Assembly (NCBI GenBank): GCA_022566735.1
Contig: JADFIG010000004.1
Coordinates: forward strand, 1 to 64,000
Direction of reading: 5' to 3'
DNA from: Pseudomonadota bacterium
GTDB lineage: Bacteria > Pseudomonadota > Gammaproteobacteria > Burkholderiales > Burkholderiaceae_C
DNA: 64,000 nucleotides
Shown here: positions 1-64,000 of the stretch, piece after piece
Numbering within the stretch: position 1 is the stretch's first letter
Layout of the letters: each line of letters opens with the position of its first letter
Notes under the pieces: model-generated
Database searches by the model: none
The model's input: only the letters and a program-made list of their open reading frames with translations
What the model was told of the DNA's origin: nothing
Position numbers and translations under genes: made by a program

Positions 1-222
1 ACCGGCAAGATGTACCCCCACGGACCGGTTTCCAGCTAGCGCATAAGTGCCGTTCTAGCGCAGTCGTCCAACGCGCTCGTTATGGCACATAGCGGGTGAT
101 CTGGGATGCTCAAGGTACGGGTGGATAGGCTCGGTGGGGGTGGCCGGTGTCGGCATCGGCGTGTCTCGCCGCGAGAGTTGACAGGTCAAGAATCCCCCGG
201 AGCGAAAGAAGGAAGTCACAGC
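1..222. other. Left-edge region without a recognised gene
   Basis: I see no coding sequence that I can defend here. Reading frames continue into it from the following gene, but the better start of that gene is the TTG at 223, so this stretch is probably its upstream region. No tRNA or clear promoter was recognised. Confidence 0.4.
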
Positions 223-1161
223 TTGGCGGAGCGCTTTTTTTATCACAGCTTCCCTCAACGCTCGGAGCGGAACGAGGCTCTGGAAAAAGGTCTCGCGATC
301 CTAGATTCGATCGCGACATCCGGGTTCCTCTTGACTCCAGGGATTACGGAGTGGAGGGAGCCAAGAGAGGGTGGACTATCCGACCCCGTGAGGCTGGCTT
401 CCAAGTCGATCAGCTTCACCGAGCTTGAGTCCGGGGAGCTGTCGCGCCATTCCGAACGGTACGGTCCGTTCGCGATCCAATTCCCGATCCGCAAGCTCTT
501 GGCCCTGGGAGCCCTGCCGGTGATCTATCTACCACCCGCCAGGGCGCAGCGACAAGGTCTCGAGGGAGTGGGTTCGACCTTCCTGTTCCGAGTGGGCGAG
601 ATCCAACGACTCCTCGAGAGACTCGTAACTATCGAAGCCCTCGACCAAGATGACAGGCTCCTTGTGGTTCACGACGGCGACGAGACCACTGAAACCACAA
701 TCACCGTAGGCGCAGCGAAGGAGCTCATCGAGGTCCTGGGGCGGCGGCACCAGCCGGTACAGCAGCTGCTCAACGCGTTGCGTGCCTTTCTGTCGCTGGT
801 TCACATCACGGAAGACATAGAAGGCGAGGACGACGAGCTGAAGCACTACCGGGAACGCGAATGGCGCATCGTCTCAGGTATTGCTGCGCAAGAAAGCGAT
901 ACGACCCGCGACCTCACCGATGAAGAGAAGGACCGCCTTATCGCGCTTGATCGAGACTTCTTTAGCTACGTCGAGGAGTTCCCGACCGGACCGCGGCGAA
1001 GAGTCGACAAATGCCGAATGATGGAGCGACTGGAGAATGAACCGGTCTTGAGCTACGCCAGCCGAGTCATTGTTCCGGCGGATGCCGCCACGAACGCAGC
1101 AAGCTCCTTGGAGGCCGCCGGACTGTCCCTTCAAGTAATCAGTCAGGAGGAGTTTCAATAG
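223..1161 (+). CDS. AbiGi-like abortive-infection (antitoxin family) protein
   Basis: A 312-residue soluble protein that resembles the AbiGi family, the antitoxin half of the AbiGi/AbiGii phage-abortive systems. Family-like signals are the N-terminal FYHSFP segment, the SGFLLTPG segment about 25 residues later, and YGPFAIQF followed by ALPVIYLP near residue 110. The frame stays open upstream to 106, but TTG at 223 is preferred: it has GGAAG seven bases upstream, and the upstream translation is Arg/Gly-rich and unlike the family. The known toxin partner AbiGii (a nucleotidyltransferase) is not visible downstream, and the window edge hides what lies upstream. Base composition matches the left 7 kb, not the right part. 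The family assignment is from remembered motifs only. Confidence 0.55.
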   Translation: MAERFFYHSFPQRSERNEALEKGLAILDSIATSGFLLTPGITEWREPREGGLSDPVRLASKSISFTELESGELSRHSERYGPFAIQFPIRKLLALGALPVIYLPPARAQRQGLEGVGSTFLFRVGEIQRLLERLVTIEALDQDDRLLVVHDGDETTETTITVGAAKELIEVLGRRHQPVQQLLNALRAFLSLVHITEDIEGEDDELKHYREREWRIVSGIAAQESDTTRDLTDEEKDRLIALDRDFFSYVEEFPTGPRRRVDKCRMMERLENEPVLSYASRVIVPADAATNAASSLEAAGLSLQVISQEEFQ

Positions 1162-1795
1162 GCGTCCCCGATCCTTGGACGAGCGCCGAGGTGCCGATCT
1201 CGTGCGGTCTCAGATATGGGCTATTCCGCTACAGAATGTTGCCAGCTCAAGGGGTCATTGCAACACTTCGCCGAGTTTCTCGGATGGTGTCATCCAGTTG
1301 AGGGTTTGTCGAGGGCGACCGTTGAGGGAGTGTGCAGCCTTGTCGAGGTCAGCCTGGGTGAGCTGGCTCGCTTCATGATGGCGGTCATGCGCCGCCGATA
1401 GAATCGGGGTAGATGGACGACAAACTCGACATCCTCAACCCATCGACTAAAACCCTTGCCTGGATCAGCGGCATCATCGCCATATTCTTCACCGGCAACA
1501 AGGGCGTCGGAGTGCCAGGGTAGTTCCCGGTCGCCAGCAGACGCTTCTGCCTCACGTTGAACCACCCGACGGCAATTCCAGAGACAAGATCCACATACTC
1601 ATCGCCCAACTCTTGCACGTGACTGAGGTTCTGCCCGTGAGGGCCACCCACCGATTGGCCGATAAGTAGGCTCGGGGGATCGAGCCGCTACCAGTAGGTG
1701 ACGTAGCCGGACGGCGAGTGAGGCTCGAGCCGTGCTCAGAGGATGAGCCCGTATCCCGGACGGCAGGCACTTCCTGATAGGCGCGCAGTGAGCGA
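1162..1795. other. 634-bp region without a convincing gene
   Basis: Only short frames occur here. A 61-residue frame (1216-1401, plus) and, just behind it, a 36-residue frame (1413-1523, plus; begins MDDKLDIL and contains one hydrophobic stretch GIIAIFF) are the most gene-like, but neither has a good ribosome-binding site or a recognisable relative. Short minus-strand frames overlap them. The region may hold a degraded gene or regulatory DNA; I cannot decide. Confidence 0.35.
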
Positions 1796-2404
1796 GTGAG
1801 AGATATGCGGGCAGACATGACAGGGGTGAATACCCATGTGGCGAGCCGTCGCCGACGTCTGCTCCTGGCCGGGCTTGTCGTCCTTGTCGTCGTTGTGACG
1901 GCGGCAGTCTCGTTGCTCACGCGTTCGACCGCACCGAGCGTCGACGGCTGGTCGACCTACCAGGGAGTCGGCTGGTCAGTCGGTCATCCCCCGGGTTCGT
2001 CGATCCGCCTGCCGCCAGGACATACCGGACCGACAGCGCAGCTGGATACAGCCTTGGTCGTCCTCGACCAGCCGGACTGCGTCATCTCCATCACGCCATT
2101 CTCCAATCCGACGCTTCTGGCTCCATCGAACTATGTGAGTCAGCTTCTCGAACGCGCCCAAGCCGAGGCACAGGTCAGCGGACTGCCCAGAATACGAGTT
2201 GAGTCGAGGCGGGACATCTCGCTGCCTGACGGAGAAGCGTATGAGCTCCGGCATGTCTCACCCGGTGGCCTTGAGATAGTGACATACGTCGTCCTCGGCG
2301 ACATCGGCCTTGCTGTCCAACCGCATTGCACCGAGCCGGGCGACACAGATGCAGCACTCTCCGTCGCCCTCGGCGTTGCAGCTACTGCACGGAGAACCGA
2401 ATGA
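1796..2404 (+). CDS. Membrane-anchored hypothetical protein
   Basis: A 202-residue protein of unknown function. After a short Arg-rich N-terminus (SRRRR) comes one strongly hydrophobic segment of about 20 residues (LLLAGLVVLVVVVTAAVSLL), so it is probably a type II membrane protein with an extracytoplasmic domain of about 160 residues. Two cysteines (DQPDC and PHCTEP) could form a disulfide. The start is GTG at 1796; ATG at 1805 or 1817 would also keep the membrane segment. Its stop overlaps the next gene's start in an ATGA arrangement, so the two are probably translated together, and the product may work with the large secreted protein that follows. I do not recognise the family. Confidence 0.6.
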   Translation: MRDMRADMTGVNTHVASRRRRLLLAGLVVLVVVVTAAVSLLTRSTAPSVDGWSTYQGVGWSVGHPPGSSIRLPPGHTGPTAQLDTALVVLDQPDCVISITPFSNPTLLAPSNYVSQLLERAQAEAQVSGLPRIRVESRRDISLPDGEAYELRHVSPGGLEIVTYVVLGDIGLAVQPHCTEPGDTDAALSVALGVAATARRTE

Positions 2405-5400
2405 GCAGGCGGCCTCTCGCCACCGCCACGGCTGTGGCACTTGGCATCTTCGTGGCGTTGAGTTTGGCGCCGACGGTCAGGGCCCACTGGTTTGGGTATG
2501 ACACGGCTGATGCCACCCACGAAGTGATCGCCGACAACGCTCGAACGGTGATTGCTGAATCGGGCGAGCCTGCCACCGACCTGGTTGCCTTCCTGGCTGA
2601 TTATCGCGCTGATTTCACGGCCGGCCTCCGGGGCGCCGATCTGTTCTTGAACGGCGTCGACTCCATCGACGGACACTGTCTCCAGCCCGCAGTCCGCGAT
2701 TGGGAGGCTGAGAGTTGCCCGGCTGCAACATGGAACGATTTTCCCGAATGGTCCGGAATGGTCTTCGGAGACCACGGATACGATCCCGACCCGGGTTCCG
2801 GCTTGGTGACGAGTGCAGAGCGACTGGGTCCTTTGATTCGCGATGACCTTGTCCGTCAGTTCACCGACTACGAGAGAGCCGGCGACGCGGTCTGCGAGCC
2901 CAAAGATCCTGTCGAGGCTGCGCGGGTTCGGAGAGATCCGGCCGGTTGGTGGCCGACGTACGAGGCGCTCCTCGCCGGTTCTGATCTTCCCTCCTTTTGT
3001 CGTATCGGCAGCCTCTATGAGAGGCTCGGAGGGTCTTCTCCCGAGGACAAGGTTGACGCACTAGCAGCAGCAATCGACGAGGCAGACGCCGCTCAGATGG
3101 CCGCCGCGTTCTACAACCGGTCTGTCTCCGACTATCTCGATGGTGATCTCCGCAGCGCGGCGCGGAACCTCGGTGTGGCGGTCCATCTCGTGCAGGATGT
3201 CTCCAACCCAGAGCACACCTGGGCTGTAGACGACGCAGTGACGTTCTTGTCGCTTCAGGATCATGCAAACGAAGACTGCAGAACTTTCGAAGGGTTCTTC
3301 TGGTCCTGCTACCTCTCATTGAATCCGAGCGAGCTGGATGACATCGATGGCGACTATTCGTCCTTCGGCCCCGAGATCTGGGTTCAGCTGACTGCTCGCG
3401 CCGCTCGCCGGTCGGGCGATCTTGCCCCCGACTCGGTTGCACCACTCGTGGCGAGAATCGCGGTTCGTTCGACGACTGGAATGCTCATGTCGTTCGGAAG
3501 GGACGTCGGGCTTGTTGCCGGTGGGCCCAGTCAGTGGTACTTCGACACACCGGGCCATCGGGAAGGGTGGGTCCCCAACGCCGATATCGCGTTTTCGTCG
3601 GTGGAGGACGACGGCAAACTGAGGCTTGACCCATCGGGTCCGGACCCGTGGATCGAGATCAGCGGCCTCCGACTCGACGCCGACGCCTTCGGCTCGTTGT
3701 CCATGTCGATCGCATCAAATGCCACCGACAAATCCGGCACCTTGTTCTGGAGGCGAGCAGGAGACGCGTCGTTCGACCCGGCCCGCTCCATCCTCTTTGC
3801 CGTGCCGAACGTCGTCGGGGCCGACGGTCAGGCATCTTTCGAAGAGGTGGTGATCCCCCTGGTGAAGAAGGAGGAGTGGTCAGGGGAGATAACAGCCCTT
3901 CGTATCGACCCGACAAACCCGCCCACCGGTGCTGCTAGTGCCGGTGCTGCGTCCGATTCGATCGGAATCGACTGGATCAGGTTCACCCGAGGCTCGGGGA
4001 CGGTGCTCGGGAGCATTGTCGGCGGTTCGGGTGATCTAATCGAGCTTCCCAATCTCTACAGCCAGCGGGACTATCCACACATCGCGCTCGCCGGCGACCC
4101 GGCGCTTCCATTCGATGACTGGGGCTGCGTAGTGACCGACGTCGCAATGGTTCTCAACCACTTCGGCTGGTCTGGCGACCCAGTTTCCCTCAACGAGTGG
4201 CTCACCAACAACGGAGGGTTTGACGGCGACGGGAGCATCAAGTGGGACTCTGCTGCTCCTCTCGCGGATCTCGTCGTCGCTGCATTCACCGACCCGACGC
4301 TCGTGGATTCTGAGCTTGCTGTAGGCAACCCGGTGATCGCGAAGGTGCTGACCCAGTCGAGCGGATATCCATACCACTGGGTCGTCATCGTCGGACGAGA
4401 GGGCTCTTCATACCTCGTGGCTGATCCTTGGACAGGGACGATCCACGACATCAGCGAGCCTGTTGCAGGGCTCGGTACCTACACGATGCTGTCGCAGTTC
4501 CGTGTGTACCGGCCGACGGGCAGTGTGGTGCCGCCCCAGTCTCCAGGTGAGGTTGTCGTGTCTGAGTCGCTTGTTGTGAGTCCCGATAGCACAAGTCCCG
4601 GATCGACCGTGATCGCCACCTTCGCGCTTACGAATACAGGAGGGAGTGACATCACGCTGGATCGCGTTGGCACCGCCGGTCGCGGACCACATGGCGCCGA
4701 CGATATCGAAGACTTTCCTTTCGTCCATAGAGTCGCCATCGCGCCGGGTTCAACGTTCCTCTATCAGGCGTCCCGAACCTTCACCGACCCGGGCTCGTAC
4801 ACGTTCAACGTCTGGGTAGAGGAGGCAGGTCATGGCCGTACGCCACTGCCGCAGCCGGACATCTCAGTGACCGCATCGCTCATGATCGACTCCGGATCGA
4901 CTCCACAAACCGGGCAGCCACCAGCAGAGGCCACCGGTCAGATTGCCTTCGCCGCTCGGAACGACTTCACACACAGCTCTGACATCTATGTGGTAGACGC
5001 GAATGACACCACCCTCAGACGGTTGACTGAGACACCGGAGAACCACTTCTCAACCGATCCTTCCTGGTCACCCGACGGAGCACGCATCGCCTTCCATCGA
5101 TCAACCACGGGTGACGTGTCTGACGGGGAGATCTTCTTGATCAAACCCGATGGGTCCGAGCTCACTCCGCTCACGGATCAGCGACTGGCTCGATACCAAC
5201 CTTCCTGGTCGCCGAACGGGGAGCAGATCGCGTTCGTCGCGGGCCCATACACCGACATCATGGACAGGAGTGACGTGTACGTGATGAACGCCGACGGGAC
5301 CGCGGAAAGGAAGCTGACACAAAACCCACAGAATGTCTTCACGTGGGACCCCGCCTGGTCACCGGATGGGAGGACGATCGCCTTCTCAGAGGGCCGAGAG

Positions 5401-8004
5401 GACGTATCGAGCCCTGACCACGACATCTACCTCATAAACGTCGACGGCAGCGAGAAGAGGAGCCTCCTAGAACACCCGGCAGACGATAAAGAGCCTTCCT
5501 GGTCTCCTAATGGAACACGGATCGCATTTGTGAGCTCGCGAGACGGGAAGCCTGACATCTTTTTGATCAATGCGGACGGCACGGGACTCAGGAAACTCAC
5601 CACCGATCCGACCCTGTCGCCGCAGTCGCCCGTCTGGTCACCCGACGGCCGGCTGATCGCGTTCTCGAGCGGCCCCGACATCTACGTCATCGGCGCCGAC
5701 GGCACGGAGCTGAGGAGACTCATCACCGCTCCGGGCGACTTGGTAATAGGCGGCCTCAGCTGGACGGCCGCGGAAGCGGTCCTGCCCCGGGAACAAGAAG
5801 CACTGGGCCAGATCGTGACCTTCTCGGGTGATGGTCCCGGCCGCTGCGGTGATTTCCTTCTGACGTGGTCGAATCCATCAGCTGCAGATCTTTCCCCCCT
5901 GGGATCAACGGTCGACATCGTCGACAGTCTTGGGAATCTGGTCCTCCAGATCACCGCGGCCGAGTACCTCTACCCCGCATGGTGCGGCGACTTGATCGGC
6001 GATGGGTCTACCGTTCTCGGTTATTCGAGGGAGTGGAAGCCGGCCACCTGCTGTTCCTGGGGAGAGGTCATCCCGATAGAGCCGTTTCCCCGATGGCACA
6101 TCACGGTAGAGGACGCATACGCTCCTGAGCCGGTTCAGCTCGACGACTCGGGTCCGCTTGAATTGATAGGCGTTTCGCCGGTACTCAGATACTGTTGTGG
6201 CTTGCCCGGCTACGTTGCCGTGGGAACGCCTGTCGTGTACGCCTACGACGGCGAGAGGTACGTGGAAGCCACCCGTCGGTACCCCGAGTTCATCCGGGCG
6301 GACCTTGCGCACATCCTCGAGCCTCTTCGTGAGCGCCAAGCCGCGGTCTTCTTCGAGGAGCGGGCCGCTCTGGCACTGTCGGCGTTGGGGGACTACATCC
6401 TGCTCGGCGAAACCCGGGAGGGTCTGATCAAGCTCAAGGCCATCGTGCAGCCCGATGTGGCGGCATGGCTGGACGAGATCGTCGCGGAAGCCGAGGCTCT
6501 GATAAGCCAACATTTCGCAGGGGTTGAGGTGTCTACGCCTGGTCCCACGGTACCGCAATCGCTGCCGCCGGGAGAAAGAGTCTGGGAGCACCTGGGCTTC
6601 GGTTTCGGGAAAGATTCGGCGCCGCTGAACCGGCACCACAAGTACCGGCAGGCAATCGCCTACGCCATCGACAAGCGAAGGATTGCTGCCGAGATCAGTG
6701 GCGCAGTGCCGATCGCCTCCTACGTCGACGCGTTCCTGCCGGCCGTGTCGCAGGGTGCCTGGGCCCAGTATGACTACAACCCGATGAGAGCGCGCCAGCT
6801 CATCTCCGAACTGTGCGCCGAGTTGGGACGCGATTGCGTCGCCGACCCGCTTGAGGTGAATATCGGTTTGGCATGGCTTCCTGAACGGGTGGAGTTGGCT
6901 GATCTCTTGGTGGAGATGCTAAAGAGCGTCGGCTTCGACGTGCGCGTGGTCTTCACTGATTTGGCTATCTTCGTAAATGCTCTCACCGAATATGGCACCG
7001 CCGGTATCGGGGGGTGGGGGTGGGCAGCGTCAGACGACATGGCCACCCTGGTGGCGATTCACGAAGTGTTCGATCCAGCAGCTCCGCCACCGGAGGGCTC
7101 CAACTACTATCACTGGGGGACGCCCGATTCCTTGGTCATCGACGAGCACACGCGTCGCTGGTTGTCGCGCGACCGGGCGCTCGACGAGAGCATGCGCGTG
7201 GTCAACGCCGCCATCCGCGGCTTCATGGCCCAGGCCCGCGTGCGCCTGCAAGACCCTGAGCGCCGCGCCGCGCCGCAGAACCTGCTCGAAGCCATGCTGG
7301 TGGCCGCCGACGCCCCCGACAGCGGCATGAGCGACGAGGACGTGGCCGGCAATGTGTTCACCATGCTGCTGGCCGGCGAGGACACCACCGCCACCAGCCT
7401 GTCGTGGATGACCGAGCAGCTCTGGCGCCACCCGGCCGCCCTGGCCCGCGCCCGTGCCGAGGTGGACGAGGTGCTGGGCGGCCTGGCGCTGGCCGACTGG
7501 ACGCCCGAGCACCTGGCCCGCCTGGACTGGCTGGAGGCCTGCATCCACGAAAGCATGCGCCTCAAGCCGGTGGGGCCCTTCAACCTGGTCGAGGCCTTGA
7601 AGGACACCGAGGTGGTCGGCGTGCCCATCCGCGCCGGCACGCCCGTGCTGCTGGTGATGCGCCACGACACGGTGCGCGACGAGGTCTTCCCGCGCGCGGC
7701 CGAGTTCCTGCCGGAGCGCTGGTTGCCCGAAGGTGAGCCCCTGGCGCCGACCGCTGCCGCCATGTCGGCCAAGAAAGTGTCCATGCCCTTTGGCGCCGGC
7801 CCGCGCATCTGCCCGGGGCGCTTCCTGGCCCTGCTGGAGATCAAGCTGGCCGCGGCCACGCTGCTGCGCCACTTCGACATCGCGGCGGTGGACACGCCCG
7901 ACGGCCAGCCCGCGCAAGAGCACATGGCCCTGACCATGGTGCCCGTGGGCCTGACGATGCGGCTGCGCCCGCGCGACCTCGCACCCTCGCCGCTCAGAGC
8001 ATGA
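2401..8004 (+). CDS. Long chimeric frame: secreted PLC-like/C39-like/propeller protein, then SBP_bac_5 piece, then P450 piece
   Basis: The frame encodes 1867 residues from ATG 2401, which overlaps the previous stop (ATGA). Residues 1-27 are a signal peptide ending before HWFGYD. About 28-400 resembles zinc-dependent phospholipase C/S1-P1 nucleases, with HLVQD and PEH at 262-272. About 400-540 looks like a beta-sandwich. About 545-710 is C39-peptidase-like with possible catalytic Cys576, His659 and Asp675 (DPW). About 740-830 is an Ig/CARDB-like domain. About 844-1120 is a TolB/WD40-like propeller with repeated SWSPDG units. A Cys-rich segment follows. From about residue 1390 the sequence is the C-terminal part of an oligopeptide-binding protein (SBP_bac_5), and from about 1589 it is a cytochrome P450 without its N-terminus. 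Neither of these belongs naturally to the first part, and base composition rises sharply near 7.16 kb. I regard only 2401 to about 6540 as one natural, 3'-incomplete gene. Confidence 0.6.
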   Translation: MSRRPLATATAVALGIFVALSLAPTVRAHWFGYDTADATHEVIADNARTVIAESGEPATDLVAFLADYRADFTAGLRGADLFLNGVDSIDGHCLQPAVRDWEAESCPAATWNDFPEWSGMVFGDHGYDPDPGSGLVTSAERLGPLIRDDLVRQFTDYERAGDAVCEPKDPVEAARVRRDPAGWWPTYEALLAGSDLPSFCRIGSLYERLGGSSPEDKVDALAAAIDEADAAQMAAAFYNRSVSDYLDGDLRSAARNLGVAVHLVQDVSNPEHTWAVDDAVTFLSLQDHANEDCRTFEGFFWSCYLSLNPSELDDIDGDYSSFGPEIWVQLTARAARRSGDLAPDSVAPLVARIAVRSTTGMLMSFGRDVGLVAGGPSQWYFDTPGHREGWVPNADIAFSSVEDDGKLRLDPSGPDPWIEISGLRLDADAFGSLSMSIASNATDKSGTLFWRRAGDASFDPARSILFAVPNVVGADGQASFEEVVIPLVKKEEWSGEITALRIDPTNPPTGAASAGAASDSIGIDWIRFTRGSGTVLGSIVGGSGDLIELPNLYSQRDYPHIALAGDPALPFDDWGCVVTDVAMVLNHFGWSGDPVSLNEWLTNNGGFDGDGSIKWDSAAPLADLVVAAFTDPTLVDSELAVGNPVIAKVLTQSSGYPYHWVVIVGREGSSYLVADPWTGTIHDISEPVAGLGTYTMLSQFRVYRPTGSVVPPQSPGEVVVSESLVVSPDSTSPGSTVIATFALTNTGGSDITLDRVGTAGRGPHGADDIEDFPFVHRVAIAPGSTFLYQASRTFTDPGSYTFNVWVEEAGHGRTPLPQPDISVTASLMIDSGSTPQTGQPPAEATGQIAFAARNDFTHSSDIYVVDANDTTLRRLTETPENHFSTDPSWSPDGARIAFHRSTTGDVSDGEIFLIKPDGSELTPLTDQRLARYQPSWSPNGEQIAFVAGPYTDIMDRSDVYVMNADGTAERKLTQNPQNVFTWDPAWSPDGRTIAFSEGREDVSSPDHDIYLINVDGSEKRSLLEHPADDKEPSWSPNGTRIAFVSSRDGKPDIFLINADGTGLRKLTTDPTLSPQSPVWSPDGRLIAFSSGPDIYVIGADGTELRRLITAPGDLVIGGLSWTAAEAVLPREQEALGQIVTFSGDGPGRCGDFLLTWSNPSAADLSPLGSTVDIVDSLGNLVLQITAAEYLYPAWCGDLIGDGSTVLGYSREWKPATCCSWGEVIPIEPFPRWHITVEDAYAPEPVQLDDSGPLELIGVSPVLRYCCGLPGYVAVGTPVVYAYDGERYVEATRRYPEFIRADLAHILEPLRERQAAVFFEERAALALSALGDYILLGETREGLIKLKAIVQPDVAAWLDEIVAEAEALISQHFAGVEVSTPGPTVPQSLPPGERVWEHLGFGFGKDSAPLNRHHKYRQAIAYAIDKRRIAAEISGAVPIASYVDAFLPAVSQGAWAQYDYNPMRARQLISELCAELGRDCVADPLEVNIGLAWLPERVELADLLVEMLKSVGFDVRVVFTDLAIFVNALTEYGTAGIGGWGWAASDDMATLVAIHEVFDPAAPPPEGSNYYHWGTPDSLVIDEHTRRWLSRDRALDESMRVVNAAIRGFMAQARVRLQDPERRAAPQNLLEAMLVAADAPDSGMSDEDVAGNVFTMLLAGEDTTATSLSWMTEQLWRHPAALARARAEVDEVLGGLALADWTPEHLARLDWLEACIHESMRLKPVGPFNLVEALKDTEVVGVPIRAGTPVLLVMRHDTVRDEVFPRAAEFLPERWLPEGEPLAPTAAAMSAKKVSMPFGAGPRICPGRFLALLEIKLAAATLLRHFDIAAVDTPDGQPAQEHMALTMVPVGLTMRLRPRDLAPSPLRA
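6530..6575. other. Possible first junction: secreted protein to SBP_bac_5 fragment
   Basis: Upstream codons read as a helical segment of the secreted protein (ALISQHFAG). After a Pro/Thr/Ser-rich stretch, the reading turns directly into the middle of a solute-binding protein (VWEHLGFGFG, then YRQAIAYAIDKRRI). The signal peptide and first half expected of an SBP_bac_5 protein are missing. No composition jump is evident, so the two pieces could come from the same or related genomes. Confidence 0.4.
7150..7190. other. Junction between the two genomes in the window
   Basis: Left of this point the text reads as SBP_bac_5 (NYYHWGTPDS, then VIDEHTRRW); right of it as a P450 (RALDESMRVVNAAI onward). 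By eye, GC rises from about 60% to about 70% and third codon positions become almost always G or C. All genes to the right are of betaproteobacterial type. No insertion sequence, tRNA, integrase or target-site duplication is visible at the join. Confidence 0.75.
7160..8004 (+). pseudogene. Cytochrome P450, C-terminal fragment
   Basis: About 280 residues of a P450 monooxygenase (usual length 400-470), with the N-terminal third missing because of the junction at about 7.16 kb. Visible hallmarks are the I-helix oxygen-binding motif AGEDTT (coded near 7372), the ExxR motif ESMR (near 7549) and the heme-binding loop FGAGPRICPGR, whose Cys is coded at 7810-7812. The substrate cannot be inferred. 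The 3' end overlaps the end of the convergent kup gene by 11 bases, so this end is genuine and belongs to the right-hand genome. If the junction is an assembly artefact, the complete gene exists in the real genome. Confidence 0.8.
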
Positions 8005-9928
8005 CCTGCGTGCCCAGCTCCACCACCTGGTTGGCCGGCAGGCGGTAGCAGGTGGCCGCGCCTTCGGCCTGGCGGGTCATCCAGCCGTAGAGGGCGCTGC
8101 GCCAGGCCGGCAGGGTGCCGGGGCCATCGGCCACCGAGGAGCGCGCCACGAAGAAGGTGGTGCGCATGGGCTCCAGCGTCAGCATGCCAAGGTCGGCGGC
8201 TGGCAGCTTCGAGACACCGGCCAGCGCCGCCGGGATGTCGGGCTCCTCGCGGAAGCCGAAGCGCACCGCCAGCGTCCAGGCACCGGGCGCGATCTGCGTG
8301 AGGTGCAGGCGGTCGGCGTCGCTCACGTAAGGCGCGTTGTCGTTGAGCACGTGCAGGAACACGGTCTGCTCGTGCATCACCTTGAAGTGCTTGAGGTTGT
8401 GGAACAGCGCGCTGGGCACGATGGTCGGGTCCGAGGTCAGGTACACGGCCGTGCCCTCCACCAGCGGCACATCGGGCAGCGGGCCGCCCACGAAATCGGC
8501 CATGGGGATGTCGATCTTGCGGCGCTGGTCTTCCACCCGGCGGCTGCCTTCCTTCCACGTCGTCAGCATCAGGAAGATGAGGCCGCCCAGCGTCAGCGGG
8601 AACCAGCCGCCTTCGCCCAGCTTGTTGAGGTTGGACAGGAAGAAGCCCAGCTCCAGCAGCGTGAACAGGGCCAGCGCCACCAGGGTGGGACGGCGCCAGG
8701 TGCGCGGTGCGATGAAGGTCACGAAGGCCGTCAGCAGCGTGGTGATGATCATGGTGCCCGACACCGCGATGCCGTAGGCCGCGGCCAGCGCGCCCGAGGA
8801 CTTGAAGGACAGCACCAGGGCGATGACCGCCAGCAGCATCAGCCAGTTGACGCTGGGGATGTAGATCTGGCCCTTCTCGGCGTCCGAGGTGTGCAGGATG
8901 CGCACGCGCGGCAGGTAGCCCAGGCGGCTGGCCTGCAGCGTCATGGAGAAGGCGCCGGAGATGGTGGCCTGCGAGGCGATCACCGTCGCCGCCGTGGCGA
9001 GCACCACCAGCGGGATGAGCAGGCCCTTGGGCGCCAGCAGGAAGAAGGGGTTGGCCGCGGCCGCGGCGTCGCGCAGCACCAGCGCGCCCTGGCCGAAGTA
9101 GTTCAGCATCAGGCAGGGGAAGACCAGGCCGTACCAGGCCAGGCGCACGGCCTTGGCGCCGAAGTGGCCCATGTCGGCGTAGAGCGCCTCGCCACCGGTC
9201 AGCGCCAGGAACACGGCCGACAGCAGCACGAAGGCCGCCGTGGGGTGGTCTACCGCGAAGTGCAGCGCGTGCATCGGGTTGACGGCCTGCAGCACCATGG
9301 GGTTGAGCGCGATGCTGTGGATGCCCATGGCCGCCAGCGTCAGGAACCAGACCACCGTGACGGGCCCGAAGAAGGCGCCCACGCTGCTCGTGCCCTTCTT
9401 CTGGATGAGGAAGAGGCCGATGAGGATGCCGATGGTGATGGGCTCGATGACGTGCTCGAAGCGCGGCGTGGCCACGCTGACGCCCTCCACGGCCGAGAGC
9501 ACCGAGATGGCCGGCGTGATGATGGCGTCGCCATAGAACAGCGCCGCGGCGAACACCCCCGCGCTGACCACCAGCACCGACCGGCGCGGCGCATCGTGCG
9601 TGATGCGGTGGGCCAGGGCCGTGAGCGCCAGCACGCCGCCTTCGCCGTCGTTGTCGTACTTCAGCACGATCCAGACGTACTTGATGGACACGATGATGAG
9701 CACCGCCCACAGCAGCGCCGACAGCGTGGCCAGCACGTTCTCCGGCGTGACGGCCATGGCGTGCGGGCCGTTGAAGGCCTCCTTGAAGGCGTAGAGCGGG
9801 CTGGTGCCGATGTCGCCGAAGACCACGCCGAGCGCGGCCAGGGTGAGGGCGCCCAGGCGCTGGCTGCCGTGGGCGTGCGCCCCGCTGTCCGGCGCGAGCG
9901 CCGAGGGGATGGAGGGCGTGGAGGACAT
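7994..9928 (-). CDS. Low-affinity potassium uptake protein Kup
   Basis: A 644-residue inner-membrane K+/H+ symporter of the KUP/HAK/KT family (usual length about 620-630). The family signature GVVFGDIGTSPLYAF lies near residues 34-48, followed by about 12 hydrophobic segments over the first 450 residues and a soluble C-terminal domain. Start ATG at 9928 has AGGAGA upstream. The frame remains open further upstream only because it runs across kdpE. It lies just 4 bases downstream of kdpE on the same strand, so the two-component genes and the transporter probably form one unit. This differs from the usual pairing of KdpDE with the KdpFABC pump. Confidence 0.93.
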   Translation of the reverse strand: MSSTPSIPSALAPDSGAHAHGSQRLGALTLAALGVVFGDIGTSPLYAFKEAFNGPHAMAVTPENVLATLSALLWAVLIIVSIKYVWIVLKYDNDGEGGVLALTALAHRITHDAPRRSVLVVSAGVFAAALFYGDAIITPAISVLSAVEGVSVATPRFEHVIEPITIGILIGLFLIQKKGTSSVGAFFGPVTVVWFLTLAAMGIHSIALNPMVLQAVNPMHALHFAVDHPTAAFVLLSAVFLALTGGEALYADMGHFGAKAVRLAWYGLVFPCLMLNYFGQGALVLRDAAAAANPFFLLAPKGLLIPLVVLATAATVIASQATISGAFSMTLQASRLGYLPRVRILHTSDAEKGQIYIPSVNWLMLLAVIALVLSFKSSGALAAAYGIAVSGTMIITTLLTAFVTFIAPRTWRRPTLVALALFTLLELGFFLSNLNKLGEGGWFPLTLGGLIFLMLTTWKEGSRRVEDQRRKIDIPMADFVGGPLPDVPLVEGTAVYLTSDPTIVPSALFHNLKHFKVMHEQTVFLHVLNDNAPYVSDADRLHLTQIAPGAWTLAVRFGFREEPDIPAALAGVSKLPAADLGMLTLEPMRTTFFVARSSVADGPGTLPAWRSALYGWMTRQAEGAATCYRLPANQVVELGTQVML

Positions 9929-9932
9929 CGTG

Positions 9933-10640
9933 TCAGTCTCCTGAGATGAATCGGTAGCCCACGCCCACCTCGGTGAGGAAGTGGCGCGGCTGGGCGGGGT
10001 CGTCTTCGAGCTTGTGGCGCAGGCGGCCGACGTAGATGCGCAGGTAGTGGGCGCTGTCGGCATAGGCCGGCCCCCAGACCTCCTTGAGCAGCTGGCGGTG
10101 CGTCATCACCTTGCCGGCATGGGCCAGCAGCACGCACAGCAGGCGGTGCTCGATGGGCGTGAGGTGCACGGGGGCCTCGTCGCGCGTGACCTGGCGGCGC
10201 ACGAAGTCCACGCACACCCGGCCAAAGCGCAGCTCGGGGGTTTCGGTGGCGCTGCCCTGGCGGGCGCGGCGCAGCATGGCGCGGCTGCGCGCCAGCAACT
10301 CGCCCACCGAGAAGGGCTTGGTGAGGTAGTCGTCGGCCCCGGCGTCGAGCACGTCGATCTTGTCTTCCTCCGCGGCGCGCGCCGACAGCACCAGCACCGG
10401 CATGGCCGACCAGGTGCGCAGGTCTTCGACGAAGCGGCGGCCATCGCCATCGGGCAGGCCCAGGTCGAGGATGACCAGGTCGGGCTTGCGCGTGCCGGCC
10501 TCGATCAGGCCTTGCCGCAGGGTGTCGGCCTCGGCCACGCGGCAGCCATCGCCTTCCAGCGCGGTGCGCACGAAGCGGCGGATGTGGGGGTCGTCCTCGA
10601 CCAGCAGGATGACGGGGGACAGGGCGGTGGCCTGGCTCAT
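9933..10640 (-). CDS. Response regulator KdpE
   Basis: A 235-residue OmpR/PhoB-type response regulator. The receiver domain carries the acidic pair EDD (near residue 15), the phosphoacceptor Asp59 in LVILDLGLPDGDG, and the conserved Lys in LTKPF. A winged-helix DNA-binding domain follows, with the KdpE-like ending VGVGYRFISGD. The start overlaps the 3' end of the sensor gene by four bases (ATGA), so sensor and regulator are translationally coupled. KdpE normally activates the high-affinity kdpFABC pump; no such genes are near, and kup follows directly, so kup is the likely target. Confidence 0.88.
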   Translation of the reverse strand: MSQATALSPVILLVEDDPHIRRFVRTALEGDGCRVAEADTLRQGLIEAGTRKPDLVILDLGLPDGDGRRFVEDLRTWSAMPVLVLSARAAEEDKIDVLDAGADDYLTKPFSVGELLARSRAMLRRARQGSATETPELRFGRVCVDFVRRQVTRDEAPVHLTPIEHRLLCVLLAHAGKVMTHRQLLKEVWGPAYADSAHYLRIYVGRLRHKLEDDPAQPRHFLTEVGVGYRFISGD

Positions 10641-12235
10641 GCGGGCTCCGGCTCGATGGCAGGGGGGGTGCCCAGGGGCAGTTGCAGGCGCACTTCGGCG
10701 CCGCCCGTGGGCGGGTTGAGGGCGTCGATGCGGCCGCCGTGGGCTTCGACGATGGCCTTGCAGATGGCCAGGCCCAGGCCCATGCCGGGGACATGGCCCT
10801 CGGGCTCGCCGCGGGCAAACAGCTCGAAGACCTCGTGCAGGCGCTCGGGCGGGAAGCCGGTGCCGGCGTTGTGCACGCTGACCTGCAGCCAGCCCTCGGC
10901 GGCGCGGACGGCGAGCTGGATGTCGGTGTCGGGCGGGGCGTACTTGGCGGCGTTGTCCAGCAGGTTGCCGAAGACGCGCTCCATCAGCACGGCGTCGAGC
11001 GCCACCAGGGGCAGGTCGCAGGGCAGGTCCACGGCCACGCGGTGGCGGGCCAGGGCCGCAGCCAGCAGCTGGATGCTGGCGCCGATCACCTCCTCGATGG
11101 GTTGCCACTCCAGGCGCAGCGGCAGGCGGCCCGGGCCCGGCGTGGCCCCGCGGGAGGGGGCGGGCAAGGTGGCCTGCAGCCGGGCCATGTCCAGCAGCTT
11201 GCTGACCATGTCGTGCAGGCGCAGGGCCTGGCCGCGCAGGGCCTCGGCCATCTCCCGGGCCTGGGGCGACAGCGGGGGCTGCAGCAGCGACAGCGTCTCG
11301 GCCATGCCCACCAGGGCCGTCAGCGGGGTGCGCACGTCGTGCGACAGCGCCGAGAGGATGGCGTTGCGCAGGCGCTCGGTCTGCATGTCCAGCTCGCTCT
11401 GGTGGGCCACCTCCACGAAGTGCAGGCGCTCCAGCGCGGTGGCGGCCAGGGCGCCGACGGCATCGAGCATCTCGGCATGGGCCTGCAGGCGGTGGCCCTC
11501 GGCTTCGCTGACCAGCATGACGCCGCGCTTGCGCGTCGAGCCCAGCAGGGGCAGCAGGACGTGGTGGCCGTCCTCGTCCTGCAGGCGGTGGGGGCCCGGG
11601 CGGGCGCTGTCCTGAACCACCGACTGCGCCAGCAGCGCCAGGCTGGCCGACGGCACGGGCGCGGGCAGCGTGGACAGGCCTTCGCCGGGGTCGGCCTCGA
11701 TGCGCTCCAGCGTCTGGCCGGGGCCGGGCAACCACAGTTGCAGCGTGGCATGGAGCTGGCCGTGCACGAAGGCGCGCAGGTGGGCCAGCACTTGCGAGGC
11801 GGTGAGCGCGCCGGCCAGCTGGTGGGCCAGGGCGTGCAGGGCCTGGGCGCGGCGGGCAGCCTGCAGGGCCTCGTCGGCGCGCTGGCGCATGCCCAGGGCC
11901 AGCTGGGCGATCAACAGCGCCACGGCGAGCATGACGGCGAAGGTCAGCAGGTACTGGATGTCGCTGACGGCAAAGGAAAAGCGCGGCGGCACGTAGAAGA
12001 AGTCGAACAGCCCGACGCTGAGGAAGGCGGCCATGACCGCCGGGCCGCGGCCCAGGCGGGCGGCCACCAGCACCACGGTGAACAGGAAGAGCATGACCGC
12101 GTTGACCGGCTCCAGCCAGTCGTGCAGCGGGGTGGTGGCGACGGTGGTGGCCCCGCAGGCCGCCGCGGCCAGGGGGTAGCGCCAGCGGCTGGGCGGGCGG
12201 GCCTGGGCGGGCAGGGGGGCGTCGGTGCGGGGCAT
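10637..12235 (-). CDS. KdpD-like sensor histidine kinase, short form
   Basis: A 532-residue membrane sensor kinase that corresponds to the C-terminal part of KdpD (full length about 900). It begins directly with the four closely spaced membrane helices (about residues 20-115; FFYVPPRFSF lies in the conserved inter-helix region). A GAF-like domain, a HisKA domain with the phosphoacceptor His299 (LSHDVRTPL) and an HATPase domain with N, G1 and G2 boxes (NLLDNAAKY, MGLGLAI) follow. The N-terminal KdpD domain and the universal-stress-like domain are missing, and there is no room for them upstream: the next gene, hypA, ends at 12345. What it senses may therefore differ from classical KdpD. Confidence 0.85.
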   Translation of the reverse strand: MPRTDAPLPAQARPPSRWRYPLAAAACGATTVATTPLHDWLEPVNAVMLFLFTVVLVAARLGRGPAVMAAFLSVGLFDFFYVPPRFSFAVSDIQYLLTFAVMLAVALLIAQLALGMRQRADEALQAARRAQALHALAHQLAGALTASQVLAHLRAFVHGQLHATLQLWLPGPGQTLERIEADPGEGLSTLPAPVPSASLALLAQSVVQDSARPGPHRLQDEDGHHVLLPLLGSTRKRGVMLVSEAEGHRLQAHAEMLDAVGALAATALERLHFVEVAHQSELDMQTERLRNAILSALSHDVRTPLTALVGMAETLSLLQPPLSPQAREMAEALRGQALRLHDMVSKLLDMARLQATLPAPSRGATPGPGRLPLRLEWQPIEEVIGASIQLLAAALARHRVAVDLPCDLPLVALDAVLMERVFGNLLDNAAKYAPPDTDIQLAVRAAEGWLQVSVHNAGTGFPPERLHEVFELFARGEPEGHVPGMGLGLAICKAIVEAHGGRIDALNPPTGGAEVRLQLPLGTPPAIEPEPA

Positions 12236-12344
12236 GGGGCCAGTGTGTGGCGCCGGGCGTCTCGGCCAGGCAAATTCTGGCAGCGGCGGCGTAAAAAAGG
12301 CATAAAGACGGCCCGCGGCCCCCCCGGTGGGGCGCAGGCCGCAC

Positions 12345-12698
12345 TCAGCCGGCGCCGGGGTGGGCCAGCCCTTCGATGCGGGTGAGCTGCAGGGCCTGGC
12401 CGCTGCGCCAGTGCCGCCGCGCCGAGCCGCAGTGCGGGCAGGGCTCGGTGCGCGCGGTGGGGGTGCTGGTCTGGCCGCAGTCCAGGCACTCGGACACCGC
12501 CTCTTCGCGCAGGGTGTGGATGCGCGCGCCGTCGGCCAGGCTGCCGCGCAGGGCGTGCGCCAGGGCGGTGCGCAGGGCGGCCTCGTCCACGCAGCCCAGC
12601 GCCCCCAGGGTCAGCGTCACGTCGGTGATGCGCGACAAGGCCGGGGCCTGGGCCTCCAGCAGGCGCAGCACTTCCACGGCCAGGGAGAGCTCATGCAT
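12345..12698 (-). CDS. Hydrogenase nickel-insertion protein HypA
   Basis: A 117-residue HypA, which delivers nickel to the hydrogenase large subunit together with HypB. The N-terminal MHELSLA provides the nickel-binding Met-His. The zinc site is formed by two Cys pairs, CLDC and CPHC, around residues 70-91. It is the last gene of the hyp-hox operon and its start overlaps the 3' end of the protease gene by 8 bases. The downstream gap to kdpD contains a GC-rich inverted stretch and a run of six T on the minus strand, which may end the operon. Confidence 0.92.
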   Translation of the reverse strand: MHELSLAVEVLRLLEAQAPALSRITDVTLTLGALGCVDEAALRTALAHALRGSLADGARIHTLREEAVSECLDCGQTSTPTARTEPCPHCGSARRHWRSGQALQLTRIEGLAHPGAG

Positions 12699-13275
12699 GC
12701 GGCGTGGCCCCGGTGGTGTCAGGCGCCGCTTGCGCCCGCAGCCAGTCCATCAGCATCGCCCAGGCGGCGTCGAGGTCCTGGCGGGTGTCCGCGGACAGGG
12801 GCTCGCCCAGGCCGAAGCTGCGCCCGCGCACGCTGAGCAGCCAGCACGGCGGCGGCGCTTCGCCCAGCACCTCGCGGCACAGGGCCAGGAGCTGGTCGGG
12901 CGGGCAGTGGTGGGTGCCCAGCCGCGGGCCAGGCGATGCGCCCGTCGGCGGTGCCAGGGCGCGCAGGCGCACGCCGGGGACGGGGGCACGGGGGGCGGCC
13001 TGGCCGTCGGCCGCATCGGCATCGGCTTCGGCATCGACGAACAGCACCGCCTGGCGGCCCAGCAGGTCCCAGGCGTGCTCCACGGCCAGCTGCTGCTCGC
13101 AGACCAGCTCCACCTGCGCGGCCCAGGCCGGGCCGAGGCCCCCCGCGTCCAGCCCGTCCTGCAGGCGCCGGGCCAGCTCGGGCCCCACGGCATCGTCGCC
13201 GCGGCTGGGGTTGCCCACGGCCAGCACCAGCAGCGGCGCGCGCGGCGCCCTGCCCTGGTTCATGCCAGGGCTCAT
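12691..13275 (-). CDS. Hydrogenase maturation endopeptidase (HoxW/HyaD family)
   Basis: A 194-residue protease expected to cut the C-terminal tail of HoxH after nickel insertion. It has the family opening VLAVGNPSRGDDAVGP near residue 20, with the nickel-sensing Asp/Glu, and later acidic (FVDAEAD) and His (GTHHCPP) positions. It lies directly behind hoxH with a 4-base ATGA overlap; an internal ATG at 13263 is an alternative start. The region between residues 80 and 110 is Ala/Pro/Asp-rich and looks like an insertion compared with typical members of about 150-165 residues. Confidence 0.88.
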   Translation of the reverse strand: MSPGMNQGRAPRAPLLVLAVGNPSRGDDAVGPELARRLQDGLDAGGLGPAWAAQVELVCEQQLAVEHAWDLLGRQAVLFVDAEADADAADGQAAPRAPVPGVRLRALAPPTGASPGPRLGTHHCPPDQLLALCREVLGEAPPPCWLLSVRGRSFGLGEPLSADTRQDLDAAWAMLMDWLRAQAAPDTTGATPHA

Positions 13276-14798
13276 GCCCAGGGCTCCGAAGCGATGTGCT
13301 CGGGGCGGCTGACGCAGCCGTCGTCGTGCTTGAGCAGCACATCGGCCACCGCGCCGTCGGCGTCCAGCAGCTCCACGCGCAGCGGCATGCGGCCCACCGC
13401 GTGGGTGGCGCAGGACAGGCAGGGGTCGTAGGCGCGGATGGCCACCTCGATGCGGTTGAGCAGGCCTTCGCTGAGCTCGCGGCCATCGAAGCAGGCCGCC
13501 GCCACGCTGCGCACGGCCTCGTTCATGGCGGTGTTGTTGTGCGTGGTCGAGACGATCAGGTTGGCCTCGGTGACGAGGTCGTCCTCGCCGATGCGGTAGT
13601 GGTGGATGAGCGTGCCGCGCGGCGCCTCGATGACGCCGATGCCCTCGCGCAGCGGCGTGCCCGTGGCCATGAGCGCGTCGCCGCAGATGGCCGGGTCGTC
13701 GAGCAGGCGGCGGATGAGCTCGGCGCAGTGCAGGCTGTCGATCATGCGCGCCCAGTGCTGGGCCAGCGAGGCCGTCACCGGGCGCCCGCCGCCCCAGGCG
13801 ACGAAGGCCTGGCGGTGGGCCTCGGCCAGCGGGGTGTCGAGGAAGCTGGCGTTGTTGATGCGCGCCAGCGGGCCCACGCGGTACCAGCCGGCCTCCGGCC
13901 CCAGGCTGCGCAGGAAGGGGAACTTCATGTAGGTCCAGGGCTTGACCGCCTCGCCGATGAAGCTGGCGTAGCCCTGCACGTCGACCTGGTCGGCCACGGT
14001 CCGGCCCTGGGCGTCGCGCACGCGCAGGGCGCCGTCGTAGAGGTCGGCCGCGCCATCGGGGCGCACCAGGCTCATGAACATCGAGGGGAAGTCGGCAAAG
14101 CCGGGCGTGGCCGCGTCGCCGGGGTGGTGGCGCAGGAAGAGGTCGCGCGCCAGCACCACGGCGTCTTCGCACCAGCCGATGATCGGGTCGATGTCGGCGC
14201 GCAGCAGCTCGCGGTCGGCCGGCGACAGCGCCTTGTTGAAGCCGCCCGGCACCGAGCCCGTGCCGTGCACGCGCTTGCCGGTGAGCACGCGGATCACCTC
14301 CTGGCCGTGCTTGCGGATGCGGATGCCTTGCAGGCCCAGTTCGCGGTGGTCGGCCAGCACGCCGGTGACGTTGCGGTGGGCGACGGCGTCGTCGAAGCCG
14401 AACAGCAGGTCGGGCGAGGCCAGGTGGAAAAAATGCAGGGCGTTGGACTGCAGCACCTGGGCGGCGTGCAGCAGGCGGCGCAGCTTCTCGGCCGTGGGCG
14501 TGATGCGGGTGTGCCCGATGGCGAAGGCGTCGCAGGCCTTGCTGGCGGCCAGCAGGTGGCTGACCGGGCAGATGCCGCACAGGCGCTGCACCAGGGTGGG
14601 CACCTCCCAGTAGGGGCGGCCCTGGATGAAGCGCTCGAAGCCGCGGAACTCGACGATGTGCAGGCGCGCCTGCCGCACGCGGCGCTGGGCGTCGAGCAGG
14701 AGCGTGACCTTGCCGTGGCCCTCGACGCGGCTGACGGGCTCGATGACCACGCGGCTGAGGCCGCTGGGGTCGGGGGCGGTTTCAAGCGGGTGGGGCAT
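13272..14798 (-). CDS. NAD-linked [NiFe] hydrogenase large subunit HoxH
   Basis: A 508-residue catalytic subunit that holds the Ni-Fe(CN)2CO site. The N-terminal ligand motif RLCGICPVSH (Cys73, Cys76) and the C-terminal motif DPCLSCATH (Cys460, Cys463, His466) are intact. Cleavage after His466 by HoxW would remove a tail of 42 residues. The tail shows that the protein is made as a precursor and matures by protease, as in other HoxH proteins. It pairs with HoxY, encoded just upstream (gap of about 43 bases). Length and context fit the group 3d bidirectional enzymes, such as the soluble hydrogenase of Ralstonia/Cupriavidus. Confidence 0.95.
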   Translation of the reverse strand: MPHPLETAPDPSGLSRVVIEPVSRVEGHGKVTLLLDAQRRVRQARLHIVEFRGFERFIQGRPYWEVPTLVQRLCGICPVSHLLAASKACDAFAIGHTRITPTAEKLRRLLHAAQVLQSNALHFFHLASPDLLFGFDDAVAHRNVTGVLADHRELGLQGIRIRKHGQEVIRVLTGKRVHGTGSVPGGFNKALSPADRELLRADIDPIIGWCEDAVVLARDLFLRHHPGDAATPGFADFPSMFMSLVRPDGAADLYDGALRVRDAQGRTVADQVDVQGYASFIGEAVKPWTYMKFPFLRSLGPEAGWYRVGPLARINNASFLDTPLAEAHRQAFVAWGGGRPVTASLAQHWARMIDSLHCAELIRRLLDDPAICGDALMATGTPLREGIGVIEAPRGTLIHHYRIGEDDLVTEANLIVSTTHNNTAMNEAVRSVAAACFDGRELSEGLLNRIEVAIRAYDPCLSCATHAVGRMPLRVELLDADGAVADVLLKHDDGCVSRPEHIASEPWA

Positions 14799-14841
14799 GG
14801 GGCGTGGCGGGCGGTGTTCGCGGGTGGTGTTCGGCTCGGGC

Positions 14842-15429
14842 TCAGTCGAAATGGCGCAGGTGCAAGGGCAGCACCAGATCGCGCTGTGCCAGCTGGGCCA
14901 GGATGAGCTGGCGGAAGGCCTCGGCCGGCGGCGGGCAGCCGGGCAGGGTCAGGTCCACGTGCACCACCTCGTGCACGGGCAGCACCGCGCGCAGCAGCGG
15001 CGGCAGCTCGGGGTCTTGCGGCAGCTGGGCGTCGTGCAGGGGGCCGCCGAGCTTGCCCTGGGCCGCGGGGTTCAGGTAAGCCTCGGCCATCAGCTCGGCC
15101 ACGGGGATGCCGTTGCGCAGCGCCGGCACGCCGCCGTACATGGCGCAGGCGCCCACGGCCACCAGCACCTTGCAGCGCGCACGGAACTCGCGCAGCACCT
15201 CGACGTTCTCGTGGTTGCACAGCCCGCCTTCGATCAGGCCGATGTCCACGCCATCGGGGTGCACGTGCTTGAGGTCGGTCAGCGGGCTGCGGTCGAAGGC
15301 GATGTGATCGATCAGGTCGGCCAGGGCCTCGTCGATGTCCAGGAAGGACATGTGGCAGCCGAAGCAGCCGGCCAGCGAGCAGGTGGCGATGGTCAGGGGG
15401 CGTGGCGGGGTGCCTGGGGTGGGGCTCAT
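14842..15429 (-). CDS. NAD-linked hydrogenase small subunit HoxY
   Basis: A 195-residue small subunit that passes electrons from the Ni-Fe site through a proximal [4Fe-4S] cluster. Cluster ligands are visible as CSLAGCFGCHMSF near the N-terminus, GACAMYGG in the middle and LPGCPPP near residue 165. It lacks the twin-arginine signal of membrane-bound hydrogenase small subunits, which indicates a cytoplasmic enzyme. The start at 15429 overlaps the hoxU stop (ATGA). Confidence 0.94.
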   Translation of the reverse strand: MSPTPGTPPRPLTIATCSLAGCFGCHMSFLDIDEALADLIDHIAFDRSPLTDLKHVHPDGVDIGLIEGGLCNHENVEVLREFRARCKVLVAVGACAMYGGVPALRNGIPVAELMAEAYLNPAAQGKLGGPLHDAQLPQDPELPPLLRAVLPVHEVVHVDLTLPGCPPPAEAFRQLILAQLAQRDLVLPLHLRHFD

Positions 15430-16157
15430 GTGTCCTCCGGCCGCCGGGCGATGTCGGCGTCGTCGTCGGGGCCATCGTAGTGGCGCTGGCCGATGGGGAT
15501 GGCAAAGCCCTGGCGCTTGGGCATGAGCGCGCCCACCGGGCAGATGTGCACCGCGCGGTCGCTGGCGGCCACGCCGCTGTCCTGGAGCAGGCCGCTGGGG
15601 CTGTTGACCAGCAAGGTCGTCTGCGCGCCGCGGCCGCCGATGGCGAAGGCCGATTTGCCGTCGACCTCGCGGCTGGCGCGCACGCACAGCTCGCACAGGA
15701 TGCAGCGGCTGCGGTCCAGCCAGACATCGGGGTGGGAGGCATCCACCGCATGGGGCTGCTGGCTGTGGTGGAAGTGGGTGTCGGTCATGCCCAGGTGGTA
15801 GCCCACGGCCTGCAGGTGGCAGTTCCCGCTTTTCTCGCAGAAGGGGCAGTGGTGCTGGCCCTCGGCGAAGAGCATCTGCACCAGGCGCTGGCGGTCGTGG
15901 CGGATGGGCGCGGTCTCGGAGCGCACCTCCAGGCCGGCCTGGGCGGGCCAGGTGCAGGAGGTCACCGTGCGTTCGCCGTGCGGGCCCACCAGGCGCACGC
16001 TGCAGACCTTGCAGCTGCCGATGGGGTCGAAGTCGGCGTGGTGGCACAGGTGGGGGATGTAGGCGCCCGCGGCCTGGACGGCCTGCATCAGCGTCTGGCC
16101 GGGCTGGAAGGGGATGGGGCGGCCGTCCAGGGTGAAGGTGGGGGTGTCGGTGCTCAT
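15426..16157 (-). CDS. Hydrogenase diaphorase subunit HoxU
   Basis: A 243-residue iron-sulfur protein homologous to the N-terminal part of NuoG. It links the diaphorase HoxF with HoxY. An N-terminal [2Fe-2S] ferredoxin domain (SCKVCSVRL, later CTWPA) is followed by a His-Cys cluster region (HCPFCEKSGNC) and a ferredoxin-type [4Fe-4S] motif (CILCELC, then CPVGAL). The start at 16157 overlaps the hoxF stop (ATGA); an in-frame ATG at 16169 (MDTGMS) is possible but less likely. Confidence 0.93.
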   Translation of the reverse strand: MSTDTPTFTLDGRPIPFQPGQTLMQAVQAAGAYIPHLCHHADFDPIGSCKVCSVRLVGPHGERTVTSCTWPAQAGLEVRSETAPIRHDRQRLVQMLFAEGQHHCPFCEKSGNCHLQAVGYHLGMTDTHFHHSQQPHAVDASHPDVWLDRSRCILCELCVRASREVDGKSAFAIGGRGAQTTLLVNSPSGLLQDSGVAASDRAVHICPVGALMPKRQGFAIPIGQRHYDGPDDDADIARRPEDT

Positions 16158-18001
16158 GCCGGTGTCCATGTGCGTGACGGGTGGGGCACCGTGGCGGCTT
16201 CGAGGTCGAAGGCCCGCACGTCGGGCACCAGGCGGGGCAGCACGGCCTGCGGGAAGTGGGCGAGCACGTCGAGCAGCGGGTGGGCGGCGGTCTGGCCCAG
16301 TCCGCAGTGGCTGAGGCGGCCCATCAGGTCGGCGGTGTCGCGCAGGCGGTCGAGGTCGTGCGTGCTGGCGTGGCCTTGCACCAGGCGGTCGGCGGTGTCG
16401 ACCAGCTGCACGCAGCCGACACGGCAGGGCGTGCAGAAACCGCAGGACTCCGCGGCGAAGAAGCGGGTGTACTGGCGCGCCACCTCCAGCATGTCGCGCT
16501 GCGGCCCGAAGACGGTGAAGGCACCGCCGGTGGGCAGGTCCTCGTAGGCGATGCGGCGCTGGCACTGGCTGGCGTCGATCAGCTTGCCCGACGGGCCGCC
16601 CACCAGCACGGCCTGCACCTGCGCGGCGATGTCGGTGACGCCGCAGCCGGCCAGCACCTCGGCCACGCTCAGGCCCCAGGGCACCTCGTAGAGGCCGGGG
16701 CGCGGCACGTCACCGGCGATGCTCAGCAGGCGCGTGCCCGGCGACGCCGCGGTGCCATGGGCGCGGAACCAGGGCGCGCCGTGCACGGCGATCTGGGCCA
16801 CCTGCACGAAGGTCTCGACGTTGTTGTTGACGGTGGGGCGGCCCAGCACGCCGCGGTCCACGGGGAAGGGCGGGCGGCTGCGCGGGATGCCGCGCTTGCC
16901 CTCGACCGATTCGATCAGGGCGGTTTCCTCGCCACACACGTAGGCGCCGGCGCCCAGGTGCAGGGCCACCTCGAAGGCCTGGCCGGTGCCCGCCACGTTG
17001 GCGCCCAGCCAGCCCTGGGTGTGGCGTTCGGCCAGCACCTGCTGCAGGTGGGGGGCGATGAAGGCGTACTCGCCGCGCACGTAGAGGAAGCCTTCGCGCG
17101 CGCCCACGCTCAGGCCGGCCAGGGTCATGCCCTCGATGACCTCGTGGGCCCAGGCCATCAGCAGCAGGCGGTCCTTGAAGGTGCCGGGCTCGCCCTCGTC
17201 GGCGTTGCAGGTGATGGCCTTGCCCTGCGCATCGGGCGCATCCGGGGCCTCCAGGCAGGCCTGCCACTTCTGCCAGGTGGCGAAGCCCGCGCCGCCGCGG
17301 CCACGCAGGCCGGCATCGCGCAGGGTGGCGATGGCCTGGGTGCGCGCGGCGTCCAGGCCCTGGGCTTGCGCGAGGGCGGCGAAGCCCCGCAGGGCCAGGC
17401 CCGGCGCGATGGGGTGGCTGAGCGTGAGCTCGTGGCGCCACACCGGGTTGCGGACCTCGAAGAAATCGGGCGGCCATTGCGCCAGCGGGGTGTCGGCCTC
17501 GATGAGGGCGGCGACCTCGTCGATGCGCCGCTCGGTCAGCCGCGTCAGGGGCCAGCCGTTGAGCAGGCCGGCGGGGCCCTGGTCGCACAGGCCGGTGCAG
17601 GCCGTGCGGTGCACCGAGACGCGGCCGTCGGCGCGGGTCTGGCCTTCGGCCACGCCCAGGCGCTGGCACAGGCGCTCCAGCAAGGCCTCGCTGCCCAGCA
17701 TGCGGTCGGTGACGCTGTCGCTGAGGTAGACGGTGAAGCGCCCGCGGGGCGTGCTGCTGAGGAAATGGTAGAAGCTGACCACGCTGCGCACCTCGGCCGG
17801 CCCCAGGCCCAGGCGCGCGGCCAGGGCCAGCACGACCGGCTCGGGGATGTGCTGGCAGCGCGCCTGCACTGCGCGCAGCACCTGCAGCAGCACGGCCGGC
17901 GGGGCGCCCTGGGGCGGCAGCAGGTCGCTGGCATCCGGGGTGTCGGCGGAGGTGTTGGCGGCGGTGTCCGTGGACTCTGGGGACGCGGGCGTCGGGCTCA
18001 T
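16154..18001 (-). CDS. Hydrogenase diaphorase subunit HoxF
   Basis: A 615-residue NAD(H)-oxidising flavoprotein, a fusion of NuoE-like (about 40-190) and NuoF-like (about 200-600) modules. The NuoF part has the FMN loop GLRGRGGAGFATWQ, the NAD-binding CGEETALIES and the [4Fe-4S] site CGFCTPCRVGC with a later HCGLG. In the NuoE-like part I see only one Cys pair (TACTGLC), so its [2Fe-2S] cluster may be incomplete or absent. Start ATG 18001 has AAGGTG seven bases upstream; the open frame upstream to 18037 lacks support. It follows hypE with a gap of about 51 bases. Confidence 0.94.
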   Translation of the reverse strand: MSPTPASPESTDTAANTSADTPDASDLLPPQGAPPAVLLQVLRAVQARCQHIPEPVVLALAARLGLGPAEVRSVVSFYHFLSSTPRGRFTVYLSDSVTDRMLGSEALLERLCQRLGVAEGQTRADGRVSVHRTACTGLCDQGPAGLLNGWPLTRLTERRIDEVAALIEADTPLAQWPPDFFEVRNPVWRHELTLSHPIAPGLALRGFAALAQAQGLDAARTQAIATLRDAGLRGRGGAGFATWQKWQACLEAPDAPDAQGKAITCNADEGEPGTFKDRLLLMAWAHEVIEGMTLAGLSVGAREGFLYVRGEYAFIAPHLQQVLAERHTQGWLGANVAGTGQAFEVALHLGAGAYVCGEETALIESVEGKRGIPRSRPPFPVDRGVLGRPTVNNNVETFVQVAQIAVHGAPWFRAHGTAASPGTRLLSIAGDVPRPGLYEVPWGLSVAEVLAGCGVTDIAAQVQAVLVGGPSGKLIDASQCQRRIAYEDLPTGGAFTVFGPQRDMLEVARQYTRFFAAESCGFCTPCRVGCVQLVDTADRLVQGHASTHDLDRLRDTADLMGRLSHCGLGQTAAHPLLDVLAHFPQAVLPRLVPDVRAFDLEAATVPHPSRTWTPA

Positions 18002-18052
18002 GCGTTTCACCTTACGTGCGGGCGGTGACAGATGCAAGACGTGGCGGCCGCA

Positions 18053-19204
18053 TCAGCAGATGCGCGGCAGCGGGTCGCCGCTGAGCCAGTCGAGCAGGCG
18101 CACGCCGCCCAGCGCGGTGCGGGCCTGCACGAAGCCGTGCGGGTCGGCCACCACGGTGCCGATGCGCGCGGCGTCCTGGCCCAGCGGGTGGGCGCGCATC
18201 GTGGCCAGCAGGGCGTCGGCATCGTCGGGGGCGCAGATGGCCAGCAGCTTGCCTTCGTTGGCCAGGTAGAGCGCGTCCAGGCCCAGCAACTCGCAGGCGG
18301 CGCTCACGGCGGGCTGCAGGGGCACGGCCGCTTCTTCGAGCACCATGCCCACGCCGGAGGACGCGGCGATCTCGTTGAGCGCCGTGGCCACGCCGCCGCG
18401 GGTGGGGTCGCGCAGCAGGCGCAGGCGCGCGCCGCTGGCCAGCATGGCGGCCACCAGGCGGTGCAGCGCGGCCGTGTCGGAGGCGATCGGCGCGTCGAAC
18501 TGCAGGCCCTGGCGCTGGCTGAGCACGGCCAGGCCATGCTCGCCCACCCGGCCGGACAGCAGGATGGCATCGCCCGGCCGGGCCTGCGTGGCCGACAGGG
18601 TCACGCCGGGGGCCACGTGGCCCAGGGCGCTGACGCTGAGGTAGAGGCGGTCGGCCTTGCCGCGCTCGACCACCTTGGTGTCGCCGGTGGCGATGCGCAC
18701 GCCGGCCTCGCGCGCGGCCTCGCCCATGGAGCGCGCGACCTGCTGCAAGTCGGCCAGCGGCAGGCCTTCTTCGAGGATGAAGCTCACGCTCAGGCACAGC
18801 GGCTGCGCGCCCATCATGGCCAGGTCGTTGACGCTGCCGTGCACGCCCAGGCGGCCGATGTCGCCGCCCGGAAAGCACAGGGGCGAGACGACGTGGGCGT
18901 CGGTGGACAGGACCAGGCGGTGCCCGGCGGGCGGGCTGCAGTCGGCGCCGAGCACGGCGGCATCTTCCCCCGGCGGGCTGGCGTGGCGGCCGCTGCCCGA
19001 GGGGGGCGCGCCGGCCGGGGCGAAGGCCGGCAGGAACAGCTCGCTGACCAGCTGGTGCGTGGCCCGCCCGCCCGCACCGTGGGTCAGGTCGATGCGACCG
19101 CGCAGGTCCAGCGGCCGCACGTAGGCGGCGCCGTGGGCCCAGGGCGCAGCCGCGGCCAGGGTGTCGGGCTCGGTAGCGGGCGTGTCGGGGGGATGAGGGG
19201 CCAT
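18053..19204 (-). CDS. Hydrogenase maturation protein HypE
   Basis: A 383-residue enzyme of the AIR-synthase/PurM fold that, with HypF, turns a carbamoyl group into the cyanide ligand of the Ni-Fe site. The conserved N-terminal THGAGGRATHQLV, the ATP-binding SVNDLAMMGA and the obligatory C-terminal cysteine (PRIC), which carries the thiocarboxamide, are all present. The N-terminus is about 40 residues longer than usual and Ala/Pro-rich. It is separated from hypD by 5 bases. Confidence 0.95.
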   Translation of the reverse strand: MAPHPPDTPATEPDTLAAAAPWAHGAAYVRPLDLRGRIDLTHGAGGRATHQLVSELFLPAFAPAGAPPSGSGRHASPPGEDAAVLGADCSPPAGHRLVLSTDAHVVSPLCFPGGDIGRLGVHGSVNDLAMMGAQPLCLSVSFILEEGLPLADLQQVARSMGEAAREAGVRIATGDTKVVERGKADRLYLSVSALGHVAPGVTLSATQARPGDAILLSGRVGEHGLAVLSQRQGLQFDAPIASDTAALHRLVAAMLASGARLRLLRDPTRGGVATALNEIAASSGVGMVLEEAAVPLQPAVSAACELLGLDALYLANEGKLLAICAPDDADALLATMRAHPLGQDAARIGTVVADPHGFVQARTALGGVRLLDWLSGDPLPRIC

Positions 19205-19209
19205 GGGGG

Positions 19210-20412
19210 TCACGACGAAGGGGCGGGTGAAGCAGGTGGAGGCCGCCTGGACCGGCCATGGCGGAACACCGCCGCACACGCCCCTTCCGAGCTGACCATG
19301 CAGGCGCCCAGCGGGTGGTCGGGCGTGCAGACCGTGGCGAAGAGGCGGCAGTCGGTGGGCTCGCAGCGGCCTTGCAGGATGGGGCCGCAGCGGCACTGCG
19401 GGTGGTCGGGCACCTGCGGGTCGGACAGGGCAAAGCGGCGCTCGGCATCGAAGTCGGCGAAGGCCGGCCGCAGGCCCAGGGCGCTGTGCGGGATGCGGCC
19501 CAGGCCGCGCCAGGCGAAGTCCTCGCGCAGCTCGAAGACCGCATCGACCAGCGCCTGGGCGCGCGGGTTGCCCTCCTCGCGCACCGCCCGGGTGAACTGG
19601 TTTTCCACCTCGGCGCGGCCGCCGTTGACCTGGCGCACCAGCATCAGGATGGCCTGCAGCAGGTCCAGGGGCTCGAAGCCGGCCACCACCACCGGCAGGC
19701 GGTGCGCGCGGGCCAGGGCCGCGTAGGGGCGGGTGCCGATGAGGGTGGACACGTGCGCCGGCCCGACCAGGCCGTCCAGCGGCACGGGCTCGGGGTCGCC
19801 GAGGATGGCCTGCATGGCCGCCGGTGTGAGCACGTGGTTGCACAGCACGCTGAAGTTGCGCAGGCCCTCCGCGGCAGCGCGCTGCACGGCCACCGCGGTC
19901 GGCGGGGTGGTCGTCTCGAAGCCGATGGCCAGGAACACGACCTCCCGCCCGGGGTGGGCGCGGGCCAGGTCGAGGGCGTCGTCGATGGCATAGACCACGC
20001 GCGCATCGGCGCCCAGGGCGCGGGCCTGGAGCAGGCTGAGCGGGCCGGACGCGGGCACGCGCAGGGTGTCGCCATGGCTGGCCAGGATGACCTCCGGACG
20101 GCGCGCCAGCGCGATGGCCTGGTCGATGCGGCCCACCGGCAGCACGCACACCGGGCAGCCCGGGCCGTGCACCATGCGGATGCTTGCGGGCAGCAGGCCC
20201 AGCACGCCGTGGCGGGCCAGCGCATGGGTGTGGCCGCCGCAGAACTCCATGAAGCGGTAGCGCCGGCCGGGCTCGACGGCCTCGGCCAGCTGGCGCGCCA
20301 GGGCCAGGGCCACGCCGGGCTGGCGGAAACCCTGCACGTAGCGCAGGCTGCCTTCGGGCAGGGCGGCCGACGGTGCGGTGGACGGTGCGGAGGATGGCAG
20401 GGGTGCGCTCAT
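19210..20412 (-). CDS. Hydrogenase maturation protein HypD
   Basis: A 400-residue iron-sulfur scaffold protein on which the Fe(CN)2CO unit is built together with HypC. Signature sites are FCGGHTH (near residue 58), GPGCPVCV (near 85), and the C-terminal [4Fe-4S] region with CRCGPI, CEPTDC and GACMVSSEGACAA. Its start overlaps the hypC stop by four bases. Confidence 0.95.
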   Translation of the reverse strand: MSAPLPSSAPSTAPSAALPEGSLRYVQGFRQPGVALALARQLAEAVEPGRRYRFMEFCGGHTHALARHGVLGLLPASIRMVHGPGCPVCVLPVGRIDQAIALARRPEVILASHGDTLRVPASGPLSLLQARALGADARVVYAIDDALDLARAHPGREVVFLAIGFETTTPPTAVAVQRAAAEGLRNFSVLCNHVLTPAAMQAILGDPEPVPLDGLVGPAHVSTLIGTRPYAALARAHRLPVVVAGFEPLDLLQAILMLVRQVNGGRAEVENQFTRAVREEGNPRAQALVDAVFELREDFAWRGLGRIPHSALGLRPAFADFDAERRFALSDPQVPDHPQCRCGPILQGRCEPTDCRLFATVCTPDHPLGACMVSSEGACAAVFRHGRSRRPPPASPAPSS

Positions 20413-20660
20413 GCGGCTTCTCCCGGGCTGTCCAGGCGGCCCTGGCTGCGCGTCCAGCGCTCGAACTCGGCCAGCGCGGCCTCGGCCTCGGCCACGTCCA
20501 GGCGGGTCAGGGCGTAGCCGACGTGGACGATGACGTGGTCGCCCACCTGCACCTCATCGAGCAGGGCCATGCAGACGCGGCGGCGCAGCCCGCCCAGCTC
20601 GACGGTGCCGAAGCCGTCGGGGGCGAGGTCGATGACGCGGGCGGGTTGGGCCAGGCACAT
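20409..20660 (-). CDS. Hydrogenase maturation chaperone HypC
   Basis: An 83-residue HypC/HupF protein. It starts with MCLAQPARV, whose Cys2 binds the iron of the cofactor precursor and contacts HypD and HoxH. It lies between hypF and hypD, 34 bases after the hypF stop. Confidence 0.94.
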   Translation of the reverse strand: MCLAQPARVIDLAPDGFGTVELGGLRRRVCMALLDEVQVGDHVIVHVGYALTRLDVAEAEAALAEFERWTRSQGRLDSPGEAA

Positions 20661-20694
20661 GGGGTGGCGATCCGGTGTGGGGTCGGTGGGTGGT

Positions 20695-23223
20695 TCAGGG
20701 TGACGATGATGCCTGTGGTGCTTGCGATGCCTGCATTTGCAGGGCCACCCAGGCCTGGCCCAGGCTGAGGGCGCCGTCGCCCACGGGGAACAGCTCGGGG
20801 CGCCAGACTGTCAGGCCGCGCGCGCCGAGGTGGGCGTGCAGGGCCTCGTCGAGCAGGCGGTTGGCCAGGCAGCCCCCGGCCAGCACCACGGTGTCGATGC
20901 CTTCGTCGCGGCAGGCCTGGGCGGCCCACTCGGCCAGGCCGGCGGCCAGCGCCAGGTGGAAGACGGTGGCGGCCCAGGCGCGCTGGGTGTCGGGTTGCCG
21001 GGCCTGGTCGGCCAGCCAGGCCAGCAGGGGCAGGGGGTCGAGTTCGCTCAGGCGGGTGTCGGCGGTGTTGCCGGTGCCCGGCCGGGGGGGCGCCTGGGGC
21101 ATCAGCGTGTCCAGCACCGCGAGGGTGTCGTCGCCGAAATGCGTGCTGAAGCGGTCATCGCAGCCGCCGTCCAGCCCCAGGCCCTGCACCGAGCGGGCCG
21201 CGAGGCTCTCCAGCCGCATCGGGCCATCGCCTTCGTGGCCGTGGTGGGTGAGGAGGCCGAGCAAGGCCGCCGCCGCGTCGAACACCCGGCCGAGGCTGCT
21301 GGTGTGCGGCAGGTGCCGTGCATGGGCCAGGTGCGCCGCCAGCGCCGGGGCCGCGGGCAGCCGGGGCCAGCGCGTGGCGATGTCGTCGTGGCGGCCCAGC
21401 AGGTGCAGCACGGCCGCGCCCATGCGCCAGGGCTCGCGCGCGGCCGCATCGCCGCCGGGCAGGGGCAAGGGGCGCAGGCGGCCCAGGCGCTGCACGTCGG
21501 CGCCGTGCACGCGCAGCAGCTCGCCGCCCCAGGGCTGGCCGTCGCTGCCCAGGCCGTGGCCGTCCAGGGCCAGACCGATCACCGGGCGGCGCGCCTCGCC
21601 CCGCGCATCGTGCTCGGCCAGCACGGCGGCGATGTGGGCGTGGTGGTGTTGCACCCCCTGCACGCGTCCTGTCGGGGTGGCCCAGCGGTGGGCCAGTTCG
21701 GTGCTGAAGGCGTCGGGCTGCAGGTCACAGGCGAAGGTGCCAGGTGGGCCGTGCAAGCCTTGCAGGCGCTGCGGCCAGCGGTCGGCCAGGCCCAGCATGG
21801 CCTGGCGCACCGCGGGGTGGGAGAGGTCGCCCTGGTGCGCCGACACCGTGGCCTGCCAGTGGCCGTCCGGCTGGCGCTGCGCCAGGCACAGCGTGGCCTT
21901 GAGGTCGCCTCCGAAGGCGAGCACATCGGGGGCCGGGGCGTCCGCGACATCGGCGGGCAGCGGTGCCCAGCGCACCGGCAGGGGCACGAAGCCGCGCGCG
22001 CGGCGCAGCAGGCAGGCGCTGCCATCGTCGCGCACGCGCAGCACGCTGTCGTCGGCGCGGGTGACGATGGCACGGTCGTGCATCAGCCAGGCGTCGGCCA
22101 CGCCGGCCAGCTCGCGCAGGGCTTCGGCCGGGGCAATGGCCATCGGCGCCCCCGACACATTGCCGCTGCTGACCACCAGCAGCTCGGGCCGGGGCTGCTG
22201 CAGCCAGTCGGTGCCCGCGGGGCGCCCCGCGGCGTCGTGGAAGAGCAGGTGGTGCAGCGGCGTGGCCGGCAGCATGGCACCCAGCCAGGCCAGGCCGGGC
22301 GCCACGCCATCGAGCGCCGCAGGGGGCAGGACGCGGCGCGGCAGCAGCACGATGGGCCGCTCGGGCCGGCGCAGCCAGTCGGCTTCGGCGGGGCGCACCT
22401 CGACCCACTGTGCCAGCGAGGCGGTGTTGGCGGCCATCACCGCCAGGGGCTTGCTGGGGCGGCGTTTGCCCGCGCGCAGGCGGGCCACGGCCTGCGGCTG
22501 GGTGGCGTCGCAGCACAGCTGGAAGCCGCCCATGCCCTGGATGGCGACGATGGCGCCCGCGCGCAGCAGGGCCCAGGCCGACGCCACCGGGTCGCCCTCG
22601 GGGGGGGCGATGTCGGCGCGCCCGTCGGCGTGCTGCAGCCACAGGCGCGGCCCGCAGGCCGGGCAGCTCAGCGTCTGGTCATGGAAGCGGCGCGCTTGCG
22701 GCGAGGCCATCTCGGCGGCGCAGTCGGCGCAGGGCGGGAAAGGCGCCATGGCCGTGTGGGGGCGGTCGTAGGGCAGCCGGTGGATGAGGCTGTCGCGCGG
22801 GCCGCAGCGCGTGCAGTGGGTGAAGGCATGTCGCCAGCGGCGCGCGCCGGGGGTGAACATCTCGGCCAGGCAGTCCTCGCAGACGGCCTGGTCGGCACCG
22901 ATGCGCGCCTGCAGGCCGCCGTCGGTGCTGGGCAGGATGGCGAAGGGCCGCAGCGGCGGGTCGCTGGGCTCCGCGTCGGTGAGCAGCGCGATGCCATCCA
23001 CCCGGGCGGGCGCAGGGGGGTGTCGCAGGGCTTCGCGCAGTCGCACGACGGCCTCGTGCGGGCCGTGCAGCAGCACGTCGATGCCATCGCCCGTGTTGCG
23101 CACCCAGCCGCCCACGCCGAGCAGGTGGGCTTGCTGCCACAACCAGGGGCGCAGGCCCACGCCCTGGACCAGCCCGTGCGCCCTCAGGCGCTGGCGCACC
23201 GCTGCGTGATCCAGTCCAGCCAT
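20695..23223 (-). CDS. Carbamoyltransferase HypF
   Basis: An 842-residue enzyme (about 750 is usual) that activates carbamoyl phosphate and transfers the carbamoyl group to HypE. Domains in order are: acylphosphatase-like with [11 protein letters not shown] (about 15-100); two zinc-finger units with Cys pairs (CEDC, CTRC; CADC, CPAC) at about 110-190; YrdC-like (about 210-400); and the Kae1-like carbamoyltransferase with HHHAH and [12 protein letters not shown]. The extra length comes from Ala/Pro-rich linkers. The start lies inside the end of hypB (40-base overlap), in keeping with the tight packing of the operon. Confidence 0.93.
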
Positions 23224-23963
23224 GCCTCGAGTCCTTCACCGCTGCTGGCCGACACGCGCAGCAGCGGCGCATCGGGGTTGACCTGGCGCAGGCACTGCAC
23301 GGCGCGGTCCATGTCGAAGCGCAGGTGGGGCAGCAGGTCGCATTTGGTCATCAGCACCAGGCCGGCGGCGGCGAACATGTCGGGGTATTTCAAGGGCTTG
23401 TCTTCGCCCTCGGTGACCGACCACAGCAGCACCTTGGCGTGCTCGCCCAGGTCGAAGCCCGCCGGGCAGACCAGGTTGCCCACGTTCTCGATCAGCAGCA
23501 CGCCATGGGGCAGGGCAGGCAGGTGGTGCAGGGCGTCGTGGACCATGCGGGCGTCGAGGTGGCAACCCTGCCCGGTGTTGACCTGCACGGCCGGCGTGCC
23601 GGTGGCGCGGATGCGGTCGGCGTCCAGGCTGGTCTGCTGGTCGCCCTCGACGACGGCCACCGGTCGTGCCACGCCGCCGGTCTCCCGCAGGCGCTGCACC
23701 GTTTCCACCAGCAGCGTGGTCTTGCCCGAGCCGGGGCTGGACACCAGGTTGAGCGCCAGGGTGTGCTGCTCGGCCAGGTGCTGGCGCACGTGCCCGGCGA
23801 CGTGCTGGTTGGCGCCCAGGATGTCCTGCGCCAACGCCAGCACGCGGTGGTCGTGCGGGACGGGTTGCAGCGGCGCGTGGGCATGCCCATGGCCCTCTGC
23901 ATGGCCGTGGGCGTGATCGAGGAGGGGAGGGTGGCCGCCGTCGCAGCCGCAGATCGTGCACAT
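23184..23963 (-). CDS. Hydrogenase nickel-incorporation GTPase HypB
   Basis: A 259-residue GTPase that loads nickel together with HypA. It begins with the MCTICGC metal-binding motif. A His-rich stretch ([13 protein letters not shown]) may store nickel. The G domain follows, with the P-loop [11 protein letters not shown] and later the LVMTKCDLL-type specificity motif. Start 23963 is chosen because it places the CxxCGC motif at the very N-terminus, as in other HypB proteins; the frame continues upstream to 24047. It is the first gene of the hyp-hox operon. Confidence 0.94.
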
Positions 23964-24267
23964 GGCCCTGAGTATGCGCATGTTGCGGGCCTTGCGCACG
24001 CGCCAGATCAGACGGCGGGGCTTGTCATCGTCCTGACCGGCGGGCATGGCGAGGGGATGTGCGCATAACCCGAAACGGTTGTGGTTTCCGGGGTGTCCGC
24101 CGCCCCGGCACTGCAGGCTGCCTCACGGCGTGACATCCGCACGCTTTGCGGGCTTGCGCCGATTGACAGGCGCACGAGGGGCTTTGAGCATCGGACACTG
24201 CGGCCCGCGGCAATGTCGCCGCAGCCTGCGCGAACCAGGGCGCCATCACCCTGGCCATTCCGTTTCC
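23964..24267. other. Divergent intergenic region between hypB and the HD-GYP gene
   Basis: About 304 bp that must hold the promoter of the long hydrogenase operon (minus) and that of the HD-GYP gene (plus). I see a perfect short inverted repeat GAAAC-N7-GTTTC at 24072-24088, and a plus-strand promoter candidate described separately. I found no good sigma-54 (GG-N10-GC) site on the minus strand, although some hydrogenase operons use one. Confidence 0.4.
24163..24191 (+). promoter_or_regulatory. Candidate sigma-70 promoter of the HD-GYP gene
   Basis: A perfect -35 hexamer TTGACA (24163-24168) is followed after 17 bases by GAGCAT (24186-24191), a weak -10. It lies about 75 bases before the ATG at 24268. 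The fit of the -10 is poor, so this is a candidate only. Confidence 0.4.
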
Positions 24268-25425
24268 ATGCCCTTCGACAGCCTGGCCCTCAAGAAGATC
24301 GAGCTGGCGCGCTCCGACATCACGAGCCGCCTCACCGGTCTGCACGACATCGTCCGTGGCCGCCATCCCTTGGTGCACCGCATCGCCCTGGTGCTCTACG
24401 AGGCCGACAGCGACCTGCTGCGCACCTTCGCCAGCAGCTCCGACAAGGGCGAGACGCTGCAGCACTACGAAGTCCACCTGGCGGCCGTGCCCTCGCTGCG
24501 CGCGCTGGCCCGCGAGCACGTCTCGCGCGTCATCGACAACCTCGACCTGGCCCTGCGCCAGAACTCTCCCCACACCCTGTGGCTGAAGGCGCAGGCCTAC
24601 CGCAGCAGCTACACGGTGCCGGTGTACTCGGGGGACCACCTCACCGCCTTCCTGTTCTTCGATTCGCGCGAGTTGCACGCCTTCACGAGCGAGGTGGCCA
24701 GCGACCTCGACGTCATCGCCGACATCCTGGCCCAGCTCTATCAGTTGCGTCTGGCGGCCGTCAACACCCTGGTCGGTGCGGTGGACGTGGCCAAGGGCCT
24801 GGCGCGCATCCGCGACGTGGAAACCGGCCGCCACCTCGAGCGCATGGCGGCTTACTCGCGCCTGGTCGCCGCCTCGCTGGCCGAGCGCCTGGGCCTGAGC
24901 GACGAGTTCGTCGAGTACCTGCACCTGTTCGCGCCCCTGCACGACATCGGCAAGGTGGGCATCCCCGACCGCATCCTGCTCAAGCCCGGCCGCCTCGACG
25001 ACGAGGAGCGCCTGTGCATGCAGCAGCACGTGAGCGTGGGGGTGCAGCTGGCGCGCAACATCATCGCCGACCTGGGCATCGACAACGACCTGGCCGCCGC
25101 GGTCATGCTCAACCTGGTGGCCCACCACCATGAGCGCGGCGACGGCTCGGGCTACCCGCAGGGTCTCAAGCTCGCCGACATCCCGCTGGAGGCCCGCATC
25201 GTGGCGGTGGCCGATGTCTATGACGCGATCTCCTCGCAGCGGCCCTACAAGCCGGCGTGGACGGAGGAGGAGTGCGTTGCCGAGCTGCGGCGCGAGGCGG
25301 CGCTCCAGCGGCTCGACCCGGTCTGCGTCGAGGCCCTGATCGCGGCCAAGGAGGAGCGCCTGCGCATCTGCAACCAGCTCTCCGACGAGGAGGTCGCGGC
25401 CCCCGCGGCCCCCGCGGCCGCCTGA
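24268..25425 (+). CDS. HD-GYP domain cyclic di-GMP phosphodiesterase with GAF-like sensor
   Basis: A 385-residue cytoplasmic protein. Residues about 10-160 look like a GAF-type sensor domain; about 165-365 is an HD-GYP domain with His225-Asp226 (LHDIGKVGIPD), a following HHHERGDGSGYPQG segment (GYP at 295-297) and VADVYDAISSQRPYK. The complete motif set predicts an active enzyme that splits cyclic di-GMP. The ATG at 24268 is the natural start although no Shine-Dalgarno sequence is evident; the open frame upstream is Arg/Pro-rich shadow coding. It is a single gene, convergent with the phospholipase gene. Its product may affect the cyclic di-GMP pool read by the riboswitch near fliE. Confidence 0.88.
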   Translation: MPFDSLALKKIELARSDITSRLTGLHDIVRGRHPLVHRIALVLYEADSDLLRTFASSSDKGETLQHYEVHLAAVPSLRALAREHVSRVIDNLDLALRQNSPHTLWLKAQAYRSSYTVPVYSGDHLTAFLFFDSRELHAFTSEVASDLDVIADILAQLYQLRLAAVNTLVGAVDVAKGLARIRDVETGRHLERMAAYSRLVAASLAERLGLSDEFVEYLHLFAPLHDIGKVGIPDRILLKPGRLDDEERLCMQQHVSVGVQLARNIIADLGIDNDLAAAVMLNLVAHHHERGDGSGYPQGLKLADIPLEARIVAVADVYDAISSQRPYKPAWTEEECVAELRREAALQRLDPVCVEALIAAKEERLRICNQLSDEEVAAPAAPAAA

Positions 25426-25469
25426 GGGGCGCGGGGCGGGTTCAGCCACGCCGTTTCAGGCGCGCCGCT

Positions 25470-27245
25470 TCAGTCGCTCAGGTCCCAGTCCCGCAGGGAG
25501 TCGACGAACCAGTCCGTCACCATGGCCTGCAGCTTGTCGTCCCCGAAGATCTGGCCGATCTTGAGGTAGAGCGCGGCCAGGAAGCCCTCGATGCCGCTGG
25601 GGCCGATGTCGTGCGTGGCCTGGCGCAGCACCGCGCGGATGCGCATCCCCAGCAGGTTCTGGAAGTCGTCGTCCTGGGGGTTGAAGGCGTCGCGCGGGTA
25701 GGCGGGCAGGGGCTCGCTGGTGGCGCAGGCGCCCAGCAGGGGGATGATGGGCAGCGAGGGCTGGGTGCCGTCCATCACCGTCCAGTGCGCCAGTTGCGCG
25801 GCGCTGGCCTGCTGGCGCCAGGCCGAGAACAAGGGGTTGCCGATGGGCAGCACCAGCTTCTTGCGCAGGTACTCCTGGGCGTTGAGGCGGCCCAGCAGGA
25901 AGTCGTGGCGGCGGAAGGCGTGGCTGAGGAAGCCCCCGAAGGCGCTGGCACAGGCCGTGGCGATGGACTTGCCGCCCGCGGCCGCACCGGGGCGGCGGGC
26001 CGTGATCATGTAGCGGCTGAAACAGTCCTCGTCGGTGGCCAGCAAGATGTCGCGGCTGTCGTAGCGGGCCTGCTCCTTCCAGGTGCCCAGCATGGCGCCG
26101 AGCTCCTTGAACAGGCTTTGCTTGCCTTCGGGGCCCAGGGTCGGCACCTCCGCGAAGGGGTCGATGAGCAGCACGGCGCGGCGGGCGTTCTCGCCCTTGC
26201 GCGGGTTGCGCCCGACATGGCCGGCCAGTTCGCTGCGGGCAAGCTGGATGGGTTCGTTGTTCGTCATGCCCCCATCCGCCACCAAGAAGTTGTAGGTGTG
26301 CGAGGGCGCGGGCTCGGGCAGCAGGCCCCAGTTGGGCACCATGGGCCGCACGGTCTGGCCCTGGCCATCGGCCCCGGGGATGACGACCGGGCGGTACTGG
26401 TAATGCGCCATCGGGCGCTGCAGGGCGCGGGTCGGGAAGCCCACCGGGAAGGCCGAGGTGCCGAGCGCGAACTTGGCGTACTCCGCCCAGGGCAGGTAGC
26501 CCGGCTTGCCGCTGGCGTTCAGGCAGGCGCCGAATTCGTCGGGGCGCAGCACGCCGGGTTCGCCCAGGGTGTAGGCGGCGATGCGCACGTGGTCGGCGTG
26601 GGAGACGTGGTGCTGCGACAGGCCGCTGCCCATGTCGGTGCTGTAGGGCACACCGCGCAGGTTGGTCAGCGTCAGGAACAGGGGCAGCGGGTCGGCCAGG
26701 TAGCGGCGCTGGACGCGCTGCGAGACATCGAAATGGTCCTCGTAATGGACGATGAGGTCGCGGGCGCGCTCCAGCGGCTTGGGGTTGAGCAGGGAGACCA
26801 GGCGGGTGCTGTCATCGCCTTGCAGGTCGGCGATGTCGAGCATGTCCCGGATGTCGAGCTGGTTGACCCAGACCTCGTAGAGCGGGTTGAGGCGGGCGTC
26901 GGCCTCGGACGTGGTGGCGCGCACGTGCGGGAAGCGCCAGGACAGGCAGCGCCCCAGCAGGGCCGCGATGACGCCGCCGCCGGAGGTGCCGGTGACGGTC
27001 TGGAGGCGCGCGTCCCAGAAGGGCACGGACGCCTCCCCCGGGTGGGCGGCTTTGGCGGCCTGCCAGGCGTCGAGCGCTTCGATGAGGAAGTCCACCACCC
27101 CGGCGGTGTAGGCTCCCGCGGAGACCGTGCCGCCCAGCACCAGGCCCAGCTCGAACACGCCGTCGGCGGGCAAGGGGCGCTCGGCGGGGAAGAGCCTGTC
27201 CCAGTCGGCGGGCGGGGTGGTGGAATGGGTGAAGGGAGAGGGCAT
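25470..27245 (-). CDS. Patatin-like phospholipase
   Basis: A 591-residue protein with a patatin fold in its N-terminal two thirds. The oxyanion loop LGGTVSAGAY (about 37-46), the nucleophile elbow GTSGG with Ser88 and the Asp of DGG (Asp324) form the Ser-Asp dyad of lipid acyl hydrolases. No signal peptide or membrane segment is apparent, so it probably acts in the cytoplasm or on the inner membrane. The C-terminal 250 residues are conserved-looking but unassigned. Start ATG 27245 has AGGA upstream. A 97-base gap separates it from oprC, so it could be read through from the efflux operon or have its own promoter. Confidence 0.85.
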   Translation of the reverse strand: MPSPFTHSTTPPADWDRLFPAERPLPADGVFELGLVLGGTVSAGAYTAGVVDFLIEALDAWQAAKAAHPGEASVPFWDARLQTVTGTSGGGVIAALLGRCLSWRFPHVRATTSEADARLNPLYEVWVNQLDIRDMLDIADLQGDDSTRLVSLLNPKPLERARDLIVHYEDHFDVSQRVQRRYLADPLPLFLTLTNLRGVPYSTDMGSGLSQHHVSHADHVRIAAYTLGEPGVLRPDEFGACLNASGKPGYLPWAEYAKFALGTSAFPVGFPTRALQRPMAHYQYRPVVIPGADGQGQTVRPMVPNWGLLPEPAPSHTYNFLVADGGMTNNEPIQLARSELAGHVGRNPRKGENARRAVLLIDPFAEVPTLGPEGKQSLFKELGAMLGTWKEQARYDSRDILLATDEDCFSRYMITARRPGAAAGGKSIATACASAFGGFLSHAFRRHDFLLGRLNAQEYLRKKLVLPIGNPLFSAWRQQASAAQLAHWTVMDGTQPSLPIIPLLGACATSEPLPAYPRDAFNPQDDDFQNLLGMRIRAVLRQATHDIGPSGIEGFLAALYLKIGQIFGDDKLQAMVTDWFVDSLRDWDLSD

Positions 27246-27342
27246 GGGGCGTCCTGCTAGGCGGCGTGGTGGTGGTGGGCCACGCAGCTTAGGCAGGCCT
27301 GCCGGCAAAGGGTATCCCTAGGCCGACGTCCCTGGCCCCGAC

Positions 27343-28827
27343 TCAACTGCGGGGCTGGGGTGCCTGCCAGCCGCCACCCAGCGCCCGGATCAGCCCGACG
27401 GTGCCGCTGGCCCAGGCGCCGCGCAGCTGCACGGCCTGGCGCTCGACGGCCAGCAGGCTGCGCTGGGTGTCGATGAGGGTGAGGTAGCTGTCCTCGCCGG
27501 CACGGTAGCGCTTGTCGGCCAGCTCGGCCGAGCGGCGCGCGGCCACGACGGCCTCGTCCAGCGACAGGCTTTGGGCATGCACGCTGCCCAGGCCGGAGAG
27601 CTTGTCCTCCACGTCACCGAAGGCGCCCAGCACGGCCTGGCGGTAGTCGGCCACGGACTCTTCCAGCACGGCTTCGGCACGGGTCACCGCCGCACGGTTG
27701 CGGCCGCCGTCGAACAGCGGCATCGACAGCACGGCGTTGGTCAGCCAGCTGCGTGCGCTCCACTGGAACAGGTCCTTGAGTTCGTAGGAGGCAAAGCCGC
27801 CATTGGCCGTCAGCATCAGGGCCGGGAACAGCGCCGAGCGCGCCTGGCCCACGCGGGCGGTGGCCGCCATCATGCGGGCCTGGGCGGCGGCCACGTCGGG
27901 GCGGCGCTCCAGCAGGGCCGAGGGCAGGCCGGCCGGCACCAGAGGCACGCGCGCGTCGGTCGGCAGCGGGCTGGCCGCGAAGCTGAAGGCCGCCGGGGGC
28001 TGGCCCAGCAGCACGGCCAGGGCGTGCTCGACGCGGGCGCGCTCGCCCTTCTGGGCATGGAGGTCGGCCTGGGTGGTGGCCAGCTCGGTGCGGGCGCGGG
28101 CCACGTCCAGCTCGGAGACATCGCCCGCGGCCAGGCGGCGTTGCGCCAGCTGCAGGCTTTGCTCGCGCAGCGAGGCGGTCTGCGTCAGCAAGGCGACTTC
28201 GGCGTCCAGGGTGCGCAGCTGGAAGTAGGTTTGCGCCACGTCGGCTTGCAGGGCCAGCAGCACCGAGCGGTGGCTGGCCTGCGAGGCCAGGGCGTCGGCC
28301 TCGGCGGCCTGCACGCTGTGGGCCACGCGCTGGAACAGGTCGACCTCGTAGCTGGCCGTCAGGCCGGCACGCCACAGGTTGGTCGGCGAGAACACCCGGT
28401 CGGGCGTCAGGCCGCGCTCGGCGGCGGTGGGCTTCTGGCGGGCCACGCTGGCGTTCACGCCCAGTTGCGGCAGGCGGTCGGCCTGGCTGCTGCTGAGCAG
28501 CGCGCGGGCAGCCTTGACGCGGGCGGCGGCGGCGGCCAGGCCGGGGTTGTCGGCTTCGGCCTGCTGCTCCAGCAGGTTGAGCGCGGGGTCGCCGAAGGCT
28601 TCCCACCAGGCGCCACGGGCTTGCGCTTCGGCCGGTTCGGCCGGCTTCCAGCGGGTGGTGTCGGCGGCCTGGCTGCTTGCCAGCGGTGCGGCTTCCTTGA
28701 AGGCCTCGGGCACGCTGACGCGGGTCTCGGGAGGCGGGGGCGCGGTGGCGCAGCCGGCCAGCACCAGGGCGGCGAACAGCGGGGCCAGCGCCAGGGGGCG
28801 GAGGGAGGGGAAGGTCGGGGTGGGCAT
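27343..28827 (-). CDS. Outer-membrane efflux lipoprotein (NodT/OprM family, OprC/OpcM type)
   Basis: A 494-residue TolC-type outer-membrane channel of the tripartite pump. The signal peptide ends in the lipobox VLAGC, so the mature protein is a lipoprotein. The body consists of two repeated outer-membrane efflux protein domains with long alpha-helical stretches. The ATG at 28827 overlaps the stop of the RND gene by one base (TGATG), so the two are translationally coupled. The long open frame upstream of the start is a shadow of bpeF. Confidence 0.9.
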   Translation of the reverse strand: MPTPTFPSLRPLALAPLFAALVLAGCATAPPPPETRVSVPEAFKEAAPLASSQAADTTRWKPAEPAEAQARGAWWEAFGDPALNLLEQQAEADNPGLAAAAARVKAARALLSSSQADRLPQLGVNASVARQKPTAAERGLTPDRVFSPTNLWRAGLTASYEVDLFQRVAHSVQAAEADALASQASHRSVLLALQADVAQTYFQLRTLDAEVALLTQTASLREQSLQLAQRRLAAGDVSELDVARARTELATTQADLHAQKGERARVEHALAVLLGQPPAAFSFAASPLPTDARVPLVPAGLPSALLERRPDVAAAQARMMAATARVGQARSALFPALMLTANGGFASYELKDLFQWSARSWLTNAVLSMPLFDGGRNRAAVTRAEAVLEESVADYRQAVLGAFGDVEDKLSGLGSVHAQSLSLDEAVVAARRSAELADKRYRAGEDSYLTLIDTQRSLLAVERQAVQLRGAWASGTVGLIRALGGGWQAPQPRS

Positions 28828-31800
28828 CACGGGGCCTCCGGGGCAGGCAACTCTTGGGTGACGGCGTGGGCTGAGGCAGCGGTCTTGCGGCCTTCCAGCT
28901 TCACGGCCAGCTTGCGCAGCAGCACGTAGAACACGGGGGTGAGGAAGAGGCCGAACAGCGTCACGCCCAGCATGCCGGAGAACACGGCCACGCCCATGGC
29001 ATGGCGCATCTCGGCGCCGGCCCCGGTGGACAGCACCAGCGGCACCACGCCCATGATGAAGGCGATCGACGTCATCAGGATGGGCCGCAGGCGCAGGCGG
29101 CTGGCTTCCAGCGCGGCTTCGACGATGCCGCGGCCGTGGTGGTGCTCCAGTTCGCGGGCGAACTCCACGATCAGGATGGCGTTCTTCGCCGACAGGCCGA
29201 CCAGCACGAACAGCGCGATCTGCGTGAAGATGTTGTTGTCGCCGTGGGTCAGGTAGACGCCGGTCAGCGCGCACAGGATGGACATCGGCACGATCAGGAT
29301 CACGGCCAGCGGCAGCGTCCAGCTCTCGTACTGCGCGGCCAGCACCAGGAAGACCAGCAGCACGCACAGCGGGAACACATAGACCAGGGTGTTGCCCGCC
29401 AGGATCTCCTGGTAGGTCAGGTCGGTCCACTCGAAGCCCACGCCCTTGGGCAGCACCTCGGCGGCGATGCGCTCCATCGCGGCCTGGGCCTGGCCCGAGG
29501 ACACGCCGGGGGCCGGGCCGCCGTTGATGTCGGCCGAGACGTAGGCGTTGTAGCGCTGCACGCGGTCGGGGCCGTAGGAGTCCGACATCTTCAGCAGGCT
29601 GCCCAGCGGGATCATCTCGCCGGAGTTGCTGCGCACCTTGAGGTCGGCGATGGTCTCGGGCGAGGCGCGGTAGGGCGCGTCCGCCTGCACCACCACCTGG
29701 AAGGTGCGGCCGAACTTGTTGAAGTCGTTGGTGTAGAGCGAGCCCAGGTTGATCTGCAGGGTGTTGAAGATGCTCGACAGCGGCACGCCCAGTTGCTTGG
29801 CCTTGGTGCGATCGACGTCGGCGAACAGCTGCGGCACGTTGATCTGGTAGCTGCTGAACACGCCGGCCAGCTCGGGCGTCTGCCAGGCCTTCATCTGCAG
29901 GGCTTGGGTGGCTTTGAAGAGCTCGTCATAGCCCACGTTGCCGCGGTCTTCCACGAACAGCTTGAAGCCGCCGATGGTGCCCAGGCCGTTCACCGCGGGC
30001 GGCGGGAAGACCATGATGAAGGCGTCCTGGATGGCGCCCAGGCGCTTGTTGACCTCGGCGGCGATCTCGTTGCCCGACAGGCCCGGGCCCTTGCGCCTGG
30101 CGAAGTCGTCGAGCGAGAAGAACACGATGCCGGCGTTGGGCGCGTTGGTGAAGCCGTTGATGGACAGGCCGGGGAAGGCCACCGAGTCCTTCACGCCGGG
30201 CACCGACTTGGCGATGTCGGCCATGCGGCGGATGACGGCGTCGGTGCGGTCCAGCGAGGCGGCGTCGGGCAGCTGGGCGAAGCCCACCAGGTACTGCTTG
30301 TCCTGCGCCGGCACGAAGCCCGAAGGCACGGCCTTGAACACGAAGAAGGCGCCCACGCACAGCAGCAGGTACACGCCCATGGTGGCGGCCTTGTGGCTCA
30401 GCGTGCTGCCCACGCCGCCCTGGTAGCGGTGCGAGGCACGGTCGAACACGCGGTTGAAGCGCTTGAAGAAGCCGCCCAGGGCCCAGTCCATGGCGCGCGA
30501 GAGGCGGTCCTTGGGGGCGTTGTGCGGCTTGAGCAGCGCGGCGGCCAGGGCCGGCGACAGCGTCAGCGAGTTGAAGGCCGAGATCACCGTGGAGATGGCG
30601 ATGGTCAGCGCGAACTGGCGGTAGAACTGGCCGGTCAGGCCCGACACGTAGGCGATGGGCACGAACACCGCGCACAGCACCAGCGCGATCGCGATGATGG
30701 GGCCCGAGACCTCCTTCATGGCCTGGATGGTGGCCTCGCGCGGGTGCAGGCCGTTGGCGATGTTGCGCTCGACGTTCTCCACCACGACGATGGCGTCGTC
30801 CACCACGATGCCGATGGCCAGCACCAGGCCGAACAGCGACAGCGTGTTGATCGAGAAGCCGAAGGCCAGCAGCACCGCGAAGGTGCCCACGATGGACACG
30901 GGCACGGCCAGCAGCGGGATGAGGGAGGCGCGCCAGGTCTGCAGGAAGACGATGACCACCAGCACCACCAGGGCCACGGCCTCGACCAGGGTCTTGACCA
31001 CGGCATCGATGGACGCGCTCACGAACTGCGTGGGGTCGTAGACGATGTCGAAGTCCACGTCGGCGGGGAAGTCCTTCTTGAGTTCGGCCATGAGCTTGCG
31101 CACGTCGGCCGACAACTGCAGGGCGTTGGCGTTGGGCGCCTCGAAGATGCCCATGCCGATGGCCGGCTTGTTGTTGAGCAGCGAGCGCAGCGCGTACTGT
31201 GAGGCGCCCAGCTCGATGCGGGCCACGTCACGCAGGTGGGTGATGCCGCCGTCGGCGTTGGTCTTGACGATGATGTTGCCGAACTCTTCCTCGGTGCTCA
31301 GGCGCCCGGGGGCGTTGACCGAGAGCTGGAAGGGGGCCTTGGTGTCGGGCGGGGCGCCGACCACGCCGGCGGCCACCTGCACGTTCTGCTCGCGGATGGC
31401 GGCCACCACGTCGGCGGCCGTCAGGTTGCGTTGCGCGACCTTCTGCGGGTCCAGCCACACGCGCATGGCGTAGTCGCCGGCACCGAAGACCTGCACATCG
31501 CCCATGCCGGACAGGCGGGCCAGGCGGTCCTTGATGTTGAGCGTGGCGTAGTTGCGCAGGTAGACATCGTCGTAGGTGCCCTTGGGTGACAGCAGGTGCA
31601 CCACCATCGTCAGGTTGGGCGAGCTCTTGACGGTGGTCACGCCGAGCTGGCGCACCTCCTCGGGCAAGCGCGGCAGGGCGCGCTGCACGCGGTTTTGCAC
31701 CTGGGTTTCGGCCTGCTCGACGTTGGTGCCGATCTTGAAGGTCACGGTCAGCGTCAGCACGCCGTCGGTGGTGGCCTGGGAGGACATGTAGAGCATGTTC

Positions 31801-32024
31801 TCCACGCCGTTGATCTGCTCCTCCAGCGGGGCGGCCACGGTTTCGGCCAGCACCTTGGGGTTGGCGCCGGGGAACTGCGCGCGCACCACCACGGAGGGCG
31901 GCACCACCTCGGGGTACTCCGAGATGGGCAGGCGCAGGATGGCGATCACGCCAGCGATGAAGATGAAGATGGACAGCACGGCCGCGAAGATCGGCCGGTC
32001 CACGAAGAAGCGAGAGAAGTTCAT
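28827..32024 (-). CDS. RND multidrug efflux transporter (MexF/BpeF/CeoB type)
   Basis: A 1065-residue inner-membrane proton/drug antiporter of the HAE-1 family. The N-terminus MNFSRFFVDRPIFAAVLS and the ISEYPEVVPPSVVVRA segment are typical of MexF/BpeF. Twelve membrane helices are expected, and the proton-relay aspartates are visible in GIVVDDAIVVVENVE. Homologous pumps export chloramphenicol, trimethoprim and fluoroquinolones; the substrate here is inferred from homology only. It lies 10 bases after bpeE. Confidence 0.93.
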   Translation of the reverse strand: MNFSRFFVDRPIFAAVLSIFIFIAGVIAILRLPISEYPEVVPPSVVVRAQFPGANPKVLAETVAAPLEEQINGVENMLYMSSQATTDGVLTLTVTFKIGTNVEQAETQVQNRVQRALPRLPEEVRQLGVTTVKSSPNLTMVVHLLSPKGTYDDVYLRNYATLNIKDRLARLSGMGDVQVFGAGDYAMRVWLDPQKVAQRNLTAADVVAAIREQNVQVAAGVVGAPPDTKAPFQLSVNAPGRLSTEEEFGNIIVKTNADGGITHLRDVARIELGASQYALRSLLNNKPAIGMGIFEAPNANALQLSADVRKLMAELKKDFPADVDFDIVYDPTQFVSASIDAVVKTLVEAVALVVLVVIVFLQTWRASLIPLLAVPVSIVGTFAVLLAFGFSINTLSLFGLVLAIGIVVDDAIVVVENVERNIANGLHPREATIQAMKEVSGPIIAIALVLCAVFVPIAYVSGLTGQFYRQFALTIAISTVISAFNSLTLSPALAAALLKPHNAPKDRLSRAMDWALGGFFKRFNRVFDRASHRYQGGVGSTLSHKAATMGVYLLLCVGAFFVFKAVPSGFVPAQDKQYLVGFAQLPDAASLDRTDAVIRRMADIAKSVPGVKDSVAFPGLSINGFTNAPNAGIVFFSLDDFARRKGPGLSGNEIAAEVNKRLGAIQDAFIMVFPPPAVNGLGTIGGFKLFVEDRGNVGYDELFKATQALQMKAWQTPELAGVFSSYQINVPQLFADVDRTKAKQLGVPLSSIFNTLQINLGSLYTNDFNKFGRTFQVVVQADAPYRASPETIADLKVRSNSGEMIPLGSLLKMSDSYGPDRVQRYNAYVSADINGGPAPGVSSGQAQAAMERIAAEVLPKGVGFEWTDLTYQEILAGNTLVYVFPLCVLLVFLVLAAQYESWTLPLAVILIVPMSILCALTGVYLTHGDNNIFTQIALFVLVGLSAKNAILIVEFARELEHHHGRGIVEAALEASRLRLRPILMTSIAFIMGVVPLVLSTGAGAEMRHAMGVAVFSGMLGVTLFGLFLTPVFYVLLRKLAVKLEGRKTAASAHAVTQELPAPEAP

Positions 32025-32034
32025 GGTGTGGGCC

Positions 32035-33234
32035 TCACTTGCTGGACGGTGCGGCGGCCGATGCTGCAGAGGCCGCCGGGCCACTCATCGGCACGACTTG
32101 CGGGGCCACGGGCACGCCGGGGCGCACGCGCTGCAGGCCATCGACGACCACGCGTTCACCGGCCTTCAGGCCCGCGGTGACCACGCGCAGGTCACCCACC
32201 TGGCCGCCGAGCTGCACGGGCCGGTACTCGGTCTGGTTGCTGGCGCCCACCACCCAGACGAACTTGCGGTTCTGGTCGGTGCCGATGGCGCGTTCGGCCA
32301 CCAGGGCCGAGGCTTCGCCCTGTTGCGCCTGCGAGCCGACCTGCACCTTGGCGAACAGGCCGGGGGTGAGCAGGCCATCCTGGTTGTCGACCACGGCACG
32401 CATGCGCACGCTGCCGGCCTGCGGGTCGACCTGGTTGTCGACGAACTCCAGGCGGCCTTCGTGCGGGAAGCCGGTCTCGTTGGCCAGGGCCAGGCGCACC
32501 TGCAGGGCCTTGGGGTTGCTGCGCGCCAGCTTGCCCAGCTGCAGGTAGGTGGATTCGTCGCCGTTGAAGCTGACGTACATCGGGTTGGCCGACACCAGCG
32601 TGGTCAGCACCGTGTTGCCGTCCACCAGGTTGCCCGTGGTGACCTCGGCCTTGCCCACGCGACCGTCGAAGGGCGCGCGCACCTGGGTCCATTCCAGGTT
32701 CAGGCGGGCCGATTGCAGCGCGGCCTTGTCGGCGCGGGCGGCGGCTTCGAGCTGGCGGGCGGCGGACTGGCGCTCGTCGTGGTCGCGCTGGGCGATGGCG
32801 TTGTCGGCCAGCAGGCGCTTGGCGCGCTGCAGCTCGGTCTGGGCCAGCTCGGCCTTGAGCTGGGAGCTGGCGGCGGCGGCTTCGAGGCGGGCGACGTCGG
32901 CCTGGTAGGGACGCGGGTCGATCACGAACAGCACCTCGCCCTTGCGCACCAGGGTGCCGGCGCGGAGCCTGACCTGCTCGACGGTGCCGGCCACGCGCGG
33001 GCGCAGCTGGGCGCGCTCGATGGCTTCGATGACGCCGGAGAAGCTGCGCTCCTGCGTGACCTGGCGGGTGATGACTTCGGCCACGCTCACGGGCATGGCC
33101 TGGGGGGCTTGCGGGCTGGACGCGGCCTGGGCGTCTTGCCCCTTGCCGCAACCACCGAGGGACAGCAGGGCGGCGGTGGCCAGGGCGCCCAGGGTCAGTG
33201 CGGGCAGGAGGGGGCGTTGCGGTGTGTGTGTCAT
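32035..33234 (-). CDS. RND efflux periplasmic adaptor (MexE/BpeE/CeoA type)
   Basis: A 399-residue membrane-fusion protein. The N-terminal signal ends near LLSLGGCG, a lipobox-like Cys, so it is probably a lipoprotein. Barrel, lipoyl (RLRAGTLVRKGEVLFVID), coiled-coil hairpin (about 115-185, Ala/Leu/Arg/Glu-rich) and beta-domain order is as in the HlyD/MexE family. It links the RND pump to the outer-membrane channel. Start 33234 has GGGAG upstream. llpE lies about 50 bases upstream. Confidence 0.92.
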   Translation of the reverse strand: MTHTPQRPLLPALTLGALATAALLSLGGCGKGQDAQAASSPQAPQAMPVSVAEVITRQVTQERSFSGVIEAIERAQLRPRVAGTVEQVRLRAGTLVRKGEVLFVIDPRPYQADVARLEAAAASSQLKAELAQTELQRAKRLLADNAIAQRDHDERQSAARQLEAAARADKAALQSARLNLEWTQVRAPFDGRVGKAEVTTGNLVDGNTVLTTLVSANPMYVSFNGDESTYLQLGKLARSNPKALQVRLALANETGFPHEGRLEFVDNQVDPQAGSVRMRAVVDNQDGLLTPGLFAKVQVGSQAQQGEASALVAERAIGTDQNRKFVWVVGASNQTEYRPVQLGGQVGDLRVVTAGLKAGERVVVDGLQRVRPGVPVAPQVVPMSGPAASAASAAAPSSK

Positions 33235-33284
33235 GAGAGGGCTCCCTTGGTGGTGGATGGATGGGATGGGTGAGGCATCGGAGG

Positions 33285-34133
33285 TCAGGCCGTCGGGCCG
33301 TGCGCGGCGAGGAAGTGCTTCATGGCCTGCACGCAGGGGTCGTCGGCGGTGATCTCGCAGCGGTCGGTGTTGTCCTGGATGTCGCAGGCCGGCAGGGCGA
33401 TGTCGCTGACCTGGTTGCCGGCCTGTCGCAGTTTGTCGGCGTAGGCGATGGCCTCGTCGGCCAGGGGGTCGCCTTCGGTGTGGAAGATCAGGGCCGGCGG
33501 CAGCGCCCCCAGCCGGCTGGCCTTGAGCGGGCTGGCGTAGGGGTGCAGGCGGTCGGCCGGGCGGGGCAGGTAGCGGCGGTAGCTGTCGGCCAGGGCGCGC
33601 GCCACGCCGCCGCCGTCGGACGCGTCGCCGGCACAGCGCATGGAGTGGCAGCCCAGGCTGGCGTCGAGCATGGGCATCACCATGATCTGGCCGGCCAGCG
33701 GCGGGCCGTGGCGGTCGCGGCTGACCAGGGCAGAGACGGCCGCCAGGTTGCCGCCGGCCTCCACCCCGCCGACGAACAGGTGCGTGCCCTTCCAGCCCAG
33801 CTGGCGCTTGTGCGCGCTGACCTGTCCCAGCACCGCGTGGGCGTCCTCGACCGCGGCAGGGAAGGGGCGCTCGGGCGCCAGGGCGTAACTCGGGGCCAGC
33901 ACATGCACCTCGCAGGTGTCGGCCAGCACGCGCAGGCAGTGCTTGGCCTCGTCCAGGTCGTCGACCACGAAGCCGCCCGGGTGGAAAAACACCAGCAGGC
34001 TGGGGCTGCCCTGCGGGTGGCGGGGCGACTTGTACAGGTGCAGGTGGAGCGGGCCGCTGTGGCCGGGCCAGTCGAACTGGGCATCGGGCCCCATGGGGCT
34101 GGTTCGGCCGGAGGGGAGGTCGTCAGGCTGCAT
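33285..34133 (-). CDS. LlpE-like alpha/beta hydrolase with lost catalytic serine
   Basis: A 282-residue protein of the hormone-sensitive-lipase branch of alpha/beta hydrolases, first gene of the efflux operon. The oxyanion motif appears as HPGG (51-54). At the nucleophile elbow, where GDSAGG is expected, the protein has G123-V-E-A-G127: Glu125 stands in place of Ser. Near the end, where the catalytic His is expected, I see PACDIQDN without a His. The acid loop GDPLADEA is kept. In Burkholderia a lipase-like gene llpE precedes ceoAB/bpeEF in the same order. An enzymatic role is doubtful. Confidence 0.8.
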   Translation of the reverse strand: MQPDDLPSGRTSPMGPDAQFDWPGHSGPLHLHLYKSPRHPQGSPSLLVFFHPGGFVVDDLDEAKHCLRVLADTCEVHVLAPSYALAPERPFPAAVEDAHAVLGQVSAHKRQLGWKGTHLFVGGVEAGGNLAAVSALVSRDRHGPPLAGQIMVMPMLDASLGCHSMRCAGDASDGGGVARALADSYRRYLPRPADRLHPYASPLKASRLGALPPALIFHTEGDPLADEAIAYADKLRQAGNQVSDIALPACDIQDNTDRCEITADDPCVQAMKHFLAAHGPTA

Positions 34134-34183
34134 GGTGGGGGCCGTGGTGGTGGCAGGGCATGGCGGGCATCGTGGAGGGGCAC

Positions 34184-34210
34184 TTTATTGATTTCGCTGT
34201 TGTCAATAAA
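34184..34210. promoter_or_regulatory. Inverted repeat, likely LysR-type operator
   Basis: A perfect inverted repeat TTTATTGA (34184-34191) and TCAATAAA (34203-34210) with an 11-base spacer, in the divergent region between llpE and the LysR gene. Size and spacing fit the T-N11-A recognition sites of LysR regulators. It sits 50 bp from the llpE start and 39 bp from the LysR start, so it can serve both. Confidence 0.65.
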
Positions 34211-34230
34211 CTGTCCAAATGCGAAATGAC

Positions 34231-34248
34231 TGTTCATGGATCTGAACA
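34231..34248. promoter_or_regulatory. Second inverted repeat touching the LysR start codon
   Basis: TGTTCA (34231-34236) and TGAACA (34243-34248) form a perfect inverted repeat with a 6-base spacer that ends exactly at the ATG of the LysR gene (34249). It could be an autoregulatory operator or an RNA hairpin that hides the start. No Shine-Dalgarno sequence is visible for this gene. Confidence 0.45.
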
Positions 34249-35151
34249 ATGGACAAACTCAAGGCCCTGGAGGCCTTCGTCAAGGTGGTCGACACCGGCG
34301 GCTTCACCCGGGCGGCCGAGGCCCTGGAGATGCCCAAGGCGACGGTGTCGACGCTGGTGCAGGACCTGGAGGCCCAGCTGGGCACGCGGCTGCTGCACCG
34401 CTCGACCCGCCGCGTGACCCTGACCGCCGACGGCGCCACCTACTACGAGCGCTGCCTGCGCGTGCTCGACGACGTCCGCGAGGCCGACGAGTCCGTGTCC
34501 TCCCGCCAGGGTTCGCCCAGCGGCCGCCTGCGCGTGGACATGACCACCTCGATGGCCAGCTACCTGGTGCGCGAGGCCGTGCCCGATTTCCTGGCCCGCT
34601 ACCCCGACATCCACCTGGAGCTGGGCTGCACCGACCGGCCCATCAACCTGCTCAGCGAGGGGGTGGACTGCGTGATCCGGGTCGGGCCCATGCAGGATTC
34701 GAGCATGGCGGCGCGGCGCATCGGCTCGATGCAGTTCCTCACCTGCGCGGCGCCGGACTACCTGGCCCGCCACGGCACGCCGACGCACCCCCATGAGCTC
34801 TCGTCGCACCGCTGGATCAACTATTTCTTCGGTGGCGGCGTGGCCCAGTGGGACTTCGAGCGCGACGGCGAACGCATCGTGCTGCGCTTCGACGGTGGCC
34901 TGGCGCTCAACGACTCCAACGTCTATGAAGACGCCTGCGTGGCCGGCCTGGGCGTGGGTCAGCTGCCGGCCTTCCTGGTGCACTGGCACGAGCGTGCCGG
35001 CCGCCTCGTCACCCTGATGCCGGACTGGCGGGTCGAGGACCTGCCCGTGCATGCGCTCTACCCCTCGAACCGCCACCTGTCGACCAAGGTGCAGGCCTTC
35101 GTGGAATGGGTCGCGCAGGTGTTCGAGGCGATGCCTTCCTTGCGGCGCTGA
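34249..35151 (+). CDS. LysR-family regulator of the efflux operon (BpeT/CeoR-like)
   Basis: A 300-residue LysR-type transcription regulator. The N-terminal winged helix (MDKLKALEAFVKVVD, then FTRAAEALEMPKATVSTLV) resembles BpeT and similar regulators; the rest is the effector-binding domain. It is divergent from llpE-bpeE-bpeF-oprC, as in Burkholderia, where such regulators activate the pump when an aromatic co-inducer is present. It probably binds the inverted repeat at 34184-34210. The effector is unknown. Confidence 0.88.
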   Translation: MDKLKALEAFVKVVDTGGFTRAAEALEMPKATVSTLVQDLEAQLGTRLLHRSTRRVTLTADGATYYERCLRVLDDVREADESVSSRQGSPSGRLRVDMTTSMASYLVREAVPDFLARYPDIHLELGCTDRPINLLSEGVDCVIRVGPMQDSSMAARRIGSMQFLTCAAPDYLARHGTPTHPHELSSHRWINYFFGGGVAQWDFERDGERIVLRFDGGLALNDSNVYEDACVAGLGVGQLPAFLVHWHERAGRLVTLMPDWRVEDLPVHALYPSNRHLSTKVQAFVEWVAQVFEAMPSLRR

Positions 35152-35189
35152 GGCCGTGCCATGATGGGCCGCTGTTGCCGCCCGTGTCC

Positions 35190-36992
35190 ATGCCTGATCT
35201 GCCGATCCGTCCCCCTTCGCCCGCAGGCGCCAGCGCTGCGCCGCCGCAGGACGCTGCCGACGTGGCAGCCGACGCGAGGCCCCTCCCCGCCTGGCCCGGC
35301 CACACCGTCACGCGGTCCCAGCGCCTGAGCTGGCGAGACGTCGTGGCCGGCCTGTGCGTGGCCGGCCTGCTGTTGCCCGAAGCCGTGGCCTACGCCGGAC
35401 TGGCCCACCTGCCGGTCAGCCACGCCCTGGTGGCCATGGTGATCGGGCTGGCGGTGTACGCCGTGTGGGGGGGCAGCCGCTTCGCCGTGGTGGCGCCGAC
35501 CTCGTCAACGGCCAGCCTGTCGGCGGCGGCGGCCTGGTCGCTCACCGGCGGCGCCCACGGCGCTGGCAGCGGCCTCGATTACGTGGGCGTGCTGATGGCC
35601 CTGACCCTGGCGGCCGGCGGCATGCTGTGCCTGCTGGCGCTGACCCGGCAGGGGCAGATGTCGGCCTACGTGTCGCGGCCGGTGCTGCGCGGCTTTGCCT
35701 TTGGCCTGGCCATCACCATCGTCGTGCGCCAGTTGCCCGACGCCCTGGGGCTGCCCTTGCCGGCCCAGGGCCTGGCGCCCATCCAGGTGCTGCCCTACAC
35801 CCTGGCCCACCCCGCGCATTGGCACCTGCCCAGCCTGTGCGTGGCCTTGCTGGCGGCGGCGCTGCTGGCCTGCCTGCGCCGTTGGCCGGCCTTGCCCGCG
35901 TCCCTGCTGGTGATGGCGCTGGCCATGGGAGCGGCCCGGTGGCTTGACCTGCCGGCCTGGGGCGTGCAGGCGGTGGGCGAGGTGCTGGCGCCGAGCTGGT
36001 CGTGGCGTCTGCCGGAGCTGCCGCAGAACGTCTGGCTGCAGGTGGTCGAGCTGGCCTTCGGCCTGCTGATCCTGGTGTTTGCCGAGTCCTGGGGCAGCGT
36101 CCGCAGCCTGGCGCTGGCGCATGGCGACCGCGTCGATGCCGACCGGGAGCTGTGGGCGCTGGGCGGCTGCAATGTGCTGTCGGCCCTGTTCCAGGGCATG
36201 CCCGTGGGCGCCGGGTTCTCGGCCAGCGCGGCCAATGCCGCCAGTGGCGCGACCAGCAAGGCCGCGGCGATCTGTGCGCTGGGGGTGGTCCTGCTGGCGA
36301 TGTCTCTGGGCCTGTCGGAGTTGCGCCACCTGCCGCGCCCGGTGCTGGCCGTGGCCGTCATCGCGGCGCTGTGGCATGCGCTCAACCCGCGTCCGCTCAT
36401 CGACGTCTGGCGCATGAACCGCGACCGCGTGCTGGTGGTGGGCTCGGTGCTGGCGGTGCTGCTGCTGGGGGTGCTGCACGGCATGCTGGCGGCGATCGGG
36501 CTGTCGCTGCTGGCGTCCTTGCGCCGCTTCAGCGAACCGGTGATGCACGAGCTGGGGCGCCTGGATGGCAGCGAGCATTTCGTGGCGCTGGACGCCCACC
36601 CCGATGCCACCGTGACGCCGGGCGTGCTGGTGCTGCGCCCGGAAGAGCCGCTGTTTTTCGCCAGCGCCGAGCGCGTGGTGGGCGAGGTGGGGCGGCGTGT
36701 GCGCACCCTGCAGGGCCTGCACACCGTGGTGCTCAGCCTGGAGGAAACCGCCGACCTCGACAGCACCGCCGCCGAATGCCTGATGGAGTTGGACCACCGC
36801 CTGCGCCAGCAGGGCCTGCGCCTGCTGCTGTCGCGCGTGAAAGACCCGGCACGCGAGCTGCTGTCGCGCTGGGACCCGCAGGGCCTGGGCGCGCCGGGGC
36901 GGCTGTTCGTGAGCGTGGCCGACGCGGTGCGGGTCGGGCGGGCAGGCCCGGCCAGGATCAGCGCAACAGGGCGTCCACGCGCTCGCGGCTGA
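35190..36992 (+). CDS. SulP-family anion transporter with STAS domain
   Basis: A 600-residue membrane transporter of the SulP/SLC26 family. After about 40 Pro/Ala-rich residues come 11-14 hydrophobic segments (about 50-430; LLLPEAVAYAGLAHLPVSHAL is the family-typical beginning), then a C-terminal STAS domain (about 470-590; LVLRPEEPLFFASAERV). Substrates of the family are sulfate, bicarbonate or C4-dicarboxylates; the sequence does not tell which. It lies 38 bases after the LysR gene on the same strand and may be cotranscribed. Its 3' end overlaps the convergent last gene of the flagellar cluster by 35 bases. Confidence 0.88.
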   Translation: MPDLPIRPPSPAGASAAPPQDAADVAADARPLPAWPGHTVTRSQRLSWRDVVAGLCVAGLLLPEAVAYAGLAHLPVSHALVAMVIGLAVYAVWGGSRFAVVAPTSSTASLSAAAAWSLTGGAHGAGSGLDYVGVLMALTLAAGGMLCLLALTRQGQMSAYVSRPVLRGFAFGLAITIVVRQLPDALGLPLPAQGLAPIQVLPYTLAHPAHWHLPSLCVALLAAALLACLRRWPALPASLLVMALAMGAARWLDLPAWGVQAVGEVLAPSWSWRLPELPQNVWLQVVELAFGLLILVFAESWGSVRSLALAHGDRVDADRELWALGGCNVLSALFQGMPVGAGFSASAANAASGATSKAAAICALGVVLLAMSLGLSELRHLPRPVLAVAVIAALWHALNPRPLIDVWRMNRDRVLVVGSVLAVLLLGVLHGMLAAIGLSLLASLRRFSEPVMHELGRLDGSEHFVALDAHPDATVTPGVLVLRPEEPLFFASAERVVGEVGRRVRTLQGLHTVVLSLEETADLDSTAAECLMELDHRLRQQGLRLLLSRVKDPARELLSRWDPQGLGAPGRLFVSVADAVRVGRAGPARISATGRPRARG

Positions 36993-38064
36993 TGCCTTGC
37001 AGCGCCGGGGCGAGTGCGGCGAAGACGGCGTAGGGGGCTTGCTCGCCGACCTGCTGGAAGTCCTGCGCGAAGCGCGTGGCCCAGGCCTGGCGCTCGGCCA
37101 GGCGGGTGGCGCCGTCGGTGTCCGGGCTGGACGCCGACCTGTCCAGCGCATCCAGCTGGCCCTGCGCTTGCTGCACGGCGGCCTGCACGCGTTGCTGTGC
37201 CGGCACCAGCTGACGCAGGGTGTCGCGCAGCGCGGTGGCGTCATCGGCGCGCCAGGTGTCGGGCTGCAGTGCGTCGGGCTGGGGGCTGGCCTGCAGGCGG
37301 TGGAACTGCCGGGCCGGGAAGCGCACGCCGCCCCCGCGCACGCTGAAGCCTTCGCGCACGGCGGGCCAGTCGGCCTCGCGGCTGGAGAGGGTGACTTCGC
37401 CCGCGGCATCGGTGTGCAGGCGCACGCCGGCAGGCGCCAGCGCCAGGTCCAGGCTGCGGGCCTGCTGGGCCGCGTTCAGGCCGGGCCCGATCACGGCGGT
37501 GGCGATGCGGCGTTCGCTGGACGCGCTGGCGCCGGTGATGAAGGACAGGGTCTCGCCCTGGTCGAGCTGCAGGCTGCGGGCGTCCAGCCCCGGGACCTTG
37601 AAGGCCTGGCGCGCGACGCCATCGGGCGCGAGCCGCAGTTGCGTGTCCAGGGCACCGCCGCTGGCCTGGCCGCGCTGGCGCCACAGCGCCTGCACATGCT
37701 GCAGCTGCCGGGCGCTCAGGGCGGCGCTGGCCTCTGCCTGCGCACCGGGTGTCTGGCGCTGCTGTGCCGGTTGCGCGAGATGCGCCAGCTGTGCGCTGGC
37801 GGCCGATTTCAGGCCTTCGAGGGCCTCGTCCAGGCCCTGCAGGTAGTCCAGGGCTTGCTGGGTGCGGGCGATCTGCAGCTGCCCGGGGCGCGCGGTCTGC
37901 TCGGTCGGGCGCAGCGCCGTGCCGGTGGCTGCGGCGGGGGTGTCGGTGCGTGACGGCGCGGGGGCACGGGCGGTGCCGGTGGCCTGGGTGGCGGCGACCT
38001 GGGTGGCGGACGCGCCACCGCTGGAGGCGGGCAGGGCGTCGGTGCTCAGCGGGCGGATCTGCAT
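36958..38064 (-). CDS. Flagellar-cluster protein of unknown function (LafW position)
   Basis: A 368-residue protein directly behind flgL (13-base gap), thus very likely part of the flagellar operon. It has a Thr/Ala/Pro-rich N-terminal 75 residues, a Gln/Ala-rich helical region (about 75-140), a more ordered middle (about 140-270) and a C-terminal helical part rich in Gln and Ala. In the E. coli Flag-2 cluster the gene after lfgL is lafW, described as hook-associated; position is the only link I can offer. There is no signal peptide, which fits an exported axial or hook-associated protein. Confidence 0.55.
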   Translation of the reverse strand: MQIRPLSTDALPASSGGASATQVAATQATGTARAPAPSRTDTPAAATGTALRPTEQTARPGQLQIARTQQALDYLQGLDEALEGLKSAASAQLAHLAQPAQQRQTPGAQAEASAALSARQLQHVQALWRQRGQASGGALDTQLRLAPDGVARQAFKVPGLDARSLQLDQGETLSFITGASASSERRIATAVIGPGLNAAQQARSLDLALAPAGVRLHTDAAGEVTLSSREADWPAVREGFSVRGGGVRFPARQFHRLQASPQPDALQPDTWRADDATALRDTLRQLVPAQQRVQAAVQQAQGQLDALDRSASSPDTDGATRLAERQAWATRFAQDFQQVGEQAPYAVFAALAPALQGISRERVDALLR

Positions 38065-38077
38065 GCGTTGAGGCGCC

Positions 38078-38989
38078 TCAGATCACATCGAACAGCGACA
38101 GGCCGGCCACCTTGCCATAGGCTTTTTGCGTGGCCTGCAAGGCCGAGGTGTAGCCGTTGAGCTTGACGGCGGCGTCGCCATAGTCGAGCTGGCCGAGCTG
38201 GAGCTGGGCCTGCCTGTTGGAGAGGCTCACGTTGGCGTGGTTGGTGTCCAGCGTGTCCAGCGTGTTCTGGGCGCCACCCAGCCGGGCGATGTCGGCGGCC
38301 ACGGTGTTCAGGGTGCCGTCCACGGTGTCGATCATGGTGGCGATCTGCGCGTGGGTGGCGGGGTTGGAGACGTCCACGCCCGGCGTCTGCAGGGTGGTGA
38401 TCATGGCGTCGAGCTGGTTGAGCAGGTTGGCCGCGTCGGGCAGGCTGACGTTGGCGGTCTGCGTGACGTCGTTGCCGACCACGACCTTCTGCGCCGCCGT
38501 GTTGCCGTTGAAGGCATAGCGCGCGCCCGCGGCGGCCGCGCCATTGAAGGTGAGCGTCTGGTTGCCGGTCAGCGTGCCGGAAAACAGGTAGCGGCCTTCC
38601 TGGTCGCGGCTGTTGGCCGTGTAGAAGAGGCTGTCGCGCAGGGCCTTGAGCGAGTCGGCCATGGCGGCGACGTCGTTGGCGTTGTTGCCGCCATCGGCCG
38701 CCCACACGAGCAGGTCGCGCGCGGACTGCATGTCCGAGACCATGCCGTCGAGCAGGGCCTCGTTTTGCTGCAACCGGCTCTTGAGGGCGCTGATGTTGTC
38801 GCGGAACTGGGTCAGCGCGGCGTCCTCGCGCGACAGGCGCAGCAGGCGCACGTGCGTGACCGGGTCGTCCGAGGGGCGCAGCAGCTTCTGGCCGCTGGCC
38901 ATCTGCTGCATCACGTCTTCGACGCGGGACTGTGCGCCTTGCAGCGCGGTGTTCATGGTCGCGTGGTACTGGGTGCTGGCGATGCGCAT
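38078..38989 (-). CDS. Flagellar hook-filament junction protein FlgL
   Basis: A 303-residue HAP3. The N-terminus MRIASTQYH and the helical region with MASGQKLLRPSDDP are typical of FlgL/flagellins, as is the C-terminal helical end (QKAYGKVAGLSLFDVI). It joins hook (via FlgK) and filament. It lies 13 bases after flgK. Confidence 0.92.
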   Translation of the reverse strand: MRIASTQYHATMNTALQGAQSRVEDVMQQMASGQKLLRPSDDPVTHVRLLRLSREDAALTQFRDNISALKSRLQQNEALLDGMVSDMQSARDLLVWAADGGNNANDVAAMADSLKALRDSLFYTANSRDQEGRYLFSGTLTGNQTLTFNGAAAAGARYAFNGNTAAQKVVVGNDVTQTANVSLPDAANLLNQLDAMITTLQTPGVDVSNPATHAQIATMIDTVDGTLNTVAADIARLGGAQNTLDTLDTNHANVSLSNRQAQLQLGQLDYGDAAVKLNGYTSALQATQKAYGKVAGLSLFDVI

Positions 38990-39002
38990 GGGGGGCTCCG
39001 GC

Positions 39003-40382
39003 TCAGTGCATCATCGACAGGGTGCTGTCGAAGAGTTCGTTGGCCACGGCGATGACCTTCATGTTGGCCTGGTACATATGCTGGTACTGCATCAGGTTGA
39101 TGGCCTCTTCGTCCTGGTTGACGCCGCTGGTGGACTTCCAGCTCGATTCGGCCTGGTCGCGCACGGTCTGCGCGGTGCTCAGCGAGGCCTGGTTCTGCTG
39201 GCTGTCCATGGCCAGGCGGCTGGTCAGCTGGGTGTAGGCGTCGCCCATCAGCACCGAGCCCAGAGAGCTCACGGCGATGGGCTGCTTCTTGATGTCGATG
39301 AGGGCGAGCAGGTTGTCGCTGTTGCCCGGCAGGGTGGCGTCGCTGGAGAAGGCCAGGTCCTGCGCGACCACACCGGGGCGCACCTTGAGCATGCCGCTGG
39401 CGCTGGTGGCGTCGTAGACGAACAGGGGCTGGCCGGCGGTGCCGTCCATGGCGAAGCCGGCGGCCAGTTGCGTGTTGAACTGGCTGGCCACGGCGTTGGC
39501 CATGTCGCCGATGGATGTCATCAGCGGGTTGAGGATGTCCTGTTCGTGGTCGTTGAGGCCGCCGAGCTGGCCGCCCAGGTCCTTGCTCAGCAGTGCGAAG
39601 GTTTCCTTGGCGAAGTTCAGCTTGAGCGACTGCGAGCCGTCGGGGTTGCCCTGCACGACCAGGGTCGAGGCCAGCGCGCCGACCACCAGGGGCTGGCCGC
39701 TGCGCAGGGAGACGCTGCGCGTGCCGTCGGCCTGGTCCACCACCTGCACGCCGACCAGGCCGGCGAGGGTGTCGATCTTCTGGTCGCGCTCGTCGACCAG
39801 GCCGGAGGTGTTCACGCCGGTGGCCTGGGCCGCGGCGATCTTCTCGTTGAGGGTGGCGATGCCTTTGTTGAGGGCGTTGATCTGCGACACCACCGCGGTG
39901 CGCTGCTGGTAGACCGCGGCGTGCTGGTTGGACAGCACCGTGTTGAGCGAGTTGAAGCGCTGCGACAGCGCGTCCGCCGAGGTGATGACCTGCTGGCGCA
40001 GCGGGCTGGAGGTCGGCTCCACGCTGGCGGCATTGAGGGCACTGAAGAAGGCGTCCATGCCGGCGTTGATGCTGGCGGTGTCGTCGCCCATGACCTGCTC
40101 CAGCTGGCTGAGGTAGGGCTGGCGGGTCTGGTGCTCGCCGAGGTTGGAGGCGGCCTGCCACATCTGCAGGCTCTTGTAGCTGTCGCTGAAGCGCAGCAGC
40201 GAAGGCACGGCCACGCCGTTGCCGGCCGACAGGGTGCCGCTTTGCAGCGGCGCCACGGTGGCGATCAGCACGCCCTGGCGGGTGTAGCCCGGCGTCATCA
40301 CGTTGGCCACGTTCTGGCTGGTGGTGTTGAGGCCGGCCTGGGCGGCCAGGGCACCGGTCAGGGCATTCTGGATGACGGACAT
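39003..40382 (-). CDS. Flagellar hook-filament junction protein FlgK
   Basis: A 459-residue HAP1, at the shorter end for the family. N-terminal rod-like motif (ALAAQAGLNTTSQNVANVMTPGYTRQG) and C-terminal ending (NLMQYQHMYQANMKVI, then LFDSTL) are both present, so the protein is complete. It is followed by flgL; a 98-base gap with no evident gene separates it from flgJ. Confidence 0.92.
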   Translation of the reverse strand: MSVIQNALTGALAAQAGLNTTSQNVANVMTPGYTRQGVLIATVAPLQSGTLSAGNGVAVPSLLRFSDSYKSLQMWQAASNLGEHQTRQPYLSQLEQVMGDDTASINAGMDAFFSALNAASVEPTSSPLRQQVITSADALSQRFNSLNTVLSNQHAAVYQQRTAVVSQINALNKGIATLNEKIAAAQATGVNTSGLVDERDQKIDTLAGLVGVQVVDQADGTRSVSLRSGQPLVVGALASTLVVQGNPDGSQSLKLNFAKETFALLSKDLGGQLGGLNDHEQDILNPLMTSIGDMANAVASQFNTQLAAGFAMDGTAGQPLFVYDATSASGMLKVRPGVVAQDLAFSSDATLPGNSDNLLALIDIKKQPIAVSSLGSVLMGDAYTQLTSRLAMDSQQNQASLSTAQTVRDQAESSWKSTSGVNQDEEAINLMQYQHMYQANMKVIAVANELFDSTLSMMH

Positions 40383-40480
40383 GGCGTGCGAAAGTCAGTG
40401 GTGCTGTCTGGAACAGGCGACCGCGGGCGGCCGTTCATGAAGCGCGGGCGGGTGTGCGGCGCGAGGGATGCGTGACGGAT

Positions 40481-40861
40481 TCAACGCTTGGCCGAGGGAT
40501 CGGTGGGCAGCAGCTGCCTGAGGATGGCGTCGGCGATGCCGAAGGCGCGCTGGTGGGCCAGGCTGTCGGCCACGGCGGTGTCGGCCATGTCGAGCATGTC
40601 GCTGGCGATGCGGTCCTTGAAGACGCTGTCCTCGCCGGCGAACTCGCGCGTGGTGCGGCGCATCTGCTGGAGCATCTGGCCGATGAACATGGCCTCGAAC
40701 TTGACGGCGGCCTTCTCGACCCTGGCGCGTTCGGCGGGCGACAGGGGGCTGTCCTGGGCGGCGTCGGCTGCCGGGGCGACGGGCAGCGCGCTGGCGGGCG
40801 AGGCGTCCGGCAGGGAGAGGGCGGCGGTGGCCGAGAGGGCCTGCGGTGTGACGGATCTCAT
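40481..40861 (-). CDS. FlgJ, rod-binding domain only
   Basis: A 126-residue protein corresponding to the N-terminal rod-cap domain of FlgJ (KFEAMFIGQMLQQMR, then DMADTAVADSLAH). In most beta- and gammaproteobacterial main flagella FlgJ is about 300 residues and also carries a muramidase domain. Here that enzyme domain is encoded separately at 47814-48665. It lies 16 bases after flgI. Confidence 0.88.
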   Translation of the reverse strand: MRSVTPQALSATAALSLPDASPASALPVAPAADAAQDSPLSPAERARVEKAAVKFEAMFIGQMLQQMRRTTREFAGEDSVFKDRIASDMLDMADTAVADSLAHQRAFGIADAILRQLLPTDPSAKR

Positions 40862-40877
40862 GCGTGCGCCTGCGCGG

Positions 40878-42068
40878 TCAGATGACGATCAGCTCGGCGT
40901 CGAGGGCGCCGGCCTGGTCCAGCGCCTGCAGGATGGACATGACGTCGTCCGCGGTGGCGCCGGTGCTGTTGATGGTGTCGATGATGGTCTGCAGGTCGGT
41001 GCCGCCGGGCCACTTGAACATGTGGCCGGTGCCCTGGTCCACGGCGACGCTGGACTGCGGCGTCACCGTGGTCTGGCCCTGGCTGAAGGGCGCGGGCTGG
41101 CTGACCGATTTGGCTTCCGAGATCACGACCTTGAGCGAGCCGTGCGTGACCGCAGCCGGCCGCACCGTCACGCCTTGCGAGATCACGACGGTGCCGGTGC
41201 GCGAGTTGAAGATGACCTTGGGCATGTCCTCGCCCACGCCGACGCGCAGGGCTTCGAGCTGGGCCACGAAGGCCACGCGCTGGGTGCGGTTCTCGGGAGC
41301 GAGGACCTCCACGCTGGTGGCGTCTTCCGTGCTGGCCACGGCGCCGAAGCGGCGGTTGATGGCCTCGACGATGTTGGTGGCGGTCTGGAAGTTGGGGCGC
41401 TTGAGGCTCAGGCGGATGGTGGGGCGGGTGCCGAAGTCGGTCTCGATCTCGCGCTCGATGCTCGCGCCATTGGGGATGCGGCCCGAGGTCGGCGTGTTGA
41501 CCGTGACGCTGGAGCCGCTGAGGCCCTGCGCCGACAGGCCACCCACGATCAGGTTGCCCTGCGCCAGCGCATAGACCTCGCCGTCGGCGGCGCGCAGCGG
41601 GGTCATCAGCAGGGTGCCGCCGCGCAGGCTCTTGGCGTCGCCCAGCGAGGACACGGTGATGTCGATGGTCTGGCCCTTGCGGTAGCCCGGCGGGAAGCTG
41701 GCGCTGACCATCACGGCCGCGGCGTTCTTCATCTTGGCCTCGGTGGAGCTGGGCAGCTTGACGCCGAACTGCTTGAGCAGGTTGCTGACCGACTGGCCCG
41801 AGTACTTGGCCTGGCTGCTGTCGCCCGTGCCCTGCAGGCCGACGATGAGACCGTAGCCGATGAGCTGGTTCTCGCGCACGCCCTCGACGCTGACGAGCTG
41901 GCGCAGCGCGTGCGACATGCCGGGCGTGGCGGCGACCGCGCTGGTGGTTGTGCTGTGGGCGCGTGCGGCCGGTGCGGCGTGCGCCAGGGGCATGGCCGCC
42001 GCGCTCAGGGTGAGGGCGCCCAGGGCCAGCAGGGTGATTCGGGCGACGTTGCGGGAGGTGGTGCGCAT
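40878..42068 (-). CDS. Flagellar P-ring protein FlgI
   Basis: A 396-residue periplasmic ring protein around the rod. A cleavable signal peptide of about 30 residues (ending PLAHA) precedes the mature protein, with the typical LVSVEGVRENQLIGYGLIVGL near its beginning. The ending LDQAGALDAELIVI matches the family. It follows flgH by 8 bases. Confidence 0.94.
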   Translation of the reverse strand: MRTTSRNVARITLLALGALTLSAAAMPLAHAAPAARAHSTTTSAVAATPGMSHALRQLVSVEGVRENQLIGYGLIVGLQGTGDSSQAKYSGQSVSNLLKQFGVKLPSSTEAKMKNAAAVMVSASFPPGYRKGQTIDITVSSLGDAKSLRGGTLLMTPLRAADGEVYALAQGNLIVGGLSAQGLSGSSVTVNTPTSGRIPNGASIEREIETDFGTRPTIRLSLKRPNFQTATNIVEAINRRFGAVASTEDATSVEVLAPENRTQRVAFVAQLEALRVGVGEDMPKVIFNSRTGTVVISQGVTVRPAAVTHGSLKVVISEAKSVSQPAPFSQGQTTVTPQSSVAVDQGTGHMFKWPGGTDLQTIIDTINSTGATADDVMSILQALDQAGALDAELIVI

Positions 42069-42076
42069 GCTCGTCC

Positions 42077-42763
42077 TCAGAAAGGCATCCAGGGGCTGTT
42101 GAAGAAGCGGGTCAGCCAGCCGGCCGAGTTGGCGTCGGCCAGGGTGCCCTTGCCCGCGTAGGTGATGCGGGCGTTGGCGATGCGCAGCGAGGACACGCGG
42201 TTGTCGGTGTCGATGTCGCCGGGGCGCACATAGCCGCTCAGGCGGATGATTTCCTCGCCCTGGTTGAGCGTCAGGCTCTTGTCGCCGACCACGTGCAGCA
42301 CGCCGTTGGGCAGCACCTCCTGCACGACCACGGTGACGGCGCCTTGCAGCGCGTTCTGCTGCGTGCTGGTGGCCGTGCCGTTGAAGTCGCGCTTGGCCGA
42401 CACGCCCACGCTGGTGTTGAAGCTGTTGGAGCCGATCACCGTGGGGTTGATGGTGGCGCTGGTGTTCTTGCCGAACTGGGTGTCGGCCTTCTTGCTGGCT
42501 TGCGTGGTCTCGTTGAGCATCACGGTCAGCACGTCGCCGGCCTTGAAGGGCTTGTGGTCGGCCGTCAGCGTCCAGACCGCATCGGGCACGAACACCCCGC
42601 CCGACTGGCCTTTGCGCGCCGGCACCCGTGACACCGGCGGGGGCACATCGGGCGTGGGCTCGGGCGGCAGGGGCATGCTGCCGCAGGCCGCCAGCAGCGC
42701 GGCCAGGGGCAGCGCGAGCACGGCCAGGGAGGTGAGGCGGGAGGGCGTCATCGTGCGGCTCAT
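42077..42763 (-). CDS. Flagellar L-ring protein FlgH
   Basis: A 228-residue outer-membrane ring lipoprotein. The signal peptide ends in the lipobox LLAAC near residue 27. Family segments (FKAGDVLTVMLNETTQASKKADTQ, split across the middle; VRPGDIDTDNRVSS) are present. It forms the bushing of the rod with FlgI. The gap to flgG is 8 bases. Confidence 0.94.
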   Translation of the reverse strand: MSRTMTPSRLTSLAVLALPLAALLAACGSMPLPPEPTPDVPPPVSRVPARKGQSGGVFVPDAVWTLTADHKPFKAGDVLTVMLNETTQASKKADTQFGKNTSATINPTVIGSNSFNTSVGVSAKRDFNGTATSTQQNALQGAVTVVVQEVLPNGVLHVVGDKSLTLNQGEEIIRLSGYVRPGDIDTDNRVSSLRIANARITYAGKGTLADANSAGWLTRFFNSPWMPF

Positions 42764-42771
42764 GGCGAGTT

Positions 42772-43560
42772 TCAGCGTGCCGCCTGGGCCAGGTACTGCA
42801 GCATGTTGTCGGCGGCGGTCAGCACCTTGGTGTTCATCTCGTAGGTGCGTTGCGCGGCGATCATGTCGACCATCTCTTCGACCACCTGCACGTTGGAGCC
42901 TTCCAGCGCGCCCTGCTTGAGCTTGCCGAAGGCTTCCTCGCCGGGCGTGCCCTCGGTGGGGGCGCCGCTGGCGGGGGTCTCCTGGTAGAGGTTGTCGCCC
43001 AGGGCGCGCAGGCCGGCCGGGTTCATGAAGGAGGCCAGGGTGAGCTGGCCCAGCTCCTGCGGTGCGGCCGCGCCGGGCAGGGTGGCCGAGACCGCGCCGT
43101 TGTCACCGATGCTGATGGCCGTGGCGTTGGCCGGCACGGTGATCTCGGGGCGCAGCGGCAGGCCCTGGGCATTGACCAGGCGGCCTTCGGCGTTGAGCTG
43201 CAGCTGGCCGGCGCGGGTGTAGCCGATGTCGCCATTGGGCATCGTCACCTGCAGGAAGCCGCTGCCGACGACGGCCACGTCCAGCGACTGGCCGGTGCTT
43301 TGCAGCGAGCCGTTGCTGAACACCTTCTGCGTGCCGACCAGGCGGGTGCCATTGCCCAGCTGGACGCCCGTGGGCGAGCTTGTGTTGGCATCGCGCGGAG
43401 CGCCAGGCTGCTGTTCGACCTGGTAGAACAGGTCGGTGAAGACGGCGCGGTCGCGCTTGAAGCCGGCGGTGTTGACGTTGGCCAGGTTGTTGGCGATGGC
43501 CTGCAGCTTGGCATCCTGGGCCTGCACGCCGGTCTTGCTGATCCACATGGCGGGGTTCAT
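42772..43560 (-). CDS. Flagellar distal rod protein FlgG
   Basis: A 262-residue distal rod protein. N-terminal MWISKTGVQAQDAKLQAIAN with NLANVNTAGFKRDRA and the C-terminal SNVQVVEEMVDMIAAQRTYE are typical. A 61-base gap to flgF contains its ribosome-binding site. Confidence 0.94.
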   Translation of the reverse strand: MNPAMWISKTGVQAQDAKLQAIANNLANVNTAGFKRDRAVFTDLFYQVEQQPGAPRDANTSSPTGVQLGNGTRLVGTQKVFSNGSLQSTGQSLDVAVVGSGFLQVTMPNGDIGYTRAGQLQLNAEGRLVNAQGLPLRPEITVPANATAISIGDNGAVSATLPGAAAPQELGQLTLASFMNPAGLRALGDNLYQETPASGAPTEGTPGEEAFGKLKQGALEGSNVQVVEEMVDMIAAQRTYEMNTKVLTAADNMLQYLAQAAR

Positions 43561-43621
43561 GGGGGGCTCCTGTCAAACGTTGGGATGGGGTTCGGATCGG
43601 GGGGAAGGGGTGCGATGAGGT

Positions 43622-44356
43622 TCAGTCGCGCACCAGGCGGTTGCCGGTCTCGGCCATGCTGTCGGCGGCCTTGTAGAGCTTCATCTGCAGCTCGAAGTCG
43701 CGGTTGATGGACATGGTGGCGATCATTTCTTCGACGGCCGAGACGTTGCTGCCTTCGAGGTGGCCGCCTTGCACGCGCACGGTGTCATCGACCGGGGCGG
43801 GCTCGCCGCTGCGCGTCACGATCAGGCCGACCTGGTTCTTGGTCAGGTTGTCCGCCGCGGGCTTGACGAGCTTGAGCTTGTCCACCGGCTGCATCTGCTG
43901 CTGGCCCGGGGGCTGGACGGAGACGGTGCCGTCCTGGGCGATGGCCACCTTGGTGAAGGGCGGCAGGGTGATGGGGCCGCCATCGCCGAGCACGGGCCGG
44001 CCGGCCAGCAGCAGCGCGCCGTCGGCGTTCACCGTGAAGGCGCCGTCGCGGGTGTAGGCCTCGCCCTGCGGCCCCTGCGGCCACTGCACGGCGAAGAAGC
44101 CGGGGCCGGAGATGGCCGCGTCCAGGTCGCGGTCGGTGGCGCGCACGGCGCCGCCATGGGTGGCCACGGTGTTGGTGGCCAGGGTGGCGACGTGGCGGCC
44201 GTCGTAGCCGTAGCCCGGCACGGCCTGGGCCTGCGACAGCTCCAGGTCGGCGCGGAAGCCGTGGGTGTCGATGTTGGCCAGGTTGTTGGCGTGCACCTGC
44301 TGGGCGCGCATGGCCCGCTCGGCGCCGCTCATGGCGGTGTAGATCAGCGCGTCCAT
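43622..44356 (-). CDS. Flagellar proximal rod protein FlgF
   Basis: A 244-residue rod protein. The N-terminal helix region with NNLANIDTHGFRADL and the C-terminal GSNVSAVEEMIATMSINRDFELQ define it as FlgF. It is separated by 9 bases from flgE. Confidence 0.92.
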   Translation of the reverse strand: MDALIYTAMSGAERAMRAQQVHANNLANIDTHGFRADLELSQAQAVPGYGYDGRHVATLATNTVATHGGAVRATDRDLDAAISGPGFFAVQWPQGPQGEAYTRDGAFTVNADGALLLAGRPVLGDGGPITLPPFTKVAIAQDGTVSVQPPGQQQMQPVDKLKLVKPAADNLTKNQVGLIVTRSGEPAPVDDTVRVQGGHLEGSNVSAVEEMIATMSINRDFELQMKLYKAADSMAETGNRLVRD

Positions 44357-44365
44357 TCAAGCTCC

Positions 44366-45553
44366 TCAGACGGCCTGCATCAGGGCCTGCATCAGCTCGT
44401 TTTCGGTCGAGATGACCTTGGTGTTGGCCTGGTAGTTGCGCTGGGCCGACATCATGTTGACCAGCTGGGCCGTCATGTCGACGTTGGACTGCTCCAGCGC
44501 ACCCGCGGTGAGCTTGCCGGCCATGCCCGTGCCCGGCGTGAAGAACAGCGGCGCGCCCGAGTCCACCGAGGTGGTCCAGCTGGTGTCGGAGATGGGCACC
44601 AGGGCGTTCTCGTCGGGGAAGGTGGCCAGGGCGATCTTGCCCACGCTCTGCTTCTGGCCGTTGCTGTACTGGGCCATGACCGAGCCGTCTTCGGACAGCT
44701 GCACGCCGGTCAGCGTGCCCGAGGCATAGCCATCGGTGGCGTTGACGGTGGTGGTGGCCTGGCCGGCGAACTGGGTGGTGCCGGTGTAGTCCATGTTGAC
44801 GCTCAGCGCGGCGGCACCGGTCGGCGTGCCCAGGGCCAGGGCCACGGGCGCGGCCGGCGCGGTGAGCTGGCCGTCGGTGCCGAAGTTCAGCGTGGTGGTG
44901 GTGGCCAGGTCGGCACCGTCGAAGGTGTAGTGCGCGGTGACCTGGTTGGCGCCGGTCTTGACGAAGTACTGGGTCAGGCTGTGCTGGGCGCCCAGCGAGT
45001 CGTAGACCACGGTGACCATCGAGCCGTTGAAGGACTGGGCGTTGGCCTTGTCGAAGGGCGTGACGGCGGGCGCGGTCCAGTCGGCGAAGAGGTTGCCCAC
45101 GTACTGCGTCTTGGTGGAGGCCTGTGCGGCCACCTGGCCGGTGGGCACGGTCAGGTCGCCCATGCCGCCCAGCACGGTGCTGCCGGGGGCCATGGGATAG
45201 CCCTGCACTTTGCGGCCGAAGCTGTCGACCACGAAGCCGTCCTTGTTGGTGCTGAAGATGCCCACGCGGGTGTACTGCATGGTGCCCGACGTGTCCTTGG
45301 TGACGAAGAAGCCGCGGCCCTGGATGGAGGCGTCCATGCCGCGGCCGGTGGTCAGCACGCCGCCGCCGATGTCGATGCTCTGCGTCATCGAGCCGACTTC
45401 GACGCCGGTGGGCTGGGTGCCCGCGTAGGTGGAGGCGAAATTGGTGCGGCTGGACTTGAAGCCATAGGTGCCGGCGTTCGCGATGTTGTTGCTGATGGTG
45501 TTCAGCTCGGCATTCACGGCGTTGATGCCGGACAGGGCGATTTCAAAGCTCAT
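44366..45553 (-). CDS. Flagellar hook protein FlgE
   Basis: A 395-residue hook subunit. It has the conserved N-terminus (ALSGINAVNAELNTISNNIA, then TYGFKSSR), a variable Thr/Ser/Gly-rich middle with FlgE-type D1/D2 domains, and the C-terminal SNVDMTAQLVNMMSAQRNYQ. The hook length is presumably set by FliK, encoded at 52623. It lies 16 bases after flgD. Confidence 0.94.
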   Translation of the reverse strand: MSFEIALSGINAVNAELNTISNNIANAGTYGFKSSRTNFASTYAGTQPTGVEVGSMTQSIDIGGGVLTTGRGMDASIQGRGFFVTKDTSGTMQYTRVGIFSTNKDGFVVDSFGRKVQGYPMAPGSTVLGGMGDLTVPTGQVAAQASTKTQYVGNLFADWTAPAVTPFDKANAQSFNGSMVTVVYDSLGAQHSLTQYFVKTGANQVTAHYTFDGADLATTTTLNFGTDGQLTAPAAPVALALGTPTGAAALSVNMDYTGTTQFAGQATTTVNATDGYASGTLTGVQLSEDGSVMAQYSNGQKQSVGKIALATFPDENALVPISDTSWTTSVDSGAPLFFTPGTGMAGKLTAGALEQSNVDMTAQLVNMMSAQRNYQANTKVISTENELMQALMQAV

Positions 45554-45569
45554 GGGGGCTCCTTGTCGG

Positions 45570-46229
45570 TCAGCTGGCCTGGCGGCCGTTGAAGCGGGTG
45601 ATGGCGGTGGGGGCGGTGTCGCCCAGGTGGGTGACGTTGAGCGCCACGCCGCTGGAGGTCAGGCGCACGCTTTGCAGGGTGCCGGCGACCTCGATGCTCG
45701 GGGACTCCTTGCTGCTGGTCTCGACGGCGAGGCTGTAGCTGCCCGAGGGCAGGCCCAGGGCCTGCGGGTCGATGGTGAAGCCGACCTCGCCACTGGCGCG
45801 CGTGCCCAGCGGCAGGCGGTAGGCGGTGCCGGCGGCGCTGGTCAGCACCACGGTGGTTTCGGCCGAGTTGCTGCCCAGGGTGAAGCTGCCGCGGATGGTG
45901 CTGCCGTCGACCTGCACCGTGTCGGTCTGCACCATGACTTCGGAGCCGACCTGGGCGCCCAGGCCCAGCGTCTGCAGGCTCTCCAGCATGCTGGCCTGGC
46001 CGCTGCTTTGCGTGGCCAGGTTCTGCAGGGCCTCCATCTGGCTGAGCTGGGTCAGCTGGTTGACGAAGGTGCTGGCGTCGGTGGGGTTGAGCGGGTCCTG
46101 GTTCTTGAGTTGGGCCACCAGCAGGGTGGTGAAGAGCTCCTTGGGCGAGCTGGCGCTGCCTGCCGCGGCCACGCCATTGCTGGCCGTGCCGCCGCTGTTT
46201 TGCGAAGAGGTGAAAAAGCCGGTTTGCAT
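45570..46229 (-). CDS. Flagellar hook-capping protein FlgD
   Basis: A 219-residue scaffold for hook assembly. The N-terminal conserved motif FTTLLVAQLKNQDPLNPTD and the following FVNQLTQLSQMEAL are clear; the C-terminal part holds the tudor/Ig-like domains. The gap to flgC is only 4 bases. Confidence 0.93.
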   Translation of the reverse strand: MQTGFFTSSQNSGGTASNGVAAAGSASSPKELFTTLLVAQLKNQDPLNPTDASTFVNQLTQLSQMEALQNLATQSSGQASMLESLQTLGLGAQVGSEVMVQTDTVQVDGSTIRGSFTLGSNSAETTVVLTSAAGTAYRLPLGTRASGEVGFTIDPQALGLPSGSYSLAVETSSKESPSIEVAGTLQSVRLTSSGVALNVTHLGDTAPTAITRFNGRQAS

Positions 46230-46233
46230 GGTG

Positions 46234-46659
46234 TCAGCCCTCGCCGAGTTTGAGGATGGCGTTCTGCATGGCCTTGACGCGGCCGAGCACTTCGACGTTG
46301 GTCTCGAAGGCGCGGGAGGCGGACATCATGTCCGTCATCTCGGCCACCGAGTTCACGTTGGGGTAGAAGACTTCGCCGTCTGCGTTGGCCAGCGGGTTGT
46401 CCGGCTCGTAGGCCTTGCGCAGCGGCTCGGTGCTTTGCACCACGTCCAGCACGCGCACACGGGCGCCGCGGCCGATGTCGTCGCTGAAGGCCTGCTGGTC
46501 GAAGACCGAGGCGAACACCGGCTTGCGGGCGTGGTAGGTGGCGTCGGCCGTGGAGGCCGCCGACTGCGCGTTGGCCAGGTTGCTGGCCACGGTGTTGAGG
46601 CGCACCGTCTGGGCCGTCATGGCGGACCCGGCGATGGCGGCGATGTCGCGGAAGGACAT
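46234..46659 (-). CDS. Flagellar proximal rod protein FlgC
   Basis: A 141-residue rod protein with N-terminal TVRLNTVASNLANAQS and C-terminal VNSVAEMTDMMSASRAFETNVE. Start ATG 46659 is preferred over the frame opening at 46680 because AGGAG lies about 8 bases upstream. It lies 17 bases after flgB. Confidence 0.93.
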   Translation of the reverse strand: MSFRDIAAIAGSAMTAQTVRLNTVASNLANAQSAASTADATYHARKPVFASVFDQQAFSDDIGRGARVRVLDVVQSTEPLRKAYEPDNPLANADGEVFYPNVNSVAEMTDMMSASRAFETNVEVLGRVKAMQNAILKLGEG

Positions 46660-46676
46660 GGGGGTGGCTCCTGGTG

Positions 46677-47054
46677 TCACTGGCCGGAGATGGCCTTGGC
46701 CAGACCCTTGAGCTTCATGTTCAGGAAGGTCAGGCTGGTCTGGAAGTCGGAGGCGTTCTGAGAGAAGGCGGCCTGCTCCACGCCCAGCTCGACGGTGTTG
46801 CCGTCCTGCGAGGGGTGGTTGGGCACGCGGTAGAGCGCCTGGCCGGCGTCGAGGTCGGCACCTGCGCCGGCACCGAAGCCATCGGCCAGGTCGCCCTGGG
46901 CGCGCTGGAGGCTTGCGCTAAAGTCGATGTCACGCGCTTGGTAGCCGGGCGTGTTTTCGTTGGCGATGTTCGATGCCAGGATCTTGGTGCGCTGCGCGCG
47001 CATGGCGAGGGCCTCGGGATGAATGTCCAGGGCCTTGTCAAAGCGGATACCCAT
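46677..47054 (-). CDS. Flagellar proximal rod protein FlgB
   Basis: A 125-residue rod protein (IRFDKALDIHPEALAMRAQR, then ILASNIANENTPGYQARDID). Start ATG at 47054 has AAGGAG upstream. This start codon overlaps, on the opposite strand, the likely start codon of flgA (47053): the two divergent genes share the bases CATG, so each ribosome-binding region lies inside the other gene. The open frame upstream is a flgA shadow. Confidence 0.93.
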   Translation of the reverse strand: MGIRFDKALDIHPEALAMRAQRTKILASNIANENTPGYQARDIDFSASLQRAQGDLADGFGAGAGADLDAGQALYRVPNHPSQDGNTVELGVEQAAFSQNASDFQTSLTFLNMKLKGLAKAISGQ

Positions 47055-47838
47055 GAGACTCCTTCTGTCGTGCTTGGTGAGTGTGTTGGCCGCGTGCGCG
47101 GGCGTGTCGGCGAGGGCCGCCACGGTGCCGGTGAACGTGCCGGTGAACGTGCTGGCGCTGGCCGAAGCCGAGGCACGGGCCTTGTTGCAAGAGCGTGCCG
47201 AGCAGGCGCGCTGGATCGCGCCGCAGTTCGAGCTCAGCGCGCTGGACGCCACGCCCGGACGGCGCAGCGACGCGCCCTTGGCTTGCGCGCAGCCGGTGTC
47301 GGTCGAGCCCCTGGAGACGCGCTTTGCGACGCGCATGAAGTGGGCGGTGATCTGCACCGATGCCAAAGCAGATGCCAGCGGCTGGCGGCGCGAGGTGGTG
47401 GTCAAGGCGCGGGTGTCGGCGCAGGTGCTGGTGATGGCCGACGAGGTGCCCGCGGGCCAGCCCATCGCGGCCGAGCAGCTGAGGCTGGAGCGGCGCGACG
47501 TCAGCGCCACGACCGATGCCATCTCCGACACGGAGGCGGTCGTGGGCCGCACGGGGCGCAGCGCCTTGCGCACCGGCCAGATGCTGGCCAGGCGGCTCTT
47601 GCTGGCGCCCGTGCTGGTGCAGCGCGGCCAGGGCGTGGGCATCCAGGCGGGGCATGCCGGCATCGTCGTGACCGCGCCCGGCGAGGCCTTGGAGGCCGGC
47701 CGCGAAGGCGAGGTCATCCGGGTGCGCAACACCCGCTCGGGCAAGGTCATCCGTGCCCGGGTGATCGATGCGGGGCTGGTCGAGCCGCAGGCCATGGGGG
47801 CGTCCACGTCGGATCAGTCCCGTCCCGCGCGGGACTGA
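47053..47838 (+). CDS. Flagellar P-ring assembly chaperone FlgA
   Basis: A 261-residue periplasmic chaperone for P-ring formation. The signal peptide MRLLLSCLVSVLAACAG is followed by the mature part with SAF-domain features (ADEVPAGQPIAAEQLRLE) and the C-terminal IRVRNTRSGKVIRARV. ATG 47053 gives a compact signal peptide; an in-frame ATG at 47023 would add ten residues. It is the only flagellar gene on the plus strand between fliE and flgL, and its 3' end overlaps the convergent hydrolase gene by 25 bases. Confidence 0.9.
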   Translation: MRLLLSCLVSVLAACAGVSARAATVPVNVPVNVLALAEAEARALLQERAEQARWIAPQFELSALDATPGRRSDAPLACAQPVSVEPLETRFATRMKWAVICTDAKADASGWRREVVVKARVSAQVLVMADEVPAGQPIAAEQLRLERRDVSATTDAISDTEAVVGRTGRSALRTGQMLARRLLLAPVLVQRGQGVGIQAGHAGIVVTAPGEALEAGREGEVIRVRNTRSGKVIRARVIDAGLVEPQAMGASTSDQSRPARD

Positions 47839-48665
47839 AGCGCGCCCGCGGCCTGGGCCGAGGCCGGGGCTTGGGTTGGCGGCTGGACCTTCAGGCTGGC
47901 GGCCACGCGCACGAACTTGTCGGCATAGGCCGGGTCGGTGGCGTAGCCGCCGCGCACCAGGCCTTGCGCGAAGGCGCGTGCATCGCCGCCCACGCCCAGG
48001 GCGCCCTGGTAGCGCGGGCTGCGCAGCAGCTGGGCGTAGTCCTGGAAGGCGCTGGCCGCGTCGGGGTAGCTGCGGAAGCGCTCGGTCTGCAGGGCGGGCT
48101 GGCCCTGCGCGTACTCGGTGGTCAGGGCCTGGGCGCTGTCGCCCTGCCAGCGGCTGCCGGCCTTGATGCCGAAGAGGTTGTGCGTGTCGCGGCCATCGGC
48201 CTGGCGCAGCGGTCGCTGACCCCAGCCGGATTCCAGCGCGGCATGGGCCACCAGCAGCTCCGGCGCGACGCCCAGCTGGGCCGCGGCCTGCTCGGCCAGG
48301 GGCGAGACCGCGTTGACGAACTGTTGCCGCTCGGCGCCCATCTCCTGCGGGAAGCCGCTGGCCTCGGTGGCGCTGATGCCGTTGACGCCGTTGATGCCAT
48401 TCACCAGCCCCATCGCCTGTGGCTGGCGCATCGAGGGCAGTTGCGAGGACAGCTGTGAGGACAGGCCGACGGCATCGCTGCTGCCATGGTGCAGGAAGTC
48501 GCTGACCTCCTGGCGCACCTGCTGGAACAGGCCGGAAAAGTTGCCCTTGCCCGCGCCACCACCGGCGGGCAGGCTGGGTGCGGCGATGCGTTCCAGCCCT
48601 TGCTCGATGGACTGGACGGCGCGCTGCAGCCCCGCCAGGGCGCCACTGGCGTCAGCGTTCAGCAT
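47814..48665 (-). CDS. FlgJ-type glucosaminidase, separate gene
   Basis: A 283-residue flagellar peptidoglycan hydrolase. The C-terminal half (about 110-250) is the GH73 glucosaminidase domain found at the C-terminus of fused FlgJ proteins (LLVAHAALESGWGQR with the catalytic Glu, then HNLFGIKAG, ERFRSYPDAASAFQDY). The first 110 residues do not look like the rod-binding domain, which is encoded separately at 40481-40861. There is no signal peptide, so export through the flagellar apparatus is likely. Start 48665 has GAGGAGG; it overlaps the flgN stop by 14 bases. Confidence 0.88.
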   Translation of the reverse strand: MLNADASGALAGLQRAVQSIEQGLERIAAPSLPAGGGAGKGNFSGLFQQVRQEVSDFLHHGSSDAVGLSSQLSSQLPSMRQPQAMGLVNGINGVNGISATEASGFPQEMGAERQQFVNAVSPLAEQAAAQLGVAPELLVAHAALESGWGQRPLRQADGRDTHNLFGIKAGSRWQGDSAQALTTEYAQGQPALQTERFRSYPDAASAFQDYAQLLRSPRYQGALGVGGDARAFAQGLVRGGYATDPAYADKFVRVAASLKVQPPTQAPASAQAAGALQSRAGRD

Positions 48666-49098
48666 AGGTGGCCTCCTCGCCATGCAGCACGCGTTGCATC
48701 AGGGCGTTCTGCTCCACGATGAACTCGCAGTTGCGCACATTGAGCTGCTTGCACTCGCGCACCAGCCCTTCGAGCTGCTGCCACAGGTCGTCCAGCATGT
48801 CGCGTGCCGCCGGGGCGAGCTGGTCGAGCACGGACGCCAGGTTGCGGGGCTGCTCCTGGCCGCTGAGGGCGCGCGTGATGGCCACGCGGGTCAGGCGGCG
48901 CTCGTCGAGCGCATCGACCAGGGCGTTGATCTGCTCGGCCAGCTCGGCCAGGCGCTGGCTGTCGTGCAGCAGCGCGGACTCGAACTGGCTGGCCAGGGCC
49001 AGGCGCAGCACGCCGTAGTCTTCGATGTCGGACTGCACGTCGCGCACCAGGCGGACCAGCGCCTCCTGGCGGTTCATCGGCTTCGTGGTGCCCATCAC
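48652..49098 (-). CDS. Flagellar export chaperone FlgN
   Basis: A 148-residue, mostly helical protein with the FlgN heptad-like pattern (LVRDVQSDIEDYGVLRLAL, then VRECKQLNVRNCEFIVEQNALMQ split over two helices). It should hold FlgK and FlgL before export. It overlaps flgM by four bases, the common flgMN arrangement. Confidence 0.82.
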   Translation of the reverse strand: MMGTTKPMNRQEALVRLVRDVQSDIEDYGVLRLALASQFESALLHDSQRLAELAEQINALVDALDERRLTRVAITRALSGQEQPRNLASVLDQLAPAARDMLDDLWQQLEGLVRECKQLNVRNCEFIVEQNALMQRVLHGEEATYAER

Positions 49099-49385
49099 TG
49101 GCCTCCGTGGTAGCGGGCGATCAGGCCGGCCAGCTTGCCGGCGTCGAACTTGATCTCGCCTTTGGCCAGGGCGTCGCGCACGGCATCGACCTTGGCCTGG
49201 TCGATCTCGGGCATCTGCGACAGGGCCTGCATCGCGGGCTGCAGCGTGGCCGATTGCAGCGGCTCGCTGGCCGGGGCGTCACCGCTGCGGGTGGGGCGGG
49301 CGTCGCTGGCGGATGTGACGGGGCCTGCGGGCGAGACCTGCGTGGGACCGGAGACCTCGGGCGTGCCGTTGGACGAGATTCTCAT
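49095..49385 (-). CDS. Anti-sigma-28 factor FlgM
   Basis: A 96-residue protein. The N-terminal half is Ser/Pro/Thr-rich and probably disordered; the C-terminal half (IDQAKVDAVRDALAKGEIKF, then AGKLAGLIARYHG) is the FlgM signature that binds FliA. It is exported once the hook is complete. Its target sigma factor is encoded 2 kb away in the same cluster. Confidence 0.88.
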   Translation of the reverse strand: MRISSNGTPEVSGPTQVSPAGPVTSASDARPTRSGDAPASEPLQSATLQPAMQALSQMPEIDQAKVDAVRDALAKGEIKFDAGKLAGLIARYHGGQ

Positions 49386-49428
49386 GCGTCGACCTCTGAT
49401 TCGGGTGTCCATGGTGGGTGCCGGGCGT

Positions 49429-50406
49429 TCAGTGCGCGCCCGCGGGATCGGTGTGGGGGCCCAGCTGCTGGCGCAGCGTCTGCAAGGCCGCGGCATCGGG
49501 CGCCACGGCGTCCACGCCTTCGGTGAGGGCGGTGACTTGCGTGGGCATGCCGAACATGGCCGAGATGTTGCGGGCCTGGGCGGTGGTGAGGATCAGCAAC
49601 TCGATGCGGCGGTTGACGCCGGCCTTGGGGTCTTGCGTGTCCAGCGGTGCGCGGTCGGCCATGCCCACGACTTGCAGGATGCTGGCGGTGGGCATGCCGC
49701 CGGCCAGCAGTTGCGAGCGGGCCGCCATGGCGCGGTGGGTGGACAAGGCCCAGTTGGAGAAAGCGGCGTTGTCCATGCCGGCGTACTGTACGGCGTCGGT
49801 GTGGCCCACGACCAGCATCTGGTTGTCGATGCGGGCGAACAGCGGTCCCATGTCACGCAAGAGCCGGCGGAAACGCTCCGATGGTGTGGCGCTGCCACGC
49901 ACGAACATGCCTTGCTTGTCGGTGTCGTGGACCATCACGCGCAGGCCGTGCGGCGTGATCACGCTTTGCAGGTTGCCACCCAGGCCGGCGTCTTCGCTCA
50001 GGCGCTGCAGCACCTGGGCCAGCTCGGCCAGGTCGGCGGCGCTGTCATAGCGCACCTTGCGCGTGGGGATCTTGTCGGCGCGATCGTCGCTGCGCGGCTG
50101 GGCATCGGGGTCGCGCGGCAGCGGCTCGCGCGAGATCAGGCTGCCGCGCGGCCCGCCCATGGACTCGGGCATCACGCCGCGGCCCTCGTCCATCTGCTGG
50201 CCACCGACGGCGCGCATCACTTCCTCGGCGCGCTCCTGGTTGCGCGCGGCCAGCACCCACATCACCAGGAACAGGCACATCAGCGCCAGGCAGAAGTCGG
50301 CGAAGGCCACTTTCCAGGCGCCGCCATGGCCCTCGTCGTCATGCTTGCGCGAGACGCGCTTGATGACGGCTTCGCCGTGGGACTTGTCGGACTTCAGGCT
50401 TTGCAC
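49429..50406 (-). CDS. Flagellar stator protein MotB (LafU type)
   Basis: A 325-residue stator subunit. One N-terminal membrane helix with the proton-carrying Asp in FADFCLALMCLFLVMW is followed by a linker and an OmpA-like peptidoglycan-binding domain (VVGHTDAVQYA, then NRRIELLI). The sequence before the helix (HGGAWKVAFADF) is of the LafU type. The helix signature is that of proton-driven, not sodium-driven, motors. Confidence 0.92.
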   Translation of the reverse strand: MQSLKSDKSHGEAVIKRVSRKHDDEGHGGAWKVAFADFCLALMCLFLVMWVLAARNQERAEEVMRAVGGQQMDEGRGVMPESMGGPRGSLISREPLPRDPDAQPRSDDRADKIPTRKVRYDSAADLAELAQVLQRLSEDAGLGGNLQSVITPHGLRVMVHDTDKQGMFVRGSATPSERFRRLLRDMGPLFARIDNQMLVVGHTDAVQYAGMDNAAFSNWALSTHRAMAARSQLLAGGMPTASILQVVGMADRAPLDTQDPKAGVNRRIELLILTTAQARNISAMFGMPTQVTALTEGVDAVAPDAAALQTLRQQLGPHTDPAGAH

Positions 50407-50414
50407 GGGGAACC

Positions 50415-51362
50415 TCAGGCCTGGCGCTGCAGGTTGGAGACGTTGGCGGGACGGTCGGTCGAGCGGCGGCGCGGGGTGTCATCCGCGGCCGCGGTGCTGG
50501 CGCTGTCCTGCATGGCGTTGATCCAGCTCTCCAGCTGGGCGAAGCTGGGCTTGATGTTGAGCTGCACCAGGCGGCGGCCGGCGTCGATGGCCAGCAGCGC
50601 GGGCTTGCCCGACAGGTGGGTGCACAGCACGACCTTGACGCACTCCAGGTTGGAGATCTCCTTGTTGACCAGCTGCTTCATGACGTTGCTCAGCGGGTCG
50701 AGCACGCCGTAGCACAGGAAGATGCCGATGAAGGTGCCCACCATGGCCGCGGCCACGCTGGTGGCGATGTCGCCGGCGGTGGCGCCATCGGCGACGGTGT
50801 TCATGGCCATGACGATGCCCAGCACGGCGGCCAGGATGCCGAAGCCGGGCATGGCCTCGCCGATCTTCTGCAGCGACTTGGAGGGCTGCATCAGCTCGTC
50901 GTGGATGGCTTCGAGCTCCTGCTCAAGCACGCCTTCGAGCTCGTGGCCGGTGATCTTGCCCATGGCCATGAGGCGGAAGTTGTCGACGATGAAGTGCAGC
51001 AGCTTGGGCTCCTCCAGGATCAGCGGGTAGCGCTGGAAGATGGGGCTTTGCGCGGGCGCCTCGACGTGCTCGTCCAGGGCCTTGAGGCCGCGTGCGGCGG
51101 TCTGCAGCAGCTCGAACATCAGCAGCAGCAGCTGGCGCTGGAACTCCTCGCCCTGCTTGCGCTGGCGGATGGTCTTGCGCAGCTGGATGCCCATCTCGTT
51201 GAGCACGTGGCGCGGGTTGCCCAGCACGATGGCGCCGATGCCGGCGCCGGCGATGATGAGGATCTCGATGGGGTGCCAGATGTCGCCGAACTTGCCGCCG
51301 TTGAGCACAAAGCCCCCGAAGACACAGGCCAGGACGATGGCGATGCCGAAGATCTGTTGCAT
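50415..51362 (-). CDS. Flagellar stator protein MotA (LafT type)
   Basis: A 315-residue stator subunit with four membrane helices (first FGIAIVLACVFGGFVLNGG; last pair around GFGILAAVLGIVMAM and MVGTFIGIFLCYGVL). The cytoplasmic loop carries charged residues for contact with FliG. It lies 8 bases before motB and 22 bases after fliA. The C-terminal 30 residues (Ser/Thr/Arg-rich) extend beyond typical MotA. Confidence 0.92.
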   Translation of the reverse strand: MQQIFGIAIVLACVFGGFVLNGGKFGDIWHPIEILIIAGAGIGAIVLGNPRHVLNEMGIQLRKTIRQRKQGEEFQRQLLLLMFELLQTAARGLKALDEHVEAPAQSPIFQRYPLILEEPKLLHFIVDNFRLMAMGKITGHELEGVLEQELEAIHDELMQPSKSLQKIGEAMPGFGILAAVLGIVMAMNTVADGATAGDIATSVAAAMVGTFIGIFLCYGVLDPLSNVMKQLVNKEISNLECVKVVLCTHLSGKPALLAIDAGRRLVQLNIKPSFAQLESWINAMQDSASTAAADDTPRRRSTDRPANVSNLQRQA

Positions 51363-51384
51363 GGTCTGTCGCTTTCCTTTGGGG

Positions 51385-52107
51385 TCAATCCGGGCGCAGC
51401 ACGTCGCGCATCTTCTTCAGCGCGGCCTTGTTGATCTGGCAGACGCGGGCGTCGGTCAGGCCGAGCACGGCGGCGATTTCCTTGAAACTCAGCTCGAACT
51501 CGTAGTACAGCTGGATGACGCGCTGCTCGCGCTCGTCCAGGCTGAGCAGGGCCTGCTCGATGCTGCGGCGGCGCAGGTACTCGGCCTCGGGCGTGGGGCT
51601 GGCCGAGGCCTGGTCGCTGAGCTCGTGGATGAGCTCGTCGAAGCTGGCCAGGGTCTCGGCGTTCTCGTCGAGGCGGAAGGCGTGGTAGGCCTCGTGGCTG
51701 ATGCCGGTGGCGGCCAGCACCTCGGCCTCCTGCGGCTCGCGGCCGAGCTTGCGGGTGAGGGTGCGGATGGCGTCGCGCAGCTTGTGGCTGTCCTGGCGCA
51801 CGGTGCGCGGGCGCCAGTCCTGGCGGCGCAGCTCGTCGAGGATGGCACCGCGCACGCGCATGGCGGCGTAGGCGGCGAACTTCTCGTCGGGCTGGCCATA
51901 GCGGCGCAGCGCGTCGAGCAGGCCCATCAGGCCGATCTGCTCCATGTCCTCGCGGTCCATGGCGCCACCGACCTGCGAGGCGAGCTGGCGGGTGATGCGC
52001 TTGACCATGGGGGTGTGGGCGATCAGGTGGCGTTGCTCGTCCGCGGCGTCGACGTGCGCCACGGCCTGAGACACCTCGCTGTAGCCGCTGTAGAGGTCCA
52101 TGCTCAT
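51385..52107 (-). CDS. Flagellar sigma factor FliA (sigma-28, LafS type)
   Basis: A 240-residue sigma-28. Region 2 (DREDMEQIGLMGLLDALRRY, then FAAYAAMRVRGAILDELRR), region 3 and the region 4 helix-turn-helix (LSFKEIAAVLGLTDARVCQ) are complete. Start ATG at 52107 overlaps the fliL stop (ATGA); ATG 52101 is an alternative. Its position between fliL and motA is as for lafS in lateral flagellar clusters. It should drive late genes, such as the flagellin gene that is not in this window, under the control of FlgM. Confidence 0.93.
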   Translation of the reverse strand: MSMDLYSGYSEVSQAVAHVDAADEQRHLIAHTPMVKRITRQLASQVGGAMDREDMEQIGLMGLLDALRRYGQPDEKFAAYAAMRVRGAILDELRRQDWRPRTVRQDSHKLRDAIRTLTRKLGREPQEAEVLAATGISHEAYHAFRLDENAETLASFDELIHELSDQASASPTPEAEYLRRRSIEQALLSLDEREQRVIQLYYEFELSFKEIAAVLGLTDARVCQINKAALKKMRDVLRPD

Positions 52108-52616
52108 TCGATGATGAGTTTGCTGATCATGGCTTCGGCGAAGGGCTTGTCCCGCTGTTCGTGGCGGTAGCGGTCGCCGAAGGCGCGGTTGATGTCGGCG
52201 GTGAACTGGTCGATGCTCATCAGGCTCGCCTTGTCCATGGTGTAAGCCGACAGCGACTTGACGGCCACGCTGCGCAGCAGGGGCAGGTGCTCCTTGACGG
52301 TTTTTTCCTCGTCCTCGCGGACCTTGAAAACCAGGTCCATGGCCAGGTAGTGCGAGACCGGCTCGCCGTCCTTGCCACGCAGCATCACGATGATCTTTTC
52401 GAGGCTGACGTACTTGTACTTGGCGCCATCGCGCTCGGCCGCAGGCGTGGCCGGGCCGCTGGCCGCGTGGCCACCGGCAGACGGCGCGGCAGCGGCCTGA
52501 GCCGTGGGGCTGGCGTGGGCCGAGCCGCGCCACCACAGCACGCCGCCGGCCACCAGGGCGGCCAGCAGCAGGGCGACGACGGCCGTCAGCGCGAAGACGA
52601 GGTTCCGGTTTTTCAT
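52104..52616 (-). CDS. Flagellar basal-body protein FliL (LafF)
   Basis: A 170-residue protein with one N-terminal membrane helix (VFALTAVVALLLAALVAGGVLW) and a periplasmic domain (YKYVSLEKIIVML onward, ending AMISKLIIE). FliL supports stator function. A stretch of about 30 Ala/Pro/Gly-rich residues joins the two parts. It lies 6 bases after fliK. Confidence 0.86.
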   Translation of the reverse strand: MKNRNLVFALTAVVALLLAALVAGGVLWWRGSAHASPTAQAAAAPSAGGHAASGPATPAAERDGAKYKYVSLEKIIVMLRGKDGEPVSHYLAMDLVFKVREDEEKTVKEHLPLLRSVAVKSLSAYTMDKASLMSIDQFTADINRAFGDRYRHEQRDKPFAEAMISKLIIE

Positions 52617-52622
52617 GGTGGG

Positions 52623-53891
52623 TCAGCCGAGTTCGGGGTGCTGTGCGGCGTGCTTGCCGGTGTGTGTGGCAAAGGACGCGTTCGGGGCGCTGTCCTCGGT
52701 GTCTTGCAGGGCGCGGGTGGGCGATGCGGTGTCCGGGTCTTGCGGTGTGCGGGGGCGCTGGCCCTGGCCGTCAGCGTTGCCCTGGCCGGACTGGCCGGTC
52801 TGGCGCTGGCCGCTGTCGCTGACCTGCACGCTGACACTCAGCGTCTGGCGCTGGCCCAGGTCCTGGCGCAGGTTGTCGCTGACGGCGTGGAGTTGCTGCA
52901 CCACCTCGCGGTGCGTGGCGCTGAGCTGGACCTGCAGGCCGTTGGCGTCCTGGCGGATGAGGATGTCGATGCGGCCCATCTGCGGCGGCTCCAGGCGGAT
53001 GACGGCCTGGTCCATGCCGCGCTGCAGCTGCCACTGGACGTGCTCGCCCAGGGCGTTGAGCATGGGTTCGCGCCATTGCGTGGGCTGTTGCGGTGCCAGG
53101 GCCACCGTGCCGCTCGGGGCGGCGGGCAGGCGGCCCAGGGCGAGCTGCCAGTCTGCGGGGGGGCGGGGTGCGGCGGTGTCGCTCAGGCCGCTGTCCGCAG
53201 CGGGCTGGCCGCCCTTGCCCGCGGACGAGGCCCAGGTCGACGCGGCGGTGGGTGTGGCGCTGGATGTGGCACTCGATGTGGCGGTAGAGGCCGGGCCAGC
53301 AGCGGCCTCGGCGGCGGCCAGGCGGGTGTCGCGGCCTGCGCCCGACAGCGGCTGGGCCGTGGCGGGCAGGGAAGCGTCGGCACGCGCCGTGGTGGTGTCG
53401 ATGGTGGTGGCCATGGTGGTGAGCGACGCGGCCGAGGCGGTGGACGCCATGGGCACCGCGCCCTCGCCGCCCAGGGTGTCGCCAACCTGGGGCGCAGCCT
53501 CGGCCTGCGCCTTGCCTGTCACGGTGGCTGCGGCCAGTCCCCCCCAGGGCAGGCCCAGGCTGAGCGGGGCGCTCTGGGCGGGCAGGGAGCTCAGCCAGTC
53601 CGCCGCGGCGCTGCCAGCGGTCTGGGCGGCACCGCCTTGGGCGTCCGTGGTCGCGGTGGCCGTGTCGTCCTGGGGCGAGGACGCGCTGTCGCCTTGGGTG
53701 TCGGCGGTCGACGCGGCGCTGTCATCCACAGGCCCTTGCGCGCTCGCAACGGCATCGTCGCCGGGCTGCGAGGCCGGGGCGGCGCGCAGGGCGTCACCGA
53801 AGCGCTGTTCGTTGGCGGCAGGGCTCTTGCGGGGGGTGGCGGCGGGCGCGGGGCTGTGGGGGCTGCTCAGGCCGGGCAAGGTCAGGTTCAT
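52623..53891 (-). CDS. Flagellar hook-length control protein FliK (LafE)
   Basis: A 422-residue protein. The first 300 residues are Ala/Thr/Ser/Pro/Gln-rich and probably extended, as expected of the molecular ruler; the C-terminal part (ALGEHVQWQLQRGMDQAVIR, then LEPPQMGRIDI) is the Flg_hook domain that switches export specificity at FlhB. Start 53891 has GGGAG upstream. It lies 13 bases after the FliT-like gene. Confidence 0.86.
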   Translation of the reverse strand: MNLTLPGLSSPHSPAPAATPRKSPAANEQRFGDALRAAPASQPGDDAVASAQGPVDDSAASTADTQGDSASSPQDDTATATTDAQGGAAQTAGSAAADWLSSLPAQSAPLSLGLPWGGLAAATVTGKAQAEAAPQVGDTLGGEGAVPMASTASAASLTTMATTIDTTTARADASLPATAQPLSGAGRDTRLAAAEAAAGPASTATSSATSSATPTAASTWASSAGKGGQPAADSGLSDTAAPRPPADWQLALGRLPAAPSGTVALAPQQPTQWREPMLNALGEHVQWQLQRGMDQAVIRLEPPQMGRIDILIRQDANGLQVQLSATHREVVQQLHAVSDNLRQDLGQRQTLSVSVQVSDSGQRQTGQSGQGNADGQGQRPRTPQDPDTASPTRALQDTEDSAPNASFATHTGKHAAQHPELG

Positions 53892-53904
53892 GCGGGGCTC
53901 CCCT

Positions 53905-54258
53905 TCATTCGCTGTGTTGTGCGTAGGCCATCCAGCCATCGCGGCAGCGCTGCATCTCGCTCAGGCGCTGGGACAGGCGCTCGGCGGCATCGGCGCAACG
54001 GGTGAAGGCGTCGTGGTGGACGCGCTGCAGCAGGCCCATGGCCTGGCGCATCTCTTCGCTCCAGCCGTCGGCGCGCTCCAGGTGCGGCAGCAGGTTGGAG
54101 AGCTCGCGGTCGATGTGACGCAGGGCCTCCCAGTGCCCGGCGCGGGCGGCGGAGGACAGGCGCCGCGCGATGTCACGCAACTGCGTGGCGCGGTCGATGG
54201 GCCGGTCGGCGGAGCGGGGCAGGGCGCTGGGCATGGGCATGGGCATGGGCTCATCCAT
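53905..54258 (-). CDS. FliT-like flagellar chaperone (LafD position)
   Basis: A 117-residue helical protein. It starts inside the end of fliS (8-base overlap; ATG 54258). Its helical pattern with Arg/Glu/Leu and its place between fliS and fliK match FliT, or LafD in lateral clusters, the export chaperone of FliD. Sequence motifs of FliT are weak, so the assignment rests on size and position. The N-terminus MDEPMPMPMP is unusual. Confidence 0.6.
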   Translation of the reverse strand: MDEPMPMPMPSALPRSADRPIDRATQLRDIARRLSSAARAGHWEALRHIDRELSNLLPHLERADGWSEEMRQAMGLLQRVHHDAFTRCADAAERLSQRLSEMQRCRDGWMAYAQHSE

Positions 54259-54637
54259 GGCGGGCTTGCACGCCCTGCCAGCCACCACGCAGGGTGGTGA
54301 TCAGCTCGGTGACCTCGTCGACCAGGCCCACTTCGAGGCGGATGCCGGCCTGGGTCAGGCGGTCGGCGCAGTGTTCGTAGAGGCGGCCCAGGTTCTGGAC
54401 GACCTCGCTGTCGCTGTCGGTGTCCAGGGCGCTGGACAGGCCCCAGAGGATCTGCACGCATTTGTCCAGGCTGCGCGCCTTGAGTTCGTGGCGCTTGCCG
54501 TCGATGTGGGCGCGGGCCCGGGCCAGCTCCTCCAGGAGGCCGTCCATCAGCACGATGACGAGCTGGACCGGCGACGCCTGGACGGTCTGGGCGCTCAGGT
54601 TGACGGCTTGGTAGCTGCGGTAGGCGTCGTGATCCAA
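54251..54637 (-). CDS. Flagellin export chaperone FliS (LafC)
   Basis: A 128-residue chaperone with the FliS signature (YRSYQAVNLSAQTVQASPVQ, then LVIVLMDGLLEELARAR). It caps flagellin before export, which implies that a flagellin gene exists elsewhere. It lies 39 bases after fliD. Confidence 0.92.
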   Translation of the reverse strand: MDHDAYRSYQAVNLSAQTVQASPVQLVIVLMDGLLEELARARAHIDGKRHELKARSLDKCVQILWGLSSALDTDSDSEVVQNLGRLYEHCADRLTQAGIRLEVGLVDEVTELITTLRGGWQGVQARHG

Positions 54638-54676
54638 GATGGTGACCTCGTGGGGGGCGTGGCGTTGGGCGTGGCG

Positions 54677-56038
54677 TCAGGCCGAGAAGGCGTTGTTGAG
54701 CAGGCCGGTGGTCTGGCTCATCTGGCTTTGCAGGGTCTGCAGGCGGGTGAACTGGGTCAGGTAGCGCTCGTAGTAGGCGCTGTACTGGCTGTCGAGCTTG
54801 GTCTGGCGGTCGGCCAGGGACTTCTGCACCTTCTGGACACCGTCCTGGCGGTGCTTGATCTGTCCGGTGGCGCTGTTGAGCCAGACGTCGAGGTACTGGT
54901 CCATGCCGCCCAGCAGGCCGCTGCCGGTGGTGATGCCGGTCTTGCCGAAGACCTGGTCGAGGCCGGTGGGATGGGCTGCCAGTGCCGCGTTGAGCTTGGT
55001 GTTGTTCACCGACAGCTGGCCGTAGCGGTCGGCGCTGATGCCGAAGTTCATCAGGCTCAGGCCGCCGAAGTCCTGGCGCAGCAGGCTGTGCAGGTGGTTG
55101 CGCAGGGCTCGCACGCTGCTGTCGGAAGCGAAGGCGCCTGCCGGGCTGCCGGCATCGGAGCCACCGGCCAGGGTCAGCTCGTCCAGGGTCTTTTCCAGGG
55201 CGTTGTAGGCGTCGATGAAGCCCTTGACGTTGGCGGCGGTGGCGCTGTCGTCGCGGGCCACGCTCAGGCTCAGCGGCGCAGCGCCGGGGGCCATGGCCTG
55301 GGTCAGCGTGACGCTCACGCCGGGGATGGCCGTCAGGGTGTTGCTGGCCTGCTGCAGCTTGATGCCCGTGCCCTGGCTGCCCAGCCAGGCGATGGCGTCC
55401 TGGGCGGCGGTGAGCACTTTCGGGGTGCTCAAGGCGGTCTGCAGCGCACCGGCGGGCAGGCCCGAGGCGTCCAGCGTGATGGCGCCCGTCGCACCGCTCT
55501 GGCCCGAGGTCAGCACCAGCTGCGTGCTGCCGCTGACCGTGACGATCATGGCCGTGACCTTGCCGCCGTTGCCCGAGGCCTGGTTGATGGAGCGGGCGAT
55601 CTCGGCCTGCGAGAGGGTGCCGTCGCCATCGGTGTCGGCGGCGCTGAGGTTGACGTTGAAGCTGGAGCCGTCGGCCAGGTTGATGCTGATGGGCCCGCCG
55701 GTCGACACGGGCACGGCCGGCAGGTCCTGGTAGGCGATCTGGTGGGTCGTGGCCAGTTGCTCCACGAAGAGCTGGTAGCTGCCGGCCTGTGCGGTGCTGG
55801 ACGCGGTGGCGGTGGCAAAGCCGCTGGTGTTGAAGCTGGCGGCCAGCTGCTGCACGCTGCCCTTGCCCGACATGGCGGCCAGGGCGGTGTCGAAGCTGCG
55901 CAGGGCCGACTGCAGCTTGCCCAGGGCCGTGCTGGCGGTCTGGGCGGCCTTGGTCTGGGTGGTCAGCAGCGCCTGCGTGTTCTGCGTGTAGGCGGTGGCC
56001 AGCTGGGTGGCCATGGAAGTGGGGTTGATGTCAGCCAT
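54677..56038 (-). CDS. Flagellar filament cap protein FliD (LafB)
   Basis: A 453-residue HAP2. The N-terminal coiled region, two beta domains with a HiFliD-type middle, and the C-terminal coiled end (YERYLTQFTRLQTLQSQM, then TTGLLNNAFSA) are typical. It forms the cap under which flagellin folds. A 105-base gap without a gene separates it from fliJ, so a promoter may be present there: the cap-to-motor block fliDSTKL-fliA-motAB begins here. Confidence 0.92.
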   Translation of the reverse strand: MADINPTSMATQLATAYTQNTQALLTTQTKAAQTASTALGKLQSALRSFDTALAAMSGKGSVQQLAASFNTSGFATATASSTAQAGSYQLFVEQLATTHQIAYQDLPAVPVSTGGPISINLADGSSFNVNLSAADTDGDGTLSQAEIARSINQASGNGGKVTAMIVTVSGSTQLVLTSGQSGATGAITLDASGLPAGALQTALSTPKVLTAAQDAIAWLGSQGTGIKLQQASNTLTAIPGVSVTLTQAMAPGAAPLSLSVARDDSATAANVKGFIDAYNALEKTLDELTLAGGSDAGSPAGAFASDSSVRALRNHLHSLLRQDFGGLSLMNFGISADRYGQLSVNNTKLNAALAAHPTGLDQVFGKTGITTGSGLLGGMDQYLDVWLNSATGQIKHRQDGVQKVQKSLADRQTKLDSQYSAYYERYLTQFTRLQTLQSQMSQTTGLLNNAFSA

Positions 56039-56143
56039 GCCGAGCTCCTTCAGGATGCGGTTGCGCGAATGCGACCTCGTCAGAGGTGTCCTGAGGTAGG
56101 GCGACGGTGGCGGCGCCGTTCTTAAATGCGGGGCGTGAATTTG

Positions 56144-56578
56144 TCATGCCTGCCCCCTGCGCCAGACCTGTGCGGCCAGGTCGTCCTGGCGTTTCTGGTC
56201 GCGGCTGGCCTCGGCGCGCTGCAAGGCGCTGTGCTGGCGCTGCAGCACCTGGCTGAGCACTTCGTGGCGGCGTGCGGCGTCGTGCAGGGCCTGGCGCGAG
56301 GCGGCCATGTCGGCGTCGTGCACGGCGAGCTGCTGGCGGTGCTGGTCGGCCACCGCCAGCAGGCTCAGGCGGTAGGCGCCGTTGTTCATGGCCTGCAGCG
56401 GCGACAGCACGGGCAGGGCGGCGGTGCTGGCGCACAGCTGGTCCATGCGCTCCAGGTTGCGCTGGTAACGCTCGCGCAGGGCCTGCTGGCTGGCCACGTC
56501 GGCGCTGAGGCGGTCGACCTCGCGCTCGCGCAGGTCGACCAGGGTGCTCAGCTGCTGGACCTTGGCGGCGGGGCTCAT
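56144..56578 (-). CDS. Flagellar export protein FliJ
   Basis: A 144-residue, all-helical coiled-coil protein, rich in Gln, Arg, Leu and Ala, that links the export ATPase to the gate. Start ATG 56578 overlaps the fliI stop (ATGA). Motif conservation in FliJ is always low; the assignment is supported by its place after fliI. Confidence 0.8.
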   Translation of the reverse strand: MSPAAKVQQLSTLVDLREREVDRLSADVASQQALRERYQRNLERMDQLCASTAALPVLSPLQAMNNGAYRLSLLAVADQHRQQLAVHDADMAASRQALHDAARRHEVLSQVLQRQHSALQRAEASRDQKRQDDLAAQVWRRGQA

Positions 56579-57885
56579 GCGCACAGCTCCTCAAGGCGGG
56601 TGACGGCGTCGCCCAGCGGGGCGGCTTCCTGCGTGCCCTGGTGCAGGAAGGCTTCGATGCGCGGGTAGGCCGCCACGGCGCGGTCGGTCTGCGGGTCGGC
56701 GCCGGGCACGTAGGCGCCCAGCGGGATCAGGTCGCGCACCTGGGCGTGGCGGGCCATCAGCTGCTTGACCTCGCGGGCGGCGCGCTGGTGCGCGGGGCTG
56801 GCGATCAGCGCCATGCAGCGGCTGATGGAGGCATTGACGTCGATGGCCGGGTAATGGCCGCGCTCGGCCAGCTCGCGCGTGAGCACGATGTGGCCGTCGA
56901 GGATGGCGCGGGCGGTGTCCACCACCGGATCCTGCTGGTCGTCGCCTTCGGCCAGCACGGTGTAGATGGCGCTCATGCTGCCCTGGGGGTTCTCGCCATT
57001 GCCGGCGCTTTCGACCAACTGGGGCAGCACGCTGAAGACCGAGGGCGGGTAGCCCTTGGTGGCGGGCGGCTCGCCCAGGGCCAGCGCCACTTCGCGCTTG
57101 GCCATGGCGTAGCGGGTCAGCGAATCGACCAGCAGCAGCACGTCCTGGCCCTGGTCGCGGAAATGCGCGGCGATGGCGTGGCACAGCTCGGTGGCCATCA
57201 TGCGCATCAGCGGCGATTCGTCGGCCGGGGCCACCACCACGATGGCGCGGCGCAGGCCGGCCTCGCCCAGAGAGAGGTCGATGAACTCGCGCACCTCGCG
57301 GCTGCGTTCGCCGATCAGCCCGACCACCACGACATCGGCCACGGTCTGGCGGGTGATCAGGCCCAGCAGCACGCTCTTGCCCACGCCGCTGCCGGCCATC
57401 AGACCGACGCGCTGGCCCTTGCCCAGTGTCAGCATGCCGTTGATGGCGCGCACGCCCACGTCCAGGGCTTCGCGCACGGGGGTCTTTTTCAGCGGGTTCA
57501 CGCGCGGCGGGTGCGGGTCCAGCGGGTGCTCGCCGCCCAGGCGGCCCAGGCCGTCCAGCGGCTCGCCCAGGCCATTGACGATGCGGCCCAGCCACGACGG
57601 CCCGATGTGCAGCTGGCCCTTGTCGGGCGCGGGCAGCACGCGGGCGCCGGTGCTCAGGCCCAGCGGCTGCTTGAAGGGCATCAGGTAAGAGACTTTGTCG
57701 CGGAAACCCACGGCCTGCGCTTCCAGCCACTCGCCCTGGGCCGTCTCGATGTGGCAGCGCTGGCCGGTGCGCAGCGCGCAGCCGGTGCTCTCCAGCAGCA
57801 AGCCGGTGGCCCCGACCAGGCGGCCGGTGGGCGTGGCGATGGGCACCTCGCCCAACTCCAGGGTGCGCAGGGCGTGGGCGATCAT
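56575..57885 (-). CDS. Flagellar export ATPase FliI
   Basis: A 436-residue ATPase of the F1-beta/T3SS type. Walker A (GLMAGSGVGKSVLLG, near residue 165), Walker B (DVLLLVDSLTRYAM) and the segment GYPPSVFSVLPQL are present. It powers unfolding of export substrates together with FliH and FliJ. Start ATG 57885 overlaps the fliH stop (ATGA). Confidence 0.95.
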   Translation of the reverse strand: MIAHALRTLELGEVPIATPTGRLVGATGLLLESTGCALRTGQRCHIETAQGEWLEAQAVGFRDKVSYLMPFKQPLGLSTGARVLPAPDKGQLHIGPSWLGRIVNGLGEPLDGLGRLGGEHPLDPHPPRVNPLKKTPVREALDVGVRAINGMLTLGKGQRVGLMAGSGVGKSVLLGLITRQTVADVVVVGLIGERSREVREFIDLSLGEAGLRRAIVVVAPADESPLMRMMATELCHAIAAHFRDQGQDVLLLVDSLTRYAMAKREVALALGEPPATKGYPPSVFSVLPQLVESAGNGENPQGSMSAIYTVLAEGDDQQDPVVDTARAILDGHIVLTRELAERGHYPAIDVNASISRCMALIASPAHQRAAREVKQLMARHAQVRDLIPLGAYVPGADPQTDRAVAAYPRIEAFLHQGTQEAAPLGDAVTRLEELCA

Positions 57886-58625
57886 GGCGTGAGCGCCTCC
57901 GCTTGCGCCGTGTCCATGTCCATGTCAGGCTGCTCCAGCAGCTGGTGGTGCACCTGCTCCATCACGGCGTGCAGGCGCTGCTGGCAGCCGGCGTCGGCCT
58001 CGCGGTCGCCGACCTTGACGCGGCATTCGCCCAGCTGCAGGCCCGGGTCGGCCAGCAGGGTCCAGCCGGCGGTGCGCTCGGGCGCCAGCTCCAGGATGCG
58101 CTGGCGCTCCTCGGGGTGCATGAAGATCTCGATGCCATCGGCCGAGGGCGGCATGACCGACAAGGCCTCGTCGACCAGGGCCAGCAGCTGGGTGGGCTGC
58201 AAGGTCAGCTCGCAGCGCACCACCTGGCGGGCCACCTTGGCCACCAGGTCCACCACCTCCTTGCGCAGCGCGGCCTGGTAGTCGGCCTGCAGGCGCTGCA
58301 GGTCGGCCAGGGCGGCTTCCAGCGGGCGCGCCAGGCCCTCGAACTTTGCCAGGGCTTCCTGGTGGCCGGCGCTGCGGCCTTGCTGCTGGCCTTCCTGGTA
58401 GCCGGCGCTCAGGCCGTCGCGGTGGCCGCGTTCGCGTCCGGCGTCCCAGCCTTCCTCGTAGCCCTTGTCCAGGCCTTGCTGGAAGCCTTCGGCCATGGAG
58501 GACTGCAGCTGCGCGTGCTCGCTGGGCATGCGGCCGCCCGCGGGCACCAGGGCCTGCCCATGCCCGGACAGCTGCGTGAACTGGCTCAGCGGCGGGAAGC
58601 GGTGCGGGCGCAGCGGCTTGCTCAT
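57882..58625 (-). CDS. Flagellar export regulator FliH
   Basis: A 247-residue stator-like partner of FliI. A run of glycine-spaced helical repeats of the GxxxG type (about residues 47-90: GFQQG, GYEEG, GRERG, GYQEG, GRSAG) is the hallmark of FliH. The C-terminal part binds FliI. Start ATG at 58625 overlaps the fliG stop (ATGA). The longer frame upstream is a fliG shadow. Confidence 0.9.
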   Translation of the reverse strand: MSKPLRPHRFPPLSQFTQLSGHGQALVPAGGRMPSEHAQLQSSMAEGFQQGLDKGYEEGWDAGRERGHRDGLSAGYQEGQQQGRSAGHQEALAKFEGLARPLEAALADLQRLQADYQAALRKEVVDLVAKVARQVVRCELTLQPTQLLALVDEALSVMPPSADGIEIFMHPEERQRILELAPERTAGWTLLADPGLQLGECRVKVGDREADAGCQQRLHAVMEQVHHQLLEQPDMDMDTAQAEALTP

Positions 58626-59674
58626 TCCAGCACCTCTTCGGCAAACAGCTGGACGTCGATCTCGCCGGCGGCATGCAGGGCGCGCACCTGGGCCATGATC
58701 TCCTGGCGCACCTGCTCGACGCGGCTCGTGGGCACGGGGCCGGTGCGGCGCATCATGTCCTCGAAGCTCTGGGCCTGGCGGCGCGGCATCGACTGCAGGA
58801 TGGCGTCGCGGATGAGGGGCTCGGCGCCCTTGAGCGCGATGGCCCACTGCTCCGGCGCGATGGCCTCGATGATGCGCACCAGCGTGTCCTCGGTCTGGCG
58901 CGAGAGGATGAAGAAGTCGTACATGCTGACTTCCAGCTCCGAGACCACGGCCGGGTCGTGCGCGCGCAGCAACTCGACCATCTGCTGCTTGTTGCCAGGC
59001 AGGCGGTTGAGGATCTCGGCGGCCTGCTTGAGGCCCTCGACGCTGGCGCTCTGCATGGACAGCGAATCCAGGCAGCGGGTCACGACCTCGTCGAGCTCGG
59101 CCAGCAGGTCCTGGTCGATTTCCTTGAGGCGGGCCACGTTGAGCAGCAGCAGGTCGCGGCCCGCGGGCGGCAGCGCATCGATCACCTGGCTGGCCATGGC
59201 CGGTGGCAGGAAGGCGATGAAGACGGCCTGCATGCGCACGTGCTCGTGGGCGATGCGCTCGGCCAGCCACTTGGGCGAGGCCCACTGCAGGCGGGCCATC
59301 TTGGGGCGGATGGCGTCGCCGTAGATGCTGTTGAGCACGCTGTTGGCGATCTCCGAGCCCAGCGCCAGGTCCAGCGAGCGCTTGAGGAAGGAGCGCGAGG
59401 CGCCGTGCACGCCGCTTTGCTCGCGGTAGTCGTCGAAGAAGTGCTGCAGCGCGTGCTTGACGGCCTCGACCTTGATGCCGCTGAGGCGCGACATCACCTG
59501 CGTGATCTCCAGCAGCTCTTCGCGCGACAGGCAGCGCAGCACCGCGGCGGCGGGCTCCTCGCCCATGCTCAGCAGCACGATGGCGGCCTGCTCGATCGGG
59601 GTCGGGGCGGTCGCGGGCGTCAGGGTGTCCATGCCCAGGACGCCCACTTCAGCCAGGTTATTGCGGTCGGCCAT
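58622..59674 (-). CDS. Flagellar motor switch protein FliG
   Basis: A 350-residue rotor protein. The N-terminal part binds FliF (IEQAAIVLLSMGEEPAAAVL), the middle contacts FliM, and the C-terminal domain carries the charged torque helix (EPLIRDAILQSMPRRQAQSF). Start ATG 59674 (MADRNN) lies inside the end of fliF (17-base overlap); the frame opens further at 59707 without support. Confidence 0.93.
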   Translation of the reverse strand: MADRNNLAEVGVLGMDTLTPATAPTPIEQAAIVLLSMGEEPAAAVLRCLSREELLEITQVMSRLSGIKVEAVKHALQHFFDDYREQSGVHGASRSFLKRSLDLALGSEIANSVLNSIYGDAIRPKMARLQWASPKWLAERIAHEHVRMQAVFIAFLPPAMASQVIDALPPAGRDLLLLNVARLKEIDQDLLAELDEVVTRCLDSLSMQSASVEGLKQAAEILNRLPGNKQQMVELLRAHDPAVVSELEVSMYDFFILSRQTEDTLVRIIEAIAPEQWAIALKGAEPLIRDAILQSMPRRQAQSFEDMMRRTGPVPTSRVEQVRQEIMAQVRALHAAGEIDVQLFAEEVLE

Positions 59675-61418
59675 GCTTTTGCACCCACTGTTTGACGACT
59701 TCGGCAACGCGCTCCGGCTCCTTGCCGGCCAGCACCTTGAGGTGGTCGACCATCACGTCCACGGGCGAGCCCGGCGGCGGCAGGTCGTAGTTCTCCATCA
59801 GCGGCACCACGGCGGTGTCGGCGGCGGTGCCCACGGGCTGCGGCAGGGCAGGGCGGCCGCCGTCGGCGTGGCCCAGGGCCTGCGCGGCCTCGGTGGCCGG
59901 CTCGCTGCGTTCGTGGGCCGCGTTCGGCACCGGGGTCAGCTCGCTCAGGCCGGGCCCCTTGCCTGCCAGCGCCACGGCGCCTTCGTTGCGGGCACCGCGA
60001 CCCAGGCCGGCTTGCACGGCGGTGCGCAGCAGCTGCAGCAGCGGCCGCACGATGAACAGGAAGCCCAGCAGCGCGCCCAGGCCCCACACGCCGCGGGTGC
60101 CCAGGTCGATGACGGTGTCGCGCTCCTGCCACCAGGGCTGCACGGGTGGGCGCACCGGGAAGGCCAAGGCCGAGACCACCAGCTTGTCGCCGCGCTGCTC
60201 GTCGATGCCCAGGCCGTTGCGCAGGATCTGGTCGATCTGCGCGATCTCCGCCTTGCTCCAGGCCGCAGCACGGCCGGTGTTGTTGAGCACCACGGCCACG
60301 TTGCGCTTGCTGAGGCGGCCGCGGCTGCGCTTGATCTGGGTGATGTGGCGGTCGTAGGCGTACTGGCGGGTGGTGGCGTTCTTGTGGGCGCTGTTGGCCG
60401 GGCCGTTGGCACCGGCCACCGCGGACGCAGCGGCCACGGCCACCGGGCGGTTGCTCAGCGAACCCGGCACGCCCAGGGCCACGGCATCGCCGCGGTCCTG
60501 CTCTTCGCGCGTGGCCTCGGTGGTGACCTTGGGCGTTTCGCCGTACTGCTCGCGCGTTTCTTCGACGCGGTCGTTGTCGACTTCGGCCGTCACCGTGGCC
60601 TTGAAGTTGTCGGCCCCCAGCACCGGCGCCAGCAACTCGCTCACATTGCGCAGCGTGTCGTCCTGGTAGCGCCGCGCGGCCTCGTTGCCCTGGCCGCCGG
60701 CGGCATCGAAGCCTTCGCTCAGGTCCACGCGGGCCGACAGCAGGTTGCCGGCCTGGTCGACCAGCGACACGCGCTTGGGGTCGAGGCTGGCGACGCTGCC
60801 GGCCACCAGGTTGACGATGGCGGCGATCTGCTCGTTGCTCAGGTGGCGGCCCGGCTTGAGCGCCAGCACCACCGAGGCCGAGCTCTTCTCGCCATCGCTG
60901 ACGACGAAGGACGAGGACTTGGCGATGGACAGGTGCACGCGGGCCGTGTCCACGGAGTCGACCGTCTGGATGCTCTGCGACAGCTCGCCTTCCAGGCCGC
61001 GGCGGAAGCGCACGTCCTGCACGAACTGGCTCACGCCCAGCGGGTCGTTGCGGTCCATCAGCTCCAGGCCGGCGGGCAGCTTGGCGGTCACGCCCTTGGC
61101 GGCCAGCAGCATGCGCACCTTGCCCAGCTCGGCGTCGGGCACCAGCACCTGGCCGCTGTCGGGGTGCACGCGGTAGGGCACCTTCTCGGCGTCCAGCACG
61201 GCCATCATGTCGGCGGCGGCGACCTTCTCCCGCGCGCCGAAGACGGGCTTGTACTCGGCCTGGTCGCGCCAGACCACCATCATCACGGCGGCGCTGATGC
61301 CCAGGGCGACCAGCCCCAGCGGAACAAGGCTGCGCAGGAAGGCCGGGGGCAGGCCGGGCATGCCGCCCGCTTCCCCTCGCCAGCGCTGCAGCCCGGACTT
61401 GATGACGGATGTGACCAC
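59658..61418 (-). CDS. Flagellar MS-ring protein FliF
   Basis: A 586-residue membrane protein that forms the MS ring. The first membrane helix is at about 25-50 (LVPLGLVALGISAAVMMVVW), followed by YscJ-like domains (ADMMAVLDAEKVPYRV; VARVHLSIAKSS region), and the second helix at about 440-465 (GLGALLGFLFIVRPLLQLL). The C-terminus that binds FliG is present. It lies 23 bases after fliE. Confidence 0.94.
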   Translation of the reverse strand: MVTSVIKSGLQRWRGEAGGMPGLPPAFLRSLVPLGLVALGISAAVMMVVWRDQAEYKPVFGAREKVAAADMMAVLDAEKVPYRVHPDSGQVLVPDAELGKVRMLLAAKGVTAKLPAGLELMDRNDPLGVSQFVQDVRFRRGLEGELSQSIQTVDSVDTARVHLSIAKSSSFVVSDGEKSSASVVLALKPGRHLSNEQIAAIVNLVAGSVASLDPKRVSLVDQAGNLLSARVDLSEGFDAAGGQGNEAARRYQDDTLRNVSELLAPVLGADNFKATVTAEVDNDRVEETREQYGETPKVTTEATREEQDRGDAVALGVPGSLSNRPVAVAAASAVAGANGPANSAHKNATTRQYAYDRHITQIKRSRGRLSKRNVAVVLNNTGRAAAWSKAEIAQIDQILRNGLGIDEQRGDKLVVSALAFPVRPPVQPWWQERDTVIDLGTRGVWGLGALLGFLFIVRPLLQLLRTAVQAGLGRGARNEGAVALAGKGPGLSELTPVPNAAHERSEPATEAAQALGHADGGRPALPQPVGTAADTAVVPLMENYDLPPPGSPVDVMVDHLKVLAGKEPERVAEVVKQWVQKHGRPQ

Positions 61419-61441
61419 CTTGCGTGCCTTCCCTTGCGTGC

Positions 61442-61801
61442 TCAGACGGGCAGCTTCATGAGCTCATCGACGGCGCCCATGACCTTGTTGCGCACCTGCA
61501 TGAGCATGGAGAAGGACAGGCTGGCTTCCTGGCTGGACAGCATCGCGCCGACCAGGTCGTCGCTGCGGCCGCTGTCCACATCGGCCATCTTGCCGGCGGC
61601 GATCTGCTCCTTCTCGTCCACGCTCTGCACGGCGGCGCGCAGGCTGTCGGCGAAGCCGCCGGCACCGCCCTGGCCGCCATGGAGCGCAGCCGCGTCGGCC
61701 ACCGGCGCCCCCATCGGGGACAAGGGTGCGGACAAACCGGCGGGCGCGCTGCCGCGAATTTCCTGCAGGTCGCTCTGAATCTGATGGCGCATGTCGAGCA
61801 T
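61442..61801 (-). CDS. Flagellar hook-basal body protein FliE
   Basis: A 119-residue MS ring-rod junction protein; the C-terminal part (SSQEASLSFSMLMQVRNKVM) is the FliE signature. ATG 61801 with GAGGA six bases upstream is the start; a TTG at 61804 also stays in frame. It is the first gene of the long minus-strand flagellar run, and its leader reaches back to the riboswitch about 530 bases upstream. Confidence 0.9.
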   Translation of the reverse strand: MLDMRHQIQSDLQEIRGSAPAGLSAPLSPMGAPVADAAALHGGQGGAGGFADSLRAAVQSVDEKEQIAAGKMADVDSGRSDDLVGAMLSSQEASLSFSMLMQVRNKVMGAVDELMKLPV

Positions 61802-61973
61802 CAAGGTCCTCGCTGAGCTTCGTTGAGTGTGAAAACTGAAAATCTTGCAATCGATGCGAGTTTCCGCGTGCGCGCCACGGGTATCTGGCGCGCCTTGTTC
61901 ATTTCCTGGTGACCTGATTCATTTGAATTTCATGGCGCGTTTTTCTTGAAATTGAATGGCGCAGCTTTTCCTG

Positions 61974-61992
61974 TCCGGAATTCATTTCCGGA
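61974..61992. promoter_or_regulatory. Perfect inverted repeat upstream of fliE
   Basis: TCCGGAA (61974-61980), spacer TTCAT, TTCCGGA (61986-61992). It lies about 175 bases upstream of the fliE start. Two copies of ATGGCGC (61932 and 61956) precede it. It may be the operator of a regulator of the fliE operon or an RNA hairpin in the leader; the binding protein is unknown. Confidence 0.45.
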
Positions 61993-62247
61993 TGTGCTTT
62001 GAATCAGGTTTTCCAGCGGGCGCCTTGGGTTTTTGTTGCGCGCGCTCAGGGCCGGGTCAAGGGCAGTTTCACGAGGGTGTCATTCAGGGGGCAATACCGG
62101 GCCATGCCGGCGACGTCCGGGCACGCCGCGGGCGACTGGGGCGCGGGGCGTGGCGGTCGAGGGCGCGGTGGATGTCATGGCAGGGCCTTCCAGTTCAGTC
62201 GGATCGAACGCCCCGGACGGGCGCACTGAAAGGCGGGCCGCTCGCGC

Positions 62248-62265
62248 CGTTTCCCTGGGGAAACG
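62248..62265 (-). promoter_or_regulatory. Strong hairpin in the riboswitch leader
   Basis: On the minus strand CGTTTCCC and GGGAAACG pair perfectly over 8 bp with a 2-base loop. No U-run follows, so it is not an intrinsic terminator by itself. It lies downstream of the aptamer and may belong to the leader RNA structure. Confidence 0.4.
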
Positions 62266-62273
62266 TGCGATGA

Positions 62274-62335
62274 CAGACAGGCAGCCCCATGGCCGTGAGG
62301 CCACGAAGGGCAAGGTCAGGCAGTGACCCTGTCTG
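62274..62335 (-). promoter_or_regulatory. Possible expression platform of the riboswitch (alternative stem)
   Basis: On the minus strand CAGACAGG (plus coordinates 62335-62328) can pair over 8 bp with CCTGTCTG (62281-62274), enclosing a second hairpin TGGCC-TCAC-GGCCA (62290-62303). The upstream arm overlaps the 3' edge of the aptamer, so this stem and the aptamer's closing helix may exclude each other. No U-run follows, which argues against a simple terminator. Confidence 0.45.
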
Positions 62336-62441
62336 GCAACCCCGCTATCGTGATCTGCCTGGGAGATGGGCCAGGACAGACGTTAGACCGGAGGCTTTGC
62401 GACCCCGCCTTTCGTGCGGGTGTGCCGGGATGTGAAGCCAT
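62333..62441 (-). ncRNA. Cyclic di-GMP-I (GEMM-I) riboswitch aptamer
   Basis: Read on the minus strand, the segment has the order of conserved blocks of the Vibrio Vc2 aptamer. These are CGGCACACC (Vc2 GGGCAAACC), then a stem capped by ACGAAAGG, then CGCAAAGCCTCCGGTCTAA (Vc2 CGCAAAGCCUCCGGCCUAA), a second hairpin (CCTGGCCCATCTCCCAGG) and the closing GATAGCGGGGTTGCC (Vc2 GGUAGCGGGGUUACC). One deviation is visible: the base before CGCAAAGCC is U, where Vc2 has an A that stacks on the ligand. The aptamer lies behind a promoter at 62440-62468 and about 530 bases before fliE, so the fliE operon is the apparent target. Ends are given to within a few bases. Confidence 0.88.
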
Positions 62442-62468
62442 GCTAAGTTTTGTTGCGATTTGCCGCAA
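62440..62468 (-). promoter_or_regulatory. Sigma-70-type promoter of the riboswitch/fliE transcript
   Basis: On the minus strand, -35 TTGCGG (62468-62463) and -10 TAGCAT (62445-62440) are separated by exactly 17 bases. Transcription would begin near 62433, at the edge of the aptamer. The exact fit of promoter and aptamer edge supports both calls. Confidence 0.6.
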
Positions 62469-62470
62469 CA
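62451..62470. promoter_or_regulatory. Inverted repeat overlapping the -35 region
   Basis: TGTTGCG (62451-62457), 6-base spacer, CGCAACA (62464-62470): a perfect 7-bp inverted repeat lying over the -35 element and spacer of the minus-strand promoter. This is the geometry of a repressor operator. A second inverted repeat GTGCAT-CA-ATGCAC follows at 62498-62511. Confidence 0.5.
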
Positions 62471-62602
62471 CCCTGCGTTCAGCATCCGGGGGCTGATGTG
62501 CATCAATGCACGGCTTTTCCCAAAACCTCATCCCGCGCCGACCTGAAAATGAAAAAAGTGAGCGCTGTGGTGGCTGATTTTGAAACACATTGTGTCTGTG
62601 CG

Positions 62603-62618
62603 TGACACTTTCATGTCA
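62603..62618. promoter_or_regulatory. Short inverted repeat on the fliM side
   Basis: TGACA (62603-62607), 6-base spacer, TGTCA (62614-62618); a further TGTGACA lies at 62634-62640. It is about 200 bases before fliM and might be a regulator site. A weak -10 candidate TAGAAT lies at 62752-62757. Support is limited. Confidence 0.3.
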
Positions 62619-62819
62619 GCCCGCTTGCGTTGATGTGACAACGCCCGGGAGTGTGGTCAAACGCATCGGATTCAATTTGGCTGCGTGAACTAGTCCCGCC
62701 GCACATTGGATTTGATGCGGGGTTTATGGGTGAATTTGCGGGCGCGCTGCCTAGAATGGCGTCGCAGCCCTGGTGTGAATATGGGGCTGAATGGACAGCT
62801 TGTCCGGAAACTCCCGCCC

Positions 62820-63740
62820 ATGAGCCTCTCACCCACCCCTTCCCTGCGGACTGCCTTGGCGTCGGCGCGGCCACACCCGGTGCTGGATCCCCGCAGCCTG
62901 GGGCGCCCGGTGCACCGCCTGGACACCTTCACACGCCGCCTCCAGGCCGACCTCGACGAGGTCTTCATCCTGGGCCTCAACCGGCGCTACCGAGCCGGCT
63001 TCGTGCTGCGGGACGTGCGCATCGACCGCACGGCCGCCGTGGAGGCCGTGGGCGTTGCACCTGTGCCGGCGACGCCGCAGCCGCGCTGGCAGTCCCTGGT
63101 CAGCGAGGTGGGCCGCATCGGCTTCAGCATCGACCGCCCCTTGCTGATGACGGTGCTGAACTACCGCTATGGCCTGCATGAGGGCTCCAACGATGGCCGG
63201 TCCGCCGACGAGCCGCTGGCCCCCGAGACCACCACCGAGGCCCGTCTGAGCACCATGCTGGCCCTGCAGTGGGCCAACACCCTGGCGCTGTGCATCGACA
63301 CCCTCCAAGGCACGCTGGACGGCCAGGCCGTGCACGAGTTCACCCCGGTGGCGGGTGCACCCGCGCTGGGCGAGGGCAGCTGGACGGTCACGGCCACCGT
63401 CAGCGAGACGGTGCTGGGTGTCAGCGGCCAGGTGCGCTTCCGCCTGGACGAGGCCTGGATGGCCCGCCTGCTGCGCCAGCTGGCGCCGGCCCGTGAACGC
63501 GCCACGCCCACCGCAGCGCCGCAGGCCCCGCTGCCTGGCCGCCTGTCGCTGACCCTGCAGGCCCGCCTGCTGGAGCAGGAGCTGCCCCTGGGCACCTTGC
63601 TGGACCTGCACGTCGGCGATGTGCTGCCGGTGCGCCTGGGCCTGGCCGATGTGCTGGTCGACGACGCCCGCCTCTTCAAGGCCGCGGTGGCCGAGCACCA
63701 GGGCAAGTTGTGCCTGACCTCTTTCCAAGACGCTGAATGA
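62820..63740 (+). CDS. Divergent flagellar motor switch protein FliM (Flag-2/SctQ-like)
   Basis: A 306-residue C-ring protein. The C-terminal SpoA (FliMN_C) domain is clear (LSLTLQARLLEQELPLGTLL, then DLHVGDVLPV and ending LTSFQDAE); the middle resembles the FliM/SctQ core only loosely. The N-terminal CheY-binding segment of ordinary FliM (ILSQ-EIDALL type) is absent. This fits the FliM of lateral/Flag-2 systems. ATG 62820 is chosen with GGAA upstream; the frame is open from 62706 (ATG also at 62781). It is the first gene of a plus-strand run that continues out of the window. Confidence 0.8.
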   Translation: MSLSPTPSLRTALASARPHPVLDPRSLGRPVHRLDTFTRRLQADLDEVFILGLNRRYRAGFVLRDVRIDRTAAVEAVGVAPVPATPQPRWQSLVSEVGRIGFSIDRPLLMTVLNYRYGLHEGSNDGRSADEPLAPETTTEARLSTMLALQWANTLALCIDTLQGTLDGQAVHEFTPVAGAPALGEGSWTVTATVSETVLGVSGQVRFRLDEAWMARLLRQLAPARERATPTAAPQAPLPGRLSLTLQARLLEQELPLGTLLDLHVGDVLPVRLGLADVLVDDARLFKAAVAEHQGKLCLTSFQDAE

Positions 63741-63741
63741 G

Positions 63742-64000
63742 ATGGATGCCATGAGCGACAAACTCGACCTCGACAACCTGCTGGCCGACATCGCGGAAGA
63801 AGGCGCTGCCGCCCAGCCCGCAGCGGCCGCACAAGCCGCGCCTTCGCGCGTGCAGCGCGACTTCACGCAGATGATGCGCAAGATCCCCGTCACGCTGACG
63901 CTGGAGGTGGGCTCGGCGCGCATCTCCCTGCAGGACCTCATGGAGATGGGGCCCGACAGCGTCGTCGAGCTGGACTCCCTGGCCGGCACACCGCTGATCA
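63742..64000 (+). CDS. Flagellar motor switch protein FliN (5' part, cut by the window end)
   Basis: The first 86 codons of FliN are present: an acidic start (DKLDLDNLLADIAEEG), an Ala/Gln linker and the beginning of the SpoA domain (MMRKIPVTLTLEVGSARISL, then LMEMGPDSVVELD). ATG 63742, one base after the fliM stop, and ATG 63751 are both possible. The gene runs beyond the window; export-gate genes (fliPQR, flhBA) are expected to follow. Confidence 0.9.
   Translation, partial: MDAMSDKLDLDNLLADIAEEGAAAQPAAAAQAAPSRVQRDFTQMMRKIPVTLTLEVGSARISLQDLMEMGPDSVVELDSLAGTPLI

Follow-up and report, generated by a model that had tools for sequence, protein, structure and literature searches.

How does cyclic di-GMP (c-di-GMP) steer bacteria with two flagellar sets towards swimming, surface movement or attachment? 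This question is raised by a locus in a 64-kb stretch of Pseudomonadota DNA (64,000 nucleotides, the window hereafter), in which a c-di-GMP-I (GEMM-I) riboswitch lies ahead of a lateral-type fliE operon. The reading that we put forward, with a probability of roughly 0.6, is that the riboswitch has its own promoter, starts a leader of about 0.6 kb of the lateral fliE operon, and acts as an OFF switch via leader translation and Rho. If this is true, c-di-GMP would act on flagellum assembly in many Betaproteobacteria by a direct and protein-free route, for one flagellar set only, and the messenger RNA itself may sense c-di-GMP when cells decide whether to build lateral flagella.

We take the cluster in the window to be a lateral-type secondary flagellar set. 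Relatives of the lateral-type FliI, LafU and LafS lie together in one cluster, FliI above the cut-off of its model and the LafU and FliA models below theirs; the best match of the sigma gene is the FliA model NF009091, and both NF005535 and NF009091 represent the lateral forms. The earlier note had named fliE as the first gene downstream, at the head of a flagellar run, and this agrees with the TIGR00205 match (67.4 bits) and with the minus-strand order after fliE, namely fliF, fliG, fliH, fliI, fliJ, fliD, fliS, fliK, fliL, a fliA-type sigma gene, motA and a lafU/motB-type gene, followed by flg genes to about 38 kb. The fliD model match is below cut-off and that of fliK is weak, and fliG, fliD and fliK are named partly by place. 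A small frame between fliS and fliK (53905-54288, minus strand) has no Pfam match. On the plus strand, fliM, fliN, fliP, fliR, flhB and flhA run divergently, mostly beyond the window end, with flagellin further on. A search with FliF alone found a second FliF in the genome (G000:C30:255345-256706, 38% identity), and the nearest named relative by FliF, among the best 80 of 230 loci, is an Aquabacterium MAG (73% identity over the best segment, 77% on the tree alignment). By eye, the fliM-fliE gap of the window holds no frame longer than 105 aa on either strand except those overlapping fliM.

Table 1 Features of the fliM-fliE region and of the lateral flagellar cluster in the window.
Feature	Position	Strand	Basis or remark
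Divergent fliM	62820..63740	+	PF01052 over cut-off for the containing frame; without an aptamer of its own in the window
CRP-like palindrome TGTGC-ATCAAT-GCACG	62497..62512	.	upstream of promoter
Inverted repeat GTTGCG-N6-CGCAAC	62452..62469	.	overlaps the -35 box
Promoter	62440..62468	-	TTGCGG (62468-62463), 17-nt spacer, TAGCAT (62445-62440)
c-di-GMP-I (GEMM-I) riboswitch aptamer	62332..62436	-	RF01051; same-place copies in 19/23 other lateral-type family genomes
Leader RNA, aptamer to fliE	61805..62331	-	527 nt to TTG, 530 to ATG
Anti-core element GCGGCCC	62235..62241	-	7 bp complementary to aptamer core GGGUCGC; shuffle P 0.21 alone, not significant
Shine-Dalgarno-like GGAAGG of leader frame	62186..62191	-	sequence
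Short leader reading frame, 32 codons	62080..62178	-	ATG at 62178 (+153 from aptamer end)
C-rich, G-poor tract just after leader start codon	62136..62175	-	base composition
fliE, first operon gene	61442..61801	-	TIGR00205 67.4 bits, cut-off 30; ATG at 61801, 530 nt past aptamer
fliF (lateral type)	59658..61418	-	TIGR00206 219 bits, cut-off 129.75
fliG	58622..59707	-	TIGR00207 165.6 bits, below cut-off 226.7; upstream part of frame overlaps fliF
fliI, lateral type	56575..57885	-	NF005535 756.5 bits, cut-off 715
lafU/motB-type stator gene	49429..50406	-	best model NF005273 (LafU) 206 bits, below cut-off 383

A cmscan search with 4227 Rfam families matched positions 62436..62332 of the minus strand to RF01051 at 58.8 bits (cut-off 35, E 6.3e-9) over the complete model (1-87), and this is the sole match above cut-off on either strand of the 64-kb window. 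The c-di-GMP-I aptamer that the earlier note had recognised on this strand is thus established over its full length, and the features by which it was recognised (GAAA loop, core CGCAAAG, strand GATAGCGGGG) are all present as described. The aptamer itself spans 62332-62436, and the extent then given, 62333-62470, includes the promoter as well. The alignment contains the segments GGCACACC, a CGAAAG loop with the GAAA tetraloop in P2, GUCGCAAAGCC and GAUAGCGGGGUUGCC, with GGCA, CGCAAAG and UUGCC all there, and the modelled stems are intact in the window copy. Three bases of Vc2, G20, A47 and C92, presumably contact the ligand; with our own placing of them on the alignment, the window and each of the 19 further family copies introduced below have kept them. 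The 3',3'-cGAMP variant of GEMM-I carries A at the G20 position, and none of the 20 family copies has this A, the window and the other 19 all having G. The G20 equivalent is described as a selectivity factor among cyclic dinucleotides (PMC9262584). Since the contact bases are kept and the G20 equivalent has this role, c-di-GMP rather than cGAMP is the predicted ligand, and we expect the window aptamer to bind accordingly. The genome has one other c-di-GMP-I aptamer (L004, G000:C20:78336-78421, minus strand, 54.1 bits), which precedes frames for PF03029 (a small ATP/GTP-binding protein) and PF03259 (Roadblock/LC7 domain), possibly a polarity module.

For a comparison of the placement before fliE among relatives, the window FliF served as query against 399 genomes of the family, one of them the genome of the window. 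Twenty-four lateral-type matches were obtained, 23 of them besides the window's at 63-70% identity with E < 1e-180, and the next match stood at 1e-64. When these 23 were searched with RF01051, 19 had an aptamer on the strand of the fliF match and 0.77-1.11 kb ahead of it, hence before fliE, with scores of 51.1-70.3 bits; with the window counted, the arrangement is found in 20/24 lateral-type genomes and 15/16 genera. The four lateral-type genomes without an aptamer at fliE (G564, G763, G465, G705) belong to one genus, and G763 has one elsewhere. In the aptamer-less genus g225 (L099), and also in L139, L159, L162 and L172, the fliM-fliE gap measures about 2.4 kb or more, whereas carriers, L110 for example, have about 1 kb. 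Outside the family, among 299 other genomes of the order, four have a close lateral FliI, and in none of the four is there an aptamer around fliE. The best aptamers in the order reach 88 bits, well above the window copy, as might be expected of a decayed and functionless aptamer kept by chance in this genome; the intact stems and contact positions, together with the 19 same-place copies and their scores, make such an origin highly improbable.

A wider view was gained from a collection of named relatives, from which the best 80 of 230 loci were kept. With a covariance model built from 26 aptamers, 20 aptamers were found in 19/80 named loci, one of the 80 (L187) having only 45 bases upstream, too short to judge. 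A cross-check of 13 loci with Rfam agreed throughout, the three model-positive loci being positive (4 aptamers) and the 10 negatives negative. Carriers are Aquabacterium, Roseateles, Pelomonas, Mitsuaria, Paucibacter, Methylibium, Rubrivivax and Ideonella, and further Ramlibacter, Azoarcus, Zoogloea, a Rhodocyclaceae MAG and three unplaced MAGs. Among these best 80 of 230, no match was seen in the loci of Janthinobacterium, Massilia, Duganella and kin, Undibacterium, Acidovorax and Curvibacter, nor in those of Pseudorhodoferax, Variovorax, Rhodoferax, Methyloversatilis, Jeongeupia and Steroidobacter. As 8 of the 19 named carriers were already in the family set, the two sets together comprise 31 loci and 32 aptamers. 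Placed on a quick 51-row FliF tree, aptamer presence required 3 changes, against about 16 in shuffles, and all carriers fell on one side of the midpoint root, together with 12 non-carriers; the rows were 50 loci chosen from the 80 plus the window, and the 30 left out were all aptamer-less and nearly all Janthinobacterium, Massilia, Duganella and kin. The link between aptamer and fliE, which the earlier note had inferred, is therefore supported by comparison (20/24 clusters, 19/80 loci, clustering on the tree), and we infer from this constancy of place that the riboswitch would control fliE.

Transcription is expected to start near 62433, just behind the promoter in Table 1. A promoter with a 17-base spacer had been claimed here before; it is present, and its layout is shared by relatives, but it is weak, with 7/12 consensus bases, and was not picked up by a consensus promoter scan of the window. 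The layout TTG-N3-N17/18-TA-N3-T lies 41-44 nt before GGCACACC in 16/20 family copies, with 0.11 expected from shuffles, the copies being related and so not independent. It is absent at this place in L039, L040, L041 and L055, and is found at the same place in L110; the plain sigma-70 score at the promoter place is barely higher than in shuffles (7.35 vs 6.74). Over the promoter, the inverted repeat at 62452..62469 is a possible operator, and L110 has GTTGC-N8-GCAAC where the window has this repeat. Further upstream stands the CRP-like palindrome. Sites with at least 7/10 matches to TGTGA-N6-TCACA occur 95-96 nt before GGCACACC in 13/20 copies, and with at least 8 in 7/20, where the shuffle control, which allows the motif anywhere in 130 nt, reaches 7 in 28% and 8 in 3.5%; the window scores 6 at the 95-96 nt place, its own palindrome being about 9 nt closer to the aptamer. 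L054 and L056, both without a CRP-like site, have a GATACAC-GTGTATC-like palindrome over the -10 box just before the aptamer.

The leader between aptamer and fliE is 370 to 659 nt long in the 20 family copies, and A+T rises to about half in its fliE-proximal part. Such long leaders could accommodate a second start, the riboswitch governing no more than the short leader frame, or a small RNA that ends within the leader, while fliE is read from a promoter of its own in the A+T-richer part. In this part a sigma-28-like site with at least 12/16 bases is found in 4/20 leaders, compared with 1 on the reverse strand and 0 in fliF, a slight excess (mean z 1.68; 10.65 vs 9.81); some operons may therefore have a second promoter, the best site of the window scoring 10 with P 0.53. 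Sigma-54-like and sigma-70-like scores in the same part match those of shuffles, and we rejected both as promoters there. Against a purely local role also stand the leader peptide, which is not conserved, and the aptamer, which stays with fliE across genera and is repeated before fliM in one locus (L125). We consider this separation of riboswitch and fliE quite unlikely.

A module within the leader, which the earlier note on the aptamer, promoter and fliE had missed, came into view when the relatives were aligned. Its first part is a hairpin linker. In 16 aligned leaders (A4), 33 named pairs show standard pairing in 95.6% of cells and 9 pairs are changed on both sides; none of 500 shuffles reaches the observed values, and slid structures give 35-44%. 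The both-side changes fall in the fourth helix (5/9), the third (2) and the fifth (2). These 16 rows, out of 32 leaders, are the 14 RNAalifold rows plus L185 and L186 and were picked for GUUGUG(A/G)CC, and the linker fold obtained by RNAalifold is poor with all 20 leaders (-10.8) and reaches -38.7 with the 14. The window (L035), L038, L040, L041, L054, L056 and 10 of the 12 later leaders lie outside the pair count. Just before fliE, RNAalifold found no conserved fold over the 20 leaders.

The second part is a segment 62-98 nt past the aptamer, which in relatives is complementary to the ligand-binding core GGGGUCGCAA. This element reads UUGUGACC in most relatives, copies that are related by descent, and GCGGCCC in the window. 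A contiguous helix of at least 9 bp between core and element is present in 14/20 leaders (0.8 expected from shuffles) and one of at least 7 bp in 19/20 (7.3 expected), whereas a far control window gives 0 leaders at 9 bp or more and 3 at 7 bp or more. Of 12 further leaders, 8 have a core helix of at least 7 bp, counted over a wider stretch and as raw numbers free of a shuffle control, and fewer than 7 contiguous bp are found in L041, L171, L174, L169 and L189. In the 16 aligned rows the helix is paired partly by construction, since the rows were picked for GUUGUG(A/G)CC; it has no both-side change, and the few changes in the element keep pairing save at the outermost pair, which is unpaired in 8/16. 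The core is likely held constant by ligand binding. The energy of the core-to-tail duplex was set aside as support, its mean z of -0.70 being only mildly below shuffles, and the contiguous-helix count was preferred. U precedes CGCAAAG in 20/20 lateral copies and in only 1/45 others (33 have A, 5 are without the motif). The one non-lateral copy with this U, L074 (1501-1592), is a c-di-GMP-I aptamer with the core letters of the lateral copies ahead of a PAS-GGDEF-type frame (named by eye), so this U is no proof that the core pairs with the element.

Behind the linker comes a start codon. A Shine-Dalgarno core with an ATG at +125 to +170 is found in 24/32 leaders, compared with 9/44 other GEMM-I leaders, in which the ATG and Shine-Dalgarno site lie mostly at 60-140 nt, presumably as the start of the gene itself. 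Any ATG at +128 to +169 occurs in 31/32 leaders and also in 21/44 others, the remaining leader having GTG. With one start codon chosen per leader, the strict Shine-Dalgarno core is missing at the chosen start in 7/20 family leaders. The frames range from 4 to 103 codons, and there is no conservation of the peptides. Seven codons is the length of five frames, which have good Shine-Dalgarno sites: MNHHILV in L174, MNRYLLV in L169, MNCHILV in L158 and L164, and MKPPGYT in L189. Frames of 4-8 codons would shield little RNA, which counts against a role of leader translation. In composition the first 40 nt from the start are C-rich, with mean C of 0.40 and G of 0.20, and C exceeds G in 19/20 leaders; over +3 to +43 the same holds in 11/12 further leaders. 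The tract looks like a rut-like, Rho-loading site, C-richness by itself being no proof of Rho.

From these parts we would assemble the following course of events. At low c-di-GMP, the downstream element would pair with GGGGUCGCAA and undo the aptamer, the leader frame would be translated, and polymerase would continue into fliE. At high c-di-GMP, the aptamer would keep its core, leaving the element and the C-rich tract open; with less leader translation Rho could load, and transcription would end before fliE. The OFF direction we consider probable, and the output through leader frame and Rho is the more tentative part, a little short of even.

Folding predictions over the 32 leaders bear on both parts. 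With the aptamer locked, the two element windows are predicted to be more open in 17 and 18 of 32 leaders and less open in 0 and 2, and the Shine-Dalgarno window is less open in 12/32 and more in 2. The first 20 nt of the frame become less open in 11 and more in 6, against a simple opening of the whole tract, and the stretch at +20 to +40 becomes more open in 15 and less in 4. On balance the predictions favour Rho loading with c-di-GMP bound, that is, an OFF switch. Sequestration of the Shine-Dalgarno site by ligand state, taken alone, was rejected, predicted access hardly differing between states (0.44 vs 0.40 over 20).

The same predictions weigh on two other outputs. Ligand might instead free the leader and let transcription proceed, c-di-GMP then raising lateral flagella, for example on first surface contact. 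Both ON and OFF types of c-di-GMP-I switch are known, the pair in Vibrio cholerae being an example (PMC6366702), which leaves the argument for OFF weak, and gammaproteobacterial lateral flagella serve surface movement (PMC8042155). The element is nevertheless predicted to be more open with the aptamer locked, and the one flagellar precedent found, Cd1, is an OFF switch; we judge an ON switch rather unlikely. A second possibility is a translational switch followed by mRNA decay, in which c-di-GMP alters ribosome access at the leader start, the untranslated leader is cut and degraded, and fliE falls without Rho. The leader start lies near the place where other GEMM-I aptamers have their ATG and Shine-Dalgarno site, and a consensus scan of the window found no terminator-like site (a G+C-rich hairpin with a U run) between aptamer and fliE on the minus strand, as decay would allow. 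Rho accounts better for the C-rich, G-poor tract that follows the start codon directly, and the predicted change in accessibility at the Shine-Dalgarno site is small, which makes decay an unlikely route compared with the OFF switch through leader translation and Rho.

The extent of the module can be read from the Rhodocyclaceae MAG locus L125, where two similar aptamers stand back to back, one at 3720-3807 on the plus strand facing fliE and the other at 3280-3367 on the minus strand facing fliM (2101-2958, minus); Pfam confirms both fliM and fliE. Minor differences and a single stretch of about 30 nt aside, the two leaders are alike to 27 nt past the leader ATG and then diverge, which we read as the natural extent of the functional unit. 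More speculatively, and short of even odds, a portable module made of aptamer, hairpin linker with anti-core element, and leader start codon with Rho-loading tract may have been cut, along with the first codons, from another c-di-GMP-controlled gene and set before lateral operons. In at least one lineage it would have been copied to both divergent halves, and RNA-level gating by c-di-GMP would there take over, for the entire secondary flagellum, the part of an activator like LafK. The L074 aptamer is possibly kin of the source of this module.

The window riboswitch belongs to RF01051, but neither its setting nor its leader module is one that we have seen described. In the open-licence literature, judged by title or the start of the abstract, we found no report of a riboswitch before a lateral or a betaproteobacterial flagellar operon. 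The locus may offer a case of c-di-GMP acting via leader-frame translation and Rho, and the question is open to reporter tests in the cultured relatives Roseateles, Ideonella and Zoogloea.

Several known systems share parts of this arrangement. Rho termination is controlled by riboswitches or leader frames at mgtA, ribB and tna, and the logic proposed here is alike, RNA state and leader translation deciding on Rho loading, though here it is read from sequence alone. Gammaproteobacterial lateral (Flag-2) clusters have lafK between fliM and fliE; the gene set and the divergent fliM and fliE halves are alike, whereas a motif search for the sigma-54 activator, LafK being sought near fliE, found it in no frame of the 80 loci, and the gap holds a riboswitch in 19. 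The window copy presumably has its aptamer fold and contact bases in common with Vc1 and Vc2 of Vibrio cholerae, and to our knowledge the genes controlled by these two are not flagellar operons. Neither of them works by transcription termination (PMC6366702); in the window, too, the consensus scan found no terminator-like site between aptamer and fliE.

The closest counterpart is Cd1 of C. difficile, which heads the early flgB operon in a leader some 498 nt long and stops transcription on ligand binding (PMC5386303), so direct RNA sensing ahead of early flagellar genes is already known. The two systems share the aptamer class, the position before an early flagellar operon, and a leader of roughly 500 nt that has the riboswitch in its opening part (PMC5386303, PMC6366702, PMC9262584). 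In Cd1 an antiterminator fold undoes the aptamer, as we propose for the core-complementary element; the ligand-bound stop lies about 160 nt in and is followed by an invertible DNA switch, whereas no terminator-like site was found in the window leader. Unlike Cd1, the present riboswitch is followed by a linker of hairpins, the element complementary to its core, a leader frame and a C-rich tract, and it belongs to a different phylum and to a lateral, secondary flagellum.
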